Shown one piece after another: positions 1-64,000 of a stretch of 64,000 nt of DNA (positions are counted from its first letter, which is position 1; each line of letters opens with the position of its first letter). The notes under the pieces are model-generated. The model did not search any database, had not been told where the DNA came from, and saw only the letters and a list, made by a program, of their open reading frames with translations. The DNA is taken from assembly GCF_011074955.1 (NCBI RefSeq), contig NZ_WUQJ01000031.1, forward strand, positions 186,001 through 250,000. The letters run 5' to 3'. This DNA comes from Marinobacter caseinilyticus (lineage in GTDB: Bacteria; Pseudomonadota; Gammaproteobacteria; Pseudomonadales; Oleiphilaceae). Made by a program: the position numbers and the translations under genes.

Positions 1-125
1 TAAAAAATGAGTCGCGAATTCTGGTGGGTCCGGATGCCTGGGGAATCGATGCCATTAACCGCTTGTTGGGGTCCGCGTATCAGCCTTTGGTTGAGCGATT
101 TTCCAGGAAAAACATGTACCTTTGA
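1..125 (+). CDS. C-terminal end of a short-chain dehydrogenase (partial)
   Basis: An open frame enters from the left edge (codons in phase with base 3) and ends at TGA 123-125. The 40 visible residues include RILVGPDAWGIDAINRLLGS, which resembles the C-terminal tail of SDR-family NAD(P)-dependent oxidoreductases, where a RILVGxDA segment precedes a short amphipathic helix. Cofactor-binding and catalytic parts lie outside the window, so the call rests on tail similarity alone. The next gene starts about 280 bases later and the gap holds no gene I can support. Confidence 0.5.
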   Translation, partial: KNESRILVGPDAWGIDAINRLLGSAYQPLVERFSRKNMYL

Positions 126-401
126 ATCCAGCCTATTCGGGACAAGGGAATTCAAGGCCTGGGGCAGGATGACGCCCAGAGCCGCGGTCGATCCCTGTTT
201 CGGTGTGGCTCTCAAGCGCCCGAGTTCCGGAACCCGGAGGATTCTGGCAAGCCATGCTGGCAGGCTCTATACTCAAAGCCTCATGCACGCTCATAACCAT
301 TTTTGCACGATGCCGGCGGTCAAACTCAATGCCTGAAAATCGGGCAGGCTCGTCGCACAAGGGCGCTGTGGGCTCCCTTTATCAGGGAAACAAAAACAGC
401 A

Positions 402-1511
402 ATGGAGCCACTCCAGCAAGACGAACCATACGGGTCGTTGAGCGGCGGCCAATCTGGCCTTCGAGACAGACATCGCCGGTCTCTCATCCGCCTCATTTTC
501 CTGGCAACCTCTGCTATGCTGGTGGTTTTCGCCTGCCTGCAATTCCTTAACGCCAATGCTCTGCTGGCGCTCGGCGAACTCAGTGCCAGCGCGGTGCTGC
601 TGATTAGCTCGTTCCAGCTTAAAAACACGAAAAAATTGCGTTGGTGGATTCATGGCTATCTGATCTTTGCGTTTTGTTTTCTGGTCTACATTATTGCTAA
701 GCCCCAGGCGTCAACGACGGCGTTTGTGTGGATTTTCATCATGCCGGTATTGTCCTATCTATTGCTGGGCAAAATTGCGGGCTTTCTATTGGCAACCCCG
801 TTCATGCTGGCGGGGAGCGTGTTCTTTTACCTTCACCTGGACGCCATCGACAGTGCCCGCGTGATGATCGATCTGTTAAACCCTTTGTTTTGTGCTGTAT
901 TGGTATTGGCGTTTATGCACTTGTATGAAACTCGCCGGGCGGAGGCCCAGGACAAATTGGTCAGCCTGGCGGAAACCGACGCCCTGACGGGCTTGGCGAA
1001 TCGCAGTACTTTTCAGGCCACCCTGGCGCGTACGGTCAACGAGTCCTTGCGCAATAAAACGCCGTTTGCCTTGGTACTCATGGATATAGATCACTTCAAG
1101 AAGGTCAACGATAGCTTTGGCCACGATGCTGGCGACCGCGTTTTGCATCACATCAGCCGGCGCTTGACCGAGCGGCTGCGAAATACCGACTTTGTGGGTC
1201 GTCTTGGCGGCGAAGAATTTGGCCTGATACTGCGTGATGTGGAGAATGGTGGTGCCTACCCGTTAATTGAGGCGCTACGGCAGCGCATCGAATCAAGCGA
1301 ACTGGCGTACGGTGCTGAAACCGTTAAACTGACCGCCTCATTCGGGATAGCGTATTGGCCAAAAGATGCCGACAAACAGAATGAGCTCTACCAAGCCGCT
1401 GACCGTCGACTATACAGCGGCAAACGGGCGGGTCGAAATATTGTGTCCGAGCACGACGACACGTCCGAGTCCGGACACAAACTGGATTCAGAAACAACTA
1501 TGATCGGTTAA
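402..1511 (+). CDS. membrane-anchored diguanylate cyclase (GGDEF)
   Basis: Makes cyclic di-GMP from two GTP at the inner membrane. I chose ATG 402 (369 aa); an in-frame ATG at 303 would add 33 residues of unlikely composition. Residues 25-190 hold about six hydrophobic segments with short loops and no recognised sensor family. The C-terminal GGDEF domain begins near ETDALTGLANR and carries an intact GGEEF active site (VGRLGGEEFGLIL). RNTD sits five residues before it, matching the RxxD inhibitory I-site, so product inhibition is expected. The gene stands alone. Activity is inferred from intact motifs; the signal sensed is unknown. Confidence 0.9.
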   Translation: MEPLQQDEPYGSLSGGQSGLRDRHRRSLIRLIFLATSAMLVVFACLQFLNANALLALGELSASAVLLISSFQLKNTKKLRWWIHGYLIFAFCFLVYIIAKPQASTTAFVWIFIMPVLSYLLLGKIAGFLLATPFMLAGSVFFYLHLDAIDSARVMIDLLNPLFCAVLVLAFMHLYETRRAEAQDKLVSLAETDALTGLANRSTFQATLARTVNESLRNKTPFALVLMDIDHFKKVNDSFGHDAGDRVLHHISRRLTERLRNTDFVGRLGGEEFGLILRDVENGGAYPLIEALRQRIESSELAYGAETVKLTASFGIAYWPKDADKQNELYQAADRRLYSGKRAGRNIVSEHDDTSESGHKLDSETTMIG

Positions 1512-1580
1512 CATGACGACCAGCGGGCTGGCAGAGAGACCAGTCCAGGGTCGGCCAACGCATTACACGCCAAAGGTTCT

Positions 1581-2438
1581 ATGAAAATACCGAAAAGATT
1601 ACAGCCCCTGGTTGATGATGGCATGGTGGATGAAGTCCTCCACCAGCTCATGAGTGGTAAGGAAGCACAGGTTTATGTAGTCCGTTGTGGCGATAGCATC
1701 CGCTGTGCAAAGGTCTTCAAGGAAGCGAAGCAGCGCAGCTTCAAGCAAGCGGTGCAATATCAGGAAGGTCGTAAAGTTCGCAACAGCCGGCGCGCCCGGG
1801 CCATGTCCAAGAAAACCCGGTATGGCCAGAAAGAACAGGAAGATGCCTGGCTGAATGCCGAGGTGGATGCACTGTATCGACTCGCCGACGCTGGTGTGCG
1901 GGTGCCGGAACCGTTCGGTTTTGTGGACGGGGTTTTGTTGATGGAGCTGGTGTCGGATGACGATGGCAAAGCCGCTCCGAGACTGGATGACGTCAGTTTA
2001 AGCCCCGAACAAGCCCGCGATTACCACGCCCGCGTAGTGGCCGAAGTTGTTCGCATGCTCAGCGCCGGTCTGATTCATGGCGATTTGTCGGAATTCAATG
2101 TGCTGGTGGAGCCTGCGGGTCCGGTCATTATTGACCTGCCACAAGCCGTCAATGCGGCGGGTAACAACAGTGCGGAGAGCATGCTGGAGCGTGATGTCGA
2201 CAACATGCGACGTTATTTCGGCCGTTTTGCTCCGGAATTGCTGACCACCGATTATGGCAAGGAAATCTGGGCACTCTACGAAACCGGCGACCTCCATGCC
2301 GACAGCAAACTCACCGGCTGTTTCGAACATGACACCACCAGCGCCGATGTGGGCGAGCTGATGGCGGTGATCGACGCAGCGAAAGAAGAAGAGCTGGAGC
2401 GGTTGGACCGGATGCGTGATGATGACGAAGAGGACTAG
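1581..2438 (+). CDS. RIO-type serine/threonine protein kinase
   Basis: A 285-residue RIO kinase-like protein of the stand-alone bacterial type. The nucleotide loop is STGKE-like (MSGKEAQVYVVR, residues 24-35), the catalytic loop is HGDLSEFNVL and the metal-binding segment is IIDLPQAV, so all RIO catalytic elements look intact. A conserved basic stretch (KVRNSRRARAMSKKTRYG) follows the glycine loop. The C-terminus is very acidic. Archaeal and eukaryotic RIO kinases act in ribosome maturation; the role of the bacterial ones is not established. Monocistronic, closed by a clear Rho-independent terminator. Confidence 0.88.
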   Translation: MKIPKRLQPLVDDGMVDEVLHQLMSGKEAQVYVVRCGDSIRCAKVFKEAKQRSFKQAVQYQEGRKVRNSRRARAMSKKTRYGQKEQEDAWLNAEVDALYRLADAGVRVPEPFGFVDGVLLMELVSDDDGKAAPRLDDVSLSPEQARDYHARVVAEVVRMLSAGLIHGDLSEFNVLVEPAGPVIIDLPQAVNAAGNNSAESMLERDVDNMRRYFGRFAPELLTTDYGKEIWALYETGDLHADSKLTGCFEHDTTSADVGELMAVIDAAKEEELERLDRMRDDDEED

Positions 2439-2450
2439 CTTATTCTCAAA

Positions 2451-2472
2451 ACCCGCCGATGCGGGTTTTTTT
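2451..2472 (+). terminator. Rho-independent terminator after the RIO kinase gene
   Basis: Stem ACCCGC/GCGGGT with loop CGAT, followed by an uninterrupted T run, 12 bases after the stop codon. Confidence 0.9.
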
Positions 2473-2551
2473 ATAATTCTGTAACACAACAATAACAATC
2501 TTTCTGCAACCGATTTTCGACCTTCCCCGTATTAACTCCGACTTTAATAAC

Positions 2552-2567
2552 TGTGACCTGCGTCACG
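2552..2567 (+). promoter_or_regulatory. CRP/Vfr-like binding site
   Basis: TGTGA-CCTGCG-TCACG matches the TGTGA-N6-TCACA consensus of CRP-family regulators in 9 of 10 half-site bases. It lies 63 bases before the start of the MHYT gene, suitable for activation. Only sequence similarity supports it. Confidence 0.45.
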
Positions 2568-2614
2568 CATTTATGTTCGCCTGCGCGACATAACTTTTTC
2601 GGAGAGGAATCGAC

Positions 2615-3895
2615 ATGGTCGGATTTTACGACAGCGGGCTGGTGTTGTTATCGTATGCAATAGCAGTTCTGGCTTCTTACAGTGCACTGTACTTTGGTGC
2701 GCAGCTAACCACCATCAGTGGCATCAAGAGCCGGCTATGGCTGACCCTGGGGGCCCTATCCATGGGGACAGGGGTATGGACCATGCATTTTGTTGGCATG
2801 CGCGCCTATGTGATGCCGGTTGAGATGACGTACGACCTGGCAATGACTGTGTCGTCCTGGCTGGCTGCGATCCTGGCATCGGGACTGGCGCTGCACATGA
2901 TCAGCTTGAAAAAAGTGGGTTGGGTGCAGTTGGCTGTAAGCAGTCTGGCGATGGGGGGTGGTATTGCCATCATGCATTACGTGGGCATGATGGCGATGAA
3001 TATGTCCCCCGGCCTCACTTACGATCCGGCCATATTTTCGGTCTCCGTCGTCATCGCGGTGGCGGCGTCTGGGGCGGCCATGGCGATTTGCCGAACCTTG
3101 CAGTCATCCACGGGGAACAAAGCGTTGTTCCTGCAGTTGGGCGGCGCGCTGGTGATGGGAGTCGCAATCTGTGGCATGCACTATACCGGTATGGCCGCTG
3201 TTATTTACCCGGACAGCGCCATGCCGGCGGCCGATAACCTGTTATCGGGTGATTGGTTGGGTATCCCGCTGGGATTGACCAGCGCGGTGTTGATTGTGAT
3301 GGCGTTGGCGGCTTCGGCGGTGGATGTCAAAAAGCGCAACGTCGCTGTCGTACAGGCGGAAGAAGAGGCCTCGAGACTCCAGCAGCTGGCGTTTGTGGAC
3401 AAAGCCACCGGATTGCCCAATCGGGTCGCTCTTGACCGCCATTTGCTCAATCTGATTGCGGAAAACCATGCCAGCGAGCGCTCGTTTGCGTTGCTTTACC
3501 TGGATATCGCCAACTACCGGGATATCGAATCCTCAATAGGTGCACCGGAACAGGCGGCTATTGCGTCCGGGGTTCGCGCTGCACTGGATTCGGCAACAGC
3601 GTATTTGGCCAAGTATTCGGCGAGTACCTTTATTGTCGTTGTCGAGGGGCACACCCAAGCCAACCAAAAGGCTATGTACGAACGGCTTAAACGGTTGCCT
3701 GAATACGTCGATGCTCCGGAGGGAGTGGATTTGGTATGGCGGGCAGGCCAGAGTGTTTTCCCGGATACGGGGCGTTCGAGTCGCATGCTGGTACGTGTCG
3801 CGATGAAAACCGGAGACCTGAAAAACATCGGTCGCTTCAATCGCATCTCGCCCGCCTACCAAGACCCTCTGTCGGCGCCATTGTCGGCAAGCTGA
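2615..3895 (+). CDS. MHYT-domain membrane sensor with degenerate GGDEF
   Basis: A 426-residue protein starting at ATG 2615 behind GGAGAGG. The N-terminal half is an integral-membrane MHYT domain of about seven helices with three copies of the signature (MHFVGM, MHYVGM, MHYTGM), proposed in the family to coordinate a metal and sense a diatomic gas. The C-terminal half aligns with GGDEF (LAFVDKATGLPNRVALDR; FALLYLDIANYRDIES), but the active-site loop reads YSASTFIVVV, so the GG[DE]EF motif is gone and cyclase activity is unlikely. No EAL domain follows. It probably binds or transmits a signal without catalysis. A CRP-like site precedes it. Confidence 0.85.
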   Translation: MVGFYDSGLVLLSYAIAVLASYSALYFGAQLTTISGIKSRLWLTLGALSMGTGVWTMHFVGMRAYVMPVEMTYDLAMTVSSWLAAILASGLALHMISLKKVGWVQLAVSSLAMGGGIAIMHYVGMMAMNMSPGLTYDPAIFSVSVVIAVAASGAAMAICRTLQSSTGNKALFLQLGGALVMGVAICGMHYTGMAAVIYPDSAMPAADNLLSGDWLGIPLGLTSAVLIVMALAASAVDVKKRNVAVVQAEEEASRLQQLAFVDKATGLPNRVALDRHLLNLIAENHASERSFALLYLDIANYRDIESSIGAPEQAAIASGVRAALDSATAYLAKYSASTFIVVVEGHTQANQKAMYERLKRLPEYVDAPEGVDLVWRAGQSVFPDTGRSSRMLVRVAMKTGDLKNIGRFNRISPAYQDPLSAPLSAS

Positions 3896-3909
3896 GTTGA
3901 AGATGGACA

Positions 3910-3945
3910 GCGGTTCTGCCTGGGTCAAACGCCAGGCAGAACCGC
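3910..3945. terminator. U-less hairpin between convergent genes
   Basis: A perfect 14-bp stem (GCGGTTCTGCCTGG pairing with its complement) around an 8-base loop fills the gap between the convergent MHYT and SDR genes. No T run follows on either strand, so it may be a bidirectional transcript-end stabiliser, not a classical terminator. Confidence 0.55.
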
Positions 3946-3972
3946 AGTTCAGGTCATTGACCGACCAAGGCC

Positions 3973-4734
3973 TTAGATCGCGGTAGCACCCCCATCGACC
4001 GGCAAGGCGACCCCGGTGGTGAACGCCGCACCGTCGGAACACAGATATAAGACCGCGGCGGCAATCTCATTGGCCTGGCCCAGGCGCCCAACGGGGTGCA
4101 TGGCGGCGGCAAATTCGGCCTTGCGAGGATCCGAGGCGGCCGCGCGGCGGAACATTTCAGTATCAATTACCGCAGGACACACGGCATTCACCCGGATGCC
4201 TTTCTTGGCGTATTCCACCGCGGCGGATTTGGTGAGGCCAATCACGGCGTGTTTGCTGGCGCTGTAGACGCTCATCTTCGGTGCCGCACCGAGACCGGCA
4301 ATGGATGCAGTGTTAACGATGACACCGCCGCCCTGGGCCAACATGGCCGGAATCTCATATTTCATGCAGTACCAGACACCTTTGACGTTGACGTCCATGA
4401 TGCGGTCAAAGTCCGCTTCGTCGCCGTCGGCCAGTTTGCTGTTCTCAATTTCAATTCCGGCATTATTGAAGGCAAAATCAAGCCGTCCGTAGGTCTCAAG
4501 GGCCGCTTCAACGAGTTGCTGGACATCTTCACTGCGGCTGACGTTGCAGGCCACAAACGTGGCGTCACCACCGGCGCTGCGAATGGCTGCCACCACCGCT
4601 TCACCATGAATACGGTCAATATCCGAGACCACCACCTGAGCGCCTGCCGCGGCAAACGCTTCTGCGGTGGCCTGCCCCAGACCGGCAGCACCGCCGGTCA
4701 CCAGTGCCACTTTCCCGGTAAACTGCATTGTCAT
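3973..4734 (-). CDS. SDR-family NAD(P)-dependent oxidoreductase
   Basis: A 253-residue classical short-chain dehydrogenase. I chose the ATG at 4734 because AGGGGAGA stands seven bases before it; an upstream in-frame ATG at 4755 lacks such a site. The cofactor motif is TGGAAGLG (residues 13-20), followed by NNAG (90-93), catalytic Ser144 in NTASIAG, and Tyr157-Lys161 in YSASK. The closing PVDGGATAI is typical of the 3-ketoacyl-ACP reductase/glucose-dehydrogenase-like branch. Asp at the end of the second strand (VVSDID) suggests NAD preference. The substrate cannot be told from sequence. Monocistronic. Confidence 0.88.
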   Translation of the reverse strand: MTMQFTGKVALVTGGAAGLGQATAEAFAAAGAQVVVSDIDRIHGEAVVAAIRSAGGDATFVACNVSRSEDVQQLVEAALETYGRLDFAFNNAGIEIENSKLADGDEADFDRIMDVNVKGVWYCMKYEIPAMLAQGGGVIVNTASIAGLGAAPKMSVYSASKHAVIGLTKSAAVEYAKKGIRVNAVCPAVIDTEMFRRAAASDPRKAEFAAAMHPVGRLGQANEIAAAVLYLCSDGAAFTTGVALPVDGGATAI

Positions 4735-4846
4735 GTTGTGTCTCCCCTTAAGCACGCGAAATGGATGAATGCGAGCATCTTAGGGGGTTCGGTCGCCAAT
4801 CGGAACTGAGTTTGGCTAATGGCGGGTCATTACTGGACTTGATGAA

Positions 4847-4882
4847 GCGCGGGGTCACGCTGACGTTGCCGTGACCCCGCGC
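4847..4882 (-). terminator. U-less hairpin after the DJ-1/PfpI gene
   Basis: A perfect 13-bp GC-rich stem (GCGCGGGGTCACG and complement) with a 10-base loop starts five bases after the stop codon of the downstream-reading DJ-1/PfpI gene. No T run follows. Confidence 0.5.
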
Positions 4883-4887
4883 CGCGG

Positions 4888-5463
4888 TCAGAGCGTGATG
4901 CGCGCGCCCATCACCTCCATAAAGCGGGCGAGCCACTTCGGATGAGCGGGCCAGGCGGGGGCCGTCACCAGGTTGCCATCGACATGGGCCTCGGTGGCAT
5001 CGATGGACTGGAACCGGCCGCCGACGCCAGTGACTTCGGGCCCACAAGCGGGGTATGCGGAACACTCCCGGCCCTCCAGAATGCCCGCGGCGGCCAGTAT
5101 CTGGGCGCCGTGACAAATGGCCGCGATGGGTTTCTTGTGGTCATTGAAAAAGCGGACGATGTCGAGCACCCGGTCATTAAGGCGCAGGTATTCCGGGGCG
5201 CGGCCCCCGGGTACGACCAGGGCGTCGTACCGGGACACGTCCACTTCGTCAAAATCGGCGTTTACCGCAAAGTTGTGCCCGGGTTTTTCAGAATACGTCT
5301 GGTCGCCTTCGAAATCGTGGATCGCCGTACGGACGGTCTCGCCCGATTTTTTGTCGGGGCACACGGCGTGGACTTCGTAACCCACTGCTTGCAAGGCTTG
5401 GAAGGGGACCATAACCTCGTAATCTTCGACGTAATCACCGACCAGCATCAGTATGCGTTTCAT
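4888..5463 (-). CDS. DJ-1/PfpI family protein
   Basis: A 191-residue protein with start ATG 5463, preceded by AAGGAGCC; the frame stays open further upstream but without a ribosome site. The DJ-1/PfpI fold shows in [22 protein letters not shown] and the nucleophile elbow [10 protein letters not shown] with Cys117-His118. A Glu in the EDYE segment is positioned to pair with the cysteine. Family members include PfpI-type peptidases, glyoxalase III/deglycase-like enzymes and chaperones, and motif content alone does not separate these. Single gene. The second DJ-1 gene of the window, at 57.4 kb, belongs to a different subgroup. Confidence 0.85.
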
Positions 5464-5646
5464 AACAGGCTCCTTGGGTTGAACACCTCGAGTAAGACTC
5501 CGTAAACGAGGTTTGTGTGTACTAGAACCATTTACCCAAAGGGTGCGCATGTCAAATGAAGTCTGTGTGGCGGCGGAAGCCACTCGCCGCTGGCCCGACG
5601 TCAACACGGCCACCGAGGCGGAGGGTCTGCGTCGGTGGCCGTGGCC

Positions 5647-6369
5647 TTATTGCAATCGCTCAACGCTTACCACGGCGATGGGGTTGTCCCAGCGTTGGGT
5701 GCCGCTGAGCGTGGAGGAGGCCAGCCCATCCGCCTGGGTCACCACTCCGGCGTGGATGTAGACGGCGTTTCGGACATCGTTGCGGTTGGGATTGAAGCCT
5801 TCGGCGAGTCCGCTGGCAGCCGGGCCTGGCACCGTAGCGGCCGTTTCGGTATTGGCCTCGGTACCGGCATCGTAACCGATGGCCAGGTAGCTTTGGCGTT
5901 GGCCAACATCAAGTTCGGCCAGGGGCACGCCCTGTAAGGCCGCCAAACCATCGTTGGTGTTGACCGGCATGGAGATCCAGGTCAGATGCAGTTCGGTGGT
6001 ATTGCTGGCCCGGGCAGTGACGGTCAGTTGCTCAGAGGCTCCGGGACCGATCACACCCGACCCGGAATCACTGCTCAACACCCCGCTATCGAAGCCAGCC
6101 GTCGCCAGGAAGTCACTGTTGTCTCCGGACTCAGCCAGGGTTTCCAGTGCCACTGAGGCGGCGTCGCCCAATGCGAAGGCTTGCCAGTCGGCCGTGTGGA
6201 TTACCACGGTGGCGGGCGACAACGGTTGCCCGGCCGTGAGGTTGGTGATCGTTATCTGGTAGCGATAATCCTGTTGGCCAGGGCCAAACACGAACTCGGT
6301 GTCGGAATGGCAGCCGGCCACGGTTGCCGCCAGTGGCAGCAGTACCCAAAGGTGTTTGTGAAAAACCAT
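5647..6369 (-). CDS. spondin-domain lipoprotein
   Basis: A 240-residue exported protein. Start ATG 6369 sits six bases behind AGGAGG; the ATG at 6387 is not needed. The signal peptide ends in a lipobox (VAGC), so it should be lipid-anchored. The mature part matches the spondin N-terminal domain: YRYQITITNLTAGQPLSP, a stretch on a value being modest (SGDNSDF), GPGASEQLTV, and LTWISMPVNTNDGLAALQG, followed by YDAGTEANTE. It lies 14 bases downstream of a second spondin-domain gene and is surely cotranscribed. The bacterial function is unknown; eukaryotic spondins are matrix proteins. Confidence 0.8.
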   Translation of the reverse strand: MVFHKHLWVLLPLAATVAGCHSDTEFVFGPGQQDYRYQITITNLTAGQPLSPATVVIHTADWQAFALGDAASVALETLAESGDNSDFLATAGFDSGVLSSDSGSGVIGPGASEQLTVTARASNTTELHLTWISMPVNTNDGLAALQGVPLAELDVGQRQSYLAIGYDAGTEANTETAATVPGPAASGLAEGFNPNRNDVRNAVYIHAGVVTQADGLASSTLSGTQRWDNPIAVVSVERLQ

Positions 6370-6383
6370 GATGCACCTCCTGA

Positions 6384-7088
6384 TCATTTCACCGTCACAG
6401 TGACGCGGGCCACAGGGTTGAGCCAGCGGTGGAGCGTGCTGACAATGTCGCTGGCGCCGCCGATGAGGTTGGTATCACCCAGATTGCCACGGTGGATATG
6501 GACATAGCCCTCAGCGGAACTGGCGGCACCACTGCCACCGTTGCCCAGTATCGGGTCCAGTGGTGGCGGCACGGGCATACCCGCTTGCCCGGGGGTACCG
6601 CTGCCACGCAATTCGTTGTTGGCTTCGGTGCCGGCGTCATAGGCGTTCAGGTTGTAGGTGTAGGTGCCGGGTTCGGTCGGTACCTCCAGGTTGTTGAGGG
6701 CGAGGAAGCCATCGTTGGTGGGGAGCAGCATGGCGACGATGGATAGCTGGGTGTTGGCGGTGGCGCTGTCGGTGTTCACCGTGGCCAGTGTGGTTGCGCC
6801 CGGAGCCAGCAGGCCACCGGCCGGATTAGCCACCGTGGTGGCGCCCACCCCATTCAGTGCCGCCACCAGGGCCGAGATGTCACCCCCTTCGGCCATGGCC
6901 TGGAGGTTACTGGACGCCGGCGATCCGGGCTCAAACAGTGTTACATCGGGCGGATGTGCCGTCACCAGCAACGGCGTGTAATAGATGCCTCGGGTTGGAT
7001 TGTGAATTTCAACATCAAATTCAGCCGCTTGCGACAATAGCGGTGCTGCGGCAACGGCAACGGCAAGTGCGAGGATGACACGGTTCAT
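6384..7088 (-). CDS. spondin-domain secreted protein
   Basis: A 234-residue protein with a cleavable signal peptide (cut after LLSQA) and no lipobox. The spondin domain begins at FDVEIHNPTRGIYYTPLLVTAH, continues through AEGGDISAL and GGLLAPGATTLATV, and includes MLLPTNDGFLALN and YDAGTEANNE. The last two motifs are shared with the following lipoprotein, so the pair looks like an old duplication in which one copy is anchored and the other is free. The C-terminal part is rich in Gly and Pro before a beta-rich end. First gene of a two-gene operon, preceded by AAAGGAG. Confidence 0.8.
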   Translation of the reverse strand: MNRVILALAVAVAAAPLLSQAAEFDVEIHNPTRGIYYTPLLVTAHPPDVTLFEPGSPASSNLQAMAEGGDISALVAALNGVGATTVANPAGGLLAPGATTLATVNTDSATANTQLSIVAMLLPTNDGFLALNNLEVPTEPGTYTYNLNAYDAGTEANNELRGSGTPGQAGMPVPPPLDPILGNGGSGAASSAEGYVHIHRGNLGDTNLIGGASDIVSTLHRWLNPVARVTVTVK

Positions 7089-7188
7089 AATCAGACTCCT
7101 TTCCAGTTTGAGCGTGCCTGTCCAGTATCACCCGACGGGCGTTGGTCAATCATCACAAAAGAGTCACGGTTTGCTTATTGTTGGGTAG

Positions 7189-7374
7189 TGTCATCAGATT
7201 CCGAAGCGCAGACTGGCCGAGCGTGACACCCACCAGGCGGTCAGCGAAATTGCCTATGAATTGGGCTACGCGGATCTGTCAAACTTCAGTCGGGCGTTGC
7301 GGAAATGGACCGGCAAGTCCGCCGGCGAATTTCGCGAAGCAGGCTCTGATTCCGCCCCTGAACCGGGGCCATAA
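7189..7374 (+). pseudogene. remnant of an AraC/XylS-family regulator (C-terminal HTH)
   Basis: A 61-codon open stretch without a start codon, bounded upstream by TAG at 7186. It encodes KRRLAERDTHQAVSEIAYEL followed by GYADLSNFSRALRKWTGKSA, a full second helix-turn-helix of an AraC-type DNA-binding domain. The first HTH and sensor domain are absent; the upstream 100 bases are the spondin-gene promoter region. It is too short to be a working regulator and looks like the residue of a deletion. The rest of the 312-base gap between 7089 and 7400 holds nothing else I recognise. Confidence 0.7.
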
Positions 7375-7400
7375 CTTGACCTCTGCCATAGGAGAGACGC

Positions 7401-7802
7401 ATGCCGCACACGGATACGCACAGCAAATTGTTTGGCTATTTACTCTGGATCTTTGGCTTCCTGGGGTCCCACCGGTTCTACTATGGCAAACCCATCACGG
7501 GCACCATTTGGTTCTTCACCCTGGGCCTGTTTTTAATCGGCTGGATAATTGATCTGTTTCTCATTCCCGGCATGGACCGGGAGGCCGACTTCCGGTTTCG
7601 CAGCGGTGACACCAGCTACAACATCAGCTGGCTGCTGCTGACGTTTCTCGGTGTCTTTGGCGTCCATCGTATGTACATGGGCAAGTGGATCAGCGGAGTG
7701 ATCTATCTGCTGACGGGCGGTCTGTTTTTACTCGGCGTACTGTACGACTTCTGGACCCTGAATGATCAGGTGTCGGAGCAAAACGCCAGCCCGGTTCAGT
7801 GA
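7401..7802 (+). CDS. TM2-domain membrane protein
   Basis: A 133-residue inner-membrane protein made of two tandem TM2-like units. Each has a helix, a turn with FGFLGSHRFYYGK or FLGVFGVHRMYMGK, and a second helix (TIWFFTLGLFLIGWIIDLF; VIYLLTGGLFLLGVLYDFW). The G-x-H-R-x-Y-x-G core and the terminal D-x-F/W are characteristic of the family. Start ATG 7401 follows AGGAGAGAC. The bacterial function is unknown. Not obviously part of an operon. Confidence 0.82.
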   Translation: MPHTDTHSKLFGYLLWIFGFLGSHRFYYGKPITGTIWFFTLGLFLIGWIIDLFLIPGMDREADFRFRSGDTSYNISWLLLTFLGVFGVHRMYMGKWISGVIYLLTGGLFLLGVLYDFWTLNDQVSEQNASPVQ

Positions 7803-7807
7803 ATGTG

Positions 7808-7848
7808 GCCCGGCGAGCAGTCGCATCCGGTATGACCGCTCGCCGGGC
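7808..7848. terminator. U-less hairpin between TM2 and nirD genes
   Basis: An 11-bp perfect stem (GCCCGGCGAGC and complement) with a 19-base loop in the 58-base gap between convergent genes. No T run. Confidence 0.5.
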
Positions 7849-7860
7849 TTGCACTGCGGG

Positions 7861-8229
7861 TCAGGCCGCGCATTCCTCGCGCTGGCCGGCATGCACCGCC
7901 ACCTGAACCTGGTCGCCGTCCAGTTGCACGGCGTAGGTCGGCACCTTGACCGATGCGTCCTCCAGGCATTGTCCGCTTAACAGGCTGTAATGCTGTTTGT
8001 ACAACGGTGAGGCCACCACCGGTTCACCTTTGATATCGCCTACAATGCCCCGGGCCAGCACGTTGGCGTTGCCGATTGGGTCAAAGTGGCCAATGGCGTA
8101 CAGGCTTGGTGTTTCGTCTGGGCAGTAGAACACGGCGACCGGTCCGGCCGGGGTCCAGACGGCGATGCCGGAATTGGCGACCAGGTCGGCGGTTTCACAC
8201 ACGGTTTGCCACTGTTTTTGCTGACTCAT
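7861..8229 (-). CDS. nirD: assimilatory nitrite reductase small subunit NirD
   Basis: A 122-residue Rieske-fold subunit of the NAD(P)H nitrite reductase, which with NirB reduces nitrite to ammonium in the cytoplasm. The sequence runs WQTVCETADLVANSGIAVWTPAGPVAVFYC, then FDPIGNANVLARGIVGD and SPLYKQHYSL. As usual for NirD, the Cys-X-His pairs that bind a Rieske cluster are missing, so it should carry no iron-sulfur centre. It starts 11 bases after nirB ends and is the last gene of the nasC-nirB-nirD unit. Confidence 0.93.
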   Translation of the reverse strand: MSQQKQWQTVCETADLVANSGIAVWTPAGPVAVFYCPDETPSLYAIGHFDPIGNANVLARGIVGDIKGEPVVASPLYKQHYSLLSGQCLEDASVKVPTYAVQLDGDQVQVAVHAGQREECAA

Positions 8230-8240
8230 AGCGTTTCTCC

Positions 8241-10760
8241 TTAAGCCATTTCTTCCACGGTTTCTGTAGCTGCAGGCCGGCGTTGGCCGCGCTCCTCGAC
8301 CCAGTGCTGGACCGGATCCTTGCGCTCATCGTTGACGAATTCACGGAACCGCTTACGCTTCTCCGGGTCTTCGACGACAGTTTTCCATTCACACTGGTAG
8401 GTGCCGACGATGTCGCCTATATGGGCTTCCAGCTCTTCGCCCAGTCCCAGGCTGTCGTTGAGGATCACCTCTTTAAGGTAGGCCAGCCCACCCTCGAGGT
8501 TTTCAAGCCAGACACTGGTGCGTTGCAGACGATCGCCGGTGCGGACGTAGAACATCAGCACGCGGTCGATGGTGCGGATAAGTTCGTCGTCGTTCAGGTC
8601 GGTGGCGAACAGATCGGCGTGACGGGGGCGCATGCCGCCGTTGCCGCAGACGTACAGATTCCAGCCGTTCTCGGTGGCAATCACGCCGATGTCCTTACTT
8701 TGGGCTTCGGCGCACTCGCGGGTGCAGCCGGAGACCGCAAACTTGATCTTGTGGGGGGAGCGCAGGCCCTTGTAGCGATCCTCCAGGCGAATGGCCATGC
8801 CGACACTGTCCTGCACGCCATAGCGGCACCAGGTACTGCCGACACAGGATTTCACCGTGCGCAGGGACTTGCCGTAGGCGTGACCGGTTTCAAACCCTGC
8901 GGCGATAAGCCGCTCCCAGATTTCCGGCAGTTCGCTCAGGGTGGCGCCAAACAAGTCGACCCGCTGACCACCGGTGATCTTGGTGTAGAGGCCATAATCT
9001 TTGGCGACCTGGCCCAGCACGATCAGTTTGTCCGGGGTGATTTCGCCGCCGGGAATGCGTGGCACGATGGAGTAGGTGCCGTTCTTCTGCATATTGGCCA
9101 TGAAGGTGTCATTGGTGTCCTGCAACGGCACGTGATCGGTGGCCAGAATGTGTTCGTTCCAGCAGGTCGCCAGGATCGAGCCCACGGTGGGCTTGCAGAT
9201 GTCGCAGCCCCGGCCCTTACCGTGCTGTTCGATGAGCGTGTCGAAGGTGCGGATGCCATTGACCTTGACCAGATGAAACAACTCCTGGCGGCTGTACGGA
9301 AAGTGTTCGCACAGGTCTTTGCTGACTTCGACGCCGCGCTTTTCGAGCTCGTTGTCGACCACATTTTTCAGCAGCGCGGCGCAACCACCGCACCCGGTGC
9401 TGGCCTTGGTGCCGGACTTGATGCCGGCCAGATCGCTGCAGCCGGCGTCAATGGCACTGCAAATATCGCCCTTGGTAACGTTGTGGCAGGAGCAGATGGC
9501 GGCCGTGTCCGGCAGTGCGTCCGGACCGAGGGCCGGGGCGCCGCCCTCGCTCTCGGGCAGAATCAGGGTTTCCGGGTGGTCCGGCAATTTGATGCCATTC
9601 AGCGCGTACTGCAGCAACGTGTCGTACGGACCATTGTCGCCCACCAGTATGGCGCCGAGCAGGGTCTTGCCGTCGGCGCTGATCACCATACGACGGTAGT
9701 GCCCAGCGGCTTCGTCGTTGAAGCGAATATTGCGCGCACCGGGGGTCTGGCCATGGGCGTCGCCAATGGAGCCGACGTCCACGCCCAGCAGTTTCAATTT
9801 GGTGCTCATGTCAGCGCCGGTGAACGCGGCCTCGGCATCACCGTTGAGACAGGCCGCCAGGGTGCGGGCCATGGTGTAGCCCGGGGCGACCAGGCCGTAG
9901 ATCCTTTGTTCCCAGAGTGCGCATTCGCCAATGGCGTGGATGTGGGGGTCGGAGGTGGTGCATTGATTGTTCACCACAATGCCGCCGCGCTCGCCAATCA
10001 CCAACTCGGCCGACCGGGCCAGCGCGTCCTGGGGCCGGATGCCGGCGGAGAACACAATCAGGTCCGTCTCCAGATGGCTGTCGTCGTTGAAGTTCATGCG
10101 CAGACGGGCCTGCCCACCGGGCACAATGCTCTGGGTGGCCTTTTCGGTGTGCACCTGGACGCCCAGATCGACAATTTTCTGTTTCAGCACGGCGCCGCCG
10201 TCGCTGTCGAGTTGCACCGGCATCAGCCGTGGCGCAAATTCCACCACATGGGCCTCAAGCCCGAGACTCTTCAGCGCATTGGCCGCTTCCAGTCCCAGCA
10301 ACCCGCCGCCGACGACAACGCCGGTTTTGACCCCGTCGGCACTGGCCCGGATCGCATCCAGATCCGCCAGTGTCCGGTAGACCAGGCAGTGCGGCTGATC
10401 GTTGCCTTCGATGGGGGGCACAAACGGGTAAGAGCCGGTGGCCAGCACCAGCTCATCGTAGGGGTATTGACCCTGGGGTGTGGTGACCCGCTGGTGCTGG
10501 CGGTCAATGGCGGTGACTTGCTCATTCAGCCGCAGGTCAATGTGATTGTCGCGGTACCAGTCGGCGGTCCCCAGAGCCAGATCGGCGTGGGTCGCCTCGC
10601 CAAAGTACTCCGACAGATGCACGCGGTCATAGGCCAGTAACGGCTCTTCGCCGAAAACCGTGATGTGGTAATTCGCGGCGCCCGGGGTGTCGGCAAACTG
10701 CTCCAGGAAGTGGTGTCCGACCATGCCGTTGCCAATAACAATCAGGTTTTTCTTGCTCAT
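8241..10760 (-). CDS. nirB: assimilatory nitrite reductase large subunit NirB
   Basis: An 839-residue multidomain flavo-haem enzyme; six-electron reduction of nitrite to ammonium. Start chosen at ATG 10760 to give the usual MSKKNLIVIGNGMVG beginning; an ATG lies five codons upstream. The order is an FAD/NAD domain (GNGMVG; TGVVVGGGLLGLE), a BFD-like [2Fe-2S] domain (CSCHNVTKGDICSAI and TGCGGC), then ferredoxin-like and sirohaem/[4Fe-4S] domains with CVGSTWCRYG and SGCTRECAEAQ. All cluster ligands are present and the length is normal. Lies 55 bases after the NasC-like gene and shares its regulated leader. Confidence 0.96.
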   Translation of the reverse strand: MSKKNLIVIGNGMVGHHFLEQFADTPGAANYHITVFGEEPLLAYDRVHLSEYFGEATHADLALGTADWYRDNHIDLRLNEQVTAIDRQHQRVTTPQGQYPYDELVLATGSYPFVPPIEGNDQPHCLVYRTLADLDAIRASADGVKTGVVVGGGLLGLEAANALKSLGLEAHVVEFAPRLMPVQLDSDGGAVLKQKIVDLGVQVHTEKATQSIVPGGQARLRMNFNDDSHLETDLIVFSAGIRPQDALARSAELVIGERGGIVVNNQCTTSDPHIHAIGECALWEQRIYGLVAPGYTMARTLAACLNGDAEAAFTGADMSTKLKLLGVDVGSIGDAHGQTPGARNIRFNDEAAGHYRRMVISADGKTLLGAILVGDNGPYDTLLQYALNGIKLPDHPETLILPESEGGAPALGPDALPDTAAICSCHNVTKGDICSAIDAGCSDLAGIKSGTKASTGCGGCAALLKNVVDNELEKRGVEVSKDLCEHFPYSRQELFHLVKVNGIRTFDTLIEQHGKGRGCDICKPTVGSILATCWNEHILATDHVPLQDTNDTFMANMQKNGTYSIVPRIPGGEITPDKLIVLGQVAKDYGLYTKITGGQRVDLFGATLSELPEIWERLIAAGFETGHAYGKSLRTVKSCVGSTWCRYGVQDSVGMAIRLEDRYKGLRSPHKIKFAVSGCTRECAEAQSKDIGVIATENGWNLYVCGNGGMRPRHADLFATDLNDDELIRTIDRVLMFYVRTGDRLQRTSVWLENLEGGLAYLKEVILNDSLGLGEELEAHIGDIVGTYQCEWKTVVEDPEKRKRFREFVNDERKDPVQHWVEERGQRRPAATETVEEMA

Positions 10761-10815
10761 GGTGTTCACTCTCATCGTGTTCGGTAAAAGAAAAATTCGG
10801 TTGTGACTCGGTGCG

Positions 10816-12039
10816 TCAGGCCGGTGTCTCGCAATAGGCCGGACCAAAGGCCAGATTCGTCCGCCAGTCGGTGATATCGGTGCCCTGCTGGATATGCTCG
10901 GCGTACCAGGGCCCGTCACGGGTCTCGCCAAAAAGCACTGCGCCGGTCAGCCGCTGGTGGCGAATCAGTAGCCGGCAATAGCGATTGCTGCTGTAGTCTT
11001 GCCAGACCACCGATTCGGTGGCGTCGTCCGGGCGGGTCTGGCCGCAGGAATAAATCGGAATGCCGCTGATCTTGAGTCGCGTCGGTACGATGGCCGGGAT
11101 GTAGGTTGCATCCAGTAGCGAACCGCTGAGCACCTGGGCCAGAACGTTGGCTTGCTGGTAGCCGGGGTCCACCAGGCCAAAGGTCTGGTCATCGACCTGG
11201 CAGCACTCGCCGAGTGCGTAAATGCTGGGGTCGCTGGTCTGCAACCGATGATCGACGCAGATGGCGCGGTCGCAAGCCAGCCCGGCAGCCTGGGCCAATT
11301 CGGTGTTCGGGGTAATGCCGGCGGCGACGACCACCAGGTCGGTGCTGATCAGGGTTTCGTCCGTCAGTTGCACGGCGCGCACCCGCTGGCTGCCCAACAG
11401 CGCCCTGGGGGCGGTGTCGGTTTGTATGGTCAGGCCCCGCGCACTGAGAATCTCCTTCAGCAGGGCGCCGCCGACGGTATCGAGCTGCCGGTTCAGTAAA
11501 TGCGAGCTCCGGTGCAGCAGGGTAACGGCCATGCCCCGATGGCGCAGGCCTTCGGCCGCTTCCAGACCCAGGAACCCGCCGCCGATGACAACGGCGCGGC
11601 GGTTGCGTTGACTGATGTCGATCAGCTTTTGGGTGTCCCGCAGGTCACGGAAACCCACCACTCCGTCCAGGTCTTCGCCGTCCAGACCCAGACGGGCCGA
11701 GCGTGAACCGGTGGCCAGCACCAGGTGATCATAGGCTTCGGTATGGCCTTGTTCGGTGTGGACCTGTCTGGTGTTTGGGTCAACGCGAACGACCGGGTCA
11801 CCCTGTCGCAGCAGAATGCCGTGCTTCAGGAACCAGGCCGCCGGTTTGAGTGTCAGGCTGTCGGGGTCGGCATCGCCGGCGAGCCAGGCAGAAAGCTGGA
11901 TACGGTTGTAGGCGACGGCCGGTTCGCCGCTCAGGACCACAATGCGGCTGTACGGTCGCACGGTTTGCTCCGACAGACGCTCCAGCAAACGCTGGGCGAC
12001 CATTCCGTGCCCGATTATCACCAACGTGTGTGTAGCCAT
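10816..12039 (-). CDS. NasC-like FAD/NADH reductase of nitrate assimilation
   Basis: A 407-residue pyridine nucleotide-disulfide oxidoreductase closely resembling the N-terminal half of NirB. FAD site VIIGHGMVAQRLLERL; NAD site RRAVVIGGGFLGLEAAEGL; second FAD contact STDLVVVAAGITPNTEL. Start ATG 12039 follows GGAG; the frame extends upstream only through the leader terminator. Klebsiella NasC feeds NADH electrons to the nitrate reductase NasA and also carries iron-sulfur centres; here no cysteine cluster is visible, whereas NasA has a C-terminal BFD-type domain that could supply the relay. Electron donation to NasA is inferred from position and family. Confidence 0.82.
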   Translation of the reverse strand: MATHTLVIIGHGMVAQRLLERLSEQTVRPYSRIVVLSGEPAVAYNRIQLSAWLAGDADPDSLTLKPAAWFLKHGILLRQGDPVVRVDPNTRQVHTEQGHTEAYDHLVLATGSRSARLGLDGEDLDGVVGFRDLRDTQKLIDISQRNRRAVVIGGGFLGLEAAEGLRHRGMAVTLLHRSSHLLNRQLDTVGGALLKEILSARGLTIQTDTAPRALLGSQRVRAVQLTDETLISTDLVVVAAGITPNTELAQAAGLACDRAICVDHRLQTSDPSIYALGECCQVDDQTFGLVDPGYQQANVLAQVLSGSLLDATYIPAIVPTRLKISGIPIYSCGQTRPDDATESVVWQDYSSNRYCRLLIRHQRLTGAVLFGETRDGPWYAEHIQQGTDITDWRTNLAFGPAYCETPA

Positions 12040-12053
12040 AGCGCTGCTCCAAC

Positions 12054-12147
12054 AAAAAAAGCCGGAGCATCTCATCCCGTTAGGGAATCGATGGTCCGGC
12101 GCCAATGCCAATAACGATTTTCAGGTGGTCCGGTCATCCATGACCGG
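12054..12147 (-). promoter_or_regulatory. ANTAR-type (NasR/NasT) antitermination leader of nasC-nirBD
   Basis: Reading on the minus strand: hairpin P1 (12147-12130) has stem CCGGUC/GACCGG and hexaloop AUGGAU. Hairpin P2 (12111-12096) has stem UUGGC/GCCGG and hexaloop AUUGGC. Both loops have A at position 1 and G at position 4, the pattern described for ANTAR-protein RNA targets. The 3' arm of P2 overlaps the 5' arm (GCCGGA, 12100-12095) of an intrinsic terminator that pairs with UCCGGC and ends in seven U at 12060-12054, just before the ribosome site. P2 and terminator are therefore mutually exclusive. Function is inferred. Confidence 0.78.
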
Positions 12148-12186
12148 GACTTTCTTCCGTGCCCACTTTGCTTCTAACGAATACTC

Positions 12187-12203
12187 TGCGATAACCGTGC
12201 CAA
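12187..12203 (-). promoter_or_regulatory. sigma-54 promoter of nasC-nirBD
   Basis: TTGGCACG-GTTA-TCGCA on the minus strand fits TGGCACG-N4-TTGCA with one mismatch and exact GG-N10-GC spacing. A start near 12177 would give a leader of about 140 bases containing the whole antitermination structure. Confidence 0.75.
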
Positions 12204-12311
12204 GCTAATATTTCAATATAAAACATATAGTTAGATTTTGTCAGTGTGCTCGGCCCATCGGATGCATGCCCTGCTCTGGTTCGACGCCGGAGCATTTTGC
12301 ACCCGGATGGG

Positions 12312-13241
12312 TCAGGCGATGGCGCGCTCCCGTGCCTGCGCGTCATGGCTGCTGGTGGCAGCCGTATCCGCCGCCTTGGTCGGTGGCTGGTCAGTGTCGG
12401 AGACGGTGGCAGATGGCGCCGGTGATGGCGCGCCGGTTGCGGGCTTGTCTTTGCTCGGAAACGTCTGCTTTTCATACAGGAAGGACAGCACGGCCTGACG
12501 ACAGCGGACGTAATCGGGGTTGTTGGCCAAGGTGACCCGGTTCCGTGGGCGTGGCAGATCAATCACCAGCTCCTCTCCGATGGTGGCCGCAGGGCCATTG
12601 GTCATCATGATGATGCGATCTGACAGCAACACCGCCTCGTCTACATCGTGGGTAATCATGATGACGGTGCTGTTCAGGTCCTGCTGGATGTCCATCAGTG
12701 CGTCCTGCAAATGGGCGCGGGTCAGGGCGTCGAGGGCCCCGAACGGTTCGTCCATCAGCAAAACACTGGGTTTCATGGCCAGTGCCCGTGCGATCCCCAC
12801 GCGTTGGGCCATCCCGCCGGAAATTTCCCCCGGCCGTTTATTCGCCGCGTGCCCCATGTTGACCAGTTCCAGGTTGTGCATGATCCATTCACGACGCTCC
12901 TTGCGGCTCATGGTCTTGCGGAATACCTGCTGAACCGCCAGCTGGACATTTTCATACACTGTAAGCCACGGCATCAGGGCGTGATTCTGGAACACCACGG
13001 CCCGCTCGGGGCCGGGGGTATTGACCTCGTGTCCATCCAGTACACAGCCGCCACGGGTGGATTGCAGCAACCCGGCCACGATGTTCAGGACCGTCGACTT
13101 GCCGCAACCGGAGTGACCGATCAGGGAGACGAATTCACCCTCGGCAATTTTCAGGTCAATATTCTCCAACGCCACAAAGGGTCCGTCCGGCGTGTCAAAA
13201 GACATATTCACGCCGGTTAACTCGAGATGGGATTTACTCAT
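12312..13241 (-). CDS. nrtD: nitrate ABC transporter, ATP-binding subunit
   Basis: A 309-residue ATPase that drives nitrate import with the preceding permease. Walker A GHSGCGKST, Q-loop QNHALMPWLTV, signature [14 protein letters not shown], Walker B LLMDEPFGALD and switch His in MITHDVDEA are intact. It belongs to the nitrate/taurine/sulfonate group (NrtD/SsuB/TauB), and the neighbours decide for nitrate. The last 60 residues form a Pro/Ala/Thr-rich tail not usual for the family. Starts 10 bases after nrtB stops. Between it and the NasC-like gene lies the regulated leader. Confidence 0.92.
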   Translation of the reverse strand: MSKSHLELTGVNMSFDTPDGPFVALENIDLKIAEGEFVSLIGHSGCGKSTVLNIVAGLLQSTRGGCVLDGHEVNTPGPERAVVFQNHALMPWLTVYENVQLAVQQVFRKTMSRKERREWIMHNLELVNMGHAANKRPGEISGGMAQRVGIARALAMKPSVLLMDEPFGALDALTRAHLQDALMDIQQDLNSTVIMITHDVDEAVLLSDRIIMMTNGPAATIGEELVIDLPRPRNRVTLANNPDYVRCRQAVLSFLYEKQTFPSKDKPATGAPSPAPSATVSDTDQPPTKAADTAATSSHDAQARERAIA

Positions 13242-13251
13242 GCTGCTCTCC

Positions 13252-14253
13252 TCATTCGTTCCACGCGACTTTCTTCTGGATCAACAACATGATCCGGTCG
13301 AGCACAAAGCCAATAAAGCCGATGGCCAGTACCGCCACCATGATTCGGCTCAGGGATTGGCTGCTGCCGTTCTGGAATTCATCCCAGACAAATTTTCCCA
13401 GGCCCGGGTTCTGGGCCAGCATTTCCGCTGCGATCAGCACCATCCAGGCAATGCCCAGTGATACCCGCAAACCGGTGAAAATCATCGGAATGGCGGACGG
13501 CAGCACCACTTTGAAGACGTGAGTCCAGAACGACAGCCGCAGCACCTTGGATACATTCAGCAGGTCGGGATCGACCGCCGCCACGCCCACACTGGTGTTG
13601 ATCAGCGTCGGCCACAGGCTGCACAGGGTGACGGTGATCATCGAAGTGATGAAGGCTTTCTCAAACATCGGGTCGGCACTGACGTACGTCGCCGACACCA
13701 CCATGGTCACCAGCGGCAACCAGGCCAGCGGTGATACCGGTTTGAAGATCTGGATCAGCGGGTTTACCGCAGCCGCGAAGTAGCGGTTGAGCCCGATCAG
13801 AATGCCAATCGGCACCGCAATGAGACTGGCCAGGAAAAATCCCGACAGCACCGTCAACAGACTGGTGCCGATCTGGCTGAAGAAGGTCGGGGCACCGGGG
13901 TAGTCCCGAATCCGCACTTCGGCGTCGGGGTTGTCGGCCAGAATCCCGGCATTGCGGTTTTCCTGCATCGTAATAAAGCGCTCGGCCCGCTCCTGCTCTG
14001 ACTGGTGCTCCTGCCAGAGCTGGCCGGCCTGTTCAAAAACGTCCGCCGGCGCCGGGAAAGTGCCCAGGGACGTATTCACCTGGGGCGCCATGACGTGCCA
14101 GAACGCCACAAACAGGGCCAGACCAATGGTCGGCAGCAGCAGCGCTTGGGCTCTGTCGCCCAGAGCCCGGGCCGAAAACGTTTCGGCCAGCACCCGAAGG
14201 GCGGACTGTGAGGCGGACACCTTGTCGGATGGTGTGTTCGTCAGCGTTGTCAT
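13252..14253 (-). CDS. nrtB: nitrate ABC transporter, permease subunit
   Basis: A 333-residue inner-membrane permease. Start ATG 14253 is preceded by AGGAGATATGCA; the upstream frame has no ribosome site. The first hydrophobic segment lies near residue 50 (LLPTIGLALFVAFWHV), followed by a long hydrophilic stretch around residues 75-130, and then the BPD-type transmembrane domain with VSPLAWLPLVTMV and the cytoplasmic EAA-like loop. The long loop after the first helix is typical of NtrB/NrtB proteins. Lies between nrtA and nrtD with short spacers (25 and 10 bases). Confidence 0.92.
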   Translation of the reverse strand: MTTLTNTPSDKVSASQSALRVLAETFSARALGDRAQALLLPTIGLALFVAFWHVMAPQVNTSLGTFPAPADVFEQAGQLWQEHQSEQERAERFITMQENRNAGILADNPDAEVRIRDYPGAPTFFSQIGTSLLTVLSGFFLASLIAVPIGILIGLNRYFAAAVNPLIQIFKPVSPLAWLPLVTMVVSATYVSADPMFEKAFITSMITVTLCSLWPTLINTSVGVAAVDPDLLNVSKVLRLSFWTHVFKVVLPSAIPMIFTGLRVSLGIAWMVLIAAEMLAQNPGLGKFVWDEFQNGSSQSLSRIMVAVLAIGFIGFVLDRIMLLIQKKVAWNE

Positions 14254-14278
14254 TGCATATCTCCTGACAGTATCGGGA

Positions 14279-15637
14279 TCAAGGGGTCTGCTGACCTTTG
14301 AGCCCAATGTCAAAACTGTCGATGTAGGCATTGGGTGTTGCCGGTGTAAACGGCACGCCGTCGATCAATTTGCCTTGTTGTGGGCGGGCAAAATTGTCGT
14401 TGGCCATGTCCGGGAAATCGCTGGCCGCTAACAGGCCATCGTCAATCAGCGACTGGGCCGCCTGCTCATAGATATCCGCGCGGTAAACCTGGGCCGCGGT
14501 CTTCATGTACCAGTCATCGCTCTTGGCTTCCGCGATCTGGCCCCAGCGACGCATTTGCGTCAGGTACCAGATGGCGTCCGATGGGTATGGGTAGGTGGCG
14601 TAGTAGCGGAAAAAGACGTTGAAATCGGGAACCGACCGGACATCGCCTTTTTCATACTCGAAGGTACCGGTCATGGAATTGGCAATGACTTTTTCGTCCG
14701 CACCGACATAGTTGGAGCGTGCAAGAATTTTGACCGCTTCTTCCCGATTGGCGTTGTCGTTCTCATCCAGCCAGTGGGCGGCCCGAATCAGCGCACGCAG
14801 CATGCGCAAGTGGGTGTTGGGGTTTTGCTTGGCCCAGCCCTCTGACACACCAAACACTTTTTCCGGGTTGTTGGGCCAGATTTCGTAATCGGTAATCACC
14901 GGCACGCCAATGCCCTGAAATACAGCTTGCTGGTTCCATGGCTCGCCGACGCAATAGCCCTGGATGGTACCCGCTTCAAGCGTTGCCGGCATCTGTGGCG
15001 GTGGTGTCACTGACAAATGAACATCGGCCTTCAGGGTGCCACTGGTATCGCCGGTCTGGGGCGAATAAAAGCCGGGGTTCAGGCCACCGGCCGCGAGCCA
15101 GTACCGCAATTCATAGTTGTGGGTGGAGACCGGAAAGACCATGCCCATGCGAAAGCGCTCGCTTTTGTCCTTATACGCCTCAACGACCGGCTTGAGGGAG
15201 GCGGCGCTGATCGGGTGTTCCGGTAGCCCGTTGGCCTGCATCGGCAGGCTTTCTTTCATGCCCTCCCAGACTGCGTTCGACACGGTGATGCCGTTGCCGT
15301 TGAGGTCCATGCTGAACGCCGTGATGATGTTGGCCTTGGTGCCATAGCCAATGGTGGCGCCTAGCGGCTGACCTGCAAGCATATGGGCGCCGTCGAGTTC
15401 ACCGGTGATGACCCGGTCCAGCAAAACTTTCCAGTTGGCCTGGGCTTCAAGCTCAACAAATAGTCCTTCATCCAGGAAAAACCCCTGCTCCCAGGCAATG
15501 GCCAATGGTGCCATGTCGGTCAGTTTAATAAAGCCAAGTTTCAAGTCCGGCTTTTCGGCCGGTCCGATGTCTGCCGAGGCCAGTGTGTTGAGGCCGGTTA
15601 AAAGCAGCAGTGCGACTGCGAACTGTCGAAGTTTCAT
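14279..15637 (-). CDS. nrtA: nitrate-binding ABC transporter protein
   Basis: A 452-residue periplasmic nitrate-binding protein. Start ATG 15637, with AGGGAGAACAGG before it, gives a signal peptide [16 protein letters not shown] ending near LASA-DIG. Mature sequence [20 protein letters not shown] is the classic NrtA/NasF opening, and [33 protein letters not shown] and [16 protein letters not shown] segments follow. No lipobox is visible, so it should be free in the periplasm. First gene of nrtABD, behind a sigma-54 promoter and an attenuator leader. Confidence 0.94.
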
Positions 15638-15666
15638 CCTGTTCTCCCTGGGGTGGTGTACCCGCC

Positions 15667-15732
15667 AAAAAAAACGCCCACTCCCCATCAGAGGGGAGCA
15701 GGCGCCAATGCCTGCAGATCGCTTTGATCTGC
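15667..15732 (-). promoter_or_regulatory. attenuator leader of nrtABD, ANTAR-like
   Basis: On the minus strand: a first hairpin (15732-15714, 7-bp stem GCAGAUC/GAUCUGC, five-base loop AAAGC), then a second (15715-15698, stem GCAGGC/GCCUGC, hexaloop AUUGGC). An intrinsic terminator follows (15704-15675, 12-bp stem with two G-U pairs, loop UCUGAU, then eight U). The 5' arm of the terminator overlaps the 3' arm of the second hairpin, so only one can form. The AUUGGC loop is identical to that of the nasC-nirBD leader. The first loop is one base short of the hexaloop rule, which lowers certainty. Confidence 0.7.
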
Positions 15733-15803
15733 GTATGTGGTTTCAGGGTATTGGGGTTGGTCCCCGGCAACGCCCTAAAAAAGTAATCGTCGTGTCAAAG
15801 CTA

Positions 15804-15821
15804 ATGCATGCGCTGTGCCAA
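15804..15821 (-). promoter_or_regulatory. sigma-54 promoter of nrtABD
   Basis: TTGGCAC-AGCGC-ATGCAT on the minus strand matches TGGCAC-N5-TTGCA with one mismatch and the exact GG-N10-GC spacing. A start near 15795 gives a leader of about 160 bases. About 100 bases further up, TGCACCAACTGTGGGC (15915-15930) weakly resembles an NtrC site. Confidence 0.78.
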
Positions 15822-16014
15822 AAATAAAAAATCATAAAAAACAGGGGCATAAAGAAAGGGACGAATGGGGCCCCCCGGTTTCTTGAACTGTAATCGCCCA
15901 CACTTAAGGCATGCTGCACCAACTGTGGGCGGAAATGCCTGAGTGGTGGCCAAGAGAGGCCGGTCGATCTGATATTTATTGTTGTATAACAGTCAGATAA
16001 CCGCGCTAAGCGGG

Positions 16015-16031
16015 TTGGCCTCTAAATTGCT
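16015..16031 (+). promoter_or_regulatory. sigma-54 promoter of nasA
   Basis: TTGGC-CTCTAAA-TTGCT has exact GG-N10-GC spacing (GG 16017-16018, GC 16029-16030) and both conserved cores. It is weaker than the other two because the CAC after GG is CCT. Transcription from about 16042 would give a 175-base leader. Two copies of TATAA[CA]AGTCAGAT flank it (15985-15999 and 16033-16047). Confidence 0.65.
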
Positions 16032-16043
16032 ATATAAAAGTCA

Positions 16044-16143
16044 GATTGAGTAGACAATCGTTAAGGCAACAGTGCCCGACTGGGTTTTCCGAGAGATTTG
16101 GTTTCGATTGAGACCGCTCCGGTAAACCCGTCGGGCTTTTTTG
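16044..16143 (+). promoter_or_regulatory. attenuator leader of nasA
   Basis: Two small hairpins, GATTG-AGTAGA-CAATC (16044-16059) and GGC-AACAGT-GCC (16065-16076), precede a strong intrinsic terminator. The latter pairs GCCCGAC (16074-16080) and GGGTTT (16082-16087) with AAACCC and GTCGGGC (16124-16136) and ends in six T. The 3' arm of the second hairpin overlaps the terminator's 5' arm, as in the other two nitrogen leaders. Both loops are hexanucleotides starting with A, but position 4 is A, not G, so the ANTAR match is incomplete. The terminator itself is clear. Confidence 0.6.
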
Positions 16144-16216
16144 TTTTGGGCCAACCGACCGCGCCCGGATCGCCTGCGAATGTTAAGCAACGGCTTTATG
16201 AAGAAGAGGAGCGTTT

Positions 16217-18877
16217 GTGAAACAGGAATCATCGTGTTCGGTCCGAACGACCTGCCCCTATTGTGGCGTTGGCTGTGGCGTCATTGCCCAGGCCACGTCG
16301 GGACAGGCGGTCGCAGGCGACGCTCAGCATCCCGCCAATCATGGCCGGCTGTGCGTGAAAGGCGCCAGTCTGCATGAGACGCTGGGTTCCAATGGCCGGC
16401 TGCTGTCGGCCAAAGTCCGGGGCCGAACCACGCCGCTCGCCGAAGCGCTGGACGCTACTGCCGAGGCCATCCGGCAGTCGATTGAGACTTACGGGCCGGG
16501 TTCGGTTGCCTTCTATCTATCGGGCCAGTTACTGACCGAAGATTATTACGTGGCCAACAAACTGGCAAAAGGGTTTCTCAAAACGCCCCACGTCGATACC
16601 AATTCCCGGCTTTGCATGTCGTCGGCGGTGGCCGCCCACAAGCGGGCGTTCGGTGCCGATGTGGTGCCGGGCTGTTATGAGGACCTGGAGTTGGCCGAGC
16701 TGCTGGTGTTGACCGGCAGCAATACCGCCTGGAATCACCCCATTCTGTATCAGCGGATGAAGGCCGCCGCCCGACGAGGACGGCGCGTGGTAGTGATCGA
16801 CCCGCGCGAGACGGCCACCACCGAATTGGCCGACCTCCACCTCAAATTGCGCCCCGGCACTGACACCGTGCTGTTTAATGGTTTGCTGGTGTGGCTGGTG
16901 GATCACAACGCCATTGATTGGGATTTCGTTGACAATCATTGCCAGGACCTGGACGTCGCCGTCGCCGCGGCCCGGGAAGCCGCGCCCGATGTCGCCGCCG
17001 TTGCGGCGCTCTGCGACCTTGCCAAAAGCGATGTCGAGGCATTCTTCGAGTGGTTTGCAGCGACCCCCAGAACGGTGACGGGCTTCTCCCAGGGCAGCAA
17101 CCAATCGGTGGCGGGCACCGACAAAGGCAATGCCATTATCAACTGCCACCTGGCGACCGGTCGGATAGGCAAGCCGGGTGCGAGCCCGTTTTCCATCACC
17201 GGGCAACCCAATGCGATGGGTGGCCGGGAAGTGGGCGGCCTGGCCAATACGCTGGCGGCCCACATGGATTACGACAGCCCCGGTGCCTGCGACCGGGTGG
17301 CGCGGTTCTGGCAGACCGATGCGGTGGCGGATGGGCCCGGACTCAAAGCGGTCGATCTTTTCGACGCCGTGCACCGAGGCGACATCAAGGTTTTGTGGGT
17401 GATGGCAACCAATCCCGCCGTTAGCCTGCCGGATTCCACCCGGGTTCGTGAGGCGATTAAGCGCTGCCCGACGGTGATCGTCTCCGACTGCATCGCCCGC
17501 ACCGACACCACGATGCTGGCGGATATCCTGCTGCCGGCGGCCGGCTGGGGCGAAAAAAATGGCACCGTGACCAATTCCGAGCGGCGAATCTCACGCCAGC
17601 GCTCATTCCTGCCGCAAGTGGGGGATGCACGGCCCGACTGGTGGCTGGTGAGTGAGGTCGCCCGACGTCTGGGGCATGCCCACGGTTTTGGCTACGACAC
17701 CGCCGCCGATATCTTCCGCGAACACGCCGCGTTGTCTGGCTTCGAAAATGACGGCGCCCGGCTGTTTGATATCAGCGCGCTGGCAACGCTGTCAGATGCC
17801 GCGTATGACACGCTGGAACCGGTACAATGGCCGGTACGAGCCACCGCTACGAACACCAGTCAGCGACTGTTTTCAGACGGTCGCTTCTGCACCCCGGAGG
17901 GGCGTGGGCGGTTGATTCCGATCCGGACCGTGGTGCCGGCGGCAGTGCCCACGACCGAGGCACCGATGATTGTGAACACCGGTCGTGTCCGGGACCAATG
18001 GCACACCATGACCCGCACGGCCCGATCGCCCCGGCTGCTGCAGCATCGTTCCGAGCCGTTCATTGAGATGCACCCCGACGACCGGCTGGCGTGCGGCATC
18101 GAACAAGCCGGCCTGGCCACCCTGGAGCAGGGCCTGAACCGGTTTACCGGTCGGGTGCGGGAGACCGCGGCTCAGCGACGGGGTGAGGTGTTTATTCCAA
18201 TTCACTGGAACCAGCAATACGCCTCGGCTGGCCTGGCCTCCCAACTGATCGCCCGGGTCGTCGACCCGATCTCCGGACAGCCGGAGTCGAAACATGGCGT
18301 GGCCGCCCTGAAGCCCTTTGAGGCCCGCTGGTATGCCCGGTTGTTGTGCCCGGCTGAACAGCCGCGCAGTTGGTTGGCCGACTACTGGAGCCATGCGCCG
18401 TTAGCCGACTGCGACAGCTGGTGGCTGGCGGGACAGCGATCGGTGGACTGGTCTGCGGAGGTCGGCCACTGGCTGGGCGGAGCACCGCAAATGGTGCTGT
18501 CCGATCCCCAGGAAGGCCGCTTTCGCGCCGCCCGGCTAAAGGGCGGGCGAGTGGTGGCCATCTTGCTGGTGGATGCGATCTCGGAGCGCCTGCCGCCGGT
18601 GGACTGGCTGGCCAGCTGTTTCGCGCTGGACAAGCTGACCCCGGAGCAGTGCCGCAACCTGCTGTCCGGCCGGGATGTGGCGCAAGAAGACATTGGCACG
18701 GTGGTCTGTAGCTGTTTCCAGGTCGGCGAACGGCAGATTGCCAAGGCCATTGCCGATGGCGCACAGGATGTGGCAACCCTGGGGGCTCAGCTCAAGTGCG
18801 GCACCAACTGCGGCTCGTGCCTGCCGGAACTCAAGGCGCTGGTGTCCAGGCTAGGTCTCGAGCCGGCGGAGCATTGA
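16217..18877 (+). CDS. nasA: assimilatory nitrate reductase catalytic subunit
   Basis: An 886-residue cytoplasmic molybdopterin enzyme reducing nitrate to nitrite. Start is GTG 16217, seven bases behind AGGAG. Cys13, Cys16, Cys20 and Cys46 form the N-terminal [4Fe-4S] site. Molybdopterin-binding segments follow, including NSRLCMSSAVAAHKRAFGAD, VLTGSNTAWNHPI and TGRIGKPGASPFSITGQPNA. The molybdopterin dinucleotide-binding domain starts near LIVNTGRVRDQWHTMTRTA. The C-terminus carries a BFD-like [2Fe-2S] domain (CSCFQVGERQI and CGTNCGSC), as in Klebsiella-type NasA. Divergent from nrtABD; its stop overlaps the converging SprT-like gene by 27 bases. Confidence 0.95.
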   Translation: MKQESSCSVRTTCPYCGVGCGVIAQATSGQAVAGDAQHPANHGRLCVKGASLHETLGSNGRLLSAKVRGRTTPLAEALDATAEAIRQSIETYGPGSVAFYLSGQLLTEDYYVANKLAKGFLKTPHVDTNSRLCMSSAVAAHKRAFGADVVPGCYEDLELAELLVLTGSNTAWNHPILYQRMKAAARRGRRVVVIDPRETATTELADLHLKLRPGTDTVLFNGLLVWLVDHNAIDWDFVDNHCQDLDVAVAAAREAAPDVAAVAALCDLAKSDVEAFFEWFAATPRTVTGFSQGSNQSVAGTDKGNAIINCHLATGRIGKPGASPFSITGQPNAMGGREVGGLANTLAAHMDYDSPGACDRVARFWQTDAVADGPGLKAVDLFDAVHRGDIKVLWVMATNPAVSLPDSTRVREAIKRCPTVIVSDCIARTDTTMLADILLPAAGWGEKNGTVTNSERRISRQRSFLPQVGDARPDWWLVSEVARRLGHAHGFGYDTAADIFREHAALSGFENDGARLFDISALATLSDAAYDTLEPVQWPVRATATNTSQRLFSDGRFCTPEGRGRLIPIRTVVPAAVPTTEAPMIVNTGRVRDQWHTMTRTARSPRLLQHRSEPFIEMHPDDRLACGIEQAGLATLEQGLNRFTGRVRETAAQRRGEVFIPIHWNQQYASAGLASQLIARVVDPISGQPESKHGVAALKPFEARWYARLLCPAEQPRSWLADYWSHAPLADCDSWWLAGQRSVDWSAEVGHWLGGAPQMVLSDPQEGRFRAARLKGGRVVAILLVDAISERLPPVDWLASCFALDKLTPEQCRNLLSGRDVAQEDIGTVVCSCFQVGERQIAKAIADGAQDVATLGAQLKCGTNCGSCLPELKALVSRLGLEPAEH

Positions 18878-19552
18878 GGCCGGTACCCGGTACCGCAGTC
18901 CGTGCGAGGCGCCGGTGCCTGCAACGGTACAGGTTTTTCGGTTAATGCGCTGAACGACACCTTCACGCCAGTGGGCGTCTGAACCGAAGCCCACGGCGTC
19001 TCCCACCTGCCACTGCGCCAGCAGTTCGCCTGAGCTGGCGATAGCAAACGGTTGATCGGGAAGGCTCAGTCCGTGGTCGGGCGCGGTGTGTTGCATCGTG
19101 GTCCGCACGGATTGGGCGGCGCCGCTGGCGTGCAAGTTATCCAGGATCTCGTAAAAATGACGGTTATGCACCGAGCCCCGCTTGCGCTTGCCGGCCACGT
19201 GCTGCAATAAATGGGCGAACTCATGGCAGCAAGTGTGGGCAAGCAGGTTGAGCGTGGACAATTGGCCGTCAAAATACCCCCGGTTCAGGATTTCCCGGCT
19301 GGACAACCAGCCTGCCGCGGTGTCGGGCCGATGTTTGGCAATGATCATTCGGGCGCCAAAGGTAATGCTGTGCTGGCGCAGGCGCGGATCAAACCGGTGG
19401 TACGTGGCCTGACCGGCTCCAACCCGGCACGCCAGCAGGGTGCCCGGATGGCGCTCCCGTATCCAGCCGCGGGCGGGCTGCCACAATACCTCAGCGGTGG
19501 TTGTGCAAAGCAGGTGACCGAGGGAACGTGCGTCTTGGGGGCTCACAGACAT
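18851..19552 (-). CDS. SprT-like zinc metallopeptidase-domain protein
   Basis: A SprT-family protein of 233 residues if it starts at ATG 19552 (MSVSPQDARSLG). The frame stays open to ATG 19690, but those 46 residues look unlike coding sequence; neither start has a good ribosome site. HEFAHLLQHVAG supplies the HExxH zinc motif, and a later His in RGSVHNRHFYEIL may be the third ligand. The family includes E. coli SprT (function uncertain) and eukaryotic SPRTN, which degrades DNA-protein crosslinks. The C-terminal 80 residues (VGDAVGFGSDAHWREGVVQR) look like a small beta domain. Converges with nasA and overlaps its end. Confidence 0.75.
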   Translation of the reverse strand: MSVSPQDARSLGHLLCTTTAEVLWQPARGWIRERHPGTLLACRVGAGQATYHRFDPRLRQHSITFGARMIIAKHRPDTAAGWLSSREILNRGYFDGQLSTLNLLAHTCCHEFAHLLQHVAGKRKRGSVHNRHFYEILDNLHASGAAQSVRTTMQHTAPDHGLSLPDQPFAIASSGELLAQWQVGDAVGFGSDAHWREGVVQRINRKTCTVAGTGASHGLRYRVPASMLRRLET

Positions 19553-19828
19553 GTTCAAAAACAGCGATTCCGTGTGTGAATGGCGAGTAAATACGGTGCT
19601 CAGGTCGGAATAATACCCGCTTGAAGACAGGATAGAAACGACCTCAAGGCGGTGCTCGGAGAATGGCCGTAGCCAACTTTCTACGGCCATTCTGCCGCCG
19701 CTGCCGCAAAGACCCTGGCTTCGGACTGGCGCAACCGGCCCCGGTCCGGCCTGCCGGTCAGGCCCAATGGGCAGGTGCGACCTTGTGCTCGCGTTGGATT
19801 TGAGAAAGCTTTGTTTTCTGTATCAAAT

Positions 19829-19847
19829 AATAATGATTATCATTATT
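19829..19847 (+). promoter_or_regulatory. Fur box before the siderophore receptor gene
   Basis: AATAATGATTATCATTATT is a near-perfect 19-base palindrome and matches the Fur consensus GATAATGATAATCATTATC in 16 of 19 bases, 57 bases before the receptor start. Confidence 0.9.
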
Positions 19848-19904
19848 ATGTATGACTCATTCTCATTTGCCTGATCAATGGCCTACAGTCACTGGAGAGT
19901 AGTC

Positions 19905-22082
19905 ATGCCTCAACCCCCGATAGTTCACACGCACCGCAAGCCGCTTGTGTACGCTTTGGTATGGGCCTCGTTGCCCGCCGCCACGCTGGCCCAAGAGGCC
20001 CAGCCAACAGTGCTGGACGCGATTCAGGTTTCTGCCGAGCGCGGTGAGCCCGCCTCCGAATCCACCAGCAGTTACACCGCCGCCAGCAGTCGAACCGCGT
20101 TGAAACTGGCATTGTCTCACCGGGAAACGCCGCAGTCGGTCTCGGTGATTACGCGCAAACAGATGGATGATTTTGCACAGACCGATGTCAACGACGTGCT
20201 GGAGGGCACCACCGGTGTAACGGTCGAATCGGTCGAGACCGATCGCACCTATTACACCTCACGCGGCTTCAACATCGACAACTTCCAGTACGACGGTGTG
20301 GGCTTGCCCGCCGTGTACGACAATGTCCAGGGCGACCTCGATACCGCTTTTTACGATCGGGTCGAGGTGCTCCGCGGCGCCAATGGCCTCATGACGGGCA
20401 TCGGCAATCCATCGGCCACCGTCAACTTCATTCGCAAACGACCGACCGTCGCCAACCGTGCCTCCGTGGCGGTCACCGGGGGTTCCTACGATAACCGACG
20501 CATCGTGGGCGACGTCTCCGGTGCAGTGACGGCATCCGGTAAGGTGCGAGGCCGTGTCGTTGCCGGCTATCAGAATCGCGATTCCTACCTCGACCGCTAC
20601 AACAATGAAAAGCAGATGTTTTATGGTGTGGTGGAAGCAGACCTCACTGCCACCACAGTGCTGACGCTGGGTCACGCCAGCCAGACCTCGGACACCGACA
20701 GCCCACTGTGGGGCGCGCTGCCGCTGTTCTACAGCGATGGGTCGCCAACCCACTACCAGCGGTCTACCAGCACATCGGCCGACTGGTCTTACTGGGACAA
20801 TGTTCAGCACAACAGCTTTGCGGAACTGAGTCAGCAACTGGGCGGCGGCTGGCAGGCGAAGGGCAGTGTCCTGCGGCTGGAAAAGGACAGCGATTCGGAA
20901 CTGTTTTACCAGTATGGAACCCCCGACCGGCAGACCGGCGAAGGCCTCTTCGCCTACCCCAGCCAGTACGAACTGAACACCGAACAATGGGTGGCGGATG
21001 CCTACGCGACCGGTCCGTTCAGTCTGGTGGGCCGCATCCATGAGCTGGTATTGGGGGCCACCTGGTCACGCTCGGAAACGGTGGACGAATCCCGATACGG
21101 CCAGGGCATTGGCACCGCCTTGCCGCCGTTGGAGGAATGGACCGGTAGTTACCCCAAACCGACGTTTGACAACGGTATCAGTGGGTCGGACTGGACCGAC
21201 AAACAGACCAGTACCTACGCGGCGGTGCGGTGGACGCTGGCCGACCCGCTGACGGCAATCACGGGTGTGCGGCTGACCTGGCTCGACAGCGAAGGGGTGA
21301 GTTACGGTCTCAGCAAGGCCACCCGCTATAACGCTGTGGAAACGCCTTACGCGGGCTTGATCTATGATCTCAGCCACAACCACTCTGTGTACGCCAGTTA
21401 TACCGAAATATTCAAGCCCCAGACCGAGGTGGACCGTGACCGGAACCGTCTTGATCCGATCGACGGCGTCAATTACGAAGTCGGGCTGAAGAGCGACTAT
21501 CGGGCGGGCCGGCTGAAATCAACCGTGGCGGTATTCCATACCGAGCAGGATAACCTGGCGGAAGCGGCAGGCACCTTTGATAATTCCGTCGACAGCTATT
21601 ACCGCGGGGTGGATGGCCTCACCAGTGAAGGCATAGAGTTGGAACTGGCGGGGGAGGTCAGTGACCGGGTTCAGCTCTTCGCCGGGTACACCTACGTCGA
21701 TATCGATACGGCCAATGGCCACACTGCCAAGCCGTCGATCCCGGCCCACCTGGCCCAGCTCAGGGCTACCTGGCGGGTACCGGGCACCACCGGCCTGGCG
21801 CTGGGAAGCCAGGTGCGATGGCAATCCGCAATCCGCCAGAATCAGGGCACGGTCAGTGGCGGACCCAATGACGGCCAGCCGATCGTGACGCGCCAGAGCA
21901 GCTATGCCGTGCTGGATGTGATGGCCCGTTATGATTTTGCCCGCAACTGGCGTGCGCAACTCAACGTCAACAATGTGACCGACGAGAAGTACATTGAGAG
22001 CCTGAAGAAATTCGGCACCTCGGCCCAGGGTTTTTACGGTGCACCGACCAACGCCAACGTGACCGTCAGCTGGACTTATTGA
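19905..22082 (+). CDS. TonB-dependent ferric-siderophore receptor
   Basis: A 725-residue outer-membrane receptor. ATG 19905 is five bases behind GGAGAG; the earlier in-frame ATG at 19878 lacks a site. Signal peptide to about residue 33 (PAATLA-QEA), then a TonB-box-like LDAIQVSAER. The plug domain includes RETPQSVSVITRKQMDDF, GTTGVTVESVETDRTYYTSR, RVEVLRGANGLMTGIGNPSA and TVNFIRKRPT. The rest is a 22-strand barrel ending in SWTY. The RGFNIDNFQYDG type is that of hydroxamate-siderophore receptors (FhuE/PupA/FpvA group), consistent with the fhu genes beside it. No N-terminal signalling domain, so no surface-signalling role. Confidence 0.93.
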   Translation: MPQPPIVHTHRKPLVYALVWASLPAATLAQEAQPTVLDAIQVSAERGEPASESTSSYTAASSRTALKLALSHRETPQSVSVITRKQMDDFAQTDVNDVLEGTTGVTVESVETDRTYYTSRGFNIDNFQYDGVGLPAVYDNVQGDLDTAFYDRVEVLRGANGLMTGIGNPSATVNFIRKRPTVANRASVAVTGGSYDNRRIVGDVSGAVTASGKVRGRVVAGYQNRDSYLDRYNNEKQMFYGVVEADLTATTVLTLGHASQTSDTDSPLWGALPLFYSDGSPTHYQRSTSTSADWSYWDNVQHNSFAELSQQLGGGWQAKGSVLRLEKDSDSELFYQYGTPDRQTGEGLFAYPSQYELNTEQWVADAYATGPFSLVGRIHELVLGATWSRSETVDESRYGQGIGTALPPLEEWTGSYPKPTFDNGISGSDWTDKQTSTYAAVRWTLADPLTAITGVRLTWLDSEGVSYGLSKATRYNAVETPYAGLIYDLSHNHSVYASYTEIFKPQTEVDRDRNRLDPIDGVNYEVGLKSDYRAGRLKSTVAVFHTEQDNLAEAAGTFDNSVDSYYRGVDGLTSEGIELELAGEVSDRVQLFAGYTYVDIDTANGHTAKPSIPAHLAQLRATWRVPGTTGLALGSQVRWQSAIRQNQGTVSGGPNDGQPIVTRQSSYAVLDVMARYDFARNWRAQLNVNNVTDEKYIESLKKFGTSAQGFYGAPTNANVTVSWTY

Positions 22083-22127
22083 TCGGAACCGCTGCACCGA
22101 AAGGGGGTGTCGGCTTGCCGGCTCCCG

Positions 22128-22958
22128 CTATCCCGCCGGGGACCAGATCCCCGGCGGGATGGAGACCGGTTGGTCTGAATGCGGGCGGGCAAGCGGGTGT
22201 GCCGTTGCCCGCGCCTGCTCGGTCATTCTCTGTTTACGATAAATACCGCAGGTTCCGCAATAACCGCCCCCAGGCAACAGATACTTCATGCAACAGCCCC
22301 GGCGCTGGGGTAAGGCACAGCCACGCCCGTCAAGTTCGGTCGGAATCCAGTCGATAAAGCGCCGGGCGTCGCAGTCGACGCTATTGAGCCAATCGGTCGC
22401 CTCACGACACAGAGTTTGGGGTGGGGCGCTGGCATACAATGCCGAAAAGGGCGCGCACAGCCCCAACCCCACGCTGCTCCAGAACGCGCCAGGGGTAACT
22501 CCCAGGTCCTGTCCGAACAGTGGGTACCAGGTCTTGACCAGCCGTGCGATGGCGCTGGCGAAGCCAGCAAAGCCAGCCGTGGTGGCTGCCGCCTCCCAGT
22601 ACCATTGATCGGTGTCCTCCGCGCTCGGGGACAGCCAGATTGATCGTGAGTCGGGGACCGGAGCCTGGCCTTCCAGAAACAACCTGAGGGTCAAAGGAGC
22701 GATCACGTTCAGTGCAAGCGTCTGGTGCAGAACCGAGGCGCGAGCCCGAAGTTGTCGGCTGCTGACGCCCTGGCCAGCCTGCTGGCTCAGCCGCGCCCGC
22801 AATCGATCCGGATTCAACAGGCAGTCCGCCAGCCGCACACAGTCTTGCGGTCTGGCGCGGGCGGTGGAGGTGTCGTGGCTCAGGAGTGAGGCCGGCGTGA
22901 TCCTGGCCTGCTCCAGCAGGCGGCGATAGCGCAGAGCCCAGTCCTTAGTGTTTGTCAT
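22128..22958 (-). CDS. FhuF-like ferric-siderophore reductase
   Basis: A 276-residue protein whose C-terminus holds the FhuF signature CCMKYLLPGGGYCGTCGIYR, four cysteines that bind a [2Fe-2S] cluster used to reduce ferric hydroxamate siderophores in the cytoplasm. The N-terminal two thirds are Leu/Ala-rich and weakly conserved, as usual. The start (ATG 22958) overlaps the end of fhuB by 14 bases, so translation is probably coupled. Its final codons are part of a 13-bp palindrome that also serves as the 3' hairpin. E. coli FhuF is the model for the proposed role. Confidence 0.82.
   Translation of the reverse strand: MTNTKDWALRYRRLLEQARITPASLLSHDTSTARARPQDCVRLADCLLNPDRLRARLSQQAGQGVSSRQLRARASVLHQTLALNVIAPLTLRLFLEGQAPVPDSRSIWLSPSAEDTDQWYWEAAATTAGFAGFASAIARLVKTWYPLFGQDLGVTPGAFWSSVGLGLCAPFSALYASAPPQTLCREATDWLNSVDCDARRFIDWIPTELDGRGCALPQRRGCCMKYLLPGGGYCGTCGIYRKQRMTEQARATAHPLARPHSDQPVSIPPGIWSPAG
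22130..22160. terminator. U-less hairpin spanning the end of the FhuF-like gene
   Basis: A perfect 13-bp stem (ATCCCGCCGGGGA and complement) with loop CCAGA, inside the last codons of the FhuF-like gene and 47 bases from the convergent receptor stop. No T run on either side. Confidence 0.5.
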
Positions 22959-24954
22959 GGCGACTGAGCCCCCAGAGAAAGTAGACCCCGCCTACCAGCG
23001 CGGCCAGCAGACCGGCCGGCAGTTGGTTGGGAAACAGCAGCACCCGCGCCAGATAGTCGGCCAGCGCCATCAGCATTGCCCCCGCCAGGGCCGCCACCAT
23101 AAGCTGGCGGCCGACGGTTTGCTGGCCCAGCACACGGGCCAGGTGCGGCGCCATCAGGCCGACAAAACTGAGCGGCCCGATCACCATGGTGGCGGCTGCG
23201 GTCAGTGCCGCCGCCAGCACCATCAACCGCAGCCGGGCCCGCGCCACATTCAGCCCGAGCGCGGCGGCGGTGCTGTGCCCCAGGGGCAGCAGTGTCAGGG
23301 CACGGCGTCCGGTCACGGTCAGGGCGCCGAGCAGCAACGTTGCCGCCGCCAGTGCCAGGGCCTCAGCGTTGGTCACCAGCCAGGTGGAACCGGACATCCA
23401 GTTCAACAACGCGACGGCGTCGCTGCCGCCACCCGCCAAGACCAGGCGCAGACCGGCGTCCATAAAGACGTAAATGGCCACGCCGCCCAGTAACAGTGGG
23501 TGGCCGGCGAACGTGTGCCGGCGCGACAGCGCCAGAAGCAGTAACAGCACGGTCATACCGCCGGCGGTGCCTGCAAGCAGTTGTCCGGGGCGTCCGAGAT
23601 GCAGCCCAAACAACGTCAGCAGTACCATGGCCATGCCTGCGCCTCCGCTGATGCCCAGCACTTCCGGGCTGGCCATGACATTGCCGGTGAGGCGCTGGAT
23701 CACCGTTCCTGCCAAGCCCAGCGCCACGCCGGCGGCGATCGCCGCCAACAGTCGAGGCCCTCGCCAGTGCCAGACCTGGGCCCAGTCGGTGGGTGGTGTC
23801 CAGTGCCAGCCATCCAGACCCGGCGACCAGCCGATGGCCAGAGTAACGATGGCCACGAGCATGAAACTCATGACCCAGAGGGTCGTGGGTAACGGCCGGC
23901 GCGCCAGTACCAGCGGAGCAGGACCGGGTTCGTCACCTGGCATGTGTCGGTTGTTACGCAACCCGTTCAACGCCAGTAAAATGACCGGGCCACCGATCAG
24001 CGCGGTGGCGGCTCCGGTGGGAACCAACGAGCCCGCGGTCCAGGTCGTGGCCCATTGTGCCAGGGTGTCCGCCAATAACAGCAAAGCGCCGCCCAGCAGC
24101 GTGCTCCAGAACAACTTCTGCCTGAGGGTGCGGGCGCCCAGCAACCTTGCCAGCACCGGTGCCGCCAGCCCGACGAAGGCCACGACCCCCACCCGGCTCA
24201 CGACCGAGGCGGTCATCAGTACCACCAGGAACAGGGCCAGCAGTCGCACAACGGCGACCCGCGCCCCCAGTGCGTGTGCCGAACCGGCACCCAGCTGCAA
24301 CAGTTGCAGCGGCTTGATCAGCAGCACCAGGGCAAGCCCAAGCACCACCACCCGGGGCCACAAATCGACAAATTGCGACCAGTCGTTCTGAACCAGCGAG
24401 CCGGCGCCCCAGATAAACAGATTGCCCAGGTATTCGCCGTGGAACAGCAAGAGGGCGGCATTCAGAGCACCCAGAAAAAAGCTGATCACCAGACCGGCCA
24501 ATATTACCGTGACGGGTGAAAAGCCCATTTTACAGGTCAGCGCCACCACCAGGCCTGCGGCCAGCAAGCCACCGGCAAGCGCGATTAAATCGGCGCTGAA
24601 CGCCAGCACTGAGGGGGCATACAAGGTTGCGACAGCCAATGCGAGTTGGGCTCCGGAGGCCACTCCCAGGGTGCTGGGCGAGGCCAGCGGGTTGCCGAGC
24701 ACCTGTTGCAGTGTGGCGCCCGCCAGGCCGAGGCCAAATCCGATGACAATGGCCATGGCAAATCGGGGCGCCCAGCTGTAGTGCAGCAGAATCTGACGGT
24801 AGTCGGTACTGTCAGCTGCCGAGAACGCCTGCCACAGCGCCGACAATGGGACCTGGCCGAGCCAGGGCAGGCTGGCGCCGGCGAGCGCAACGGCCCAGAG
24901 AATGGCCGTGGCAACGGGCAGTCGGGTGGTGCTGCCCATAACGCTAGTGGACAT
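22945..24954 (-). CDS. fhuB: ferric-hydroxamate ABC permease FhuB (fused double-length)
   Basis: A 669-residue inner-membrane permease formed from two fused FecCD-type halves, each of about ten helices, as in E. coli FhuB. The first half shows GFGLGLAGATLQQVLGNPLA, the second GLAGTVIQRLTGNVMASPEV; these are the repeated coupling-helix regions that contact FhuC. Both halves also have a FVGLAAP or FVGLMAP motif. Start ATG 24954 follows GGAGG. It overlaps fhuD by 11 bases upstream and the FhuF-like gene by 14 downstream, so the four genes form one tightly coupled unit. Confidence 0.93.
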   Translation of the reverse strand: MSTSVMGSTTRLPVATAILWAVALAGASLPWLGQVPLSALWQAFSAADSTDYRQILLHYSWAPRFAMAIVIGFGLGLAGATLQQVLGNPLASPSTLGVASGAQLALAVATLYAPSVLAFSADLIALAGGLLAAGLVVALTCKMGFSPVTVILAGLVISFFLGALNAALLLFHGEYLGNLFIWGAGSLVQNDWSQFVDLWPRVVVLGLALVLLIKPLQLLQLGAGSAHALGARVAVVRLLALFLVVLMTASVVSRVGVVAFVGLAAPVLARLLGARTLRQKLFWSTLLGGALLLLADTLAQWATTWTAGSLVPTGAATALIGGPVILLALNGLRNNRHMPGDEPGPAPLVLARRPLPTTLWVMSFMLVAIVTLAIGWSPGLDGWHWTPPTDWAQVWHWRGPRLLAAIAAGVALGLAGTVIQRLTGNVMASPEVLGISGGAGMAMVLLTLFGLHLGRPGQLLAGTAGGMTVLLLLLALSRRHTFAGHPLLLGGVAIYVFMDAGLRLVLAGGGSDAVALLNWMSGSTWLVTNAEALALAAATLLLGALTVTGRRALTLLPLGHSTAAALGLNVARARLRLMVLAAALTAAATMVIGPLSFVGLMAPHLARVLGQQTVGRQLMVAALAGAMLMALADYLARVLLFPNQLPAGLLAALVGGVYFLWGLSRHDKH

Positions 24955-25882
24955 TCGCCCGGCCTCCGTCCAGTAAGGCCTGGGTTAGCAACTGTGCCAT
25001 GCGGTTGACCGCATTGACCCCGCCGTAGGCCCACACCGGATCGATCTGATAGACCTCGCGGTGGCGCACCGCGGGTAAGTGGGTCCAGAACGGACTGCTG
25101 GCGAGCTGGTTCGCGAGGCCGGCGGTGGTCGGCGAGATCACCACAAGCCGGGCGTCAGGCATGGCCGCTATCGCCTCCAGGCCAACCATGGCAAAGCCCC
25201 AGAAATTCCCCGGCCGTTGCCGGGCATTGGCCAGCCCGAGGCCATTGAGGGCAGCCTGAAACAGACCATTGGACGCATTCATTCTGACGTGGCGAGCGTC
25301 CATGAAACTCACCAGGGCAATCGGTTTTCCAGTCAGCCCGGCCCGCTCCAGGTGCTGGCGGTTGGCCATCATGGCCCGTTCCAGATCGGCCAGCACCTGC
25401 TGAGCCCGATTCTCCCGGTCGAGGATGTCCGCCAGCGTCAGCAGCATTCGCCGGGCCTGGCTAAAGGGCTCCGCGCCCTGGTCATAGACGCTGATAACGT
25501 AGGTCGGCGCGATGCTCTGCAGTGATTGCCACGCCGGTGCCAGTTGATCGCTGGTGATGATCAGGTCCGGCGTTAACTCGGCAATGGCCGCCAGGCTCGG
25601 GGCGCTGCGGGCACCGACATGCTCGATGCCGTCTGGCAGGGGCGGATCCTGAACCCAGACCGGGTAACCGTCCCGATCCGCGATCCCCACCGGTGTGATG
25701 CCCAGCAGTAGCAGCGCCTCAGTGGCGGCCCAGTTCAGTGCCACGACGCGCCGGGGTGTCTCTGTGAGTTGCAGCTCGCCCCGTTCATGGAGCCAGGTGT
25801 CGGCCCCGGTGTTTGTGGCGACGAACAGCAACCCGATCAGGCAGAACATCCGCCGGGCCACTGCCGTAAGGTTAGTGAACAT
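24944..25882 (-). CDS. fhuD: iron-siderophore substrate-binding protein (FhuD-like)
   Basis: A 312-residue periplasmic binding protein. Start ATG 25882 lies inside the end of fhuC (11-base overlap); the extra upstream frame is antisense-like. The signal peptide runs through VARRMFCLIGLLFVATNTGA. The FecB/BtuF-type fold shows in TPRRVVALNWAATEALLLLGITPVG, LAAIAELTPDLIITSDQ and a C-terminal VYQIDPVWAYGGVNAVNRMA, the W-x-x-G-G end shared with FhuD. Hydroxamate specificity is inferred from operon membership. Confidence 0.9.
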   Translation of the reverse strand: MFTNLTAVARRMFCLIGLLFVATNTGADTWLHERGELQLTETPRRVVALNWAATEALLLLGITPVGIADRDGYPVWVQDPPLPDGIEHVGARSAPSLAAIAELTPDLIITSDQLAPAWQSLQSIAPTYVISVYDQGAEPFSQARRMLLTLADILDRENRAQQVLADLERAMMANRQHLERAGLTGKPIALVSFMDARHVRMNASNGLFQAALNGLGLANARQRPGNFWGFAMVGLEAIAAMPDARLVVISPTTAGLANQLASSPFWTHLPAVRHREVYQIDPVWAYGGVNAVNRMAQLLTQALLDGGRANVH

Positions 25883-26657
25883 AGGACACCCAGAGGCCGG
25901 GTGCGCGTTCCAGGATCCCCATGGGGACACGGTAAATCCGCTCCAGCGTGTCTGCGTTCATAATCCTGGCGGGCGAGCCATCGGCAATCACCTGCCCTCC
26001 GGACGCGTCGCGCCGCAGCGCCACCAGCCGGTCACAGAACCGAGCCGCGAGATCGACGTCGTGCAGCACCAGAATCACCGTCAGTGCGCGCTTTTGAGCC
26101 AGTTGATGAATCAACCTCAGGGTGGCCACCTGATGACCCACGTCCAGCGCGGAGATGGGTTCGTCGAGCAGCAGGCATTGCGTTTGCTGGGCCAGCAGCA
26201 TCGCCAGCCAAGCGCGCTGTCGCTCGCCGCCGGACAGTGTATCCACCGAGCGATGCCTGAAGGCCCATAGCCCGGTGTCGGTGATCGCCTGGGCCACGAG
26301 TTCGTGGTCTTGCTGACAATAACGGCCAAGTGCGCCGTGCCAGGGGTAGCGACCCAGGGCCACCAGTTCGGTAACGGTTAAGCCGTCGGTGGCGGGCGGG
26401 TGTTGGGGCAGATACCCAACGACGCGCGCGAAGGCACGGGTATCGGTGTCGGCAAAGCCGCGTCCCTGCAGGGTCACGTGCCCGCGGGTTGGCTGCAGTT
26501 GGCGGGCCAACACCTTGAGCAGGGTCGACTTGCCAGAGCCGTTGTGCCCGAGTAGCGCCGTAACCTCGCCTTCGACAAACCCGAGGCTGAGGTTGCTGAG
26601 AATCGGGGTGGTATCGACGGCGACATCAAGCTGGTGAACTTCAAGAAAGGCAGACAT
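25872..26657 (-). CDS. fhuC: ferric-hydroxamate ABC transporter ATPase FhuC
   Basis: A 261-residue ATPase powering the FhuB permease. Walker A GHNGSGKST, signature LSGGERQRAWLAMLLAQ, Walker B CLLLDEPISALD, switch VLHDVDLAARF. The FecCD/FhuC group is recognisable by GYLPQHPPATDGLTVTELVALGRYPWHGALG. First gene of fhuC-fhuD-fhuB-fhuF, with a Fur-box-like palindrome 63 bases before its start. The gene order C-D-B matches the E. coli fhu operon except that no receptor gene precedes fhuC. Confidence 0.93.
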   Translation of the reverse strand: MSAFLEVHQLDVAVDTTPILSNLSLGFVEGEVTALLGHNGSGKSTLLKVLARQLQPTRGHVTLQGRGFADTDTRAFARVVGYLPQHPPATDGLTVTELVALGRYPWHGALGRYCQQDHELVAQAITDTGLWAFRHRSVDTLSGGERQRAWLAMLLAQQTQCLLLDEPISALDVGHQVATLRLIHQLAQKRALTVILVLHDVDLAARFCDRLVALRRDASGGQVIADGSPARIMNADTLERIYRVPMGILERAPGLWVSYVH

Positions 26658-26719
26658 GCAGGCTCCCGGGGTCTCCGGAAACGGAGAGGCTAGGTTGTCA
26701 GGACGCCTGCGATGTTAAT

Positions 26720-26738
26720 ACAAATGCGAATCATTAAC
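26720..26738 (-). promoter_or_regulatory. Fur box before fhuC
   Basis: ACAAATGCGAATCATTAAC (given on the plus strand) matches the Fur consensus in 13 of 19 bases, with a strong right half (AATCATTA). It stands between the fhuC start and the end of the ABC exporter gene. Confidence 0.65.
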
Positions 26739-26756
26739 AATAAAGCAAGGTGGCAA

Positions 26757-28550
26757 TCAGCTTACCTGTCCGGTCTGAACGCGCCACTGGGCGGCATAAG
26801 CCCCGTCAAGGCTCAACAGGGCGTCGTGATTGCCCGATTCCACCACCTGACCGGCGTCAATCACGGCGATGGTGTCGGCATCCACAATGGTGGACAGGCG
26901 GTGGGCAATCATGATGACTGTGCGGTTGTGACCAATGCGTTTCAGCGAGCGCTGGATGGCCGCTTCGGTTTCGTTGTCAACGGCACTGGTGGCTTCGTCG
27001 AGCACCAGTATGGGCGGATTTTTCAGCAGGGCCCGAGCCAGCGACAAGCGCTGACGCTGGCCGCCCGAGAGCCGAATGCCCCGTTCACCCACCGGGCTGT
27101 CGAGCCCCTGCGGCAGGGCTTCAATGAAGCCCCAGGCCTCGGCAGTGCGGGCCGCGTCAATGATCTGGGCGTCGGTGGCCCCGGGCAGGCCGTAAGCCAG
27201 ATTGTCGCGAATGCTGCCTTCAAACAGGTACACGTCCTGGCTCACCAGACCAATGGCCTCGCGCAGGGATTTGAGGCTTACCGACTGGATAGGCTGGCCA
27301 TCGATCCGGATATCACCGGCGGTGGTGTCGTAAAAGCGCAGCAGCAGCTTGACCAGGGTGGATTTGCCCGAGCCGGTGGCCCCTACCAGAGCCAGCGTAT
27401 GGCCGGCCGGCACCCGCAGCGAGGCATGGGCAATACCGGCGCCACTGGACGGATAGTGAAAGCTGACGTCGTCGAAGATGACATCGCCGCGTACCGGCGC
27501 AGCCAGAGTAGTGCCGGTTTCGTCCCGCACATGCATCGGCTCGGCGAGCAAATCCAGAATGCGGCGGGTGCTGGCCATGGCGCGCTCAAACAAATCGATC
27601 ACTTCGGCCATGCCGGTCAGGGGCCAGAGCAGGCGTTGGGTCAGGAACACCAGTACACCGTAGGCGCCGACGTTGAGGCTGCCATCCAGGGCCTTCATGC
27701 CGCCCACGATGAAGGTGGCCAGAAAGCCGGCCAAGATGGCCATTCGGATCACCGGGATGAACGCCGAGCTGATTCGAATGGCGTTGCGATTGGCCTCCAC
27801 ATAGGCTTCGCTGCTGGCCCTGAGGCGCTCGGCTTCACGCTGCTCTGCGGTGAAACTCTTGATGGTGGCAATGCCGCCCAGATTGTTGGCCAGACGGCTG
27901 GACAGATCGCCGACTTTTTCCCGCACGTCGGCGTACAGCGGTCCCGCCTTGCGCTGGAAATAGAAGGCGCCCCAGATAATCAGCGGAATCGGGGTAAAGG
28001 CCAGCAGCGCAATCAGCGGCGACAGCACGAAGAACACCGCACCGACGGCCACCACGGTGACCACCACCTGAACCATGGCGTTGGCACCGCCGTCCAGGAA
28101 ACGCTCAAGCTGGTTGACGTCGTCGTTCATGGTCGCAACCAGCTGGCCCGAACTGCGAGCCTCGAAGAAACTCATATCCAGTTTTTGGGCGTGCTCGTAG
28201 GCGTCCTGGCGCAGGTCCGACTGCAGTCGTTGGGCCAGATTGCGCCAGAGGATCTGGAACAGGTATTCAAACAGCGACTCGCCCGCCCAGATAAAAAACG
28301 TCAGACCGCCGAGGATGAAAATCTGGTCGCGTGCTGATTCAATGCCGAGCGAGGCCACAAAACTGTCTTCCTGATTGACCACCACATCGATCGCAATACC
28401 GATCAGGATTTCCGGGGCGATGTCGAACAGTTTGTTGATGATGGAGCAGATGGTGGCCGCGATGATTTGGCGGCGATAGCCACGGGCGTAACGGAGTAAA
28501 CGCCCGAGGGCCGCAAAACTGCTGGTGGCTTTGGACAGGTGATGCGGCAT
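26757..28550 (-). CDS. ABC exporter with fused permease and ATPase
   Basis: A 597-residue half-transporter of the MsbA/McjD/multidrug type: six helices (residues 25-310), then an ATPase with Walker A GATGSGKST, Q-loop SQDVYLFEGSIRDNL, signature IRLSGGQRQRLSLARAL, Walker B ILVLDEATSAVD and the His in MIAHRLST. ATG 28550 is preceded by GGAGACCTCC. It probably acts as a homodimer. The substrate is unknown. Placed between iron-uptake operons it could export a siderophore or precursor, but no siderophore synthesis gene is nearby and no Fur site precedes it, so this is only a positional guess. Confidence 0.85.
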   Translation of the reverse strand: MPHHLSKATSSFAALGRLLRYARGYRRQIIAATICSIINKLFDIAPEILIGIAIDVVVNQEDSFVASLGIESARDQIFILGGLTFFIWAGESLFEYLFQILWRNLAQRLQSDLRQDAYEHAQKLDMSFFEARSSGQLVATMNDDVNQLERFLDGGANAMVQVVVTVVAVGAVFFVLSPLIALLAFTPIPLIIWGAFYFQRKAGPLYADVREKVGDLSSRLANNLGGIATIKSFTAEQREAERLRASSEAYVEANRNAIRISSAFIPVIRMAILAGFLATFIVGGMKALDGSLNVGAYGVLVFLTQRLLWPLTGMAEVIDLFERAMASTRRILDLLAEPMHVRDETGTTLAAPVRGDVIFDDVSFHYPSSGAGIAHASLRVPAGHTLALVGATGSGKSTLVKLLLRFYDTTAGDIRIDGQPIQSVSLKSLREAIGLVSQDVYLFEGSIRDNLAYGLPGATDAQIIDAARTAEAWGFIEALPQGLDSPVGERGIRLSGGQRQRLSLARALLKNPPILVLDEATSAVDNETEAAIQRSLKRIGHNRTVIMIAHRLSTIVDADTIAVIDAGQVVESGNHDALLSLDGAYAAQWRVQTGQVS

Positions 28551-28597
28551 GGAGGTCTCCGAATGGCTCAGTGGATGGGTAAGCATAGCTAAGAAAA

Positions 28598-28707
28598 CTC
28601 TGAATAAGTCGATGGGCGATTCTGGCTGTCCGTGACAGCCGGAAGCAAGGCGCGACGCCACAGGAAGGCCGCAAGGCTTGCAGACCCGTCAATCGGCTTA
28701 TTCAGAG
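28598..28707. mobile_element. MITE-like inverted-repeat element
   Basis: A 110-base segment bounded by 16-base inverted repeats, CTCTGAATAAGTCGAT on the left and the complement of CTCTGAATAAGCCGAT on the right, matching in 15 of 16 bases and more weakly for another six bases outward. It contains an inner hairpin (GGCTGTC-CGT-GACAGCC) and no gene. It lies just upstream of the ABC exporter gene. No convincing target-site duplication is visible. The form is that of a non-autonomous transposable element; other copies cannot be checked here. Confidence 0.65.
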
Positions 28708-28774
28708 GTTCCCTGATCAATCCCGGGACTAGGATGACATCAATAGCTCTCCTGATTTGGCGATGAGGTCCTGC

Positions 28775-29556
<782 letters not shown>

Positions 29557-29560
<4 letters not shown>

Positions 29561-29967
29561 AAGACCGGCTCCGTCAATAGGATCACGTCTTTGAAGCCGC
29601 CACCTTCCAGCAACCGGAACAGCGCTTCCAACTCCGCCATGGTCGTGGATTTATCGGCTGCAATCTTCAGTGGTTGATCGGTGTCGGGCGGAGGCAGTGC
29701 GCTCAGCAGTGTCTGTCGGGTGACCAACTGGGCATTTACCCGCCATTGGTTATGAGCCTCGACCACCAAGTCAGCGTCCGGTGCCTGGGGGTTTTGGGTG
29801 CTCGCCAAGCCGGGCAGTCGGGGCAGTGGCGACTCGGTCACCTGGCCGGTCACCAAGAAGAACATCAGCAGCAGAAAAACCAGATTGATCAGCGGCAACA
29901 AACTGTCTTCAACCCGGTGAAGCAAGGACTTGCCGGAACCGGGCGTGGGAACATCGATTCGGAACAT
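29557..29967 (-). CDS. ExbD/TolR-like protein with Asn at the usual catalytic Asp
   Basis: A 136-residue single-pass motor subunit. The membrane helix reads [20 protein letters not shown]; in ExbD/TolR the motif is PLIDVVFLLL, whose Asp carries protons. Here that residue is Asn. The periplasmic domain ([33 protein letters not shown]) looks normal. It sits between a canonical exbD and tonB, with a three-base gap and a four-base overlap, so it is made with a standard motor. It may form a mixed dimer or be structural only. Confidence 0.85.
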
Positions 29968-29970
29968 CGG

Positions 29971-30372
29971 TTAGTGCGTTCCGCTATTGGCTGGGGTGCG
30001 CTGCCAATGGGCCTCAATGCCAGCGTCACTGAGAACCGACAGCGTGAGGGTAAAATCGGACAGCGGAGCCTGCGCTGCCGTCGTCAGGTTGATCCGATCA
30101 ATGCCCTGGCCGGCAAGGGCGGGAACGAGTGTCAACAGCGTCCAGTCTCGATCACGCCAGTGCAACTTCCCCGTCTGGCGCAGCAACAGGTCCGGTACCG
30201 GCTTGCCAGCGCTTGGGGTGCCGGCTTCGGTACGGTTATCGAGTGCCAGATAGTTGGTCGGCAATAATCGCGTGGTGAGCATGAAAAACACCAACAGAAT
30301 AAAGACCACATCGATCAGCGGTGTGATCCGGATTGGCAGCGGCCGGGCGGGCCTTGGGTCAACCAGCTGCAT
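29971..30372 (-). CDS. exbD: ExbD biopolymer transport protein
   Basis: A 133-residue motor subunit of the TonB system, using ATG 30372 (MQLVDPRPARPL), which overlaps the end of exbB by 14 bases; the longer frame to 30444 would overlap it by 86. The membrane helix IRITPLIDVVFILLVFFMLT has the conserved proton-carrying Asp. The periplasmic part includes LLLRQTGKLHWRDRDWTL and RINLTTAAQAPLSDFTLTL. It pairs with ExbB and with the Asp-less second ExbD encoded immediately downstream. Confidence 0.88.
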   Translation of the reverse strand: MQLVDPRPARPLPIRITPLIDVVFILLVFFMLTTRLLPTNYLALDNRTEAGTPSAGKPVPDLLLRQTGKLHWRDRDWTLLTLVPALAGQGIDRINLTTAAQAPLSDFTLTLSVLSDAGIEAHWQRTPANSGTH

Positions 30373-31132
30373 GCGCGACCTGGGGCTGCGTTGACGTAAT
30401 TGTCTGGTAGCCGCGGGTGGGTGTCCGGTCGCCAGATCTGCCATGTGTGGAAATCTGAGTGGTCATGAGGCGCACAAGGGTGTCATTGACGGTGGTGCCC
30501 ATCCGTTTAAGGCGGAACTCAATCCAGGCCGCCAGTGCTGAAAAGGGGATCGCAACGATAAGGCCGGCGGCGGTGGTTGTGAGCGCTTCATAAATGCCGC
30601 CGCTGAGCTGGCTGGCCCCGCCCTGGCCTGTGGATTGGGCCATGGCATCAAACGCCGTCATCATGCCCATCACGGTACCGAGCAGTCCCAGCAGCGGGGC
30701 CAGTGCCGCAATCACTTCGATGATTTTAAGGGGCGCCTCGAAGGGCTGCAGCGAGGTTTGCGCTTGCCGGGTAAGCTCGCCTTTCAAAAGCTCAGGATCG
30801 TCACTTTCGAGGCGTTGGGTCATCGCAAAGAGCGCAAGTTTTCGCAAGGGGTTCAGCCGGGCATACCAGCCGGCGCAGGTCTGCAAGCGCTCGCAGCATG
30901 GGCGGCCGGGTTGCTGTTGCCAATGTTTAACAACCTTACGCAGTTCAGGTGTTAATCTGGGTGCCAACAACGCGCCGGTCAGCATCAGGTAAAAAAAGGC
31001 AACCAGCCCAACACCGGCCAATGCCAGAAGCACCAGCATCACTGGACCGCCCATATCCATAAGCTGAGCGACCGGAGACAGTGCATTGCCCGATGTTGAA
31101 GCAAGAGTTGAAGTAAACAAGGGGTCCGACAT
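30359..31132 (-). CDS. exbB: ExbB/TolQ/MotA-family proton channel
   Basis: A 257-residue inner-membrane protein starting at ATG 31132 behind GGAGG. Three hydrophobic segments are seen: PVMLVLLALAGVGLVAFFYLM, the pair around IEVIAALAPLLGLLGTVMGM, and TTTAAGLIVAIPFSALAAWI. The last two are the conserved MotA_TolQ_ExbB segments, with the typical GLLGTVxGM and TTAAGL motifs. First gene of the exbB-exbD-exbD-tonB operon, directly behind a strong Fur box, so TonB energy supply for iron uptake is its likely job. Confidence 0.92.
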   Translation of the reverse strand: MSDPLFTSTLASTSGNALSPVAQLMDMGGPVMLVLLALAGVGLVAFFYLMLTGALLAPRLTPELRKVVKHWQQQPGRPCCERLQTCAGWYARLNPLRKLALFAMTQRLESDDPELLKGELTRQAQTSLQPFEAPLKIIEVIAALAPLLGLLGTVMGMMTAFDAMAQSTGQGGASQLSGGIYEALTTTAAGLIVAIPFSALAAWIEFRLKRMGTTVNDTLVRLMTTQISTHGRSGDRTPTRGYQTITSTQPQVAHAAG

Positions 31133-31165
31133 GGTGGTGCCTCCGACAATCCGCAGTGCGCAAAT

Positions 31166-31184
31166 AATAACGATTATCATTAAC
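31166..31184 (-). promoter_or_regulatory. Fur box before exbB
   Basis: AATAACGATTATCATTAAC (plus-strand reading) matches the Fur consensus in 15 of 19 bases, 34 bases before the exbB start. Confidence 0.82.
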
Positions 31185-31283
31185 GTTTTCCAGGGCCGGC
31201 GGCAGAAATTTGCGTCTCTGGTACACTTAGAAGCGTATTGATGTAGTCGTTCTTAAATCGATAGCACAGCTTCCGAGGGCATT

Positions 31284-33647
31284 TTGCGAGAAACTGTTAA
31301 ACAGTGGTTTGACAGCCTGGTTAATCGGGCAGTGGCATTGGTCGTTATCGTTATCACGCTGACCGCGGTCACTGTGACTCTGATAAACAGTCAGGCTGGC
31401 CGGCAAGAATTGGAGGCTCAGGCGCGCGCGCAGGTGACGGCCATTGCCGGGCTGATTGCCAGAGACCTGGACGAGAAATTGGCCGAGCGGTTCGAAGTAC
31501 TCGCCGATGTGGCGGCGTCTTTAACCATGGAGCAAGTGACCTTCAATCAGCGTGCGCAGTTGCTGGTGGAGCGTCAGGTGGCACTGCATCACCTGTTTGA
31601 CGATGTGTTTTTCTTCGACCAGTACGGCACCGTGCTCAGCAAGTACCCCTTGGACGCGTCGTACATTGGAACCGATGCCAGCCTCCGCGACTATTTCCGG
31701 CAATCGAGTTCGCAACTGACCGTACTGGTTTCCGAACCGTTTTTATCCATGTGGGACAATGAGCCGACGGTGATGATGACGGCGCCGGTGTTTGACCACA
31801 AACGGCGTTTTATCGGTGTGTTGGGCGGGGCGATCGCCCTGACGAACGACAATTTCATGGGGCAAATTGTTGACACAAAGCTTGGCAAGTCAGGTTACGT
31901 GGGCATCGCAACCCGATCCGGTATTACGTTGGCTCATCATCGGCCCTCCGAGGTGATGCAGCCGCTACCCAGTTCCAACGCAGCGCTTGTGGAAGCCATT
32001 GCCGGATTTGAAGGCACCCTGTTTACCGAGAGCAGTATTGGCGAGAAAACCATGATTTCCCTTCGTCAGATGAACCAGGCGCCCTGGTTTGTGGGCGTTG
32101 TCTGGCCTCTGGCGGAAGCCTTTGCGCCGGTTAACCGGCTGACGGATATCATGGTTTGGGTCACCCTGGGGATCATCATTATTCTGGCACCCATCGCGCT
32201 GTTGGGCTTCCGACGTCTGTTGGCGCCGTTGGCGGAGATTAATCAGCAAATCAGCGACCGCCATTTAGGAATGCGGAGTAAGCCAGTGGCGGTCGGTGGT
32301 GGACGGGAAATCCGGCGTGTGGCCAACACCTTCAACACCGTGATGGAGGAGCGCACGCAAGTGATGTCGGCCCTCGCAGAGCGAGAGGCTTTTTTCCGGT
32401 CGTTGTCGCAGAGTGCGCCCATTGGCATAGTGCAAACCGATGTCCTGGGCCGTATCGATTTTGTGAATCCGGCGTTTGAACACATCGTGGGACGCGACCA
32501 AAGTGAGTTGCAGGGCCGTTATCTGATCAGCTGTGTCTATGATCAGGACCGCGAGCACACGCTCAGGAACTGGCGTGCGGCGTTGAACGCGGGGGAAGTC
32601 TTTCAGGGTAAGTTTCGGATGCCGGACCGGCAGTCGGGTCGTTTGATCTGGGTGGATGCAATGACGTCCGTCATTCAAACCTCGGATCGCTCCATTGGCA
32701 CCATCACCGTGACCCGGGACATCACCCATGAACTGGCGGTGGAAGAGCAGCTGCGGGCCGAGCAGGAGCGCGCCGAGGGCATTTTAGGTGCACTCCAGGA
32801 AGGGGTATTGCTGACCAACACCCGGGGCATGATTCAGTACGCCAATCGCGCGGCCTGCGGCTTCGTGACCATAACGCCCAAGTGCATGGACTGTAACTTT
32901 TTTGATTTGCTCAGCATTGAGGTGAAGGGCGATCACTGGTCTGAGGAGGAATTCCTGGCACGGGACAAAGTTGAGAGTCTGGAAGCGGTGGTCACCAACC
33001 GGGCCGGACAAACACTGGATATTGAATTGACCATGCTGCGATTGAACCGTGGGGGTGAGCATGAGTGCCTGGTGTTTGTGTTGCGGGACGATCGTGAACG
33101 CCGGCGCCAGGAAGCCCAGCTGTCCTGGGAAGCAAGTCATGACAGTCTAACGGCGTTGTTCAATCGCCGCGCCTTTAATGCCCACCTGTCAAACGCGTTG
33201 GTTGAAAGCCGGGTGACGGACCTTTCCTGCGTTCTGATGCTGATTGATCTGGACTATTTTAAACCGGTTAATGACCTTGGCGGACACTTGGTCGGCGATG
33301 AGCTGTTGCGTCGCCTGGCGCTCGCCCTGGCCAGTGAGGTGCGGCAGTCGGACTGCGTGGCCCGCATCGGTGGCGATGAGTTTGGCATCATCCTGCCCGG
33401 GTGCAGCCTGGCCCGCGCCGAAGAACTGGCCGAGCACATCCGGGAATCGGTCGCCCGCGTGAGTGTCGAAGAAGAGGGTACGTCGTACCGTGTGACCGCC
33501 AGTATTGGCCTGACGCCAGTGTCGGCCCAGGATGCCAGCACTGAGGCGTCCATGGCCCGGGCCGACGAGGGTTGCTACGATGCTAAAGCCCGGGGTCGCA
33601 ACACGGTTGTCACAGTGCCCTTACCCACCTGTGCTGACGGTGTCTGA
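31284..33647 (+). CDS. Cache-PAS-GGDEF sensor diguanylate cyclase
   Basis: A 787-residue membrane sensor. The start is TTG 31284, five bases behind GAGGG. Two helices (residues 13-35 and about 288-312) flank a periplasmic dCache-like domain (VFFFDQYGTVLSKYPLDASYIGTD; TAPVFDHKRRFIGVLGGAIAL). A HAMP-like stretch follows, then two PAS domains (SLSQSAPIGIVQTDVLGRID; GILGALQEGVLLTNTRGMIQ) and a C-terminal GGDEF. The active site RIGGDEFGIIL and the RQSD I-site five residues before it are intact, so it should make cyclic di-GMP in response to an extracellular small molecule. Divergent from exbB; no EAL domain. Confidence 0.92.
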   Translation: MRETVKQWFDSLVNRAVALVVIVITLTAVTVTLINSQAGRQELEAQARAQVTAIAGLIARDLDEKLAERFEVLADVAASLTMEQVTFNQRAQLLVERQVALHHLFDDVFFFDQYGTVLSKYPLDASYIGTDASLRDYFRQSSSQLTVLVSEPFLSMWDNEPTVMMTAPVFDHKRRFIGVLGGAIALTNDNFMGQIVDTKLGKSGYVGIATRSGITLAHHRPSEVMQPLPSSNAALVEAIAGFEGTLFTESSIGEKTMISLRQMNQAPWFVGVVWPLAEAFAPVNRLTDIMVWVTLGIIIILAPIALLGFRRLLAPLAEINQQISDRHLGMRSKPVAVGGGREIRRVANTFNTVMEERTQVMSALAEREAFFRSLSQSAPIGIVQTDVLGRIDFVNPAFEHIVGRDQSELQGRYLISCVYDQDREHTLRNWRAALNAGEVFQGKFRMPDRQSGRLIWVDAMTSVIQTSDRSIGTITVTRDITHELAVEEQLRAEQERAEGILGALQEGVLLTNTRGMIQYANRAACGFVTITPKCMDCNFFDLLSIEVKGDHWSEEEFLARDKVESLEAVVTNRAGQTLDIELTMLRLNRGGEHECLVFVLRDDRERRRQEAQLSWEASHDSLTALFNRRAFNAHLSNALVESRVTDLSCVLMLIDLDYFKPVNDLGGHLVGDELLRRLALALASEVRQSDCVARIGGDEFGIILPGCSLARAEELAEHIRESVARVSVEEEGTSYRVTASIGLTPVSAQDASTEASMARADEGCYDAKARGRNTVVTVPLPTCADGV

Positions 33648-33656
33648 GTATTCAGG

Positions 33657-34634
33657 ATGGGTTGGCACTGCCCTCTATGTTGGGGCCTGCCCACGCTGGG
33701 TAGGGCCGTGACCCCGACCGCACAGGAAAAGGATGAGGGACGGCGAGCGCTCAGGCGACGCGGGTTTTTGATCGCGGGTCTGGGCGTGTTGCTGTTGTCC
33801 CCCGACTCGCTGCTGATCAAAGTCACCGACGCCTCACCGCTGGTCTTCCTGTTCTGGCGTGGCCTGCTTCTGGCCTTTGGCTTTACCGTTATTAACACTT
33901 TTCGATACGGACGCCGGCTGCCGGGTTTGATGCGGGCTACGGGCTGGCCGGGGCTTTACTGTGCGTTTGCATATTTTCTCAGCACCGTGGGGTTTGTCAC
34001 CGGCGTCAAATATACCGCCGCGGGCAACGTGCTGGTGATACTCAATACTTCCCCGGTGATAGCGGCGTTGCTGGCCTGGCTGTTCTGGCGCGACCGGTTA
34101 CCGCTGCGCACCTGGGTGTTGATTGCGGTGTGTGTTGGGGGTGCAACACTGATGGCCGTTGGGGAAATGGGCAAAGGCGAACCCCTGGGGTTGGTGATGG
34201 CCGGTCTGGCGGCGTTTGGGTTGGCCTCCAATTTAGTCGTTGCACGCTCCCGAGCCCACCAGGACATGAGTGTGATGCTGGTACTGGGCGCCCTGCTGGT
34301 GGCGCTGGTGGCAGCGTTGCTGGGTGGCGCGCAATGGCCTGGGTGGCCGGATATGGGATTCATTCTGTTGCTGTGCCTGGGGTTTCTGCCAACCTCGGCG
34401 ATCCTGATACAAACCGGACCTCGCTACCTGCCCGCGGCGGAAGTCAGCCTTCTGTTATTGTTGGAAACGGTGATCGGCACCTTCCTGGTGTGGGTGTTTC
34501 TGGCCGAAGTGCCGCCGCCCCTTGGCTTTGTGGGCGGTGGCATTATTCTCACCGCCCTGGCCATCAATGCCGTGTTCGAGACCAGACGTCGCCGCAGTCG
34601 GTTGCAGCAGCCGTTAACCCCACCCACTGGCTGA
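33657..34634 (+). CDS. EamA/DMT-family transporter
   Basis: A ten-helix drug/metabolite transporter with two EamA repeats; the first begins GFLIAGLGVLLLSPDSLLIK and includes TAAGNVLVILNTSPVIAALLAWLF, the second begins PLGLVMAGLAAFGLASNLVV and includes LLLLLETVIGTFLVWVFLAE. The open frame starts at ATG 33657 (325 aa), but GTG 33708 (308 aa), preceded by GTAGGG, gives a more typical short N-terminus. The substrate is unknown. It begins nine bases after the sensor cyclase gene and may be read from it. Its end overlaps the convergent TSUP gene by 21 bases. Confidence 0.85.
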   Translation: MGWHCPLCWGLPTLGRAVTPTAQEKDEGRRALRRRGFLIAGLGVLLLSPDSLLIKVTDASPLVFLFWRGLLLAFGFTVINTFRYGRRLPGLMRATGWPGLYCAFAYFLSTVGFVTGVKYTAAGNVLVILNTSPVIAALLAWLFWRDRLPLRTWVLIAVCVGGATLMAVGEMGKGEPLGLVMAGLAAFGLASNLVVARSRAHQDMSVMLVLGALLVALVAALLGGAQWPGWPDMGFILLLCLGFLPTSAILIQTGPRYLPAAEVSLLLLLETVIGTFLVWVFLAEVPPPLGFVGGGIILTALAINAVFETRRRRSRLQQPLTPPTG

Positions 34635-35384
34635 CATCGAGGCCTGCCACAGTAGCCTGAACGCCAGCAATGTCAGCAGCAGGTTGAAGACCTGATGAAA
34701 TCGCTGGTTGCTGAGGCTGTTCAATAATCGCAGCCCCAGCCAGGTGCCGGCAAAGCCGCAAGCAATCATAGCGATAACGAACCCGATCCAATCCCGGAAG
34801 ATAAAACCCGCGGCACCAAAGATCAGGGCCTTGGGCGCGTGCTGGAGCGTCATCGCGGCGGCAAAGGTGGCCACGGTCCGATGCCGGTCGGTATGAATTT
34901 GCTTGATAAACGCCGCGACCAGTGGGCCGGTCGCCCCGACGAACAGGCTGATAAAGCTGGTCAAGGTGGAGGCGAGCAAGGTCCCACCAGCGTCAAAGGC
35001 GCGCCGGGGCAGCGCCGGCCCCCAGCAAAGATAAAGCACGAACACGGCGATTGTGAGCTGCCAGAGATAAGGCGGTAATGCGACCAGCAGCCAGGCACCC
35101 AGCGCGGCGCCAATCAACACCCCCGGCGCAAAGGCCGCAATGACTTTCCAGTCTATATTGCGCCAGGTTAGTGCCGCTCGGCCGCTGTTTGAGCCCAGTT
35201 GGATCAGGCCATGAACAGGAATAATGACCGCCGGGGGAAGCCACAACGCCATCAGCACCAGCAGCAGCACGCCGCCGCCCGCGCCGAGGCTGGCAGTGAT
35301 CATGGACGTAAGCACCGAGCAGGCCAGCAGCAGTGATACCAGGGGCAGAGTCAGGGCGTCGGGTATCAACGTCAGTGTTTGCAA
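34614..35384 (-). CDS. TSUP-family (TauE/SafE) membrane transporter
   Basis: A 256-residue, eight-helix protein of the sulfite exporter TauE/SafE family. I chose TTG 35384, five bases behind GGAG; the frame continues to 35495 but there it would run into the neighbouring gene. The duplicated half-motifs are MITASLGAGGGVLLLVLMAL with HGLIQLGSNSGRAALTWRNI, and FVGATGPLVAAFIKQ. Family members export sulfite, sulfoacetate or other organic anions; the substrate here cannot be inferred. Starts 34 bases after the end of the transglycosylase gene. Confidence 0.82.
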   Translation of the reverse strand: MQTLTLIPDALTLPLVSLLLACSVLTSMITASLGAGGGVLLLVLMALWLPPAVIIPVHGLIQLGSNSGRAALTWRNIDWKVIAAFAPGVLIGAALGAWLLVALPPYLWQLTIAVFVLYLCWGPALPRRAFDAGGTLLASTLTSFISLFVGATGPLVAAFIKQIHTDRHRTVATFAAAMTLQHAPKALIFGAAGFIFRDWIGFVIAMIACGFAGTWLGLRLLNSLSNQRFHQVFNLLLTLLAFRLLWQASMSASGWG

Positions 35385-35418
35385 TGGCGCTCCGTCGGAG
35401 GGGTTGAGTCGGGCTGGG

Positions 35419-36546
35419 TCATTGGCAGAAAGGTTGCGGTTCAAGCCGGGCGGTGCTGCACAGGGCTTCGGTTGCCAGCTGCACATCGGCCACATAGTAC
35501 AGCGAGGCCAGGCCGAGCCGATTGCGTCCCAGGTTGTGGAAAATCAACCCGAAGGCGATGTCTCCGGCGGTGTACTGTTGATGATTGGCGGCGAAATAGG
35601 TCGCCGGACGTGCCAGCGTATCTTCGTCGAGCAGTGCCGTCACCCGACCGACCCCGCCATGATAAGCCTGGATCAGCAAGAGCGTGAACAGGCGATGGCG
35701 CTTCTGTTCCGGCAAATGGCCGAAGCGCTGGTCAAAGGCGGGTTTCAGGTTACGGGCATTCTGACTCATGAGCTTCAGTGCGCAATCGATCTGTGCCAGT
35801 CGGTGCCAGTAATTTTTGGGGGCGATGCCGCAGTCGTTCAGCGCCGACTCGGACAGCTGCAGAATTCCCTTTGCCCCGGCCGCCGAGTGAGCCCGTTGCT
35901 GGCCACCGCTTTCTATCAATAATTGGCCGGCAAGATAACGTGGCAACTCCGGTGGCAAGTCCAGCCGCTGCTGGTTTTGGCGGGTCTGGTAGACATAATT
36001 CAGGGTGTCGTGGAGCGGTTCCGGTTTGCTGGCGTCACCCACAACAAGGTCATCCCAGCTGCCCCATATCAGGTCCGCCGGCAGTGTGCCCAGGTAACGT
36101 GCCAGGGATTCATCAAGATTGACGTGGGGTTGGCGGCAGGCCAAGGCGAAGGGATAACCGGTCTGGCCTTCCTCACCCTTGGCCCAGGCATCGACCCGGC
36201 CTTTGTCCACCAGCGCGGCGCGGGTGTCGTTCAGTTGGGCCTGAGTCGCCTGCCGTGAACTGCCATCGTCCAGGTAGCCGAGAAACTGACCGCGGATGTC
36301 GAACAGAATGTGACGGTCCTGGTCCGAGCAGTAGCCGGACTCCGACAGTACCCAGCGACGGATGGTCAGAATGTTCTGATAGACGCCCTGGCTGACCCAA
36401 TAAGGCGATTCGCGAACAATGGTTTTCCAGTCCTTCACAGCGCCCCGTTCAATCCCGCCGCCAGACTCAGTTCCCTCGGCGGCGAATCCCGATACTGCCA
36501 TGGCGGACAACAAAATCATCAGGCCTGTGCGGACCAGAGTTTTCAT
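35419..36546 (-). CDS. periplasmic lytic transglycosylase-like protein (SLT)
   Basis: A 375-residue exported protein; signal peptide MKTLVRTGLMILLSAMAVSG with cleavage near GFA-AEG. Residues 200-330 show the goose-lysozyme/SLT fold: the catalytic-Glu segment is LLIESGGQQRAHSAAGAKGI, equivalent to the ES...A.S..GA.GLMQ signature, followed by a NARNLKPAFDQRFGHLPEQK helix region and a AYHGGVGRV loop equivalent to AYNAG. It should cleave peptidoglycan with formation of 1,6-anhydro ends. The N-terminal 190 residues have no recognised domain. Not paired with a known wall-remodelling partner. Confidence 0.72.
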   Translation of the reverse strand: MKTLVRTGLMILLSAMAVSGFAAEGTESGGGIERGAVKDWKTIVRESPYWVSQGVYQNILTIRRWVLSESGYCSDQDRHILFDIRGQFLGYLDDGSSRQATQAQLNDTRAALVDKGRVDAWAKGEEGQTGYPFALACRQPHVNLDESLARYLGTLPADLIWGSWDDLVVGDASKPEPLHDTLNYVYQTRQNQQRLDLPPELPRYLAGQLLIESGGQQRAHSAAGAKGILQLSESALNDCGIAPKNYWHRLAQIDCALKLMSQNARNLKPAFDQRFGHLPEQKRHRLFTLLLIQAYHGGVGRVTALLDEDTLARPATYFAANHQQYTAGDIAFGLIFHNLGRNRLGLASLYYVADVQLATEALCSTARLEPQPFCQ

Positions 36547-36614
36547 GTTGTTCTGTTCCTGAAGCTAAATCCGGACTAGTCTTGAAAGCCTATAGATTAG
36601 CAAGAGGTACGTCT

Positions 36615-37166
36615 ATGTATGCTAATCCGGTTATCCGAACTGTAATAATGCTTGTGGCAGGGCTGCTGGTGTCCATGGTGGTCAAAGCCGAATGTCCGGC
36701 GTGGCTTGATCACTACCTGTATCAGTTGCGATCGACCATGACCTTCAACCTCTGTGAGCCGCCGTCGGACATGCCGCTGTTGGTGGTCAATACCGCCAGT
36801 TTTTGCGGTTATGCGGGCCAGTTTCGCGGACTCGAAGCGCTTTATCAGAGCTATCGCCAGCAGGGTCTGCGGGTGGTCGGTGTGCCATCCAACGACTTCC
36901 GCCAAGAGGCCAGTACCGAGGAAAAAACCGCCGAAGTCTGTTTCGTCGACTACGGGGTAACCTTCCCGATGACGTCCCCGCAACGGGTGCGCGGCAACCA
37001 GGCCCATCCGTTGTTCCGGGCGCTGGCCGAGCACAGTGGCCATGAGCCCCAATGGAACTTCAACAAATATCTGGTTGATCCCGTCTCCGGTCAGGTCTGG
37101 TATTACCCCAGCCAGGTCCGGCCCGATGATGAGGTGCTGATTAACCGAATCGAATCACTGCTGTGA
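36615..37166 (+). CDS. exported glutathione peroxidase-family protein
   Basis: A 183-residue thiol peroxidase reducing hydroperoxides with Cys64 in NTASFCGYAGQFRGLEALY. ATG 36615 is six bases behind AAGAGGT. Further family blocks are GVPSNDFRQEAST (with the catalytic Asn) and WNFNKYLVD. Unlike the common cytoplasmic BtuE/GPx, it has an N-terminal signal peptide (TVIMLVAGLLVSMVVKA-E), so it should act in the periplasm. A second Cys is present in AEVCFVDYG, equivalent to the resolving Cys of thioredoxin-dependent GPx proteins. Divergent from the transglycosylase gene. Confidence 0.88.
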   Translation: MYANPVIRTVIMLVAGLLVSMVVKAECPAWLDHYLYQLRSTMTFNLCEPPSDMPLLVVNTASFCGYAGQFRGLEALYQSYRQQGLRVVGVPSNDFRQEASTEEKTAEVCFVDYGVTFPMTSPQRVRGNQAHPLFRALAEHSGHEPQWNFNKYLVDPVSGQVWYYPSQVRPDDEVLINRIESLL

Positions 37167-37281
37167 TCATCCTGGTGGCAGGCCGGGCCTGACTTCACTC
37201 CCGGTTCCATTGCGGTATGCTGGCGTTTCTGTGCCCTGTGCCCGGACAGCAAAGCAACGATAATAATAACCGGTGAACGCC

Positions 37282-38769
37282 ATGAAGCAATCGGAATACC
37301 TGCGCTACGACGCGGTCGCTCTCGCGGATTTGATCCGACGGGGCCAAGTCAATATCAAGGACGTCTGCGAAGCCGCCGTCACGCGAGCGTCGGCAGTGAA
37401 CCCGGGGCTCAATGCCATTTGTCATGCGCAATATGCGGACGCCTTCAAGCAACGGGTCCCGGACGATGCGCCTTTTGGCGGTGTGCCGTTTTTGTTGAAA
37501 GATCTCTGCCAGGAACAGGCCGGTGTCCCCTGCACCTTTGGCAGCCGATCGTTTCGAGGCAATATCCCGGGTCAGGATTCGGAATTCGTTAAACGCAGCC
37601 GCCAGGGTGGCCTGGTCTTTATTGGACGCACGGCAACGCCGGAATTTGGACTTAAGGGTATTACCGAGTCTGAATTATGGGGCGCCAGCCGCAACCCCTG
37701 GAACACCGAACTCACCCCCGGGGGGTCCAGCGGGGGATCCGGTGCCGCCGTCGCAGCGGGCGTGGTGCCCATGGCCGGGGCGAATGACGGCGGTGGTTCG
37801 ATCCGGATTCCGGCGGCTTACAACGGGCTGTTCGGTCTCAAGCCATCCCGCGGTCGCGTCTCCGCCGGTCCGCACGCGGCGGAGCATTGGCTGGGCGCCT
37901 CGACCGACCATGTGGTTAGCCGCACCGTGCGAGACAGTGCGGCGATGCTGGATGTGCTGTCCGGCCCGGCTGTGGGTGACCCATTTGTCATTGCCTCGCC
38001 ACCGGCGCCGTACGCCGAGCTCATGCAACGGGCACCAAAGCGTCTGAAAATTGGGGTGTTTACGGCCTCACCCTACGGTACGGTGGTGGATAGCGCTTGC
38101 ATTGAGGGTGTGGAGTCGACGGCCCTGATGCTGGAAAACCTCGGTCATCACGTCGAGTATGCCAAACCCGAGTTTGACGGTATGGCCCTGGCCAAGTGCT
38201 ATCTGGGCCTGTATTTCGGTGAGGTATCCACCCTGATGGAAAAGGCCAGAACTGAATTTGGCGCCCGGAATTCGGATTTTGAACTGGATACCCGGTTACT
38301 GGGTATGCTGGGTAAGACTTTGCCACTGCCGGACTATGTCCGCCTGCGACAGCGCTGGAATGACTTTGGCCGGGCATTGGGGTTGTTTTTCCAGTCCTAC
38401 GACGTTTACCTGTGTCCTACCACCGGCCAGATGCCGGCGCGTATTGGCGAGTTAGAGACGCCGACCCATCTGCGGATGGCGTCGCGACTGATGCTGATGC
38501 TAAAAGCCGGCCGGTTGGTTCACAAAAGTGGTCAAGTGGAGGAGTTGGCGCTGGAAAACCTGGCACGTACGCCCTTTACCCAACTGGCAAATCTGACCGG
38601 CACCCCGGCCATGTCGGTGCCTTTGCACTGGACCGTTGAAGGCCTGCCGGTTGGAATTCAGTTCGGTGGCCCCCATGGTGATGAGGCCACGTTGCTGCAA
38701 TTGGCGGCCCAACTGGAAGAGGCGAATCCCTGGTTTGCCCACTACGAGCGCACCGAGGGCCATTATTGA
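37282..38769 (+). CDS. amidase-signature-family amidase
   Basis: A 495-residue amidase (ATG 37282; an in-frame GTG lies nine bases upstream). The Ser-cisSer-Lys triad is visible: Lys in GVPFLLKDLC, and the Gly/Ser block GGSSGGSGAAVAAGVVPMAG, with nucleophile in DGGGSIRIPAAYNGLFGLKP. The C-terminus has the usual GTPAMSVPL and GLPVGIQFGG segments. It could hydrolyse a carboxamide, carbamate or aryl amide; the GatA role is unlikely because no gatB or gatC is near and the length and context differ. No signal peptide. Monocistronic. Confidence 0.88.
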   Translation: MKQSEYLRYDAVALADLIRRGQVNIKDVCEAAVTRASAVNPGLNAICHAQYADAFKQRVPDDAPFGGVPFLLKDLCQEQAGVPCTFGSRSFRGNIPGQDSEFVKRSRQGGLVFIGRTATPEFGLKGITESELWGASRNPWNTELTPGGSSGGSGAAVAAGVVPMAGANDGGGSIRIPAAYNGLFGLKPSRGRVSAGPHAAEHWLGASTDHVVSRTVRDSAAMLDVLSGPAVGDPFVIASPPAPYAELMQRAPKRLKIGVFTASPYGTVVDSACIEGVESTALMLENLGHHVEYAKPEFDGMALAKCYLGLYFGEVSTLMEKARTEFGARNSDFELDTRLLGMLGKTLPLPDYVRLRQRWNDFGRALGLFFQSYDVYLCPTTGQMPARIGELETPTHLRMASRLMLMLKAGRLVHKSGQVEELALENLARTPFTQLANLTGTPAMSVPLHWTVEGLPVGIQFGGPHGDEATLLQLAAQLEEANPWFAHYERTEGHY

Positions 38770-38896
38770 CCGGGCGGTGATCCACTTATCGCAACTGGAC
38801 GTTTATCTTTGTAGCGGGAACAGGCTATGCTGTTAGTCAGGAGACCGAGTAGGGTTCCCTGACCGTCCATGATGGCATCGAGGAGGCGAGTGTATT

Positions 38897-39472
38897 ATGA
38901 ACCAACCGATGGCAATCGACGAATTGATCTCTGTAGCACAAGCGGAGGCCATGGGAGAGCTTGACGCGCCGATGATGGCGATCGTGCTTTCCAACGACCA
39001 AAGCTACGACTTGCCTATCAACTCACTGGAAACCGATGCCGACAAGGCCCGCTGGGCTCTGATTCTGCGCGCTGCCAGAGAGCATGTAGAGGCTGACGCG
39101 GTGGCGGTGCTGTATCCCGCCTGGACCACCATACGGGAGAAGCGCGAAAACGGTAACAGCGACGAGCCGTCGGACCCTATCGACACGCTTTTCGTGCAAC
39201 TGCATACCCGCGACCGGATCTACTGGCGAGGGTTTGAGCAAATCCGGGACCCACGACACCAGCGCATTATTGGCTTCAAGCGGATCAAGGCGCTGTCGAC
39301 GGATTATAATCGGGATGAGACACCCTCAGTCACCGCATGGCTGGACACCCTGTTCGAGCCGTTACCGGATGAAGGAGAAGAAAGCGACATTGATCGCGAG
39401 TTGGCGGACCTGTTGGAGGAACCGGAAGTGACGGCTGCACTCTACCCACGACAAATGCGAGCGCTGCACTGA
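38897..39472 (+). CDS. hypothetical acidic protein, 191 aa
   Basis: I do not recognise this family. The protein is soluble, acidic and rich in Asp/Glu, with no signal peptide or membrane segment. Visible features: a start MNQPMAIDELISVAQAEAMG, a core with WALILRAAREHVEADAVAVLYPAW, an oddly motif-like HTRDRIYWRGFEQIRDPRHQ, and an acidic C-terminus ending in LYPRQMRALH. Coding is supported by ATG behind GAGGCGAG, normal codon use and a perfect terminator 18 bases after the stop. Nothing in the neighbourhood suggests a function. Confidence 0.75.
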   Translation: MNQPMAIDELISVAQAEAMGELDAPMMAIVLSNDQSYDLPINSLETDADKARWALILRAAREHVEADAVAVLYPAWTTIREKRENGNSDEPSDPIDTLFVQLHTRDRIYWRGFEQIRDPRHQRIIGFKRIKALSTDYNRDETPSVTAWLDTLFEPLPDEGEESDIDRELADLLEEPEVTAALYPRQMRALH

Positions 39473-39490
39473 TTGCACGCTGCCTGAAAA

Positions 39491-39517
39491 ACCCGGCCCG
39501 ATGGCCGGGTTTTTTTT
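39491..39517 (+). terminator. Rho-independent terminator
   Basis: Stem ACCCGGCC/GGCCGGGT, loop CGAT, followed by a run of T; closes the 191-aa hypothetical gene. Confidence 0.92.
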
Positions 39518-39659
39518 GACGCACCGCAAATGGGTGTGAAAGCGCGACCGTTGCACGCGGCCCCCGAAGACGCCTGCGGGTAAATGTAGCCGACGCCTCA
39601 GCTTCGGTGCAGGCCGTGGCCTGCCAGAGTGACCCCGAGGGCCTCTCCTGCCGCCAGGC

Positions 39660-40793
39660 CTAGAGCGCTCCGGCTCGTTCAACCGCCCAATACAGGCTGA
39701 CGCACGACACCACCAAGACCATTGCCGGTACCGCAGCGCGAGCGTACAACGGGTGTTTGCCGAGTAGGAACAGGATGGGGAAGCACACCAACAGCAGTGC
39801 CAACTGACCCAGCTCGACACCGATATTGAAGCCCGCGAGGGCGACCACTGTCTGCGACAGGCCGCTGGTCAGATCCCCCAGTACGCTGGCAAACCCGAAC
39901 CCGTGGATCAGCCCAAAGCCGAAGGCGAGCTTCCAGGTTTTTTTGCCCAAAACCGGCCAGAACACATTCAGTGCCGCGATCGCAATGGACAGCGCAATCA
40001 CCATTTCCACCCAGGCGACAGGCAGTTGCACTATGTCCAGAACGGCCAGTGCCAGCGTCATAGAGTGGGCGACGGTAAAGGCGGTGACAATTCCGATCAG
40101 CTCCAGCAGAGCGCTACGAAGGTTGCCGTTGGCAGACGGCTGACTTGCGGTCGGGGCGTGGGTGTGGCCAAACGTGGCCGGCAGCACAAGCACCAACAGA
40201 AACAGAATATGGTCCAGTCCGATCAGTAAATGGAAAACGCCTTCGTACACAAAGGTACCAAAGGTGGCGAGTGCTGAGACCTGGGGGGCCGCCAGGTCCA
40301 GGCGCCGGGCGTCGGGCCCCATCACTGCCAGCGATTCGCCCTCTGTTCCGGTCAGCTGCACCAGGCCCCGGTGCAACGGGTCAATATCGAACAGCAAGTC
40401 GTACTGCAGCTGCTGGGCGGGCTCGCCATCGGGACAGTCCATGCGGTAGGCGCCGGCGGCATAAGGACCGTCGCTGTGGCTGGAAAGCCCCCATTGCTGC
40501 CCAATCAGGCGACAGCGGCCCGCGCCATTGCGAGCCGTCAGGCGCTGGTCAATGTACTGGGTAATGGCGGGTCTTGCGGCTTGCAGTTCCGCGCCGGTGA
40601 CGTCCCGGTTACGGTCGGCGTCGAGGTTTACAACCAGCGCCAGGTCACGCAGTGCCACGTCGATTCTCACCGTCTGGCGGTCGGGTTCGCTCTGGTCCAC
40701 GTAGATGAAACTGTCACTGGCCTTATGAGCCCAGGCGTGCGGTGCCCCGATCAGCGCTACAAGGACAACCCAGAGTAGGGAACAACGTGTCAT
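39660..40793 (-). CDS. HupE/UreJ-family membrane protein
   Basis: A 377-residue protein: signal peptide (LLWVVLVALIGAPHAWA-HKA), a periplasmic beta-rich region of about 170 residues, then about seven membrane helices of the HupE/UreJ type. Diagnostic segments are FHLLIGLDHILFLLVLVLPA, TVAHSMTLALAVLD, AFGFGLIHGFGFASVLGDL and FNIGVELGQLALLLV, with many His and Asp in helices. HupE/UreJ proteins are linked to nickel or cobalt transport, but this long two-part form occurs widely without hydrogenase or urease genes, as here. ATGA overlap (four bases) with the TPR gene; last gene of the DUF4331 unit. Confidence 0.85.
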   Translation of the reverse strand: MTRCSLLWVVLVALIGAPHAWAHKASDSFIYVDQSEPDRQTVRIDVALRDLALVVNLDADRNRDVTGAELQAARPAITQYIDQRLTARNGAGRCRLIGQQWGLSSHSDGPYAAGAYRMDCPDGEPAQQLQYDLLFDIDPLHRGLVQLTGTEGESLAVMGPDARRLDLAAPQVSALATFGTFVYEGVFHLLIGLDHILFLLVLVLPATFGHTHAPTASQPSANGNLRSALLELIGIVTAFTVAHSMTLALAVLDIVQLPVAWVEMVIALSIAIAALNVFWPVLGKKTWKLAFGFGLIHGFGFASVLGDLTSGLSQTVVALAGFNIGVELGQLALLLVCFPILFLLGKHPLYARAAVPAMVLVVSCVSLYWAVERAGAL

Positions 40794-41992
40794 GGCCTGG
40801 TGTCCTCGGAGAAGCGGGCGTCCTGCTGGTTGGCTTGGGCCAGCCACTGGCGGGTGACCCTCAGCAAGTCGTTGTCGTCGTTTGCGCGGGCGGCCCGCAA
40901 CAGCAGGCGAGTATCCATGGGTTCTCGTTGGGCCTGCCAATTCTGCCGGGCAAACGTCAGTGCGTCGCTCACCTCGCCTTCCACATCCAGCAGGAATCGG
41001 GCGTAATCGCGTTGGTGCAGTAAATTGCCGCGCCAGCGCGCTTCGGCGAATCGTTCGCGCAATCGCATTGTCAGGTCATCGGCATGGTCATGCCCGGCAC
41101 GGTTCAGGGCAATGGCTCTCAGTACCGCCAGCGAATCCACCGCTTCGTAGCCTTCGGTGAGCGCCAGCGTTTCCTCAAACCGTTGCTGGTTGATCAGCCA
41201 GTCGGCCAATTGGGCCCGCACGTAGAGGTCGTCCGGCGCGATCCGGAGGGTCCGGCGCCAGTGGAGTTCAGCTTCCGGACGCCCCAGCTGGGCTGCCAGG
41301 TCGCCCAACGTGCCTTCGGTCCAGCTGCGGTCGGTTGCGGACAGACGAGACGCGTTGTCTTTGGCCGCGGTCAGGCTGTCATAGGCTTCCAGGGCTTGGC
41401 CGGTTCGTGCCGACACCTGGGCCTGGCAATTCAAGGCCAGCAAGCCGGGGTAATGCTGTTGAAGCTGGCCGCAAGCGCGGCGCGCAGCCTCGTAATGGCC
41501 CTGTACCAGCTCCAGGTTGGCCAGAGTCAGGGTGGCTTGAATGGTATTGGCGTTGACATTGCCGGTCGCGAGCACCTGTGCCAGATCGGCACGAGCCTCG
41601 TCAAAGCGGTGCAGGCTTTGCCAGAGTGTGGCTCGCAGGACCCGCAGGCGATCGGTCATTTGCGTCTCCGGCCAGCGCTCAAGCGCGCGTTGGGCATAGC
41701 CCAGGTAGCGTGGGTCGCCCTCGGACCGGGCCTGTTGCAGGAAATCACGGACCTTGGTCGCGAGTTGGTCTTCGGTCTGGCTTGGCGCCAGTGCCGGTGA
41801 GGCCAGGTTGGGGAGCGACACCAGGACCTGGGTATCGGAAAATTGGGTCTGGATGGGAGCGGGTGACGCATCGGCGACGCCGACGGACATCAGGGTCAGC
41901 AAGCCGCAAAAAACCCTGCCCCAAAGGGCAGGGAAAAAGGCCGCCAGCCGTAAACACAAGGCTGGCTGGCGGCAACGCTCACTCATTTCCAT
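40790..41992 (-). CDS. TPR-repeat exported protein
   Basis: About 400 residues from ATG 41992 (ATG 41986 is equally possible). A long basic N-terminus is followed by a hydrophobic stretch VFCGLLTLMSVGVADA, likely a signal peptide. Residues 65-380 are alpha-helical, with TPR-like units such as LRVLRATLWQSLHRFDEARA, LTLANLELVQGHYEAARRAC and RAQLADWLINQQRFEETLAL. It probably serves as a protein-protein scaffold in the periplasm. It begins right behind the small lipoprotein stop and ends in an ATGA overlap with the HupE-like gene, so it is translationally tied to both. Confidence 0.8.
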   Translation of the reverse strand: MEMSERCRQPALCLRLAAFFPALWGRVFCGLLTLMSVGVADASPAPIQTQFSDTQVLVSLPNLASPALAPSQTEDQLATKVRDFLQQARSEGDPRYLGYAQRALERWPETQMTDRLRVLRATLWQSLHRFDEARADLAQVLATGNVNANTIQATLTLANLELVQGHYEAARRACGQLQQHYPGLLALNCQAQVSARTGQALEAYDSLTAAKDNASRLSATDRSWTEGTLGDLAAQLGRPEAELHWRRTLRIAPDDLYVRAQLADWLINQQRFEETLALTEGYEAVDSLAVLRAIALNRAGHDHADDLTMRLRERFAEARWRGNLLHQRDYARFLLDVEGEVSDALTFARQNWQAQREPMDTRLLLRAARANDDNDLLRVTRQWLAQANQQDARFSEDTRP

Positions 41993-41993
41993 C

Positions 41994-42227
41994 TCAGAAC
42001 AGCCCGTTAAAAGCCTGTTCATTGGTTTGATCATTGAAGCCGAACTCCAGATCATTGATTCCAACCGCGTTGCGGTTGTCAGCGGTATTGCTGATTTCAG
42101 ACGTCACGAAAGCGGTGAAGTCGGTTGGCAGATCCGGACGGGCGGATCGATTGCTGTTGCCATCGAAGCACCCGGTCAGAGCCAGCCCGATCAGGGCCAC
42201 GCCGGTGAGTTGCATAACGCGTATCAT
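41994..42227 (-). CDS. small lipoprotein of the DUF4331 module
   Basis: A 77-residue lipoprotein: MIRVMQLTGVALIGLALTGC gives a clear lipobox with Cys20. The mature 58 residues (PDLPTDFTAFVTSEISNTAD, GINDLEFGFNDQTNE) are acidic and Asn-rich with no known domain. Start behind GGAGAAGCCC. It lies 15 bases after the DUF4331 gene and directly before the TPR gene. The role is unknown; conserved association with the module would have to be checked in other genomes. Confidence 0.8.
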   Translation of the reverse strand: MIRVMQLTGVALIGLALTGCFDGNSNRSARPDLPTDFTAFVTSEISNTADNRNAVGINDLEFGFNDQTNEQAFNGLF

Positions 42228-42242
42228 GGGCTTCTCCTTCCC

Positions 42243-43733
42243 TTACAGGGGACCGTTCGGTGAACCGGCCAACGGTGTCGCCAGGTACGGGAACACGGTT
42301 TGCAATTCGGCCGGATCAAGCTGAACACCATCGGTAAACGGCGTGTCCCTGTTCGGCGCGTCAGCGGTCAGGGCGCCCATTGCAACGCGCAAGGCGGCGT
42401 CTACCACGTCATCAACCGGCCGACGACCGTTCGGGAAGCCGGCTAAGTCGCCACCCAGTACGCCCAGATCGCTCTGGCTCGCCGCAGCGGTTGCTGCAAC
42501 TGCCGGATTCAGGCGCAACATTTCCGATACAGTCACGCCCGCTGGCTGGTTCAGATCCGGCACGCCGGTCAGGAACGCCGTGACCAGGTCGGTGCGTGGA
42601 AAGTTGTTTGGTGCCACTGCACCTGCGCCGCCGAAGAGGATTTCCAGCAATTCGGGCAACGTCGGGTTGGTGACGTAGGTTGCGAATTGACCGTCGTCCT
42701 TGGGCTCGCTGGCGTTGAATGCGTCTTTGTCTTTGAGGCCGATGACCACTTCATTAACCAGTGGCATGCCCAGACGGGATACCTGCGCATACGCTCCGCC
42801 TTCGACGGTTGCCCCTTTGCCATTGGCCTTCGGCGCTGGATTGATCACCCGCGCCTGACGAACACTGGCAGTGGTCCAGGCGCCAATCACCGGGTCACCG
42901 GCACCGTTCATCGCCGTGTTGGCCGGGCCAGTCAGGCACTCGGTCGGTACTTCCAGGGCAAAGGAGGTCACGTTCTTGTCCGCCAGATCGCCGGGACCTT
43001 CGCCATTACGTGGACCCAAGGGGTTGGTGTTGACCAGGTCAAAGATTTCTCCCAGGTTGACGGCAAAGGCTTCTTTACGCTGACCGACAAATACCCGGCC
43101 GTTGGTGCCGCATCCGGGAATCGCGATTTCGTTGATGAAGCCATTGGCGTAGGCTGCGTAATCACCGAACGACTTTGCACCGATGTTGTCCAGCGGCTTG
43201 CTGAAGAACTCGGTGCCCGTCGCCACGTTGGTGGCGATTTGCCGGGTGCCGGTGCGACGATCGCCATTGATGACCGTGACAGTGTATTCCTGGCTGAACT
43301 GGACATTGGCCGGATCGGAGGCGTCGCCAATGTTCTTGAGCGGAACCGAAACCATTTCCTTCGGACCACCGTCTGGTCCGACTGGAAGCTGGATGTCGTT
43401 CAGTATATCGCTGAACTTGAACTGGAAGGTTTTATCCTCCACCGCGTCGCCGTCGTTGTCGATATGGATCTCATAGACAGCGTCGCTGTCCAGGTCGAAG
43501 TAGTTTGGCCCACCGTACGCATCCTGCAGGGGCAGGTAGTTCGCGATCAGGGTGACGTAGCCTTCGCGGCCGGTTTCATAGCTGCGAAACATGTAGAAAT
43601 CCGTGCCGTCAACCTTGGGCAATTCGGTGATGAACGGCGCTTCCCGGTGGCTTGAGGCATGGCCCATGCCGGCAGAGAGACAGAGACCAGCCATCGCCAT
43701 GGCGAGGCCGGAGCGTTTAACGAATGTGTTCAT
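42243..43733 (-). CDS. DUF4331-domain secreted protein
   Basis: A 496-residue exported protein. ATG 43733 is preceded by GAGGAATACGGA and gives a signal peptide MNTFVKRSGLAMAMAGLCLS with cleavage at GHA-SSH. The DUF4331 family is recognised by the opening SSHREAPFITELPKVDGTDFY, YVTLIANYLPLQDAYGGPN, YEIHIDNDGDAVEDKTFQF and a closing NRDTPFTDGVQLDPAELQTV. The family function is unknown; these proteins are commonly large, Asp/Asn-rich and secreted. First gene of the DUF4331-lipoprotein-TPR-HupE unit and divergent from the ECF sigma/anti-sigma pair, which probably controls it. Confidence 0.9.
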   Translation of the reverse strand: MNTFVKRSGLAMAMAGLCLSAGMGHASSHREAPFITELPKVDGTDFYMFRSYETGREGYVTLIANYLPLQDAYGGPNYFDLDSDAVYEIHIDNDGDAVEDKTFQFKFSDILNDIQLPVGPDGGPKEMVSVPLKNIGDASDPANVQFSQEYTVTVINGDRRTGTRQIATNVATGTEFFSKPLDNIGAKSFGDYAAYANGFINEIAIPGCGTNGRVFVGQRKEAFAVNLGEIFDLVNTNPLGPRNGEGPGDLADKNVTSFALEVPTECLTGPANTAMNGAGDPVIGAWTTASVRQARVINPAPKANGKGATVEGGAYAQVSRLGMPLVNEVVIGLKDKDAFNASEPKDDGQFATYVTNPTLPELLEILFGGAGAVAPNNFPRTDLVTAFLTGVPDLNQPAGVTVSEMLRLNPAVAATAAASQSDLGVLGGDLAGFPNGRRPVDDVVDAALRVAMGALTADAPNRDTPFTDGVQLDPAELQTVFPYLATPLAGSPNGPL

Positions 43734-43922
43734 TCCGTATTCCTCATCTATTGTTACTGTTTGCAGGGAACGATCGTCGTCCCATGCAGCTTGAACGTTC
43801 TCCAGCCACCAATAGATGCAGTGAACAACAAATAAAATGCGCAGACGCTCCACCGCATCTTTTAATCCCAACCAAACGTACTAGTCTCAGAACCAAAATA
43901 ATGAGATCACCTGGAGTAGGTA

Positions 43923-44480
43923 ATGATGATGGAAGACGCAAGCCAGAATGAGCTGATGGCTCTGCTGAGCGCGGTAGCGCGTCAGGACCGCAAGGCTTTT
44001 GAGCAACTGTACCAACAGGTCGCCAGTCGCATGTTTGGCTTATGCCAAAAACTGGCCGGCCAGCAGGAGCTGGCCGAGGAGGCGCTGCAGGACGCCTTCG
44101 TTCGCATTTGGCACCATGCCAGCGAGTACCACAGTGACCGTGGCTCACCCATGAGCTGGATGATGACCATTGCGCGTTATCGCACGCTGGATTTGATGCG
44201 AGCCCGCAAGGTTCGCCAGACCGCGGGCGATGAGGCACTGAATTACGCAGAAGACGAGCGCGCGGGACCGCTGGAAACCTCGATGCAGATGGACGGCGCT
44301 GCCGCCCTGACCGGTTGCCTGGATGAACTGAGTCCGGTGCAGCGCGACAGCATCTTGTTGTCCTATTACCGTGGGCTGACGCATGAAGAGCTGTCTACAA
44401 CCTTGAGTACCCCTATCGGCACGGTCAAGAGCTGGGTTCGTCGGGGGTTGCAGGCCTTGAAGAGGTGTCTTGAGCGATGA
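43923..44480 (+). CDS. ECF-family RNA polymerase sigma factor
   Basis: A 185-residue sigma factor of the ECF group, with region 2 (DRKAFEQLYQQVASRMFGLC, AEEALQDAFVRIWHHA, SPMSWMMTIARYRTLDLMR) and region 4 (LDELSPVQRDSILLSYYRGL, THEELSTTLSTPIGTVKSWV). The long linker and the WHHASEY segment resemble the SigK-type group whose partner is an RskA-like anti-sigma, and the next gene is of that type. Start among three consecutive ATG-like codons at 43923, behind GGAGTAGG. Divergent from DUF4331, so autoregulation and control of the DUF4331 unit are likely. Confidence 0.93.
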   Translation: MMMEDASQNELMALLSAVARQDRKAFEQLYQQVASRMFGLCQKLAGQQELAEEALQDAFVRIWHHASEYHSDRGSPMSWMMTIARYRTLDLMRARKVRQTAGDEALNYAEDERAGPLETSMQMDGAAALTGCLDELSPVQRDSILLSYYRGLTHEELSTTLSTPIGTVKSWVRRGLQALKRCLER

Positions 44481-45181
44481 AAAAAACACCTGAGCGTATT
44501 GAGAGTTTGTCCGCCGAGTATGTGCTTGGTTCACTCAAGGGACCTGCCCGACGACGGTTTGAACGCTGGATGATGGAATCCTACCGCGTGCGGCAAGAGG
44601 TCTGGTTCTGGGAGGAGAAACTGAGCGGATTGTCCGGCGTGGTGCCGCCCCAACAACCACCGGCCAGCATCTGGTCGGCGATTGAACAGCGGTTATGGCC
44701 CGAGTCGAATGTGGTGCAAATGCCAAGCCGCACATCACGGCCTGGTTGGCTGTGGCCAAGCTGGGGCCTGGTCGCCACGGCAGCGGCGTTGGTGATGGCG
44801 GTGTTGTTGGTGCAGCAGCCCACGGCTGAGCGCTTCCCGATGCTGTCCGGCGCCATTGTGCAGCAGGATTCGACCGACCCCCTGTGGCTGGTCAGTGAGT
44901 CCGGTCAGGAAAACCGTTTGCGCCTGAGGCCGGTTGGCGCGGCCGCAGCGGCACCGGACAAAGACTACGAGCTGTGGATTGTGCCGGAACAGGGTCAGCC
45001 TTTGTCGCTGGGCGTGATACCGGTGGGTGACAACACCTTCCAGATTGAGCTCAGTGACGAGGTTCGCGCGGCGCTCGATAAAAGCCGGACACTGGCGATC
45101 AGTCTGGAGCCGCAAGGCGGGTCAACCACGGGTGCTCCAACCGGACCTATCCTGCACGTTACCAAGCTGTATGAGCTCTAA
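44477..45181 (+). CDS. RskA-like membrane anti-sigma factor
   Basis: A 234-residue anti-sigma factor. The cytoplasmic N-terminus (LSAEYVLGSLKGPARRRFER) resembles the short anti-sigma domain without zinc ligands, there is one helix (LVATAAALVMAVLLVQ, residues 97-113), and a periplasmic RskA-type domain follows (DKDYELWIVPEQGQPLSLGV, TLAISLEPQGGSTTGAPTGP). The start overlaps the sigma gene stop by four bases (ATGA), so the two are made together. It should hold the sigma factor at the membrane until a periplasmic signal leads to its cleavage. Confidence 0.9.
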   Translation: MKKTPERIESLSAEYVLGSLKGPARRRFERWMMESYRVRQEVWFWEEKLSGLSGVVPPQQPPASIWSAIEQRLWPESNVVQMPSRTSRPGWLWPSWGLVATAAALVMAVLLVQQPTAERFPMLSGAIVQQDSTDPLWLVSESGQENRLRLRPVGAAAAAPDKDYELWIVPEQGQPLSLGVIPVGDNTFQIELSDEVRAALDKSRTLAISLEPQGGSTTGAPTGPILHVTKLYEL

Positions 45182-45214
45182 AGTCCTGTCGGGCTGAGGC
45201 CTTGACCCATGGAG

Positions 45215-45246
45215 CCGCCAGGCACCCGGAAAGCCGGGTCTGGCGG
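45215..45246. terminator. U-less hairpin after the anti-sigma gene
   Basis: Two stacked stems, CCGCCAG/CTGGCGG and ACCCGG/CCGGGT, with loop AAAG, 33 bases after the anti-sigma stop. No T run. Confidence 0.5.
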
Positions 45247-45260
45247 TAAAGGGTAGCGGT

Positions 45261-45295
45261 AAAAAGGGTGGCGGCGTGGGCTCGCGCCGCCACCC
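45261..45295 (-). terminator. Rho-independent terminator of the HDOD-GAF gene
   Basis: An 11-bp perfect stem (GGGTGGCGGCG and complement) with loop TGGGCTCG; on the minus strand it is followed by five T. Confidence 0.75.
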
Positions 45296-45352
45296 TGGCG
45301 GCAGGCTCGAGTCAACCCATCCGCTTCACGCCTGCCCGTCGGGCACCGTTGG

Positions 45353-46765
45353 TCAGTGACTGAGCAAGGTCAGGCAGAGCTGGGCGTGTTGCACAAAATG
45401 GCTGAAGGCCGTGAGCTGATCCTGATCGGGCACGGCGTTCACATCGGCGTTGTCAGCGTAAAACATCCCCACCAATCGACCCTTCGCCCACAGCGGTCCC
45501 GTCAATGCCGGCACCTGGCAGATCCAGGGGTCAAATTCTGGCGTCTCGCTGAGTTTGTCGGGCCGATAGATCGCACAGGCTTTGTGAGGCAGCAAACAGC
45601 CCAGTGTGCCCGTACCGTCACGCTGCAGGACAAATTGCTCACGCCAGGGCTCGGTGCCGGGCCCGGTGACTTTCTTGGGCACCAGTTGGGCACCTGTCCG
45701 GTCCACCATCAACAGGGCCACACGCTGCATGCCGACCGCCCGCTGAATACCGTCGACCACGAGCTGGCAGACCTCATTGATGTCGGGTTTGTCGGTCAGG
45801 GAGTGGGTCAACTGTCGCAGGATCTCCAGTTGCAACACCGGGTCGGTTTTGGGAGCAACGGGGATGTCTTCAATGGTCCGGTTGCCTGGCATCAGCTTGG
45901 TCACCTGGGGAATGCCCAGCGAGATGGCAATTTTGGAGGCCTCGTCAGCATTGATCCGGACCTGATCCCGGACGGTCGCGGGCGACTCGCCAATTTCTCC
46001 AGCCAGGGCTTCCAGAACCCGGTCCATTTCCGCACCACGCCAGCCTTTTTCGGATAGCCGCGCCATTTCGACCGAGTGGCGCACCAGGCTGGCGGCCTTG
46101 GAGTTAGGCTGGCCAGCAGCTACCACGTCTTTGATGAACGGGCCCAGTGACCAGGCCTCAACCAGGCCACGGGTAATCTCGGTGAACGTCGTGTCGAGCA
46201 CCGTCTTCTGGGCATCGATGATGGCTTCGCCTTTTAACAGCAACGCTTCCAGTTCCCTGGCCTGATCCGTCTCGCAGGACCAGAAGGCAAGCTCGCCGAT
46301 GTTCATCAGCAGGGCACCGATAAAGACCTCCTCCAGGGCTTGCTCATTGCGTTTGGGGAGCAAGCAGCGGGCCTGAACGGCGGCGTGAAGCGCCCGGGCC
46401 AGACATTTGAGCAGATGCGGGCTTTCACTGCGGGCCAGCAGGGAGTCCACAATCAGGGACGAAATGGTCATCGATTTGACGGCATCAAAGCCGATCAAAG
46501 TGATGGCCCGGCTGACGGTACCGACCTGGGCCCGCGTCTGGTTGTAGAACACGGTATTGGACAGCCGAAGCACCTGGGAGGTGAGCTGGGCGTCGTTGAG
46601 GATGACACCGGCCAGTTGGTTGACCGTGCTGTTGTTACTGTCGGTCAGTTCGTTGATACGGCGTAACGTGTTGGCCAGAACCGGCAATTCCACCTTGCTC
46701 AGGTAAGTGACCCAGGCGCGGGTCGACGTCATTCGTGCGGGCGGTGTTTCAGTTGGGGTGGCCAA
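45353..46765 (-). CDS. HDOD-GAF signalling protein
   Basis: A cytoplasmic protein of up to 470 residues (TTG 46765; ATG 46732 would give 459). Residues 20-215 form an HDOD domain, the non-catalytic relative of HD phosphohydrolases: [60 protein letters not shown] and [15 protein letters not shown]. The metal-binding His-Asp pair is missing, as the family requires. Residues 305-470 are GAF-like ([39 protein letters not shown]). HDOD proteins take part in regulation of motility, biofilm and redox responses; this one has no partner beside it. Confidence 0.88.
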
Positions 46766-46970
46766 GTGGTTCGAAAGCCTCTGTTTGTTGGGGTCCGGGT
46801 GTCATGACTGGTGGCAATGTTCTCAGTTTAGCGTATCTGTTTGCCTGTGTGACTTCCAACACCCTGTCTATTCATTATTCGCTGTTTCATTTTGTACCGA
46901 CACATTCGGGTTCAGGCTGCGATTACGCTATACTGGCGCGCTTCTGACGCTGCACTCACAAGGCTGCTCC

Positions 46971-47978
46971 GTGATCGAATTTGACCAGATCCAGAAATCT
47001 TTTCAGGTTGGCGGGCGGGCGATCCCCGCATTGCACCCAACCAGCATGACCATCGAGACCGGCGAGGTGTTTGGCATCGTAGGTCACTCCGGTGCCGGCA
47101 AATCGACGCTGGTGCGACTGATCAACCTGCTCGAACGCCCTTCAGGCGGTCGCATCCTGATTGATGGGGAAGATGTGACCGGTTATGACGCCGGTGAACT
47201 TCGGGCCTTTCGTCGCAAAGTCGGCATGATTTTCCAGCATTTCAATCTGTTGTCGTCGAAAACCGTGACCGACAACATTGCGTTTCCGATGAAATTGGCG
47301 GGCATCTACTCCGCGGCCGAGATCCACGCCCGGGTCGAAGAGCTGTTGGCACGGGTGGGTCTGACCGACCATGCCCGCAAGTACCCTTCGCAACTGTCCG
47401 GCGGCCAAAAACAACGTGTGGGCATTGCCCGCGCGCTGGCGTGTCGCCCGACCATTTTGCTCTGTGACGAAGCCACCAGTGCGCTTGATCCGCAAACCAC
47501 CCAATCCGTGCTGCGCTTGCTGGGCGATATCAACCGTGAACTGGGTCTGACCATTGTCTTGATCACCCATGAAATGGACGTGGTGCGGCGGGTCTGTGAC
47601 CGCGTGGCAGTGATGGATGCCGGTGAAGTGGTCGAAATGGGCTCGGTGACGGACGTGTTCCTGCACCCCAAACACCCCACTACCCGGGATTTTGTGTTTG
47701 AAAGCGAGCACATCGATCAGAAAGAAATGCAACAGGATCTGGGACGTGCTCAGGGTCGTATCCTGCGCCTGACTTTCCGTGGCGAATCCACTTACAAACC
47801 CTTGTTGGGCAGGGTTGCTCGTGAATCCGGCGTCGACTTCAGTATCCTGTCGGGTCGTATCGACCATATCAAGGAAACCCCTTACGGCCAGCTCACGCTG
47901 TCGCTGATTGGCGGTGACCTGGACCTGGCGATGACGGCACTGGAAACGGCGGATGTTCACGTGGAGGTGGTGCGCTGA
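46971..47978 (+). CDS. metN: methionine ABC transporter ATPase MetN
   Basis: A 335-residue ATPase of the D/L-methionine importer. The start is GTG 46971 ([12 protein letters not shown]); the longer open frame upstream is non-coding. Walker [10 protein letters not shown], signature [15 protein letters not shown], Walker [16 protein letters not shown], and a C-terminal NIL domain of about 90 residues ([20 protein letters not shown]) that binds methionine and gives trans-inhibition. First gene of metNIQ. The 200 bases upstream contain a TATACT -10-like box at 46929-46934 but no SAM riboswitch that I can recognise and no MetJ box array. Confidence 0.93.
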
Positions 47979-48643
47979 TGGAAGACCTACTGACCAACGT
48001 CGACTGGACTGAAATTGGCTGGGCCAGCTGGGACACCCTTGTCATGGTCGGCCTGTCGCTGTTATTCAGCGTGCTGATCGGTCTGCCGATAGGCGTACTG
48101 TTGTTTTTGACCGGCAAACGCCAGTTGCTTGAGCAGCCGATGGCCTACGCGGTGCTGTCGTTCGTCGTCAATATCCTGCGTTCGGTACCGTTCATCATCT
48201 TGCTGATCGTGATGATCCCCGTCACCGTGATGATCATCGGCACCTCGCTGGGGGTGGCAGGCGCGATTCCGCCGCTGGTTGCGGGCGGTGCGCCATTCTT
48301 TGCCCGTCTGGTGGAAACCGCCCTGCGAGAAGTAGACCGGGGCATCATTGAAGCCACCCAGGCAATGGGTGCCAGTGTCCGCCAGATCATCACGGGTGCG
48401 CTGCTACCAGAAGCGCTGCCGGGCATCATTGCCGGCATTACAGTCACTGCAATCACCCTGGTGTCTTATGCGGCCATGTCCGGGGTGGTGGGCGGTGGCG
48501 GCCTCGGTGACCTGGCCATACGGTTCGGTTATCAACGATTCCAGACCGACGTCATGGTCATTACAGTGGCACTCTTGGTTATTTTTGTTCAGTTATTGCA
48601 GATGGCGGGTGACCGCCTGGTGCTTTATTTCAGCCGGCGTTGA
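47978..48643 (+). CDS. metI: methionine ABC transporter permease MetI
   Basis: A 221-residue permease with five membrane helices. Its ATG overlaps the metN stop by one base. The family segments are WDTLVMVGLSLLFSVLIGLP, FVVNILRSVPFIILLIVMIP, and the EAA-like coupling loop VETALREVDRGIIEATQAMG that contacts MetN. It ends in a QLLQMAGDRLVLYFSRR basic tail. Middle gene of metNIQ. Confidence 0.94.
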   Translation: MEDLLTNVDWTEIGWASWDTLVMVGLSLLFSVLIGLPIGVLLFLTGKRQLLEQPMAYAVLSFVVNILRSVPFIILLIVMIPVTVMIIGTSLGVAGAIPPLVAGGAPFFARLVETALREVDRGIIEATQAMGASVRQIITGALLPEALPGIIAGITVTAITLVSYAAMSGVVGGGGLGDLAIRFGYQRFQTDVMVITVALLVIFVQLLQMAGDRLVLYFSRR

Positions 48644-48680
48644 ACGTCTTGGCCAATTCGATCACAGACTTGAGGTGTTT

Positions 48681-49460
48681 ATGAAGATAACGAAAATACT
48701 GGTTGCGTTGGCAGCCTTCACCGCGTTTTCAGCGCAGGCGGCGGACAAACTCAGCATTGCGGCCACCGCTGTTCCGCACGCGGAAATTCTGAAATTTATC
48801 AAACCGGCGCTGGCCGAGAACGGCGTCGATTTGAAGATTAAGGTCTTTACCGACTACGTCCAGCCCAATGTCCAGGTCAGCCAGTCCCAGATGGATGCTA
48901 ACTTCTTTCAGCACCAGCCCTACCTGACCGAGTTCAATGCTGGCCGTGGCACCAGCCTGGTGAGCGTCGTGGGCGTGCACGTCGAACCCTTTGGCGCATA
49001 CTCCAGCAAGATTCAGTCGCTGGATGAGCTCGAAGACGGCGCCAAAGTGGCGATCCCCAACGATCCGACCAACGGCGGTCGTGCCCTGTTGCTGCTGCAA
49101 AAAGCCGGCTTGATCACACTGAAAGACAGCAGCAAGATCACCGCCACGCCGCGCGATATTGCTGAAAACCCCAAGAGTATTGAATTCTTTGAACTGGAAG
49201 CGGCCACCCTGCCGCGAGTGCTGGATCAGGTTGCGGTGGCGCTGATCAACACCAATTACGCGCTGGAAGCGGGTCTGAACCCTACCAAGGATGCGCTGAT
49301 CATCGAAGGGCCGGATTCACCTTACGTGAACATTCTGGTGGCCCGAGAGGACAACAAAGACTCAGCGGCGATGAAGAAGCTGGCCGAGGCGCTGACCTCC
49401 GAGGACGTCAAGACGTTCATCCAGACGCAGTACAAGGGCGCGGTCGTACCGGCCTTTTAA
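48681..49460 (+). CDS. metQ: methionine-binding protein MetQ
   Basis: A 259-residue NlpA/MetQ-family binding protein with signal peptide MKITKILVALAAFTAFSAQA. No lipobox Cys, so it should be periplasmic and free. Family blocks: LSIAATAVPHAEILKFIKPA, VFTDYVQPNVQVSQSQMDAN, FFQHQPYLTEFNAGRGTSLV, VAIPNDPTNGGRALLLLQKA. ATG 48681 follows TGAGGTGTTT; the open frame reaching back to 48348 lies inside metI. Last gene of the operon, closed by a perfect terminator. Confidence 0.94.
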   Translation: MKITKILVALAAFTAFSAQAADKLSIAATAVPHAEILKFIKPALAENGVDLKIKVFTDYVQPNVQVSQSQMDANFFQHQPYLTEFNAGRGTSLVSVVGVHVEPFGAYSSKIQSLDELEDGAKVAIPNDPTNGGRALLLLQKAGLITLKDSSKITATPRDIAENPKSIEFFELEAATLPRVLDQVAVALINTNYALEAGLNPTKDALIIEGPDSPYVNILVAREDNKDSAAMKKLAEALTSEDVKTFIQTQYKGAVVPAF

Positions 49461-49491
49461 TCCGGGCGAGAGTGTCAGGGATACGTGAAAA

Positions 49492-49520
49492 AACCGGCCA
49501 CCTAGGGCCGGTTTTTTTTT
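49492..49520 (+). terminator. Rho-independent terminator of metNIQ
   Basis: Stem AACCGGCC/GGCCGGTT with loop ACCTAG and a run of nine T. Confidence 0.95.
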
Positions 49521-49540
49521 GGCAAAAGAAAAAGTGAACC

Positions 49541-49654
49541 GTTAACACGATTCGAACGTTAATGCTGTGTAGGGCTTGGTACAGGCCGTCCGATCAATGT
49601 CATCGAATCCCTTGTTTATGGCGCCCACGCACGTGTTCGTGGGTCGCCTTTTTT
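49541..49654 (+). ncRNA. candidate small RNA between metQ and the peroxiredoxin gene
   Basis: After the metQ terminator there is a second plus-strand intrinsic terminator (GGCG-CCCACG ... CGTGGG-T-CGCC followed by six T, 49620-49654). No reading frame lies between the two. A terminator needs a transcript, so a short RNA of about 80-110 bases starting near 49550-49570 is plausible; GTAGGG at about 49570 is faintly like the Spot 42 start. The alternative is a backup terminator for metQ. The hairpin has no T run on the minus strand, so it does not serve the peroxiredoxin gene. Confidence 0.35.
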
Positions 49655-50306
49655 ATTCGCCGCCCCAATTGACTTTCGGGTCTGGGGTCATGCGCAGGTA
49701 AGGTTTGACAGCCTTGTAGCCCTTCGGAAAGCGCTGTTTGATTTCGTCCTCATCCTGCAACGAAGGCACGATCACCACGTCATCACCCCGCTCCCAATTG
49801 CCCGGCGTGGCCACTTTGTGATCTTCCGTCAGCTGCAAAGAATCCACCACCCGCAGAATCTCATTGAAGTTGCGACCGGTGCTGGCCGGGTAGGTAATCA
49901 TCAGGCGCACTTTTTTGTTCGGGTCAATAACGAACAGCGAGCGCACCGTCAGGCTGTCATCGGCATTGGGATGAATCATATCGTAGAGTTCAGACACGGT
50001 ACGGTCATGATCGGCGATGATCGGGAAATTCACCGTGCAGCCCTGAGTTTCGTTGATATCATTGATCCATTCTTTATGCGACGCCACGCCATCCACGCTC
50101 AGGGCAATGACTTTGACATTGCGCTTGGCGAATTCATCCTTCAGCTTCGCGGTCAGACCAAGCTCAGTGGTGCACACGGGGGTAAAATCTGCCGGATGCG
50201 AAAACAGGATGCCCCAGCTATTGCCCAGCCACTCATGGAAATGGATACGGCCTTCACTGGAATCCTGTTCGAAATCCGGTGCGGTATCACCTAAACGTAA
50301 GCTCAT
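49653..50306 (-). CDS. 1-Cys peroxiredoxin (Prx6 type)
   Basis: A 217-residue cytoplasmic thiol peroxidase. The peroxidatic Cys45 stands in SHPADFTPVCTTELG, with Thr42 and the family Arg in the later PASTGRNFNEILRVVDS. The extended C-terminus (GNWERGDDVVIVPSLQDEDE, KPYLRMTPDPKV) is diagnostic of the Prx6/LsfA group; no second resolving Cys is placed for a 2-Cys mechanism. Start behind AGGAGGAGAAACT. The 302-base gap to the next gene contains a near-consensus -10 box (TATAAT, 50380-50385) on the plus strand and nothing else that I recognise. Confidence 0.93.
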   Translation of the reverse strand: MSLRLGDTAPDFEQDSSEGRIHFHEWLGNSWGILFSHPADFTPVCTTELGLTAKLKDEFAKRNVKVIALSVDGVASHKEWINDINETQGCTVNFPIIADHDRTVSELYDMIHPNADDSLTVRSLFVIDPNKKVRLMITYPASTGRNFNEILRVVDSLQLTEDHKVATPGNWERGDDVVIVPSLQDEDEIKQRFPKGYKAVKPYLRMTPDPKVNWGGE

Positions 50307-50608
50307 AGTTTCTCCTCCTGGATGGTAAGCCGGCCATTGTGGCCGGTAACTGTTAACACAACGGTGTCATCGCTACCTTTATAATGGATAGTGACTCGGG
50401 AACGGAAAACCAAGGTCTGTGGCCATTTATTCTCCCTGCCCGAGATCTGTGGCACCCCGGTGGTGGGCCAAGTCATGGAGTGAGTCTAGTCGTTTAAGTC
50501 AGCCTGACAATCGGGAATTATCGGATGGTGGCGCTCAAAGGTGGATTCCTGGACGGCAGGGGATGGGAAACGTTGGCAAATCCGTTAAGCTGATGGTCTA
50601 TCAAACAG

Positions 50609-51532
50609 ATGTGGCGAGCAATGACAACCGTAACTCAGGCAACTGAACAACACCGTATTGAGGCCAACGGCCTGTCGTTCTGCGTGGAAACGCGCGGTGA
50701 TCCGGCCGGTCAGCCGGTTATTTTTGTGATGGGCCTGGCCGCACAGATGACCCTCTGGCCGGAGCCGTTATTGGATGCCTACGTCGAGGCCGGCTATCGG
50801 GTGATTCGCTTTGATAATCGCGATATCGGGTTGTCGACGCACCTGAACCACCGGTTAAAAGGCCATCCGGTGGGGGTCATGATGCGTCACCGGCTGGGCC
50901 TTGAGGTCGACGCACCCTATACGCTGCGGGATATGGCGCAGGACGTGGTGGCATTAATGGATGCGATGGCTTTACCGAGTGCGCATCTGGTGGGCGTTTC
51001 CATGGGGGGTATGATCAGCCAATTGGTGGCCTCCAGCCGGCCTGAGCGGGTGGCGAGCCTGACCCTGATCATGACATCCACCAACAGCCCCAAGTTGCCG
51101 ATGCCGCAACCCAGGTTGATCTGGAAGCTGGCCGGCGTTGGAGCCAGGGGGCACGACGAAGGCGCCGTGGTTGAGCGCTCGCTGGCGTTCTGGAAGGCCA
51201 TTCAGAGCCCCGGATTCCCGCCACGGGAAGAAGAGGTTCGCGCCCGAATCATTCGGGACTACCGGCGCAGTTACCACCCGGCCGGTATTCTGCGCCAGAC
51301 CCGGGCAATCCTGGCGACCGGCAGTCTGGCGTCCACCACGCGTCGGATTCGGGTGCCGACACTGATCGTCCACGGTAAATCGGACCCGCTGGTCCGCCCC
51401 GTTGCGGCCGAGCAGCTCAAATACCTGGTACCCCATGCCCGGCTCGAGCTGATCGATGGCATGGGGCATGATCTTCCGGAACCCATGCTGAAAACTTTCG
51501 CGGCTATGAGCCTGGAGATGATAGGACGCTGA
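50609..51532 (+). CDS. alpha/beta-fold hydrolase
   Basis: A protein of up to 307 residues (ATG 50609; ATG 50621 gives 303 and neither has a strong ribosome site). Alpha/beta hydrolase signs: VIFVMGLAAQMTLWPEPLLD with the oxyanion strand, FDNRDIGLSTHL, nucleophile elbow Ser131 in VGVSMGGMISQ, acid in VHGKSDPLV, and His in GMGHDLPEPM. The arrangement resembles the aclacinomycin methylesterase/haloalkane-like esterase group, but the substrate is unknown. No signal peptide. It converges with the glyoxalase gene, with eight bases between them. Confidence 0.85.
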   Translation: MWRAMTTVTQATEQHRIEANGLSFCVETRGDPAGQPVIFVMGLAAQMTLWPEPLLDAYVEAGYRVIRFDNRDIGLSTHLNHRLKGHPVGVMMRHRLGLEVDAPYTLRDMAQDVVALMDAMALPSAHLVGVSMGGMISQLVASSRPERVASLTLIMTSTNSPKLPMPQPRLIWKLAGVGARGHDEGAVVERSLAFWKAIQSPGFPPREEEVRARIIRDYRRSYHPAGILRQTRAILATGSLASTTRRIRVPTLIVHGKSDPLVRPVAAEQLKYLVPHARLELIDGMGHDLPEPMLKTFAAMSLEMIGR

Positions 51533-51540
51533 CGGCCCCG

Positions 51541-51981
51541 CTACCAGCTGCCGGTATTTTCCATGCTGGCCCAGGGCTCACGGGGTTCCAGGGCGTCGCC
51601 TTTTTGCAGCAATTCAATCGAGACATTATCGGGTGATCGAACAAACGCCATGTGGCCATCCCGGGGTGGCCGATTGATAGTGACGCCGCCGGCCTGGAGT
51701 TTCTCGCACAGCGCGTAGAGGTTATCGACCCGATACGCCAAATGGCCAAAATTACGCCCGCCCGTATAGGTTTCAGGAGCCCAGTTATAGGTCAGCTCAA
51801 TCATCGGCGCCCGAAGTTCCAATGCGCGGTCACGATCATCCGGGGCTGCCAGGAACACCAGCGTAAAACGACCTTTGTCGCTGTCCTTGCGGCTGATTTC
51901 TTCCAGCCCCAGCAGATTGCAGTAGAAGTTCAGGGAGGCGTCAAGATCGCTGACACGGACCATGGTGTGCAGGTATTGCAT
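51541..51981 (-). CDS. gloA: glyoxalase I (lactoylglutathione lyase)-like VOC protein
   Basis: A 146-residue single-module VOC protein; ATG 51981 stands six bases behind GGAG. It should isomerise the hemithioacetal of methylglyoxal and glutathione. The metal ligands expected from E. coli GloA are all placed: His5 in [10 protein letters not shown], Glu62 in MIELTYNW, His80 in FGHLAYRV and Glu123 in VSIELLQ. Metal specificity cannot be judged. Short length suits the Ni-type bacterial enzymes. The bioinformatic call of glyoxalase I over another VOC lyase is reasonable but not certain. Confidence 0.82.
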
Positions 51982-52008
51982 TGTGGACTCCAGGTTAAGC
52001 ACAAACCA

Positions 52009-53055
52009 TTACAGTAACTGAATAGTCTCAGGTCTGCTCTTGTAGTTGAGGTTGAGCGTGCCGAGCGGGCAACTGAACGCCGGTAGCGCAAATTCCAGTT
52101 GGTCGAGCAATTCCGGGATGCCGACGGTGGCGGGCATGCCGCAAAGACAGGAAAACCGAACGTGGTGGAGGGTAGCGCGGTGGTCCAGGTGGCGGAACAG
52201 CGTAAGAATGCGTTCCATGATGATGCTCAATCGGGTGATCAACTCCTCGCGACCGGATTCGCCGAGGATAATGAGGAACTGACTGCCGGTGACCAGCCCC
52301 ATGGTGTCCTGGAAATCGAGTGCCGACAGTATTCGACCGGCGAGTTCCCGCTGCACATAGTTGACCTCTTCGCTGCTGGGGTTGGCGGCCAGGGTGTAAT
52401 CGATGTGAAGCCACGCCAGACTGTGCTCATCCTGCAGCAGCCGGACCCGATGACCGTGTTCTTCCAATATGCGGGTGATGCCGTTCCAGTTCCACAGCCC
52501 GGTCACTTCGTCGAGCAACGTCGGCGTGTCGGTTCCGGGTTTGCGGCCCCCGGATGAGGTGTTCATCGGGCTTTCAAACAGGAACTCACGTTCAACCAGG
52601 GCGGCGAGGTCGGCCAGGACCGAAAAATCAAACTCGTCGCGGCTGTGGGGCTGATGATCCAGAAGGCACAAGGTTCCGATCCGGGAGCGATCACTGGCGT
52701 GGATGGGGATGCCCGCATAAAACCGGATGTAAGGCGCGTCCACGACCAATGGATTGTCGTAGAAGCGCTCATCGGCAAGCGTGTTTTCGACTACAAACAC
52801 GCCATCGCTCAAGATGGCGTGGCCGCAAAACGAATAGTCCCGGTGTGTTTCCCGCACGTCCAGCCCGGGATTGGATTTAAACCACTGCCGGTCCTCGTCA
52901 ATTAGGGAAATAGCCGATATGGCAACATTGAAAAACTTCTTGGCCAAGCGGGTAATGCGCTCAAATCGCTCCTCGACTGGTGTGTCCAGAATGCGCATGT
53001 TGGTGAGCGACTTGAGACGTAGAACTTCGTCCTGAGGCAGGTCTGCCGGTTTCAT
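52009..53055 (-). CDS. GAF protein with degenerate GGDEF
   Basis: A 348-residue cytoplasmic protein. Residues 20-160 are a GAF domain of the type often fused to cyclases (RILDTPVEERFERITRLAKK, SFCGHAILSDGVFVVENTLA, FYAGIPIHASDRSRIGTLCL). Residues 180-348 align with GGDEF (DEVTGLWNWNGITRILEE), but the active-site loop is VTGSQFLIILGES and the central metal-binding Asp region is weak (LAWLHIDYT). Cyclase activity is therefore unlikely; the domain may bind GTP or another protein. ATG 53055 follows AGGACC. Monocistronic. Confidence 0.85.
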   Translation of the reverse strand: MKPADLPQDEVLRLKSLTNMRILDTPVEERFERITRLAKKFFNVAISAISLIDEDRQWFKSNPGLDVRETHRDYSFCGHAILSDGVFVVENTLADERFYDNPLVVDAPYIRFYAGIPIHASDRSRIGTLCLLDHQPHSRDEFDFSVLADLAALVEREFLFESPMNTSSGGRKPGTDTPTLLDEVTGLWNWNGITRILEEHGHRVRLLQDEHSLAWLHIDYTLAANPSSEEVNYVQRELAGRILSALDFQDTMGLVTGSQFLIILGESGREELITRLSIIMERILTLFRHLDHRATLHHVRFSCLCGMPATVGIPELLDQLEFALPAFSCPLGTLNLNYKSRPETIQLL

Positions 53056-53211
53056 CTATGGGTCCTTTTAGGTTTCCTGACAGGCCGATGGGCTTTTTGG
53101 ACGATATCGGCGGTAGGAAATATGACCAGACGTATATAACCGTATCGTCAGTTTAGTGCAAGTTACGCCCGCTTGTATGCCCCGGGATCAGAATTTTTGG
53201 GCCGGTCGCGG

Positions 53212-53305
53212 ATCGGCGGAAACGCCCAGAGGTGGCAACTGACGCCGAAGACGGCTGCTTACCCATGTAGACCGCCGATTCAGCCATGAAGGCCCTTACG
53301 GCTGA
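53212..53305. other. structured intergenic sequence of unknown role
   Basis: Within the 475-base gap between the GAF gene and the CBS gene, a perfect 8-bp closing stem (ATCGGCGG 53212-53219 with CCGCCGAT 53272-53279) encloses a small hairpin (GCCG-AAGA-CGGC, 53244-53255), and a second hairpin (TCAGCC/GGCTGA, 53280-53305) follows at once. The arrangement looks like a structured RNA or a repetitive element. I could not match it to a known riboswitch. An 87-codon frame on the minus strand crosses it but has no convincing start. The rest of the gap shows nothing. Confidence 0.4.
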
Positions 53306-53530
53306 GGAGGTTGGCGTCTCGGCAGGATACGGTCGTGTGTTCCGGTACCGTGCAAGGCCCTTCTTTTCAGCCGTCTCGAGGATGACAAAACTATCGTAAC
53401 GATTCACGGATTGCATTTCCTGTTTTTGCTCCCATTGCCTATGTTTATAGAGTTAATGCTGACAATTAGAGCAGAGAGCCTTCAAGGCGACGAGACGGCT
53501 GATGACGCGGTTCATAGGAGGACGTTAATC

Positions 53531-53959
53531 ATGCGATCATTGAAAGTTGCGGATGTTATGTGGAACCACATTGAGCCCATCAAATGTGGTACCCCACTCA
53601 CGACCGTGGTGAAAGCGCTGTTGGCCAACCATGTCACTGGTTTGCCGGTGGTGGATGACCACCGCAAGGTGTTGGGTTTCGTGTCGGAACAGGACTGTAT
53701 CCACGCCCTGCTGGTCAGTAATTACCACTGTGAAGGCGAACCAATCGTCGACGACGTGATGTTCAAGGAGCCCTTAACGATCAGTGCTGAAATGTCGGTG
53801 GTGGACCTTGCGCAGAATCTGGGCCACGGTAAGCCAAAGGTCTATCCGGTGACCGATCACGGGCGCCTGATCGGCGTGGTGACACGCACCGCGATCTTGT
53901 CTGAACTGGCCAAATCAGGGTGTGGGCTGGAGCTACCCAAGTACGCGGATGCGGAATAG
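53531..53959 (+). CDS. CBS-domain pair protein
   Basis: A 142-residue protein consisting of one Bateman module (two CBS motifs): VADVMWNHIEPIKCGTPLTT with GLPVVDDHRKVLGFVSEQD, and VDDVMFKEPLTISAEMSVVD with VYPVTDHGRLIGVVTRTAI. Such modules bind adenosyl nucleotides and act as energy or ion sensors, usually for another protein. Start ATG 53531 is ten bases after AGGAGG; the upstream frame is not needed. No partner gene is adjacent. 77 bases before the S-formylglutathione hydrolase gene, possibly cotranscribed. Confidence 0.88.
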   Translation: MRSLKVADVMWNHIEPIKCGTPLTTVVKALLANHVTGLPVVDDHRKVLGFVSEQDCIHALLVSNYHCEGEPIVDDVMFKEPLTISAEMSVVDLAQNLGHGKPKVYPVTDHGRLIGVVTRTAILSELAKSGCGLELPKYADAE

Positions 53960-54036
53960 CACAGACCGTATGCCATTGGCTTGAGGCAGGCCGACCTGAC
54001 GTTCATTATTTTTCAAGCGACACCTGAGGAGGTTGT

Positions 54037-54885
54037 ATGGAATTGCTTTCCACCAATGTGAGTTTTGGAGGTGAGCACCGGCGTTATCGTCACACCTCCG
54101 CGGTACTCGACTGTGACATGGAATTTGCGGTGTTTTTACCACCGAAGGCGGTGGCCAATAAAGCCCACCGGGTGCCGGTGCTGTATTGGCTGTCAGGGCT
54201 GACCTGTAACGACCAGAATTTCATGCAGAAAGCGGGTGCCCATCGTCGCGCCGCGGAACTGGGTATCGCCATTGTCTGCCCCGACACCAGCCCGCGAGGC
54301 GTGAACCTGCCGGGTGAGGACGATAGCTATGACTTCGGAAGCGGCGCCGGCTTTTACATCAACGCCACCCGTGACCCCTGGGCTCAGCATTATCGGATGT
54401 ACGATTACGTGGTTGAGGAATTGCCGAATCTGATCGAAGAAGCGCTGCCCGTCAATGACCACCGGGCCATCAGCGGACACTCGATGGGCGGGCATGGTGC
54501 GTTGATCTGCGCACTGAAAAATCCCGGGCGCTACAAGTCGGTGTCCGCGTTTGCGCCGATTTGTAATCCTACCGAATGCCCTTGGGGTGTGAAGGCGTTT
54601 TCCGGGTATTTGGGAGAGGACCGGGAAGCCTGGGCCGAATGGGATGCAACGTTGTTGATTCCAGAGGCGCGTGAACGCTTGAAGTTGCTGATAGATCAGG
54701 GCACGGCGGACGATTTTCTGGCGGAGCAGCTCAACCCAGACGCCCTGGCGGATGTGTGCGAAAAGCTGCATCACCCTATTCGTCTGCGCATGCACCGTGG
54801 TTATGATCACAGTTATTTCTTCATTGCCTCATTCATTGACGAACACCTGGATCACCATGCCTCTGCCTTGGGCGTGCCCAATTAG
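54037..54885 (+). CDS. fghA: S-formylglutathione hydrolase
   Basis: A 282-residue esterase-D-type enzyme that splits S-formylglutathione to formate and glutathione in formaldehyde detoxification. Catalytic Ser149 in [13 protein letters not shown]; the Asp and His fit the segment QGTADDFL and [12 protein letters not shown]. Further signatures: [39 protein letters not shown] and DYVVEELP. Start behind GAGGAGG. The usual partner, glutathione-dependent formaldehyde dehydrogenase (adhC/frmA), is not in this window. Convergent with the DUF6279 gene by a four-base overlap. Confidence 0.93.
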
Positions 54886-55736
54886 CAGCTTTCATTGAGG
54901 GCATAAAAATCCTGCTTCAGCTCTGCAAGCTCACCTCGCAGGTGCTGGCGCTGGTCAGGATTGGCCTGTTGCAGCAAATCGGCTATCAGGCGTGCCAGCG
55001 CCGGTCGACTTTCCGCCAGCATGGCCTGATAGGCGCCGCCCCGTGCCGCCGCACTGTCCTGGATCAGACGGGCGACCTGATCGGCGAAGCCCTCGACGTC
55101 CCGCGCTTTCAGACTGGCGAGCAGCGCCTGTTGCCAGCGTGCCCTGCCATCAAGCCAGATGCGGGTTTGATCGCCCCGGGCCTGGTTCCAGCGGTGGATG
55201 GTTTCGAGTTGCTGATCGGTCAGTGAGCCCAGCCAGCGTTCGGCCCTTTCCAGGGTGCGTTGTTCTCTGGCGCGGCGTTCGGCAATTGGGTCCGGGTCGA
55301 GGTACTCGGCTTCTTTGTCGGCCTGGTTGGCGGCCATGGCCTGAGCCAGTTCCTGCACTTGCGCATCGCTCAGGCTTCCCAGTAATTCGGTCGCGAGGGG
55401 GGTGATTTCAACGGTCAGCCGGTCCAGCGCATCAAACACGTCGGCCTGGTGTTGACGGACGGTCGCTTGCGACAGCGTGTCCTGCTCAATGGCCTGTTCG
55501 AGTCGGGTCAGCCAGTTTGCATACTTCGGCAATTCAGCCTGGCAGTGCTGCTGCTTGAACTCGGTGATGTTGCTGTTTAGCCGATTGCGCTGGGTATCGG
55601 TCAGCGTAATGTAATCTTCAACCCACCAGACAATGCCCCAGTCGGCGTAGCGGTAAGCCATTCGAGTGGAGCTGCAGCCGGCCATCAAAAAGACCAGGGC
55701 CAACACCACCACACTGCAGTAATGGAATCGACGCAT
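54882..55736 (-). CDS. DUF6279-family lipoprotein
   Basis: A 284-residue lipoprotein; lipobox at [20 protein letters not shown] followed by Cys21. It matches the DUF6279 pattern: [55 protein letters not shown], and the repeated [16 protein letters not shown] / [15 protein letters not shown] units, which are long amphipathic helices with coiled-coil potential. Probably anchored in the outer membrane with a helical periplasmic body. The function is unknown. Overlaps the end of the S-formylglutathione hydrolase gene on the other strand by four bases. Confidence 0.8.
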
Positions 55737-55754
55737 GTCACGCTCCTGTTGTCA

Positions 55755-55798
55755 GATAAGTATTAGATAAGTATTAGATCCGCATTAGATCAGCATTA
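55755..55798. repeat. four tandem 11-base repeats
   Basis: GATAAGTATTA twice, then GATCCGCATTA and GATCAGCATTA: four head-to-tail 11-base units between the DUF6279 start and the DCC gene end. The first two are identical. Spacing of one helical turn would place equal bases on one face of the DNA, suitable for cooperative binding; this is only an inference. Confidence 0.85.
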
Positions 55799-55829
55799 TG
55801 CCCCGCGTTATGTTCAGACCGAACCAGCC

Positions 55830-56198
55830 CTACCGTTGCACGTCGTCGATCGCGCAGACACCGCACGCGTAGCGTTTGTCATAGCGGCGATCGGCCCAAC
55901 GTTCGTATATTATGCGCGCAACCGGGAACAGGACGGGCCAAAGCAGCGGGCGAAACAGCCAGCCGATGCGGGTATGAGACCAGGCCCGCACGTTCGCATG
56001 CAAACCTGTCAGCCAGTTGCCATCGCCGCTGCGTAAGTGGAGCCGCCGCAGCAGGGCTTCGCGATCCGGATGTCCGGCTGCCGGTTCTGGCTGTTGATGC
56101 ACGTCGGCGAAAGCCAGGCCACCTTGTTGCAGACGGCTCAGAGTCGCGATCTCTCGCTGGCACAGCGGGCATTGACCATCATAAAACAACGTATCCAC
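55830..56198 (-). CDS. DCC-family thiol-disulfide oxidoreductase-like protein (DUF393)
   Basis: A 122-residue protein with the family opening TLFYDGQCPLCQREI, where D-G-x-C-P-x-C is a thioredoxin-like redox motif, then the usual C-terminal region with PLLWPVLFPVARIIYERWAD and YACGVCAIDD (a second CxxC-type motif). The start is GTG 56198 behind AGGAGG. No signal peptide. Function in thiol redox is inferred from the motif; no substrate is known. Flanked by two tandem-repeat arrays. Confidence 0.85.
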   Translation of the reverse strand: MDTLFYDGQCPLCQREIATLSRLQQGGLAFADVHQQPEPAAGHPDREALLRRLHLRSGDGNWLTGLHANVRAWSHTRIGWLFRPLLWPVLFPVARIIYERWADRRYDKRYACGVCAIDDVQR

Positions 56199-56272
56199 GC
56201 AACACCTCCTGATGAGACCGTGTGGTACATACGTAAAGCCGTGGTTGATGGATGGCCTTTGCGATGGAGGCT

Positions 56273-56384
56273 ATCAGAAAGCGACTGTCAGAGAGCGGTT
56301 ATCAGAGAGAGACCATCTGAGAGTGACCATTAGAGAGTGACCATTGGAAAGTGGCCATTGGAAAGTGGCCATCAGAGACAGGTG
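56273..56384. repeat. eight tandem 14-base degenerate repeats
   Basis: Eight head-to-tail 14-base units from ATCAGAAAGCGACT through GTCAGAGAGCGGTT, ATCAGAGAGAGACC, ATCTGAGAGTGACC, ATTAGAGAGTGACC, ATTGGAAAGTGGCC (twice, identical) to ATCAGAGACAGGTG. Neighbouring units resemble each other more than distant ones, as in a minisatellite that grew by stepwise duplication. Lies between the DCC gene and the quinone oxidoreductase end; it encodes nothing and has no spacers, so is not CRISPR. Confidence 0.9.
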
Positions 56385-56419
56385 CCCCAAACCGGCTGGG
56401 CCGGCCCGGGGCTAAAGGA

Positions 56420-57382
56420 CTAGGGCACGGACAGCAGAACTTTGCCGGTGCTTGCATTGCTTTGCAGATAGGCCATGGCCTCATCGGCGTCAACGATGGG
56501 CCAGCTGCGGTCGATCACGGGTTTGATTTCACCGGATTCCAGCCTGGGCCAGACGATTTCGTACAGGGCATCCATGATCTCACCCTTAACGCGAACCGGT
56601 TGCGACCTCAATGTCGAGCCGATCAGGCGTTGTCGCTTCATCAGCAACAAGCCCAGGTCGGTTTTGGCCTCACGGCCGCCCATCAGGCCAATCAGGATGA
56701 TGCGACCATTCTGATTCAGCACCTGTTGGTCCTGACTGATGTAATCGCCACCTACCGGGTCCAGCACCATGTCGGCACCCCCCCAATCCTTAACGGCCTG
56801 CACAAACGAGCCGTTGTGACGATTCCAGACGGCATCGGCCCCTAACTGCGTGCAAAGGGCGAGTTTGTCATCGCTGCCGGCGGTGGCGAACACCGGATTA
56901 CCCATGATGTGGGCCAATTGGATAACCGCCGTGCCGACCCCGCTGGCAGCCGCGTGCAGCAGGACGCGTTCGCCCGGTTCAAGCGCGGCTTCCACGTAAA
57001 GGTTCAGCCACGCGGTGGCAAACACTTCAGGCAATGCCGCCGCCTGCTGCAGGCTTAAACCTTGGGGGATGGGCAAGACCTGGGCCGCGGGCACGACCAC
57101 CTGAGTGGCGTAGCCGCCACCGGTCAACAGAGCGCAAACCTCGTCGCCGGCCTTCAGGTGGGTCACGCTGGCACCAACCGCGGCAACGTGACCACTGACT
57201 TCCAGGCCAAGAATCGTGGAAGCACCCGGTGGCGGCGGATAGGCCCCGGCACGCTGCATCAAGTCGGCCCGGTTCATCCCGGCCCAGGCCACGTCGATGA
57301 CCACTTCGTGCTCCGTCGGCGCGGGCAGGTCCGGATGTGGCTGCCAGATCAGGCCGTTACCGGTGACATTGATTGCATTCAT
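56420..57382 (-). CDS. zinc-free NAD(P)H quinone oxidoreductase (PIG3/QOR type)
   Basis: A 320-residue medium-chain dehydrogenase/reductase. ATG 57382 lies five bases after AGGAAGG; an in-frame GTG is two codons earlier. The GroES-like part begins WAGMNRADLMQRAGAYPPPP, which is the PIG3-type block, then PGASTILGLEVSGHVAAVG. The Rossmann motif is HAAASGVGTAVIQLA. Zinc ligands are absent, as in quinone oxidoreductases. The C-terminus IGSTLRSQPVRVKGEIMDAL and STGKVLLSV is typical. Predicted to reduce quinones or related carbonyls with NADPH. 17 bases after it starts the DJ-1 gene upstream in transcription; both likely form one unit. Confidence 0.9.
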   Translation of the reverse strand: MNAINVTGNGLIWQPHPDLPAPTEHEVVIDVAWAGMNRADLMQRAGAYPPPPGASTILGLEVSGHVAAVGASVTHLKAGDEVCALLTGGGYATQVVVPAAQVLPIPQGLSLQQAAALPEVFATAWLNLYVEAALEPGERVLLHAAASGVGTAVIQLAHIMGNPVFATAGSDDKLALCTQLGADAVWNRHNGSFVQAVKDWGGADMVLDPVGGDYISQDQQVLNQNGRIILIGLMGGREAKTDLGLLLMKRQRLIGSTLRSQPVRVKGEIMDALYEIVWPRLESGEIKPVIDRSWPIVDADEAMAYLQSNASTGKVLLSVP

Positions 57383-57398
57383 GGGCACCTTCCTTTGA

Positions 57399-58079
57399 TC
57401 AGTGACCGAGTGCCTTGAGCACGGCTTCAGCCGACGCCTCGGAAGAAGACGGGTTCTGACCGGTAATCAGTTTGCCATCAGTCACCACGTAGGAGGCCCA
57501 ATCGTCGCCCCGGCTGTATTGACCACCCTTGCTTTTGAGCATGTCCTCCACCAGGAAAGGCACCACATTGGTCAGTTGCACGGCGTCTTCCTCGGTATTG
57601 GTGAAGCCGGTGACCTTCCGGCCACTGACCAGCGGTTGACCGTCGCTGTTGCGGGCGTCCCGGAACACTGCCGGGCCATGGCAAACTGCACCGACAACCT
57701 TGTCCTGGCGAACGGCGTTTTCAATCAACGCCACCGACAGCGAGTCGTTGGTGAGGTCCCATAGCGGGCCGTGTCCGCCGGGGTAGAAGAACGCATCGAA
57801 GTCATCCGTACGGACATCAGAGAGCTTGACGGTGCTTGCCAGCGCGGATTGTGCGGCGTCATCGTCCCGGAACCGTCGGGTGGTATCGGTCAGGGCGTCT
57901 TCCGCTTCACTGTTGGGGTCCACTGGCGGCTGGCCGCCTTTGGGGGATGCCAGGGTAATGTCGGCGCCAGCGTCCTTGAAGACGTAGTAGGGCGCGGTAA
58001 ATTCATCGAGCCAGAAGCCTGTTTTATGGCCGGTATCGCCCATTTCATCGTGGGAAGTCAGAATCATGAGAATCTTCAT
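57399..58079 (-). CDS. DJ-1/PfpI-family type 1 glutamine amidotransferase-like protein (Hsp31-like)
   Basis: A 226-residue protein of the Hsp31/HchA-like branch. Nucleophile elbow AVCHGPAVF with Cys133-His134; the early Glu lies in KTGFWLDEFTAPYYVF, characteristic of this branch, and YPGGHGPLWDLTND follows. This group includes glutathione-independent glyoxalase III and chaperone-like proteins; a methylglyoxal role would fit with the glyoxalase I gene 6 kb away. Start behind AAGGAGCACACT. It precedes the quinone oxidoreductase gene by 16 bases, so both may be cotranscribed. Confidence 0.88.
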   Translation of the reverse strand: MKILMILTSHDEMGDTGHKTGFWLDEFTAPYYVFKDAGADITLASPKGGQPPVDPNSEAEDALTDTTRRFRDDDAAQSALASTVKLSDVRTDDFDAFFYPGGHGPLWDLTNDSLSVALIENAVRQDKVVGAVCHGPAVFRDARNSDGQPLVSGRKVTGFTNTEEDAVQLTNVVPFLVEDMLKSKGGQYSRGDDWASYVVTDGKLITGQNPSSSEASAEAVLKALGH

Positions 58080-58286
58080 AGTGTGCTCCTTGATGTGTCG
58101 TTGCTGGCCCTAAACAGTCGGTCCGAAAACGCCTGACCTTGAAACTGTTGACCCCGAAAAAGGATACGACCTCGGGGCGCGTATGGTTCCACGGCGCTGA
58201 TGGTCCCTGAGGTGTTTCCGGGCCGGTGCCTGACGTTGGGTCAATTAGCGACCCTTGCCCTGTTGATTGTGCTGAGCAGGAAATTT

Positions 58287-58889
58287 TCAAGCGTTCTTTC
58301 GGTTTTCCGGTATGGCTGCCCGACGGCGGTCGATCAACACCTCAAGGCCTCGGTAAAGGGGAGTGACATCGCAACACGGCGCGGCATGGCGGATTAACCA
58401 GGCAATGGACTCGACCGTGGAAAGCGCCTGCGGACCGGGTCGTTTGCGGATGTGATACCGGGATTCGGGCGGTTGTGCGAAGTGAACGCAGGGCAAGGCC
58501 TGAAGCCAGGGGTTGCAATGCAGAATTTTGCGGGCCTTGCGCCAGGTGCCGTCAATAATGACCCAGCGCCGGATGGCACCCGGTGGCGCGGGCTCAAGCG
58601 CGACACTGTGGGGGGTCGGGAAAACCAGCGCAGTGTCATCGGGCCTGGCAAGTTGGGACAAAGGTGCGAAGTCGTCGAGGTGTTCCCCCACCAGCACCCT
58701 CATCTGCGGCAGGCAACCCTGCGCAATGCGCAGTGTCCCCTTGCTGTGGTGGCGCTCTTGCGGGTGCTGCAGCACCCAGATTTCAGGTGCTCGCACCATG
58801 GCCTGGCAGGCATCACAGACGCACAGTCTGCGATGAACGCCACAGGAAGGGCAATGCCGGGAAGCCACGGCGGTTAACCAAACCCCCAC
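58287..58889 (-). CDS. tapT: DTW-domain tRNA aminocarboxypropyltransferase
   Basis: About 200 residues. The DTW domain shows the family motifs: Cys-rich N-terminus HCPSCGVHRRLCVCDAC (zinc), VLQHPQERHHSKGT, IIDGTWRKARKIL and LSTVESIAWLIR. TapT/YfiP adds the 3-amino-3-carboxypropyl group from S-adenosylmethionine to uridine 47 in the tRNA variable loop. The GTG 58889 start overlaps the preceding gene by 16 bases; GTG 58868 is an alternative. The SAM pocket and the Cys cluster are complete, so it should be active. Confidence 0.87.
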   Translation of the reverse strand: MGVWLTAVASRHCPSCGVHRRLCVCDACQAMVRAPEIWVLQHPQERHHSKGTLRIAQGCLPQMRVLVGEHLDDFAPLSQLARPDDTALVFPTPHSVALEPAPPGAIRRWVIIDGTWRKARKILHCNPWLQALPCVHFAQPPESRYHIRKRPGPQALSTVESIAWLIRHAAPCCDVTPLYRGLEVLIDRRRAAIPENRKNA

Positions 58890-60007
58890 AGCAGGCCAAA
58901 ATCCATCGACGGCAGGGTTTCGGTATTCTCGAACGCACGGATACTGAACTCCAGCAGGCTGCAGTCGCGCTTGAATCCTCCTCCGCTGTAGAGGTCGCCC
59001 TTGGGGCCAATGAGCGCGTGCGCCCGCGTGCCACCATTACGGACCGGGCGGTGCGTAACAACCGCCACCTCATTATTGGCCAGCCGCACCAGGGTACCGG
59101 GTGGAAACGGTGTCAGTATCGTGAGCAGGGCCCGGAAAATCGACGGCTCAGGCCGGTCACGATGGTCAATTTTGATGGTCTTGAGTGCGTCAGGTACTGG
59201 CAACCGATCGCGATAGGCGCGCCTGGTGATCATGGCGGTGTAGTGTTCGGCCAGTGCGAGCATCCGGGCCCCGGGCACAATGTCCTCGTCCGCCAGGCCG
59301 GCAGGATAGCCGGTGTCAGCGGGCCCTTCATGGTGTTGCTGGATGATCGTCAGCAGGTGCGTGTCATCGATGCCGGCCTCCTTCAGCGCATTGGCACTGA
59401 GGATTGGGTGTTTATGAATGACCAGTCGTTGTTGATCCGTCAGCGCTTTATTGATGTTATTGAGTTTGTCTAGGAACGGCAGCAATGCCAGGTTGGCGGT
59501 CAGCGCAGCGCTGATCAGTGTCAGCACCTGTGCGTCATCCAGCCCCAGTTCGCGGGCCGTGGACTGGCAGAGAATGGCATAAAACAGGGTTTGTTCACTG
59601 GCGGTGGGTTCCACCGAGTACAGGTGCACCAGGGCGAGGCATGCGTCCTGTGCCTGCAGGCACATTCGGTCGATGAACAGTGCCAGGTCGAGCAGTTGCT
59701 GACGGGCGGTCTCATCACGGTTGGCAATCGCGCCCAGAGTCGTTTCCAGCGCTTCCAGCAGGCCCTGGTAATCCGCAAACGGGTTGTATATCCGGCTGTC
59801 TTCGACGGCATCCGGTTCCGGGACATCGGGGCGCACCGGGGTGTGGGGGTAAAACAGGCCTCGCTCAAACAACTGCTCAAGCTGGGCCTCACTATTGACC
59901 ACATAACCTTGCCGCAACAGCACGTTACCGGCGGTATCGTAAACGGTCCAGGGCAGTGGCTTACCAACGATCACCGCACCGATGGCAACACGAACAAGAT
60001 TCGACAC
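58874..60007 (-). CDS. degenerate HD-GYP-domain protein
   Basis: A 377-residue cytoplasmic protein. The region 150-290 resembles an HD-GYP phosphodiesterase: the signature HHEGPADTGYPAGLADEDI equals HHE..DGTGYP.GL, and GARMLALAEHYTAMITRRAY matches the following block. The catalytic HD pair normally found in LLHDIGK is replaced by TANLALLPFLD, and other metal ligands seem missing (a few, such as HKHP, remain). Cyclic-di-GMP hydrolysis is therefore doubtful. The N-terminal 130 residues resemble the DUF3391-like module often found in HD-GYP proteins. Overlaps the tapT start. Confidence 0.8.
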   Translation of the reverse strand: MSNLVRVAIGAVIVGKPLPWTVYDTAGNVLLRQGYVVNSEAQLEQLFERGLFYPHTPVRPDVPEPDAVEDSRIYNPFADYQGLLEALETTLGAIANRDETARQQLLDLALFIDRMCLQAQDACLALVHLYSVEPTASEQTLFYAILCQSTARELGLDDAQVLTLISAALTANLALLPFLDKLNNINKALTDQQRLVIHKHPILSANALKEAGIDDTHLLTIIQQHHEGPADTGYPAGLADEDIVPGARMLALAEHYTAMITRRAYRDRLPVPDALKTIKIDHRDRPEPSIFRALLTILTPFPPGTLVRLANNEVAVVTHRPVRNGGTRAHALIGPKGDLYSGGGFKRDCSLLEFSIRAFENTETLPSMDFGLLWGFG

Positions 60008-60120
60008 GAGGCTTTAGGTACCTGTAATGGTTTGATTTGGTGAGTGCCAGATACAGGCACCCCGATTCCCGTCAGCAATAAATGTAGCTTACTTATTGTC
60101 TGGCTGGCCAGCCCGGAGTG

Positions 60121-60570
60121 TTAAGCGTCCTCGCCGGCATGGCTGATAACGATGCCACTCGCACCCTGGTCCAGAATGTGACGAAGGTTGTCGGGAATAA
60201 TTTTTTTACTCGCCTGGGCGGGCGAAATCATGACGTAGGTGATATCGGCACTGGCCAGTTCTTCGCCATCGCTGAAGCGCCGGAACACCAAGTGCAGCGA
60301 GAACGAGCTGTTGCCCAGTTGCCCCGGTGCAATGGTGGCGCACAGCACATCGTCGAACCGGCCCGGGGCTTTCCAGTTGGTGGTCAGGCTGACCACCTGG
60401 ATATCGGAGTCCGTATCCAGCAGGTTTTGATAACTGCCGAACAATGTACGGATGTACTCGTTGACCGCAATATCCACATAGTCGCCATAGCGGGCGTTAA
60501 ACACCACACCCTGCGCATCGCATTCCCCATAGCGGACGCGAAAACGGAATTCGAAAGGGGCTTGATTCAT
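60121..60570 (-). CDS. acyl-CoA thioesterase (4HBT hotdog fold)
   Basis: A 149-residue hotdog-fold thioesterase; ATG 60570 follows CAGGGAATTACC and removes 37 unlikely N-terminal residues. The 4HBT/YbgC-type motif is VRYGECDAQGVVFNARYGDY, with Asp in the position of the catalytic acid. Later segments VVSLTTNWKAPGRFDD and LHLVFRRFSDGEELASADITY fit the fold. Substrate chain length is unknown. Not with the tol-pal genes where YbgC lives. Monocistronic. Confidence 0.85.
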   Translation of the reverse strand: MNQAPFEFRFRVRYGECDAQGVVFNARYGDYVDIAVNEYIRTLFGSYQNLLDTDSDIQVVSLTTNWKAPGRFDDVLCATIAPGQLGNSSFSLHLVFRRFSDGEELASADITYVMISPAQASKKIIPDNLRHILDQGASGIVISHAGEDA

Positions 60571-60803
60571 GGTAATTCCCTGTATGGAAGTCACTGGCCG
60601 AGTGTCGCCATCTGACCATATTCGCCGAGAGGGTGCCAGTGTCTCGCGCGCCTCCTTATCGCGTGCGAAATAAGGCGCCATTGTTTATTCCGCCGGGTGT
60701 CCATAATCTCCGGTTTGTGACCGCTGACGGTATTATTTGCCTGCAGCATGCTAACTTACGCGATCCACTCCCCGAATCTGCGGCCAAGGTAGAGAACAGC
60801 TGA

Positions 60804-61787
60804 ATGTTTTATCGCCTGCGCAATAATTTCCGCCTGTCCATTATCACGATGTTGGGCGTATCCGCCATCCTCGGTATTACCCCGTTTGCGGTGTACCGCT
60901 TTGCCGAGGGCAATACGCTGGCGGGGGTGGTTGATTCGATCATCATGCTGAGTATCTCGGCCTTCATGGTGTACGCCTGGGTCACCGGTGACACCCGGCG
61001 CAGCGGGTTTTGCATGGCACTGATTGCGTGCAGTGGTGGCGCCGCGGTGGCGTTCGTGCTCGATACCATTGGCCTGTTCTGGCTCTATCCCTGCTTTGTG
61101 ACCAGTTTCTTTTTGACCTCGCCCCGAGTCGCCGTCTTCATTAATTTCGGGACGCTGTTGGTGCTGATGTACTTTGGCATCGGCTTTGAGTCGGCGGAAT
61201 ACATGCTGTCGTTTGCCACTACCGCGGTGGTGGTCAGTGCCTGCGCCTACATTTTTGCACTGCGCAATGAGACTCAGCGGCGGCGGTTGGAGCAACTGGC
61301 CACGCTGGACCCTTTAACGGGGGTCAAAAACCGTCGCGCGATGGAGGAAGAGTTAAAAGCGGCAGCGGCGACATACAACCGCAACGGACTGTCCTATGCA
61401 TTGGCGATTCTGGATCTGGACCATTTCAAGCGCATCAACGATGAATTCGGCCACGCCGTGGGTGACGAGGTGCTGATCGACTGCGTCAATCTGATTGCCC
61501 ACAATACCCGGCAGGCAGATCAGTTGTTTCGTTTTGGCGGCGAGGAGTTTGTGCTGCTGTTGCCGGGGGTTGATGACGAGGGTATGCGCTCAGTCATGGA
61601 CAATTTGCACGCCACCCTGCGGCGGAGCCTTAAAAGCCCGGCCGGCCCGGTCACCGCGTCTTACGGGCTGGCGTTATTGCGCCCGGGGGAAAACGCCGAT
61701 CGCTGGCTCGAGCGAGCGGATGAAGCGCTGTACCTTGCGAAAGACAGTGGCCGCGACCAGATCAAGGTGGCCCCGGCCAACGCCTGA
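60804..61787 (+). CDS. membrane diguanylate cyclase (GGDEF)
   Basis: A 327-residue cyclic-di-GMP synthase. The N-terminal 155 residues have about five membrane helices (LSIITMLGVSAILGITPFAV; SIIMLSISAFMVYAWVT) without a named sensor domain. The GGDEF domain starts at TLDPLTGVKNRRAMEEELKA and has LFRFGGEEFVLLLPG. The I-site RQAD is five residues before GGEEF. All catalytic motifs look intact. Layout resembles the cyclase at 0.4 kb but the membrane parts differ in sequence. It converges with the MATE gene with one base between. Confidence 0.91.
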   Translation: MFYRLRNNFRLSIITMLGVSAILGITPFAVYRFAEGNTLAGVVDSIIMLSISAFMVYAWVTGDTRRSGFCMALIACSGGAAVAFVLDTIGLFWLYPCFVTSFFLTSPRVAVFINFGTLLVLMYFGIGFESAEYMLSFATTAVVVSACAYIFALRNETQRRRLEQLATLDPLTGVKNRRAMEEELKAAAATYNRNGLSYALAILDLDHFKRINDEFGHAVGDEVLIDCVNLIAHNTRQADQLFRFGGEEFVLLLPGVDDEGMRSVMDNLHATLRRSLKSPAGPVTASYGLALLRPGENADRWLERADEALYLAKDSGRDQIKVAPANA

Positions 61788-61788
61788 A

Positions 61789-63201
61789 TCAGCTCCGGGA
61801 CGCGGGCGCAAAGTAAAACAGCCGCAGGCCCAGCAACACACTGGCCGATGCCAGGCCACTGGTCAGCCCGATCCAGAATCCGGCGGCCCCCATGGCCGGC
61901 ACCAGCCAGTTCTCGAAGGTCAGTACATACCCCAGCGGCATCCCCAGCACCCAAAACGAAAACAGCATGATCAGCATGGGCAGGCGAGTGTCCTTATAAC
62001 CCCGCAAGGCACTGATGCACGTGACCTGAATCACATCCGCAATCTGGAAAAACGCCGCGAACACCAAAAGTGAAACCGTGACCCTCTGTACCGCAGGATC
62101 GCTGGTGTAGAGGCGGGCAATGGGGTCGGCATACGCAAACAGCGCAGTGGCGAACACCAACGCCACCGCAGCGGCCAGGATCAGAGAGCTGCGGGATAAC
62201 AGGCGCGCAGTGTCCGGTGCCCGCGCGCCGACCAGGAAGCTGACCCGCAGGGTCAGTGCCATACCGATGCTCAGCGGCAGCATGAACAGCAGCGAAACCA
62301 CGTTGAGGGCTATTTGATGACCGGCCACCACCACTGGCCCCAACGGCGCCAGAAACAGGGCAATCACTGAAAACATGCTGGCCTCGACAAAGATGGTAAA
62401 GCCGATGGGTACGCCGAGTCGCAGAATGGTGCCAATGCTCTGGATTTCAGGCCTTGCGCGTTCGGCGATCAGGTGAAAGCGCTGATAGGCCGCGCTGCGG
62501 TTCAGGTAAACCAGCAACGCGGCGACGGCCACCGCGTTCGAGATTGAGGTGGCCCAGCCACAGCCAATGCCCCCCATGGCGGGCAGCCCCAGTTTGCCGT
62601 AAATAAAAATGTAGTTGAGTGGTAAATTGATGAGCGTGCCCAGTACCGAGAACACCATGATGACCTTGGTGTGGCCCAGACCGTCGGTCAGGCCCCGAAG
62701 TGCAGCCATGAGCAGCATCGCCGGCACGCCCCAGGCAAAGGCATCCAGGTAGCCCTGGGTAATGCGCGCGGTATTGATCTCCAGGTTCAGGGTGTCCAGC
62801 ACGGGCCGCACGTTCAATAACAGCAGGACCATCAGCACGGTGGCACCGGCGCCAATGTATATCCCCTGCCAGGTGGCTGGCATGATACGACTGAATTCGC
62901 GGCCGCCACGATAGCCGGAGATAATCGGCTGTAAGGCGCTGAGAATGCCCATGAACAGCAGAAACAGCGGCATCCACAGACTGCTGCCGATGCCAACGGC
63001 GGCCAGGTCCTCGGCGCTGGCGTGGCCTGCCATCACGGTGTCGATGACACCGTTGGCCATCTGTGCCACTTGCGCAATCAAAATGGGCCCGCCGAGCAAC
63101 CCCAGGGTTTTCCACTCCGACAGCGTGCGTTGCCACAGAGGCTGGCGGGGTTCGGGTATGGGTTGGTGTGTCTCGTCCAAGGTCAGTGCCTGTGTTCGCA
63201 A
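61789..63201 (-). CDS. MATE-family multidrug efflux pump
   Basis: A membrane protein of about 470 residues with twelve helices in two homologous halves, of the NorM/DinF group: NGVIDTVMAGHASAEDLAAV near the N-terminus and a matching MLPLSIGMALTLRVSFLVGA in the second half. Na+ or H+ driven export of cationic drugs is the usual role. The listed start is TTG 63201 with no clear ribosome site; the true start may be a few codons away, but must lie before WQRTLSEWKTLGLLGGPILI. The substrate is unknown. Confidence 0.88.
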   Translation of the reverse strand: MRTQALTLDETHQPIPEPRQPLWQRTLSEWKTLGLLGGPILIAQVAQMANGVIDTVMAGHASAEDLAAVGIGSSLWMPLFLLFMGILSALQPIISGYRGGREFSRIMPATWQGIYIGAGATVLMVLLLLNVRPVLDTLNLEINTARITQGYLDAFAWGVPAMLLMAALRGLTDGLGHTKVIMVFSVLGTLINLPLNYIFIYGKLGLPAMGGIGCGWATSISNAVAVAALLVYLNRSAAYQRFHLIAERARPEIQSIGTILRLGVPIGFTIFVEASMFSVIALFLAPLGPVVVAGHQIALNVVSLLFMLPLSIGMALTLRVSFLVGARAPDTARLLSRSSLILAAAVALVFATALFAYADPIARLYTSDPAVQRVTVSLLVFAAFFQIADVIQVTCISALRGYKDTRLPMLIMLFSFWVLGMPLGYVLTFENWLVPAMGAAGFWIGLTSGLASASVLLGLRLFYFAPASRS

Positions 63202-63459
63202 AGGAAAAGTCGGCCAGTCTAACGGAGCCTCGGCGCGATTGGATCAGGGCATGCCCTGATTGTCCAGGCGGTGGCGTAGCCACGGTCGTAGGTCGGAACT
63301 CGCCTCCGCATGCCCCCAACGAGGTTGTGATGGTTTTGTGATACTTGTGGTACACACTGTTTAAGGTTGCGTTATACCTCCGTGAGCCCAGGCGTCCACT
63401 GTTGCACCTGAAGCCTGCAACATCCAATGCAGGTCCAACACGAATGCACGGAGAAACGT

Positions 63460-63762
63460 ATGCTAATGGTTACTCGAATGGTATTTACCGCAGCCCTGAC
63501 CGTCGCCACCATGGGGATTGGTCCGGTCCACGCGGATGAGATGAAATCGTCTGACAGCATGTCGCAGGCTTCCATGAAGCAAGACGGCATGAAAGACGAC
63601 GCCATGATGCACAAGGACATGAAAAAAGACGGTATGAAAGACCATGGCATGAAGGATGACGCCATGGAGCATAAGGCCATGAAGCAAGATGCGATGGAAA
63701 AACAGACTATGATGGAAGAGGGCATGGCCGCTGACGCAATGAAGAAAGACACCCAGGAATAA
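63460..63762 (+). CDS. pentapeptide MXKDX-repeat protein
   Basis: A 100-residue exported protein; ATG 63460 follows GGAGAAACGT. Signal peptide TRMVFTAALTVATMGIGPVH with cleavage near VHA-DEM. The mature part is a simple repeat built on MKxDxM units, such as MKDDAMMHKDMKKDGMKDHG and MKDDAMEHKAMKQDAMEKQT, about one residue in four being Met and no Cys. The family is known by name (MXKDX repeat) but not by function; Met-rich repeats in periplasmic proteins often bind Cu(I), so copper handling is one guess. A two-component regulator gene starts 85 bases further on. Confidence 0.85.
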   Translation: MLMVTRMVFTAALTVATMGIGPVHADEMKSSDSMSQASMKQDGMKDDAMMHKDMKKDGMKDHGMKDDAMEHKAMKQDAMEKQTMMEEGMAADAMKKDTQE

Positions 63763-63847
63763 GCCGATACCGGCTGTCCTGTCAGGCGCCCGCCCTTGAA
63801 TCCGGCGGGCGGCCTGGCGGGCACCGATCACGACACATCGAGAGTCT

Positions 63848-64000
63848 ATGACACGCACCGTACTCATAATTGAAGACAACCCCGGCATCGCCCAGCTCGT
63901 TCGTATGCATGTGGAGGATCTGGGGTGTTTGGTGGAGGTCGCCGACCGGGGTGATACCGGCCTGGCACGCTATCGTCAGGGTGGCATTGACCTGGTGGTA
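63848..64000 (+). CDS. response regulator, receiver domain (partial at window end)
   Basis: The frame from ATG 63848 runs to the window edge (51 codons): TRTVLIIEDNPGIAQLVRMH, then VEDLGCLVEVADRGDTGLAR and YRQGGIDLVV. This is the start of a CheY-like receiver; the acidic pair IEDN is in place and the strand GIDLVV leads towards the phospho-acceptor Asp, which falls beyond the end. The start of an OmpR-type two-component regulator is the most likely interpretation. It lies downstream of the MXKDX gene. Confidence 0.85.
   Translation, partial: MTRTVLIIEDNPGIAQLVRMHVEDLGCLVEVADRGDTGLARYRQGGIDLVV

Follow-up and report, generated by a model that had tools for sequence, protein, structure and literature searches.

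An ANTAR-type attenuator leader before nasC-nirBD in Marinobacter caseinilyticus, and related leaders at sites without nas genes in other Marinobacter genomes

The two-hairpin RNA motif of ANTAR-controlled leaders, with A and G at loop positions 1 and 4 (A1 and G4), its regulators NasR and NasS-NasT, and the sigma54 promoter of the NalA leader are described in the sections of earlier reports on which we draw (PMC3369931, PMC7496416, PMC3795266, PMC12830290, PMC3973561, PMC8934654). In Pseudomonas aeruginosa and P. putida, nirBD is preceded by the NalA leader, which is controlled by NasT and has been termed a small RNA (PMC12830290, PMC3973561). The nasF leader of Klebsiella oxytoca combines a NIT-ANTAR protein with two A1/G4 hairpins and a terminator (PMC7496416, PMC3369931), one such leader serving nasFEDCBA. 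The EutV motif likewise has dual hexaloops, the second hairpin (P2) overlapping the terminator, and in the EutX/Rli55 system a small RNA sequesters EutV (PMC8934654). In E. coli, RNAs derived from 5'UTRs act in trans as sponges (PMC7815308).

The window analysed here, a stretch of 64,000 nt of Marinobacter caseinilyticus (contig NZ_WUQJ01000031.1, positions 186,001 to 250,000), carries a leader before nasC-nirBD (Table 1), which our analysis confirms as an ANTAR attenuator that closely resembles the Pseudomonas leader NalA. The two have in common a terminator-bearing leader before nirBD and, judged here from sequence, a sigma54/NtrC promoter and ANTAR antitermination; they differ in the regulator (NasT in Pseudomonas, NasR in the window genome) and in nasC being the first gene in the window. 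Its NIT-ANTAR protein, two A1/G4 hairpins and terminator are those of the K. oxytoca nasF leader, and its dual hexaloops and the overlap of P2 with the terminator those of the EutV motif. Unlike K. oxytoca with its single leader, separate leaders stand before nrtA, nasC and nasA.

Table 1. Leaders and nas genes in the window (P1 and P2, first and second hairpin; loops in brackets).
Feature	Position	Strand	Sequence and basis
nirD, nitrite reductase small subunit	7861-8229	minus	TIGR02378 above cut-off
nirB, nitrite reductase large subunit	8241-10763	minus	TIGR02374 above cut-off; start codon of our choice
nasC-like NAD(P)H/FAD reductase	10816-12039	minus	Pyr_redox_2 + Rubredoxin_C
nasC leader, intrinsic terminator	12054-12100	minus	stem 12100-12061 + U7 12060-12054; sequence, fold, covariation
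nasC leader, P2	12111-12096	minus	uuggc[AUUGGC]gccgg; hexaloop 12106-12101; two basal U-G pairs
nasC leader, linker between P1 and P2	12112-12129	minus	18 nt; sequence
nasC leader, P1	12147-12130	minus	ccggtc[AUGGAU]gaccgg; hexaloop 12141-12136; sequence, covariation
nasC leader, sigma54-type -24/-12 box	12202-12187	minus	TGGCACGGTTATCGCA; GG-10 nt-GC; sequence
Nitrate ABC transporter ATPase	12312-13241	minus	TIGR01184 above cut-off
Nitrate ABC transporter permease	13252-14331	minus	protein-family matches
nrtA, nitrate transporter binding protein	ORF 14279-15688	minus	protein-family matches
Second ANTAR-type leader, before nrtA	15667-15820	minus	sigma54-type box 15820-15805
nrtA leader, 5' hairpin	15732-15714	minus	5-nt loop, no hexaloop
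nrtA leader, P2	15715-15698	minus	gcaggc[AUUGGC]gccugc; sequence
nrtA leader, terminator	15705-15675	minus	followed by U8 15674-15667
Third, deviant leader, before nasA	16016-16142	plus	by eye; sigma54-type box 16016-16030
nasA leader, P1	16044-16059	plus	GAUUG[AGUAGA]CAAUC; A4, not G4
nasA leader, P2	16065-16076	plus	GGC[AACAGU]GCC; A4, not G4
nasA leader, terminator	16074-16136	plus	followed by U6
nasA, assimilatory nitrate reductase with C-terminal BFD-like domain	16217-18877	plus	NCBIfam matches under cut-offs

An earlier, sequence-only reading of this DNA had proposed an ANTAR-type leader before nasC-nirBD, and the anatomy, the covariation of P1 and terminator, and the one NIT-ANTAR gene of the genome bear this out. 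Both of the hexaloops that it named, AUGGAU and AUUGGC, carry A1 and G4 and lie where it placed them, on the minus strand, the strand being left unstated at the time. They belong to two consecutive short hairpins, the arrangement that characterises ANTAR-responsive attenuators, and P2 overlaps the terminator, a further mark of that class. The overlap, also correctly recognised before, consists of GCCGG, which is both the 3' arm of P2 and the 5' arm of the terminator, so that the two structures are mutually exclusive. From the end of the U7 tract to the nasC ATG (12039) there are 14 nt. The upstream box, GG-10 nt-GC in a TGGCAC/TTGC-like context, is conserved and on sequence grounds represents a putative sigma54 promoter: TGGCA and GC are unchanged across 22 aligned leaders and in 11 leaders at sites devoid of nas genes (hereafter orphan leaders). 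The -24/-12 box takes its name from the sigma54 consensus. Taken on its own, the window copy is ordinary; the strand, the conserved box and the persistence of the leader without nas genes in 11 congeners are additions to the first reading.

The transporter genes (12312-15688) lie upstream of the nasC leader on the same strand, and nasA is divergent. For the nasC-like product the best NCBIfam match is the N-terminal half of NirB, under cut-off, and a homologue search returned eight named loci (four from Marinobacter, one each from Tamilnaduibacter and Halomonas, and two weak and unrelated).

Folded alone, the leader RNA adopts P1 and the terminator without P2, which is the expectation in the absence of protein; its folding energy is unremarkable (z -1.52, with 15 of 200 shuffles equally good). 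Covariation was assessed in the 22 aligned leaders against 500 shuffles, with structures slid along the alignment as a further control. The arms of P1 and of the terminator covary in these relatives, and the genome does have an ANTAR-domain gene (below), so that neither outcome named beforehand as refuting the first reading occurred. The P1 stem is paired in 100% of cells with double-sided changes in 3 of 6 pairs (one sequence is gapped), and the terminator in 95.5% of cells with such changes in 9 of 14 pairs. The P2 stem is also paired in 100% of cells, which says little because it is nearly invariant. For the terminator, none of five measures was reached in 500 shuffles; for P1 and P2 together, the covariation score was reached in 0 of 500, the number of doubly changed pairs in 6 and the number of pair types in 352, fractions that are not probabilities since the leader sequences are related. 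Slid structures gave far lower scores than the real alignment. A U-G to U-A change in P2 of two genomes (G006 and G021) is compensated in the terminator. The Rfam covariance-model search that had been put forward as a check matched no relevant family, either at gathering score in the window or in looser searches, a negative result that counts only if Rfam 15 includes an ANTAR family.

The proposed genome search for nasR or nasS-nasT pointed to NasR: the single ANTAR match in the window genome is a 450-codon NIT-ANTAR (NasR type) frame on another contig, with matches to PF08376 (4e-55) and PF03861 (3.5e-16), and such a NIT-ANTAR regulator is the hallmark of Klebsiella-type, NasR-controlled nas genes. 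This nasR (L001:328-1680 / L214:4018-5370) is separate from the nas contig and in that differs from nine NasR-type relatives.

Sensors were compared in 20 fetched loci (L065-L084), one of which (L083) comes from another family and has no regulator within its stretch. In nine of the 20, nasA and nrtA are separated by an ANTAR gene some 215 codons long and by an additional NrtA-like gene, an arrangement assigned to NasT-NasS with a Pfam check in one locus, L066 (response regulator + ANTAR; NMT1_2). In nine others a NIT-ANTAR gene adjoins the leader in antisense orientation, eight of these genes sitting between transporter and nasC; the stretch of G012, also of the NIT-ANTAR type, contains neither transporter nor nasC. 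G006 has neither regulator type at its nas locus, and its nasR is decayed, with ANTAR positions 4-39 of 54 left and NIT-like scraps in other frames. In this near relative of the window genome P2 of the nasC leader lacks A1 and P2 of the nrtA leader looks degenerate, while the terminators are kept. The leader is found in all sensor types. These gene arrangements indicate that NasR and NasS-NasT are swapped between congeners at one cluster with the same leader, and since this leader goes with a sensor of one component (NasR) in some species and of two (NasS-NasT) in others, RNA and sensor appear to be interchangeable.

A covariance model of the leader (R1) was searched in 124 genomes of the genus Marinobacter and matched 103 of them. 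ANTAR matches were present in 97, a number that includes fragments in G006, G075 and G091 and some AmiR-type proteins. Leader and ANTAR occur together in 94 genomes, the leader only in nine, ANTAR only in three and neither in 18, an association with a Fisher value of 2e-12 when phylogeny is ignored. One of the three genomes with ANTAR and no leader (G087) was tested, and its ANTAR protein is AmiR-type. Among 390 genomes drawn from the order and searched under strict filters, R1 gave 18 matches, 16 in the genus, one elsewhere in the family and one more distant. Neither a Marinobacter nas leader nor an orphan nas leader was named among the matches listed from an open-access literature subset.

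The 103 genomes carry 104 leaders (two in G053). In this genus nasC as first gene, which the earlier reading took to be less usual, is the rule: nasC comes next in 78 of the 91 nas-associated leaders and nirB in the other 13, and a further 13 leaders are followed by neither. A1, G4 and the closing pair of P2 are intact in 90 of the 91, the exception being G006 with its decayed nasR, and these determinants are broken in 5 of the 13 leaders that lack nas genes downstream (in 4 of the 11 that form the strict set defined below). The textbook two-hairpin architecture claimed for the window leader holds for that copy and does not extend to the genus, where P1 is looser than the textbook ANTAR motif: among the nas-associated leaders, its loop is an A1/G4 hexaloop in only 8, an A1/G4 loop of 7-9 nt in 74, and neither by script in 9. 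ANGGA is kept in 81 of the 91, more than ANTAR reportedly needs.

We favour, with a probability of roughly 90%, the view that the window leader is a sigma54-plus-ANTAR attenuator run by NasR. This builds on the observed anatomy, covariation, single NasR-type gene and leader-ANTAR association in the genus, while promoter activity, binding, ligand and read-through are deduced. Under nitrogen limitation the promoter, presumably activated by NtrC, would start a transcript near 12176. With neither nitrate nor nitrite present, the RNA would form P1 and the terminator, and transcription would end at 12054. When either is present, NasR, supplied from another contig, would bind the P1 and P2 loops and stabilise P2; with the shared arm thereby taken up, polymerase would read into nasC-nirBD. 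Control of these genes by nitrate or nitrite is thus what the presence of NasR would imply. That P1 and P2 are incidental, and the element a plain intercistronic terminator that lowers read-through from the transporter genes into nasC, would agree with the fold of the RNA alone and with its position between same-strand genes. It is nevertheless extremely unlikely, as conservation in the 22 leaders and across the genus extends to the loop and stem of P2 and to the sigma54-type box, and the leader is kept in the 8 of 20 loci where an antisense nasR splits transporter from nasC. Against an attenuator count the negative Rfam searches, the looser P1 of the genus, the shared ancestry that the leader-ANTAR association ignores, and two single cases: in G006, P2 of the nasA leader still has A1/G4 despite the decayed nasR, and G077 has nasA with neither leader nor ANTAR match.

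The sequence-only reading had found the nasC leader and missed the two others in the window, those before nrtA and nasA. In NasR-type relatives, a GGC-N6-GCC P2 with A1/G4 was called by script before nrtA in 7 of 8; that of G013 was missed by the script, GGCAAAGGCGCC being visible by eye. The same form of P2 lies between nasS and nrtA in 9 of 9 NasST-type loci. The nasA leader of the window was recognised by eye, without a script call. P2 of the corresponding leader in 18 relatives has A1/G4 by script in 12 and G1 in G011, and among the five uncalled, G006 (AAUGGU) and G024 show A1/G4 by eye. The nasA leaders of G005 and G013, also among the uncalled, seem to lack a terminator and have an AAGAAGC-like stretch near the start codon instead. 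The A4 that replaces G4 in both loops of the window nasA leader is an oddity by which acceptance by NasR could be tested.

In 11 of the 103 genomes with a leader, the nas genes have gone from the site, and searches gave no nas regulator. Nine have no ANTAR match (G001, G002, G048, G050, G066, G068, G083, G121 and G122) and two have AmiR-type ANTAR only (G079 and G133). Retention of a nas regulator in these two could be ruled out, their AmiR-type ANTAR genes lying beside an ABC permease. Two of the 13 leaders without nas genes next to them were kept outside this strict set: G104, which lies at a contig edge, has another nirB elsewhere and could not be aligned in P2 and linker, and G106, in which neither nasC nor nirB comes directly after the leader and the ANTAR frame is short. 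At the syntenic orphan site, the leader stands between the SprT-like gene and other genes. In 14-17 kb around the 11 leaders, tblastn with nasA, nrtABC, nasC, nirBD, NasR and NasT gave nothing at E 1e-6, and all 11 genomes lack nirB (their best match scores 109.5 bits, compared with at least 1241 where nirB is present). A scrap of nasC, seen by eye beside the leader of G083, suggests that some nas losses are recent. Genes for a wax ester synthase (WS/DGAT) and a TM2 protein follow further on in 10 of the 11 and are absent from the G050 stretch. Sixteen leaderless genomes also have the SprT-like gene. It adjoins WS/DGAT in five and TM2 in seven, and these 12 empty sites indicate that the leader has been lost there; three show neither gene in the fetched stretch. 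In the remaining one, G077 (L185), nasA adjoins the SprT-like gene.

On a tree of the SprT-like gene (47 rows), which is linked to the site and in which G077 is labelled leaderless although nasA is present, the orphan label requires 8 changes, 7 of them forced by well-supported branches. Shuffled labels gave a mean of 10.0 changes, with 33 of 500 shuffles as low as the observed value, so that orphans are nearly scattered. G001 pairs with the nas-bearing G019, and G079 with the nas-bearing G016. A poorly resolved tree of an unlinked MFS gene (15 rows) has at least 3 forced changes; G001 again pairs with G019, and G121/G122 group with the nas-bearing G009. We speak of changes rather than of losses alone, as nas genes may also be regained by recombination.

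Mean identity in the 55 pairs of orphan stretches is 80% in the leader, compared with 59% over the preceding 120 nt and 54% downstream; for shuffles it is 54%. Promoter-like and terminator-like sequence is present in all 11 leaders. TGGCA and TCGC of the box, ANGGA after the P1 5' arm, and a block of 27 nt reaching from the end of P1 to the third loop position of P2 are identical in 11 of 11. The exact 27-mer is found in 12 of the 13 leaders without nas genes next to them versus 58 of the 91 with them. P1 forms with an A1/G4 loop in 10 of 11, its stem in G050 being broken by a mismatch. Three orphan pairs (G002/G068, G121/G122 and G066/G133) were compared column by column, with gaps counted as differences and one shared loss assumed per pair. 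Differences per column were 0/81 in the linker and 0/56 in P1 (together 0/137), 3/48 in the sigma54 box, 8/72 in the spacer, 17/157 from P2 to the terminator, 40/330 in the upstream flank and 92/227 downstream; since G002 and G068 are only 3/110 apart upstream, it is the other two pairs that carry the weight. The ANTAR determinants of P2 are broken in 4 of 11 orphans (closing pair in G002 and G068, G4 in G048 and G122) against 1 of 91 nas-associated leaders (G006), with a Fisher value of 4e-4 when phylogeny is ignored.

These observations, together with a next gene of opposite orientation in 6 of 11 orphans, suggest that in some members of the genus the terminated leader may have a job of its own as a small RNA. 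On the corresponding dual-function view, which we hold to be evenly balanced, the nas leader would serve nitrate assimilators as an ANTAR attenuator in cis, and its terminated form, driven by sigma54, would be a small RNA that regulates other genes through its P1-linker core. This second job would be important enough for promoter, P1, linker and terminator to survive repeated losses of nas genes and ANTAR regulator, with the P2 determinants beginning to decay in orphans. In the window, the 27-nt block has 6 differences from the form in most congeners, and as its linker thus departs from the conserved 27-mer, the second role is unsupported in M. caseinilyticus. The passages on NalA in PMC12830290 and PMC3973561 say nothing of retention after loss of the operon, and the abstract of PMC7815308 does not mention it for the E. 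coli 5'UTR-derived RNAs; the orphan leaders differ from both in this respect. Unlike EutX/Rli55, they sit in genomes where neither NasR nor NasT was matched.

It is also conceivable, though rather unlikely, that orphan leaders are neutral scars of deletion or allele exchange, which have survived by chance or for the sake of the terminator only. That leaders can disappear is shown by the 12 empty sites among 16; some losses are recent (the nasC scrap in G083), and through recombination in the flanking genes the orphan state could propagate or nas be brought back. Such a history requires both sides of the cluster to go while some 150 nt in between stay, and is hard to reconcile with the number of changes on the SprT and MFS trees and with the unchanged P1 and linker between diverged flanks; retention as a terminator only would leave the kept sigma54 box and linker unexplained. 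It is improbable that the retained RNA acts through CsrA/RsmA binding instead of base pairing. ANGGA after the P1 5' arm and an upstream ARGGA, which we presume to be CsrA motifs, occur in all 11 orphan leaders, the first of them within the P1 loop in 10; however, there are only two such motifs, the linker is equally invariant and contains no ANGGA, and ANTAR needs A1/G4 in the same loop, which makes conservation of the motif in nas-bearing genomes ambiguous. Still less probable is continued control of a neighbour in cis, namely WS/DGAT. In 4 of 11 orphans this gene does follow the leader in the same orientation, 73-104 nt away, and it stands behind nirD in several nas-bearing genomes, but the next frame of at least 110 codons is oriented against the leader in 6 of 11 (with it in 5), and neither NasR nor NasT is present, the ANTAR genes of G079 and G133 being AmiR-type. 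One opposite-strand neighbour, in G083, is an AcrB-type pump by Pfam, and the others were named by resemblance.

As for base pairing by a small RNA, the linker is predicted to be about half unpaired in the 11 orphans (0.43-0.59) because a weak hairpin, CCAUCAG/UUGUUGG, can form, and this speaks against a simple open seed. In nas-bearing genomes, this predicted hairpin may be an anti-P2 element. A search of 14 genomes for the 15-mer complement of part of the linker, with at most one mismatch, found the leader itself in all 14 and eight other places, against one for the reversed control (in G016). Two of the eight are in one amidohydrolase-like frame (by eye; G019 and G122) and a third falls on the start of an MFS gene in G122. 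A 13-mer searched in 19 genomes matched 26 places, namely 18 leaders, the MFS start codon in three genomes (G016, G068 and G122) and five unrelated places; its reversed control had 0 matches. The duplex energy at the MFS start codon beats shuffles (p <= 0.05) in 7 of 14 orthologues, in a test chosen after the fact on related orthologues, a fifteenth locus (G003) being left out as too distant. The MFS transporter start region (L204:1510-2694, L231, L252), complementary to the linker, is a weak candidate target and a lead only.

The genus thus offers two natural experiments, the exchange of sensors on one leader and a leader that outlives its operon and its protein. If the orphan leader is transcribed and useful, an attenuator would here clearly have become an independent small RNA.
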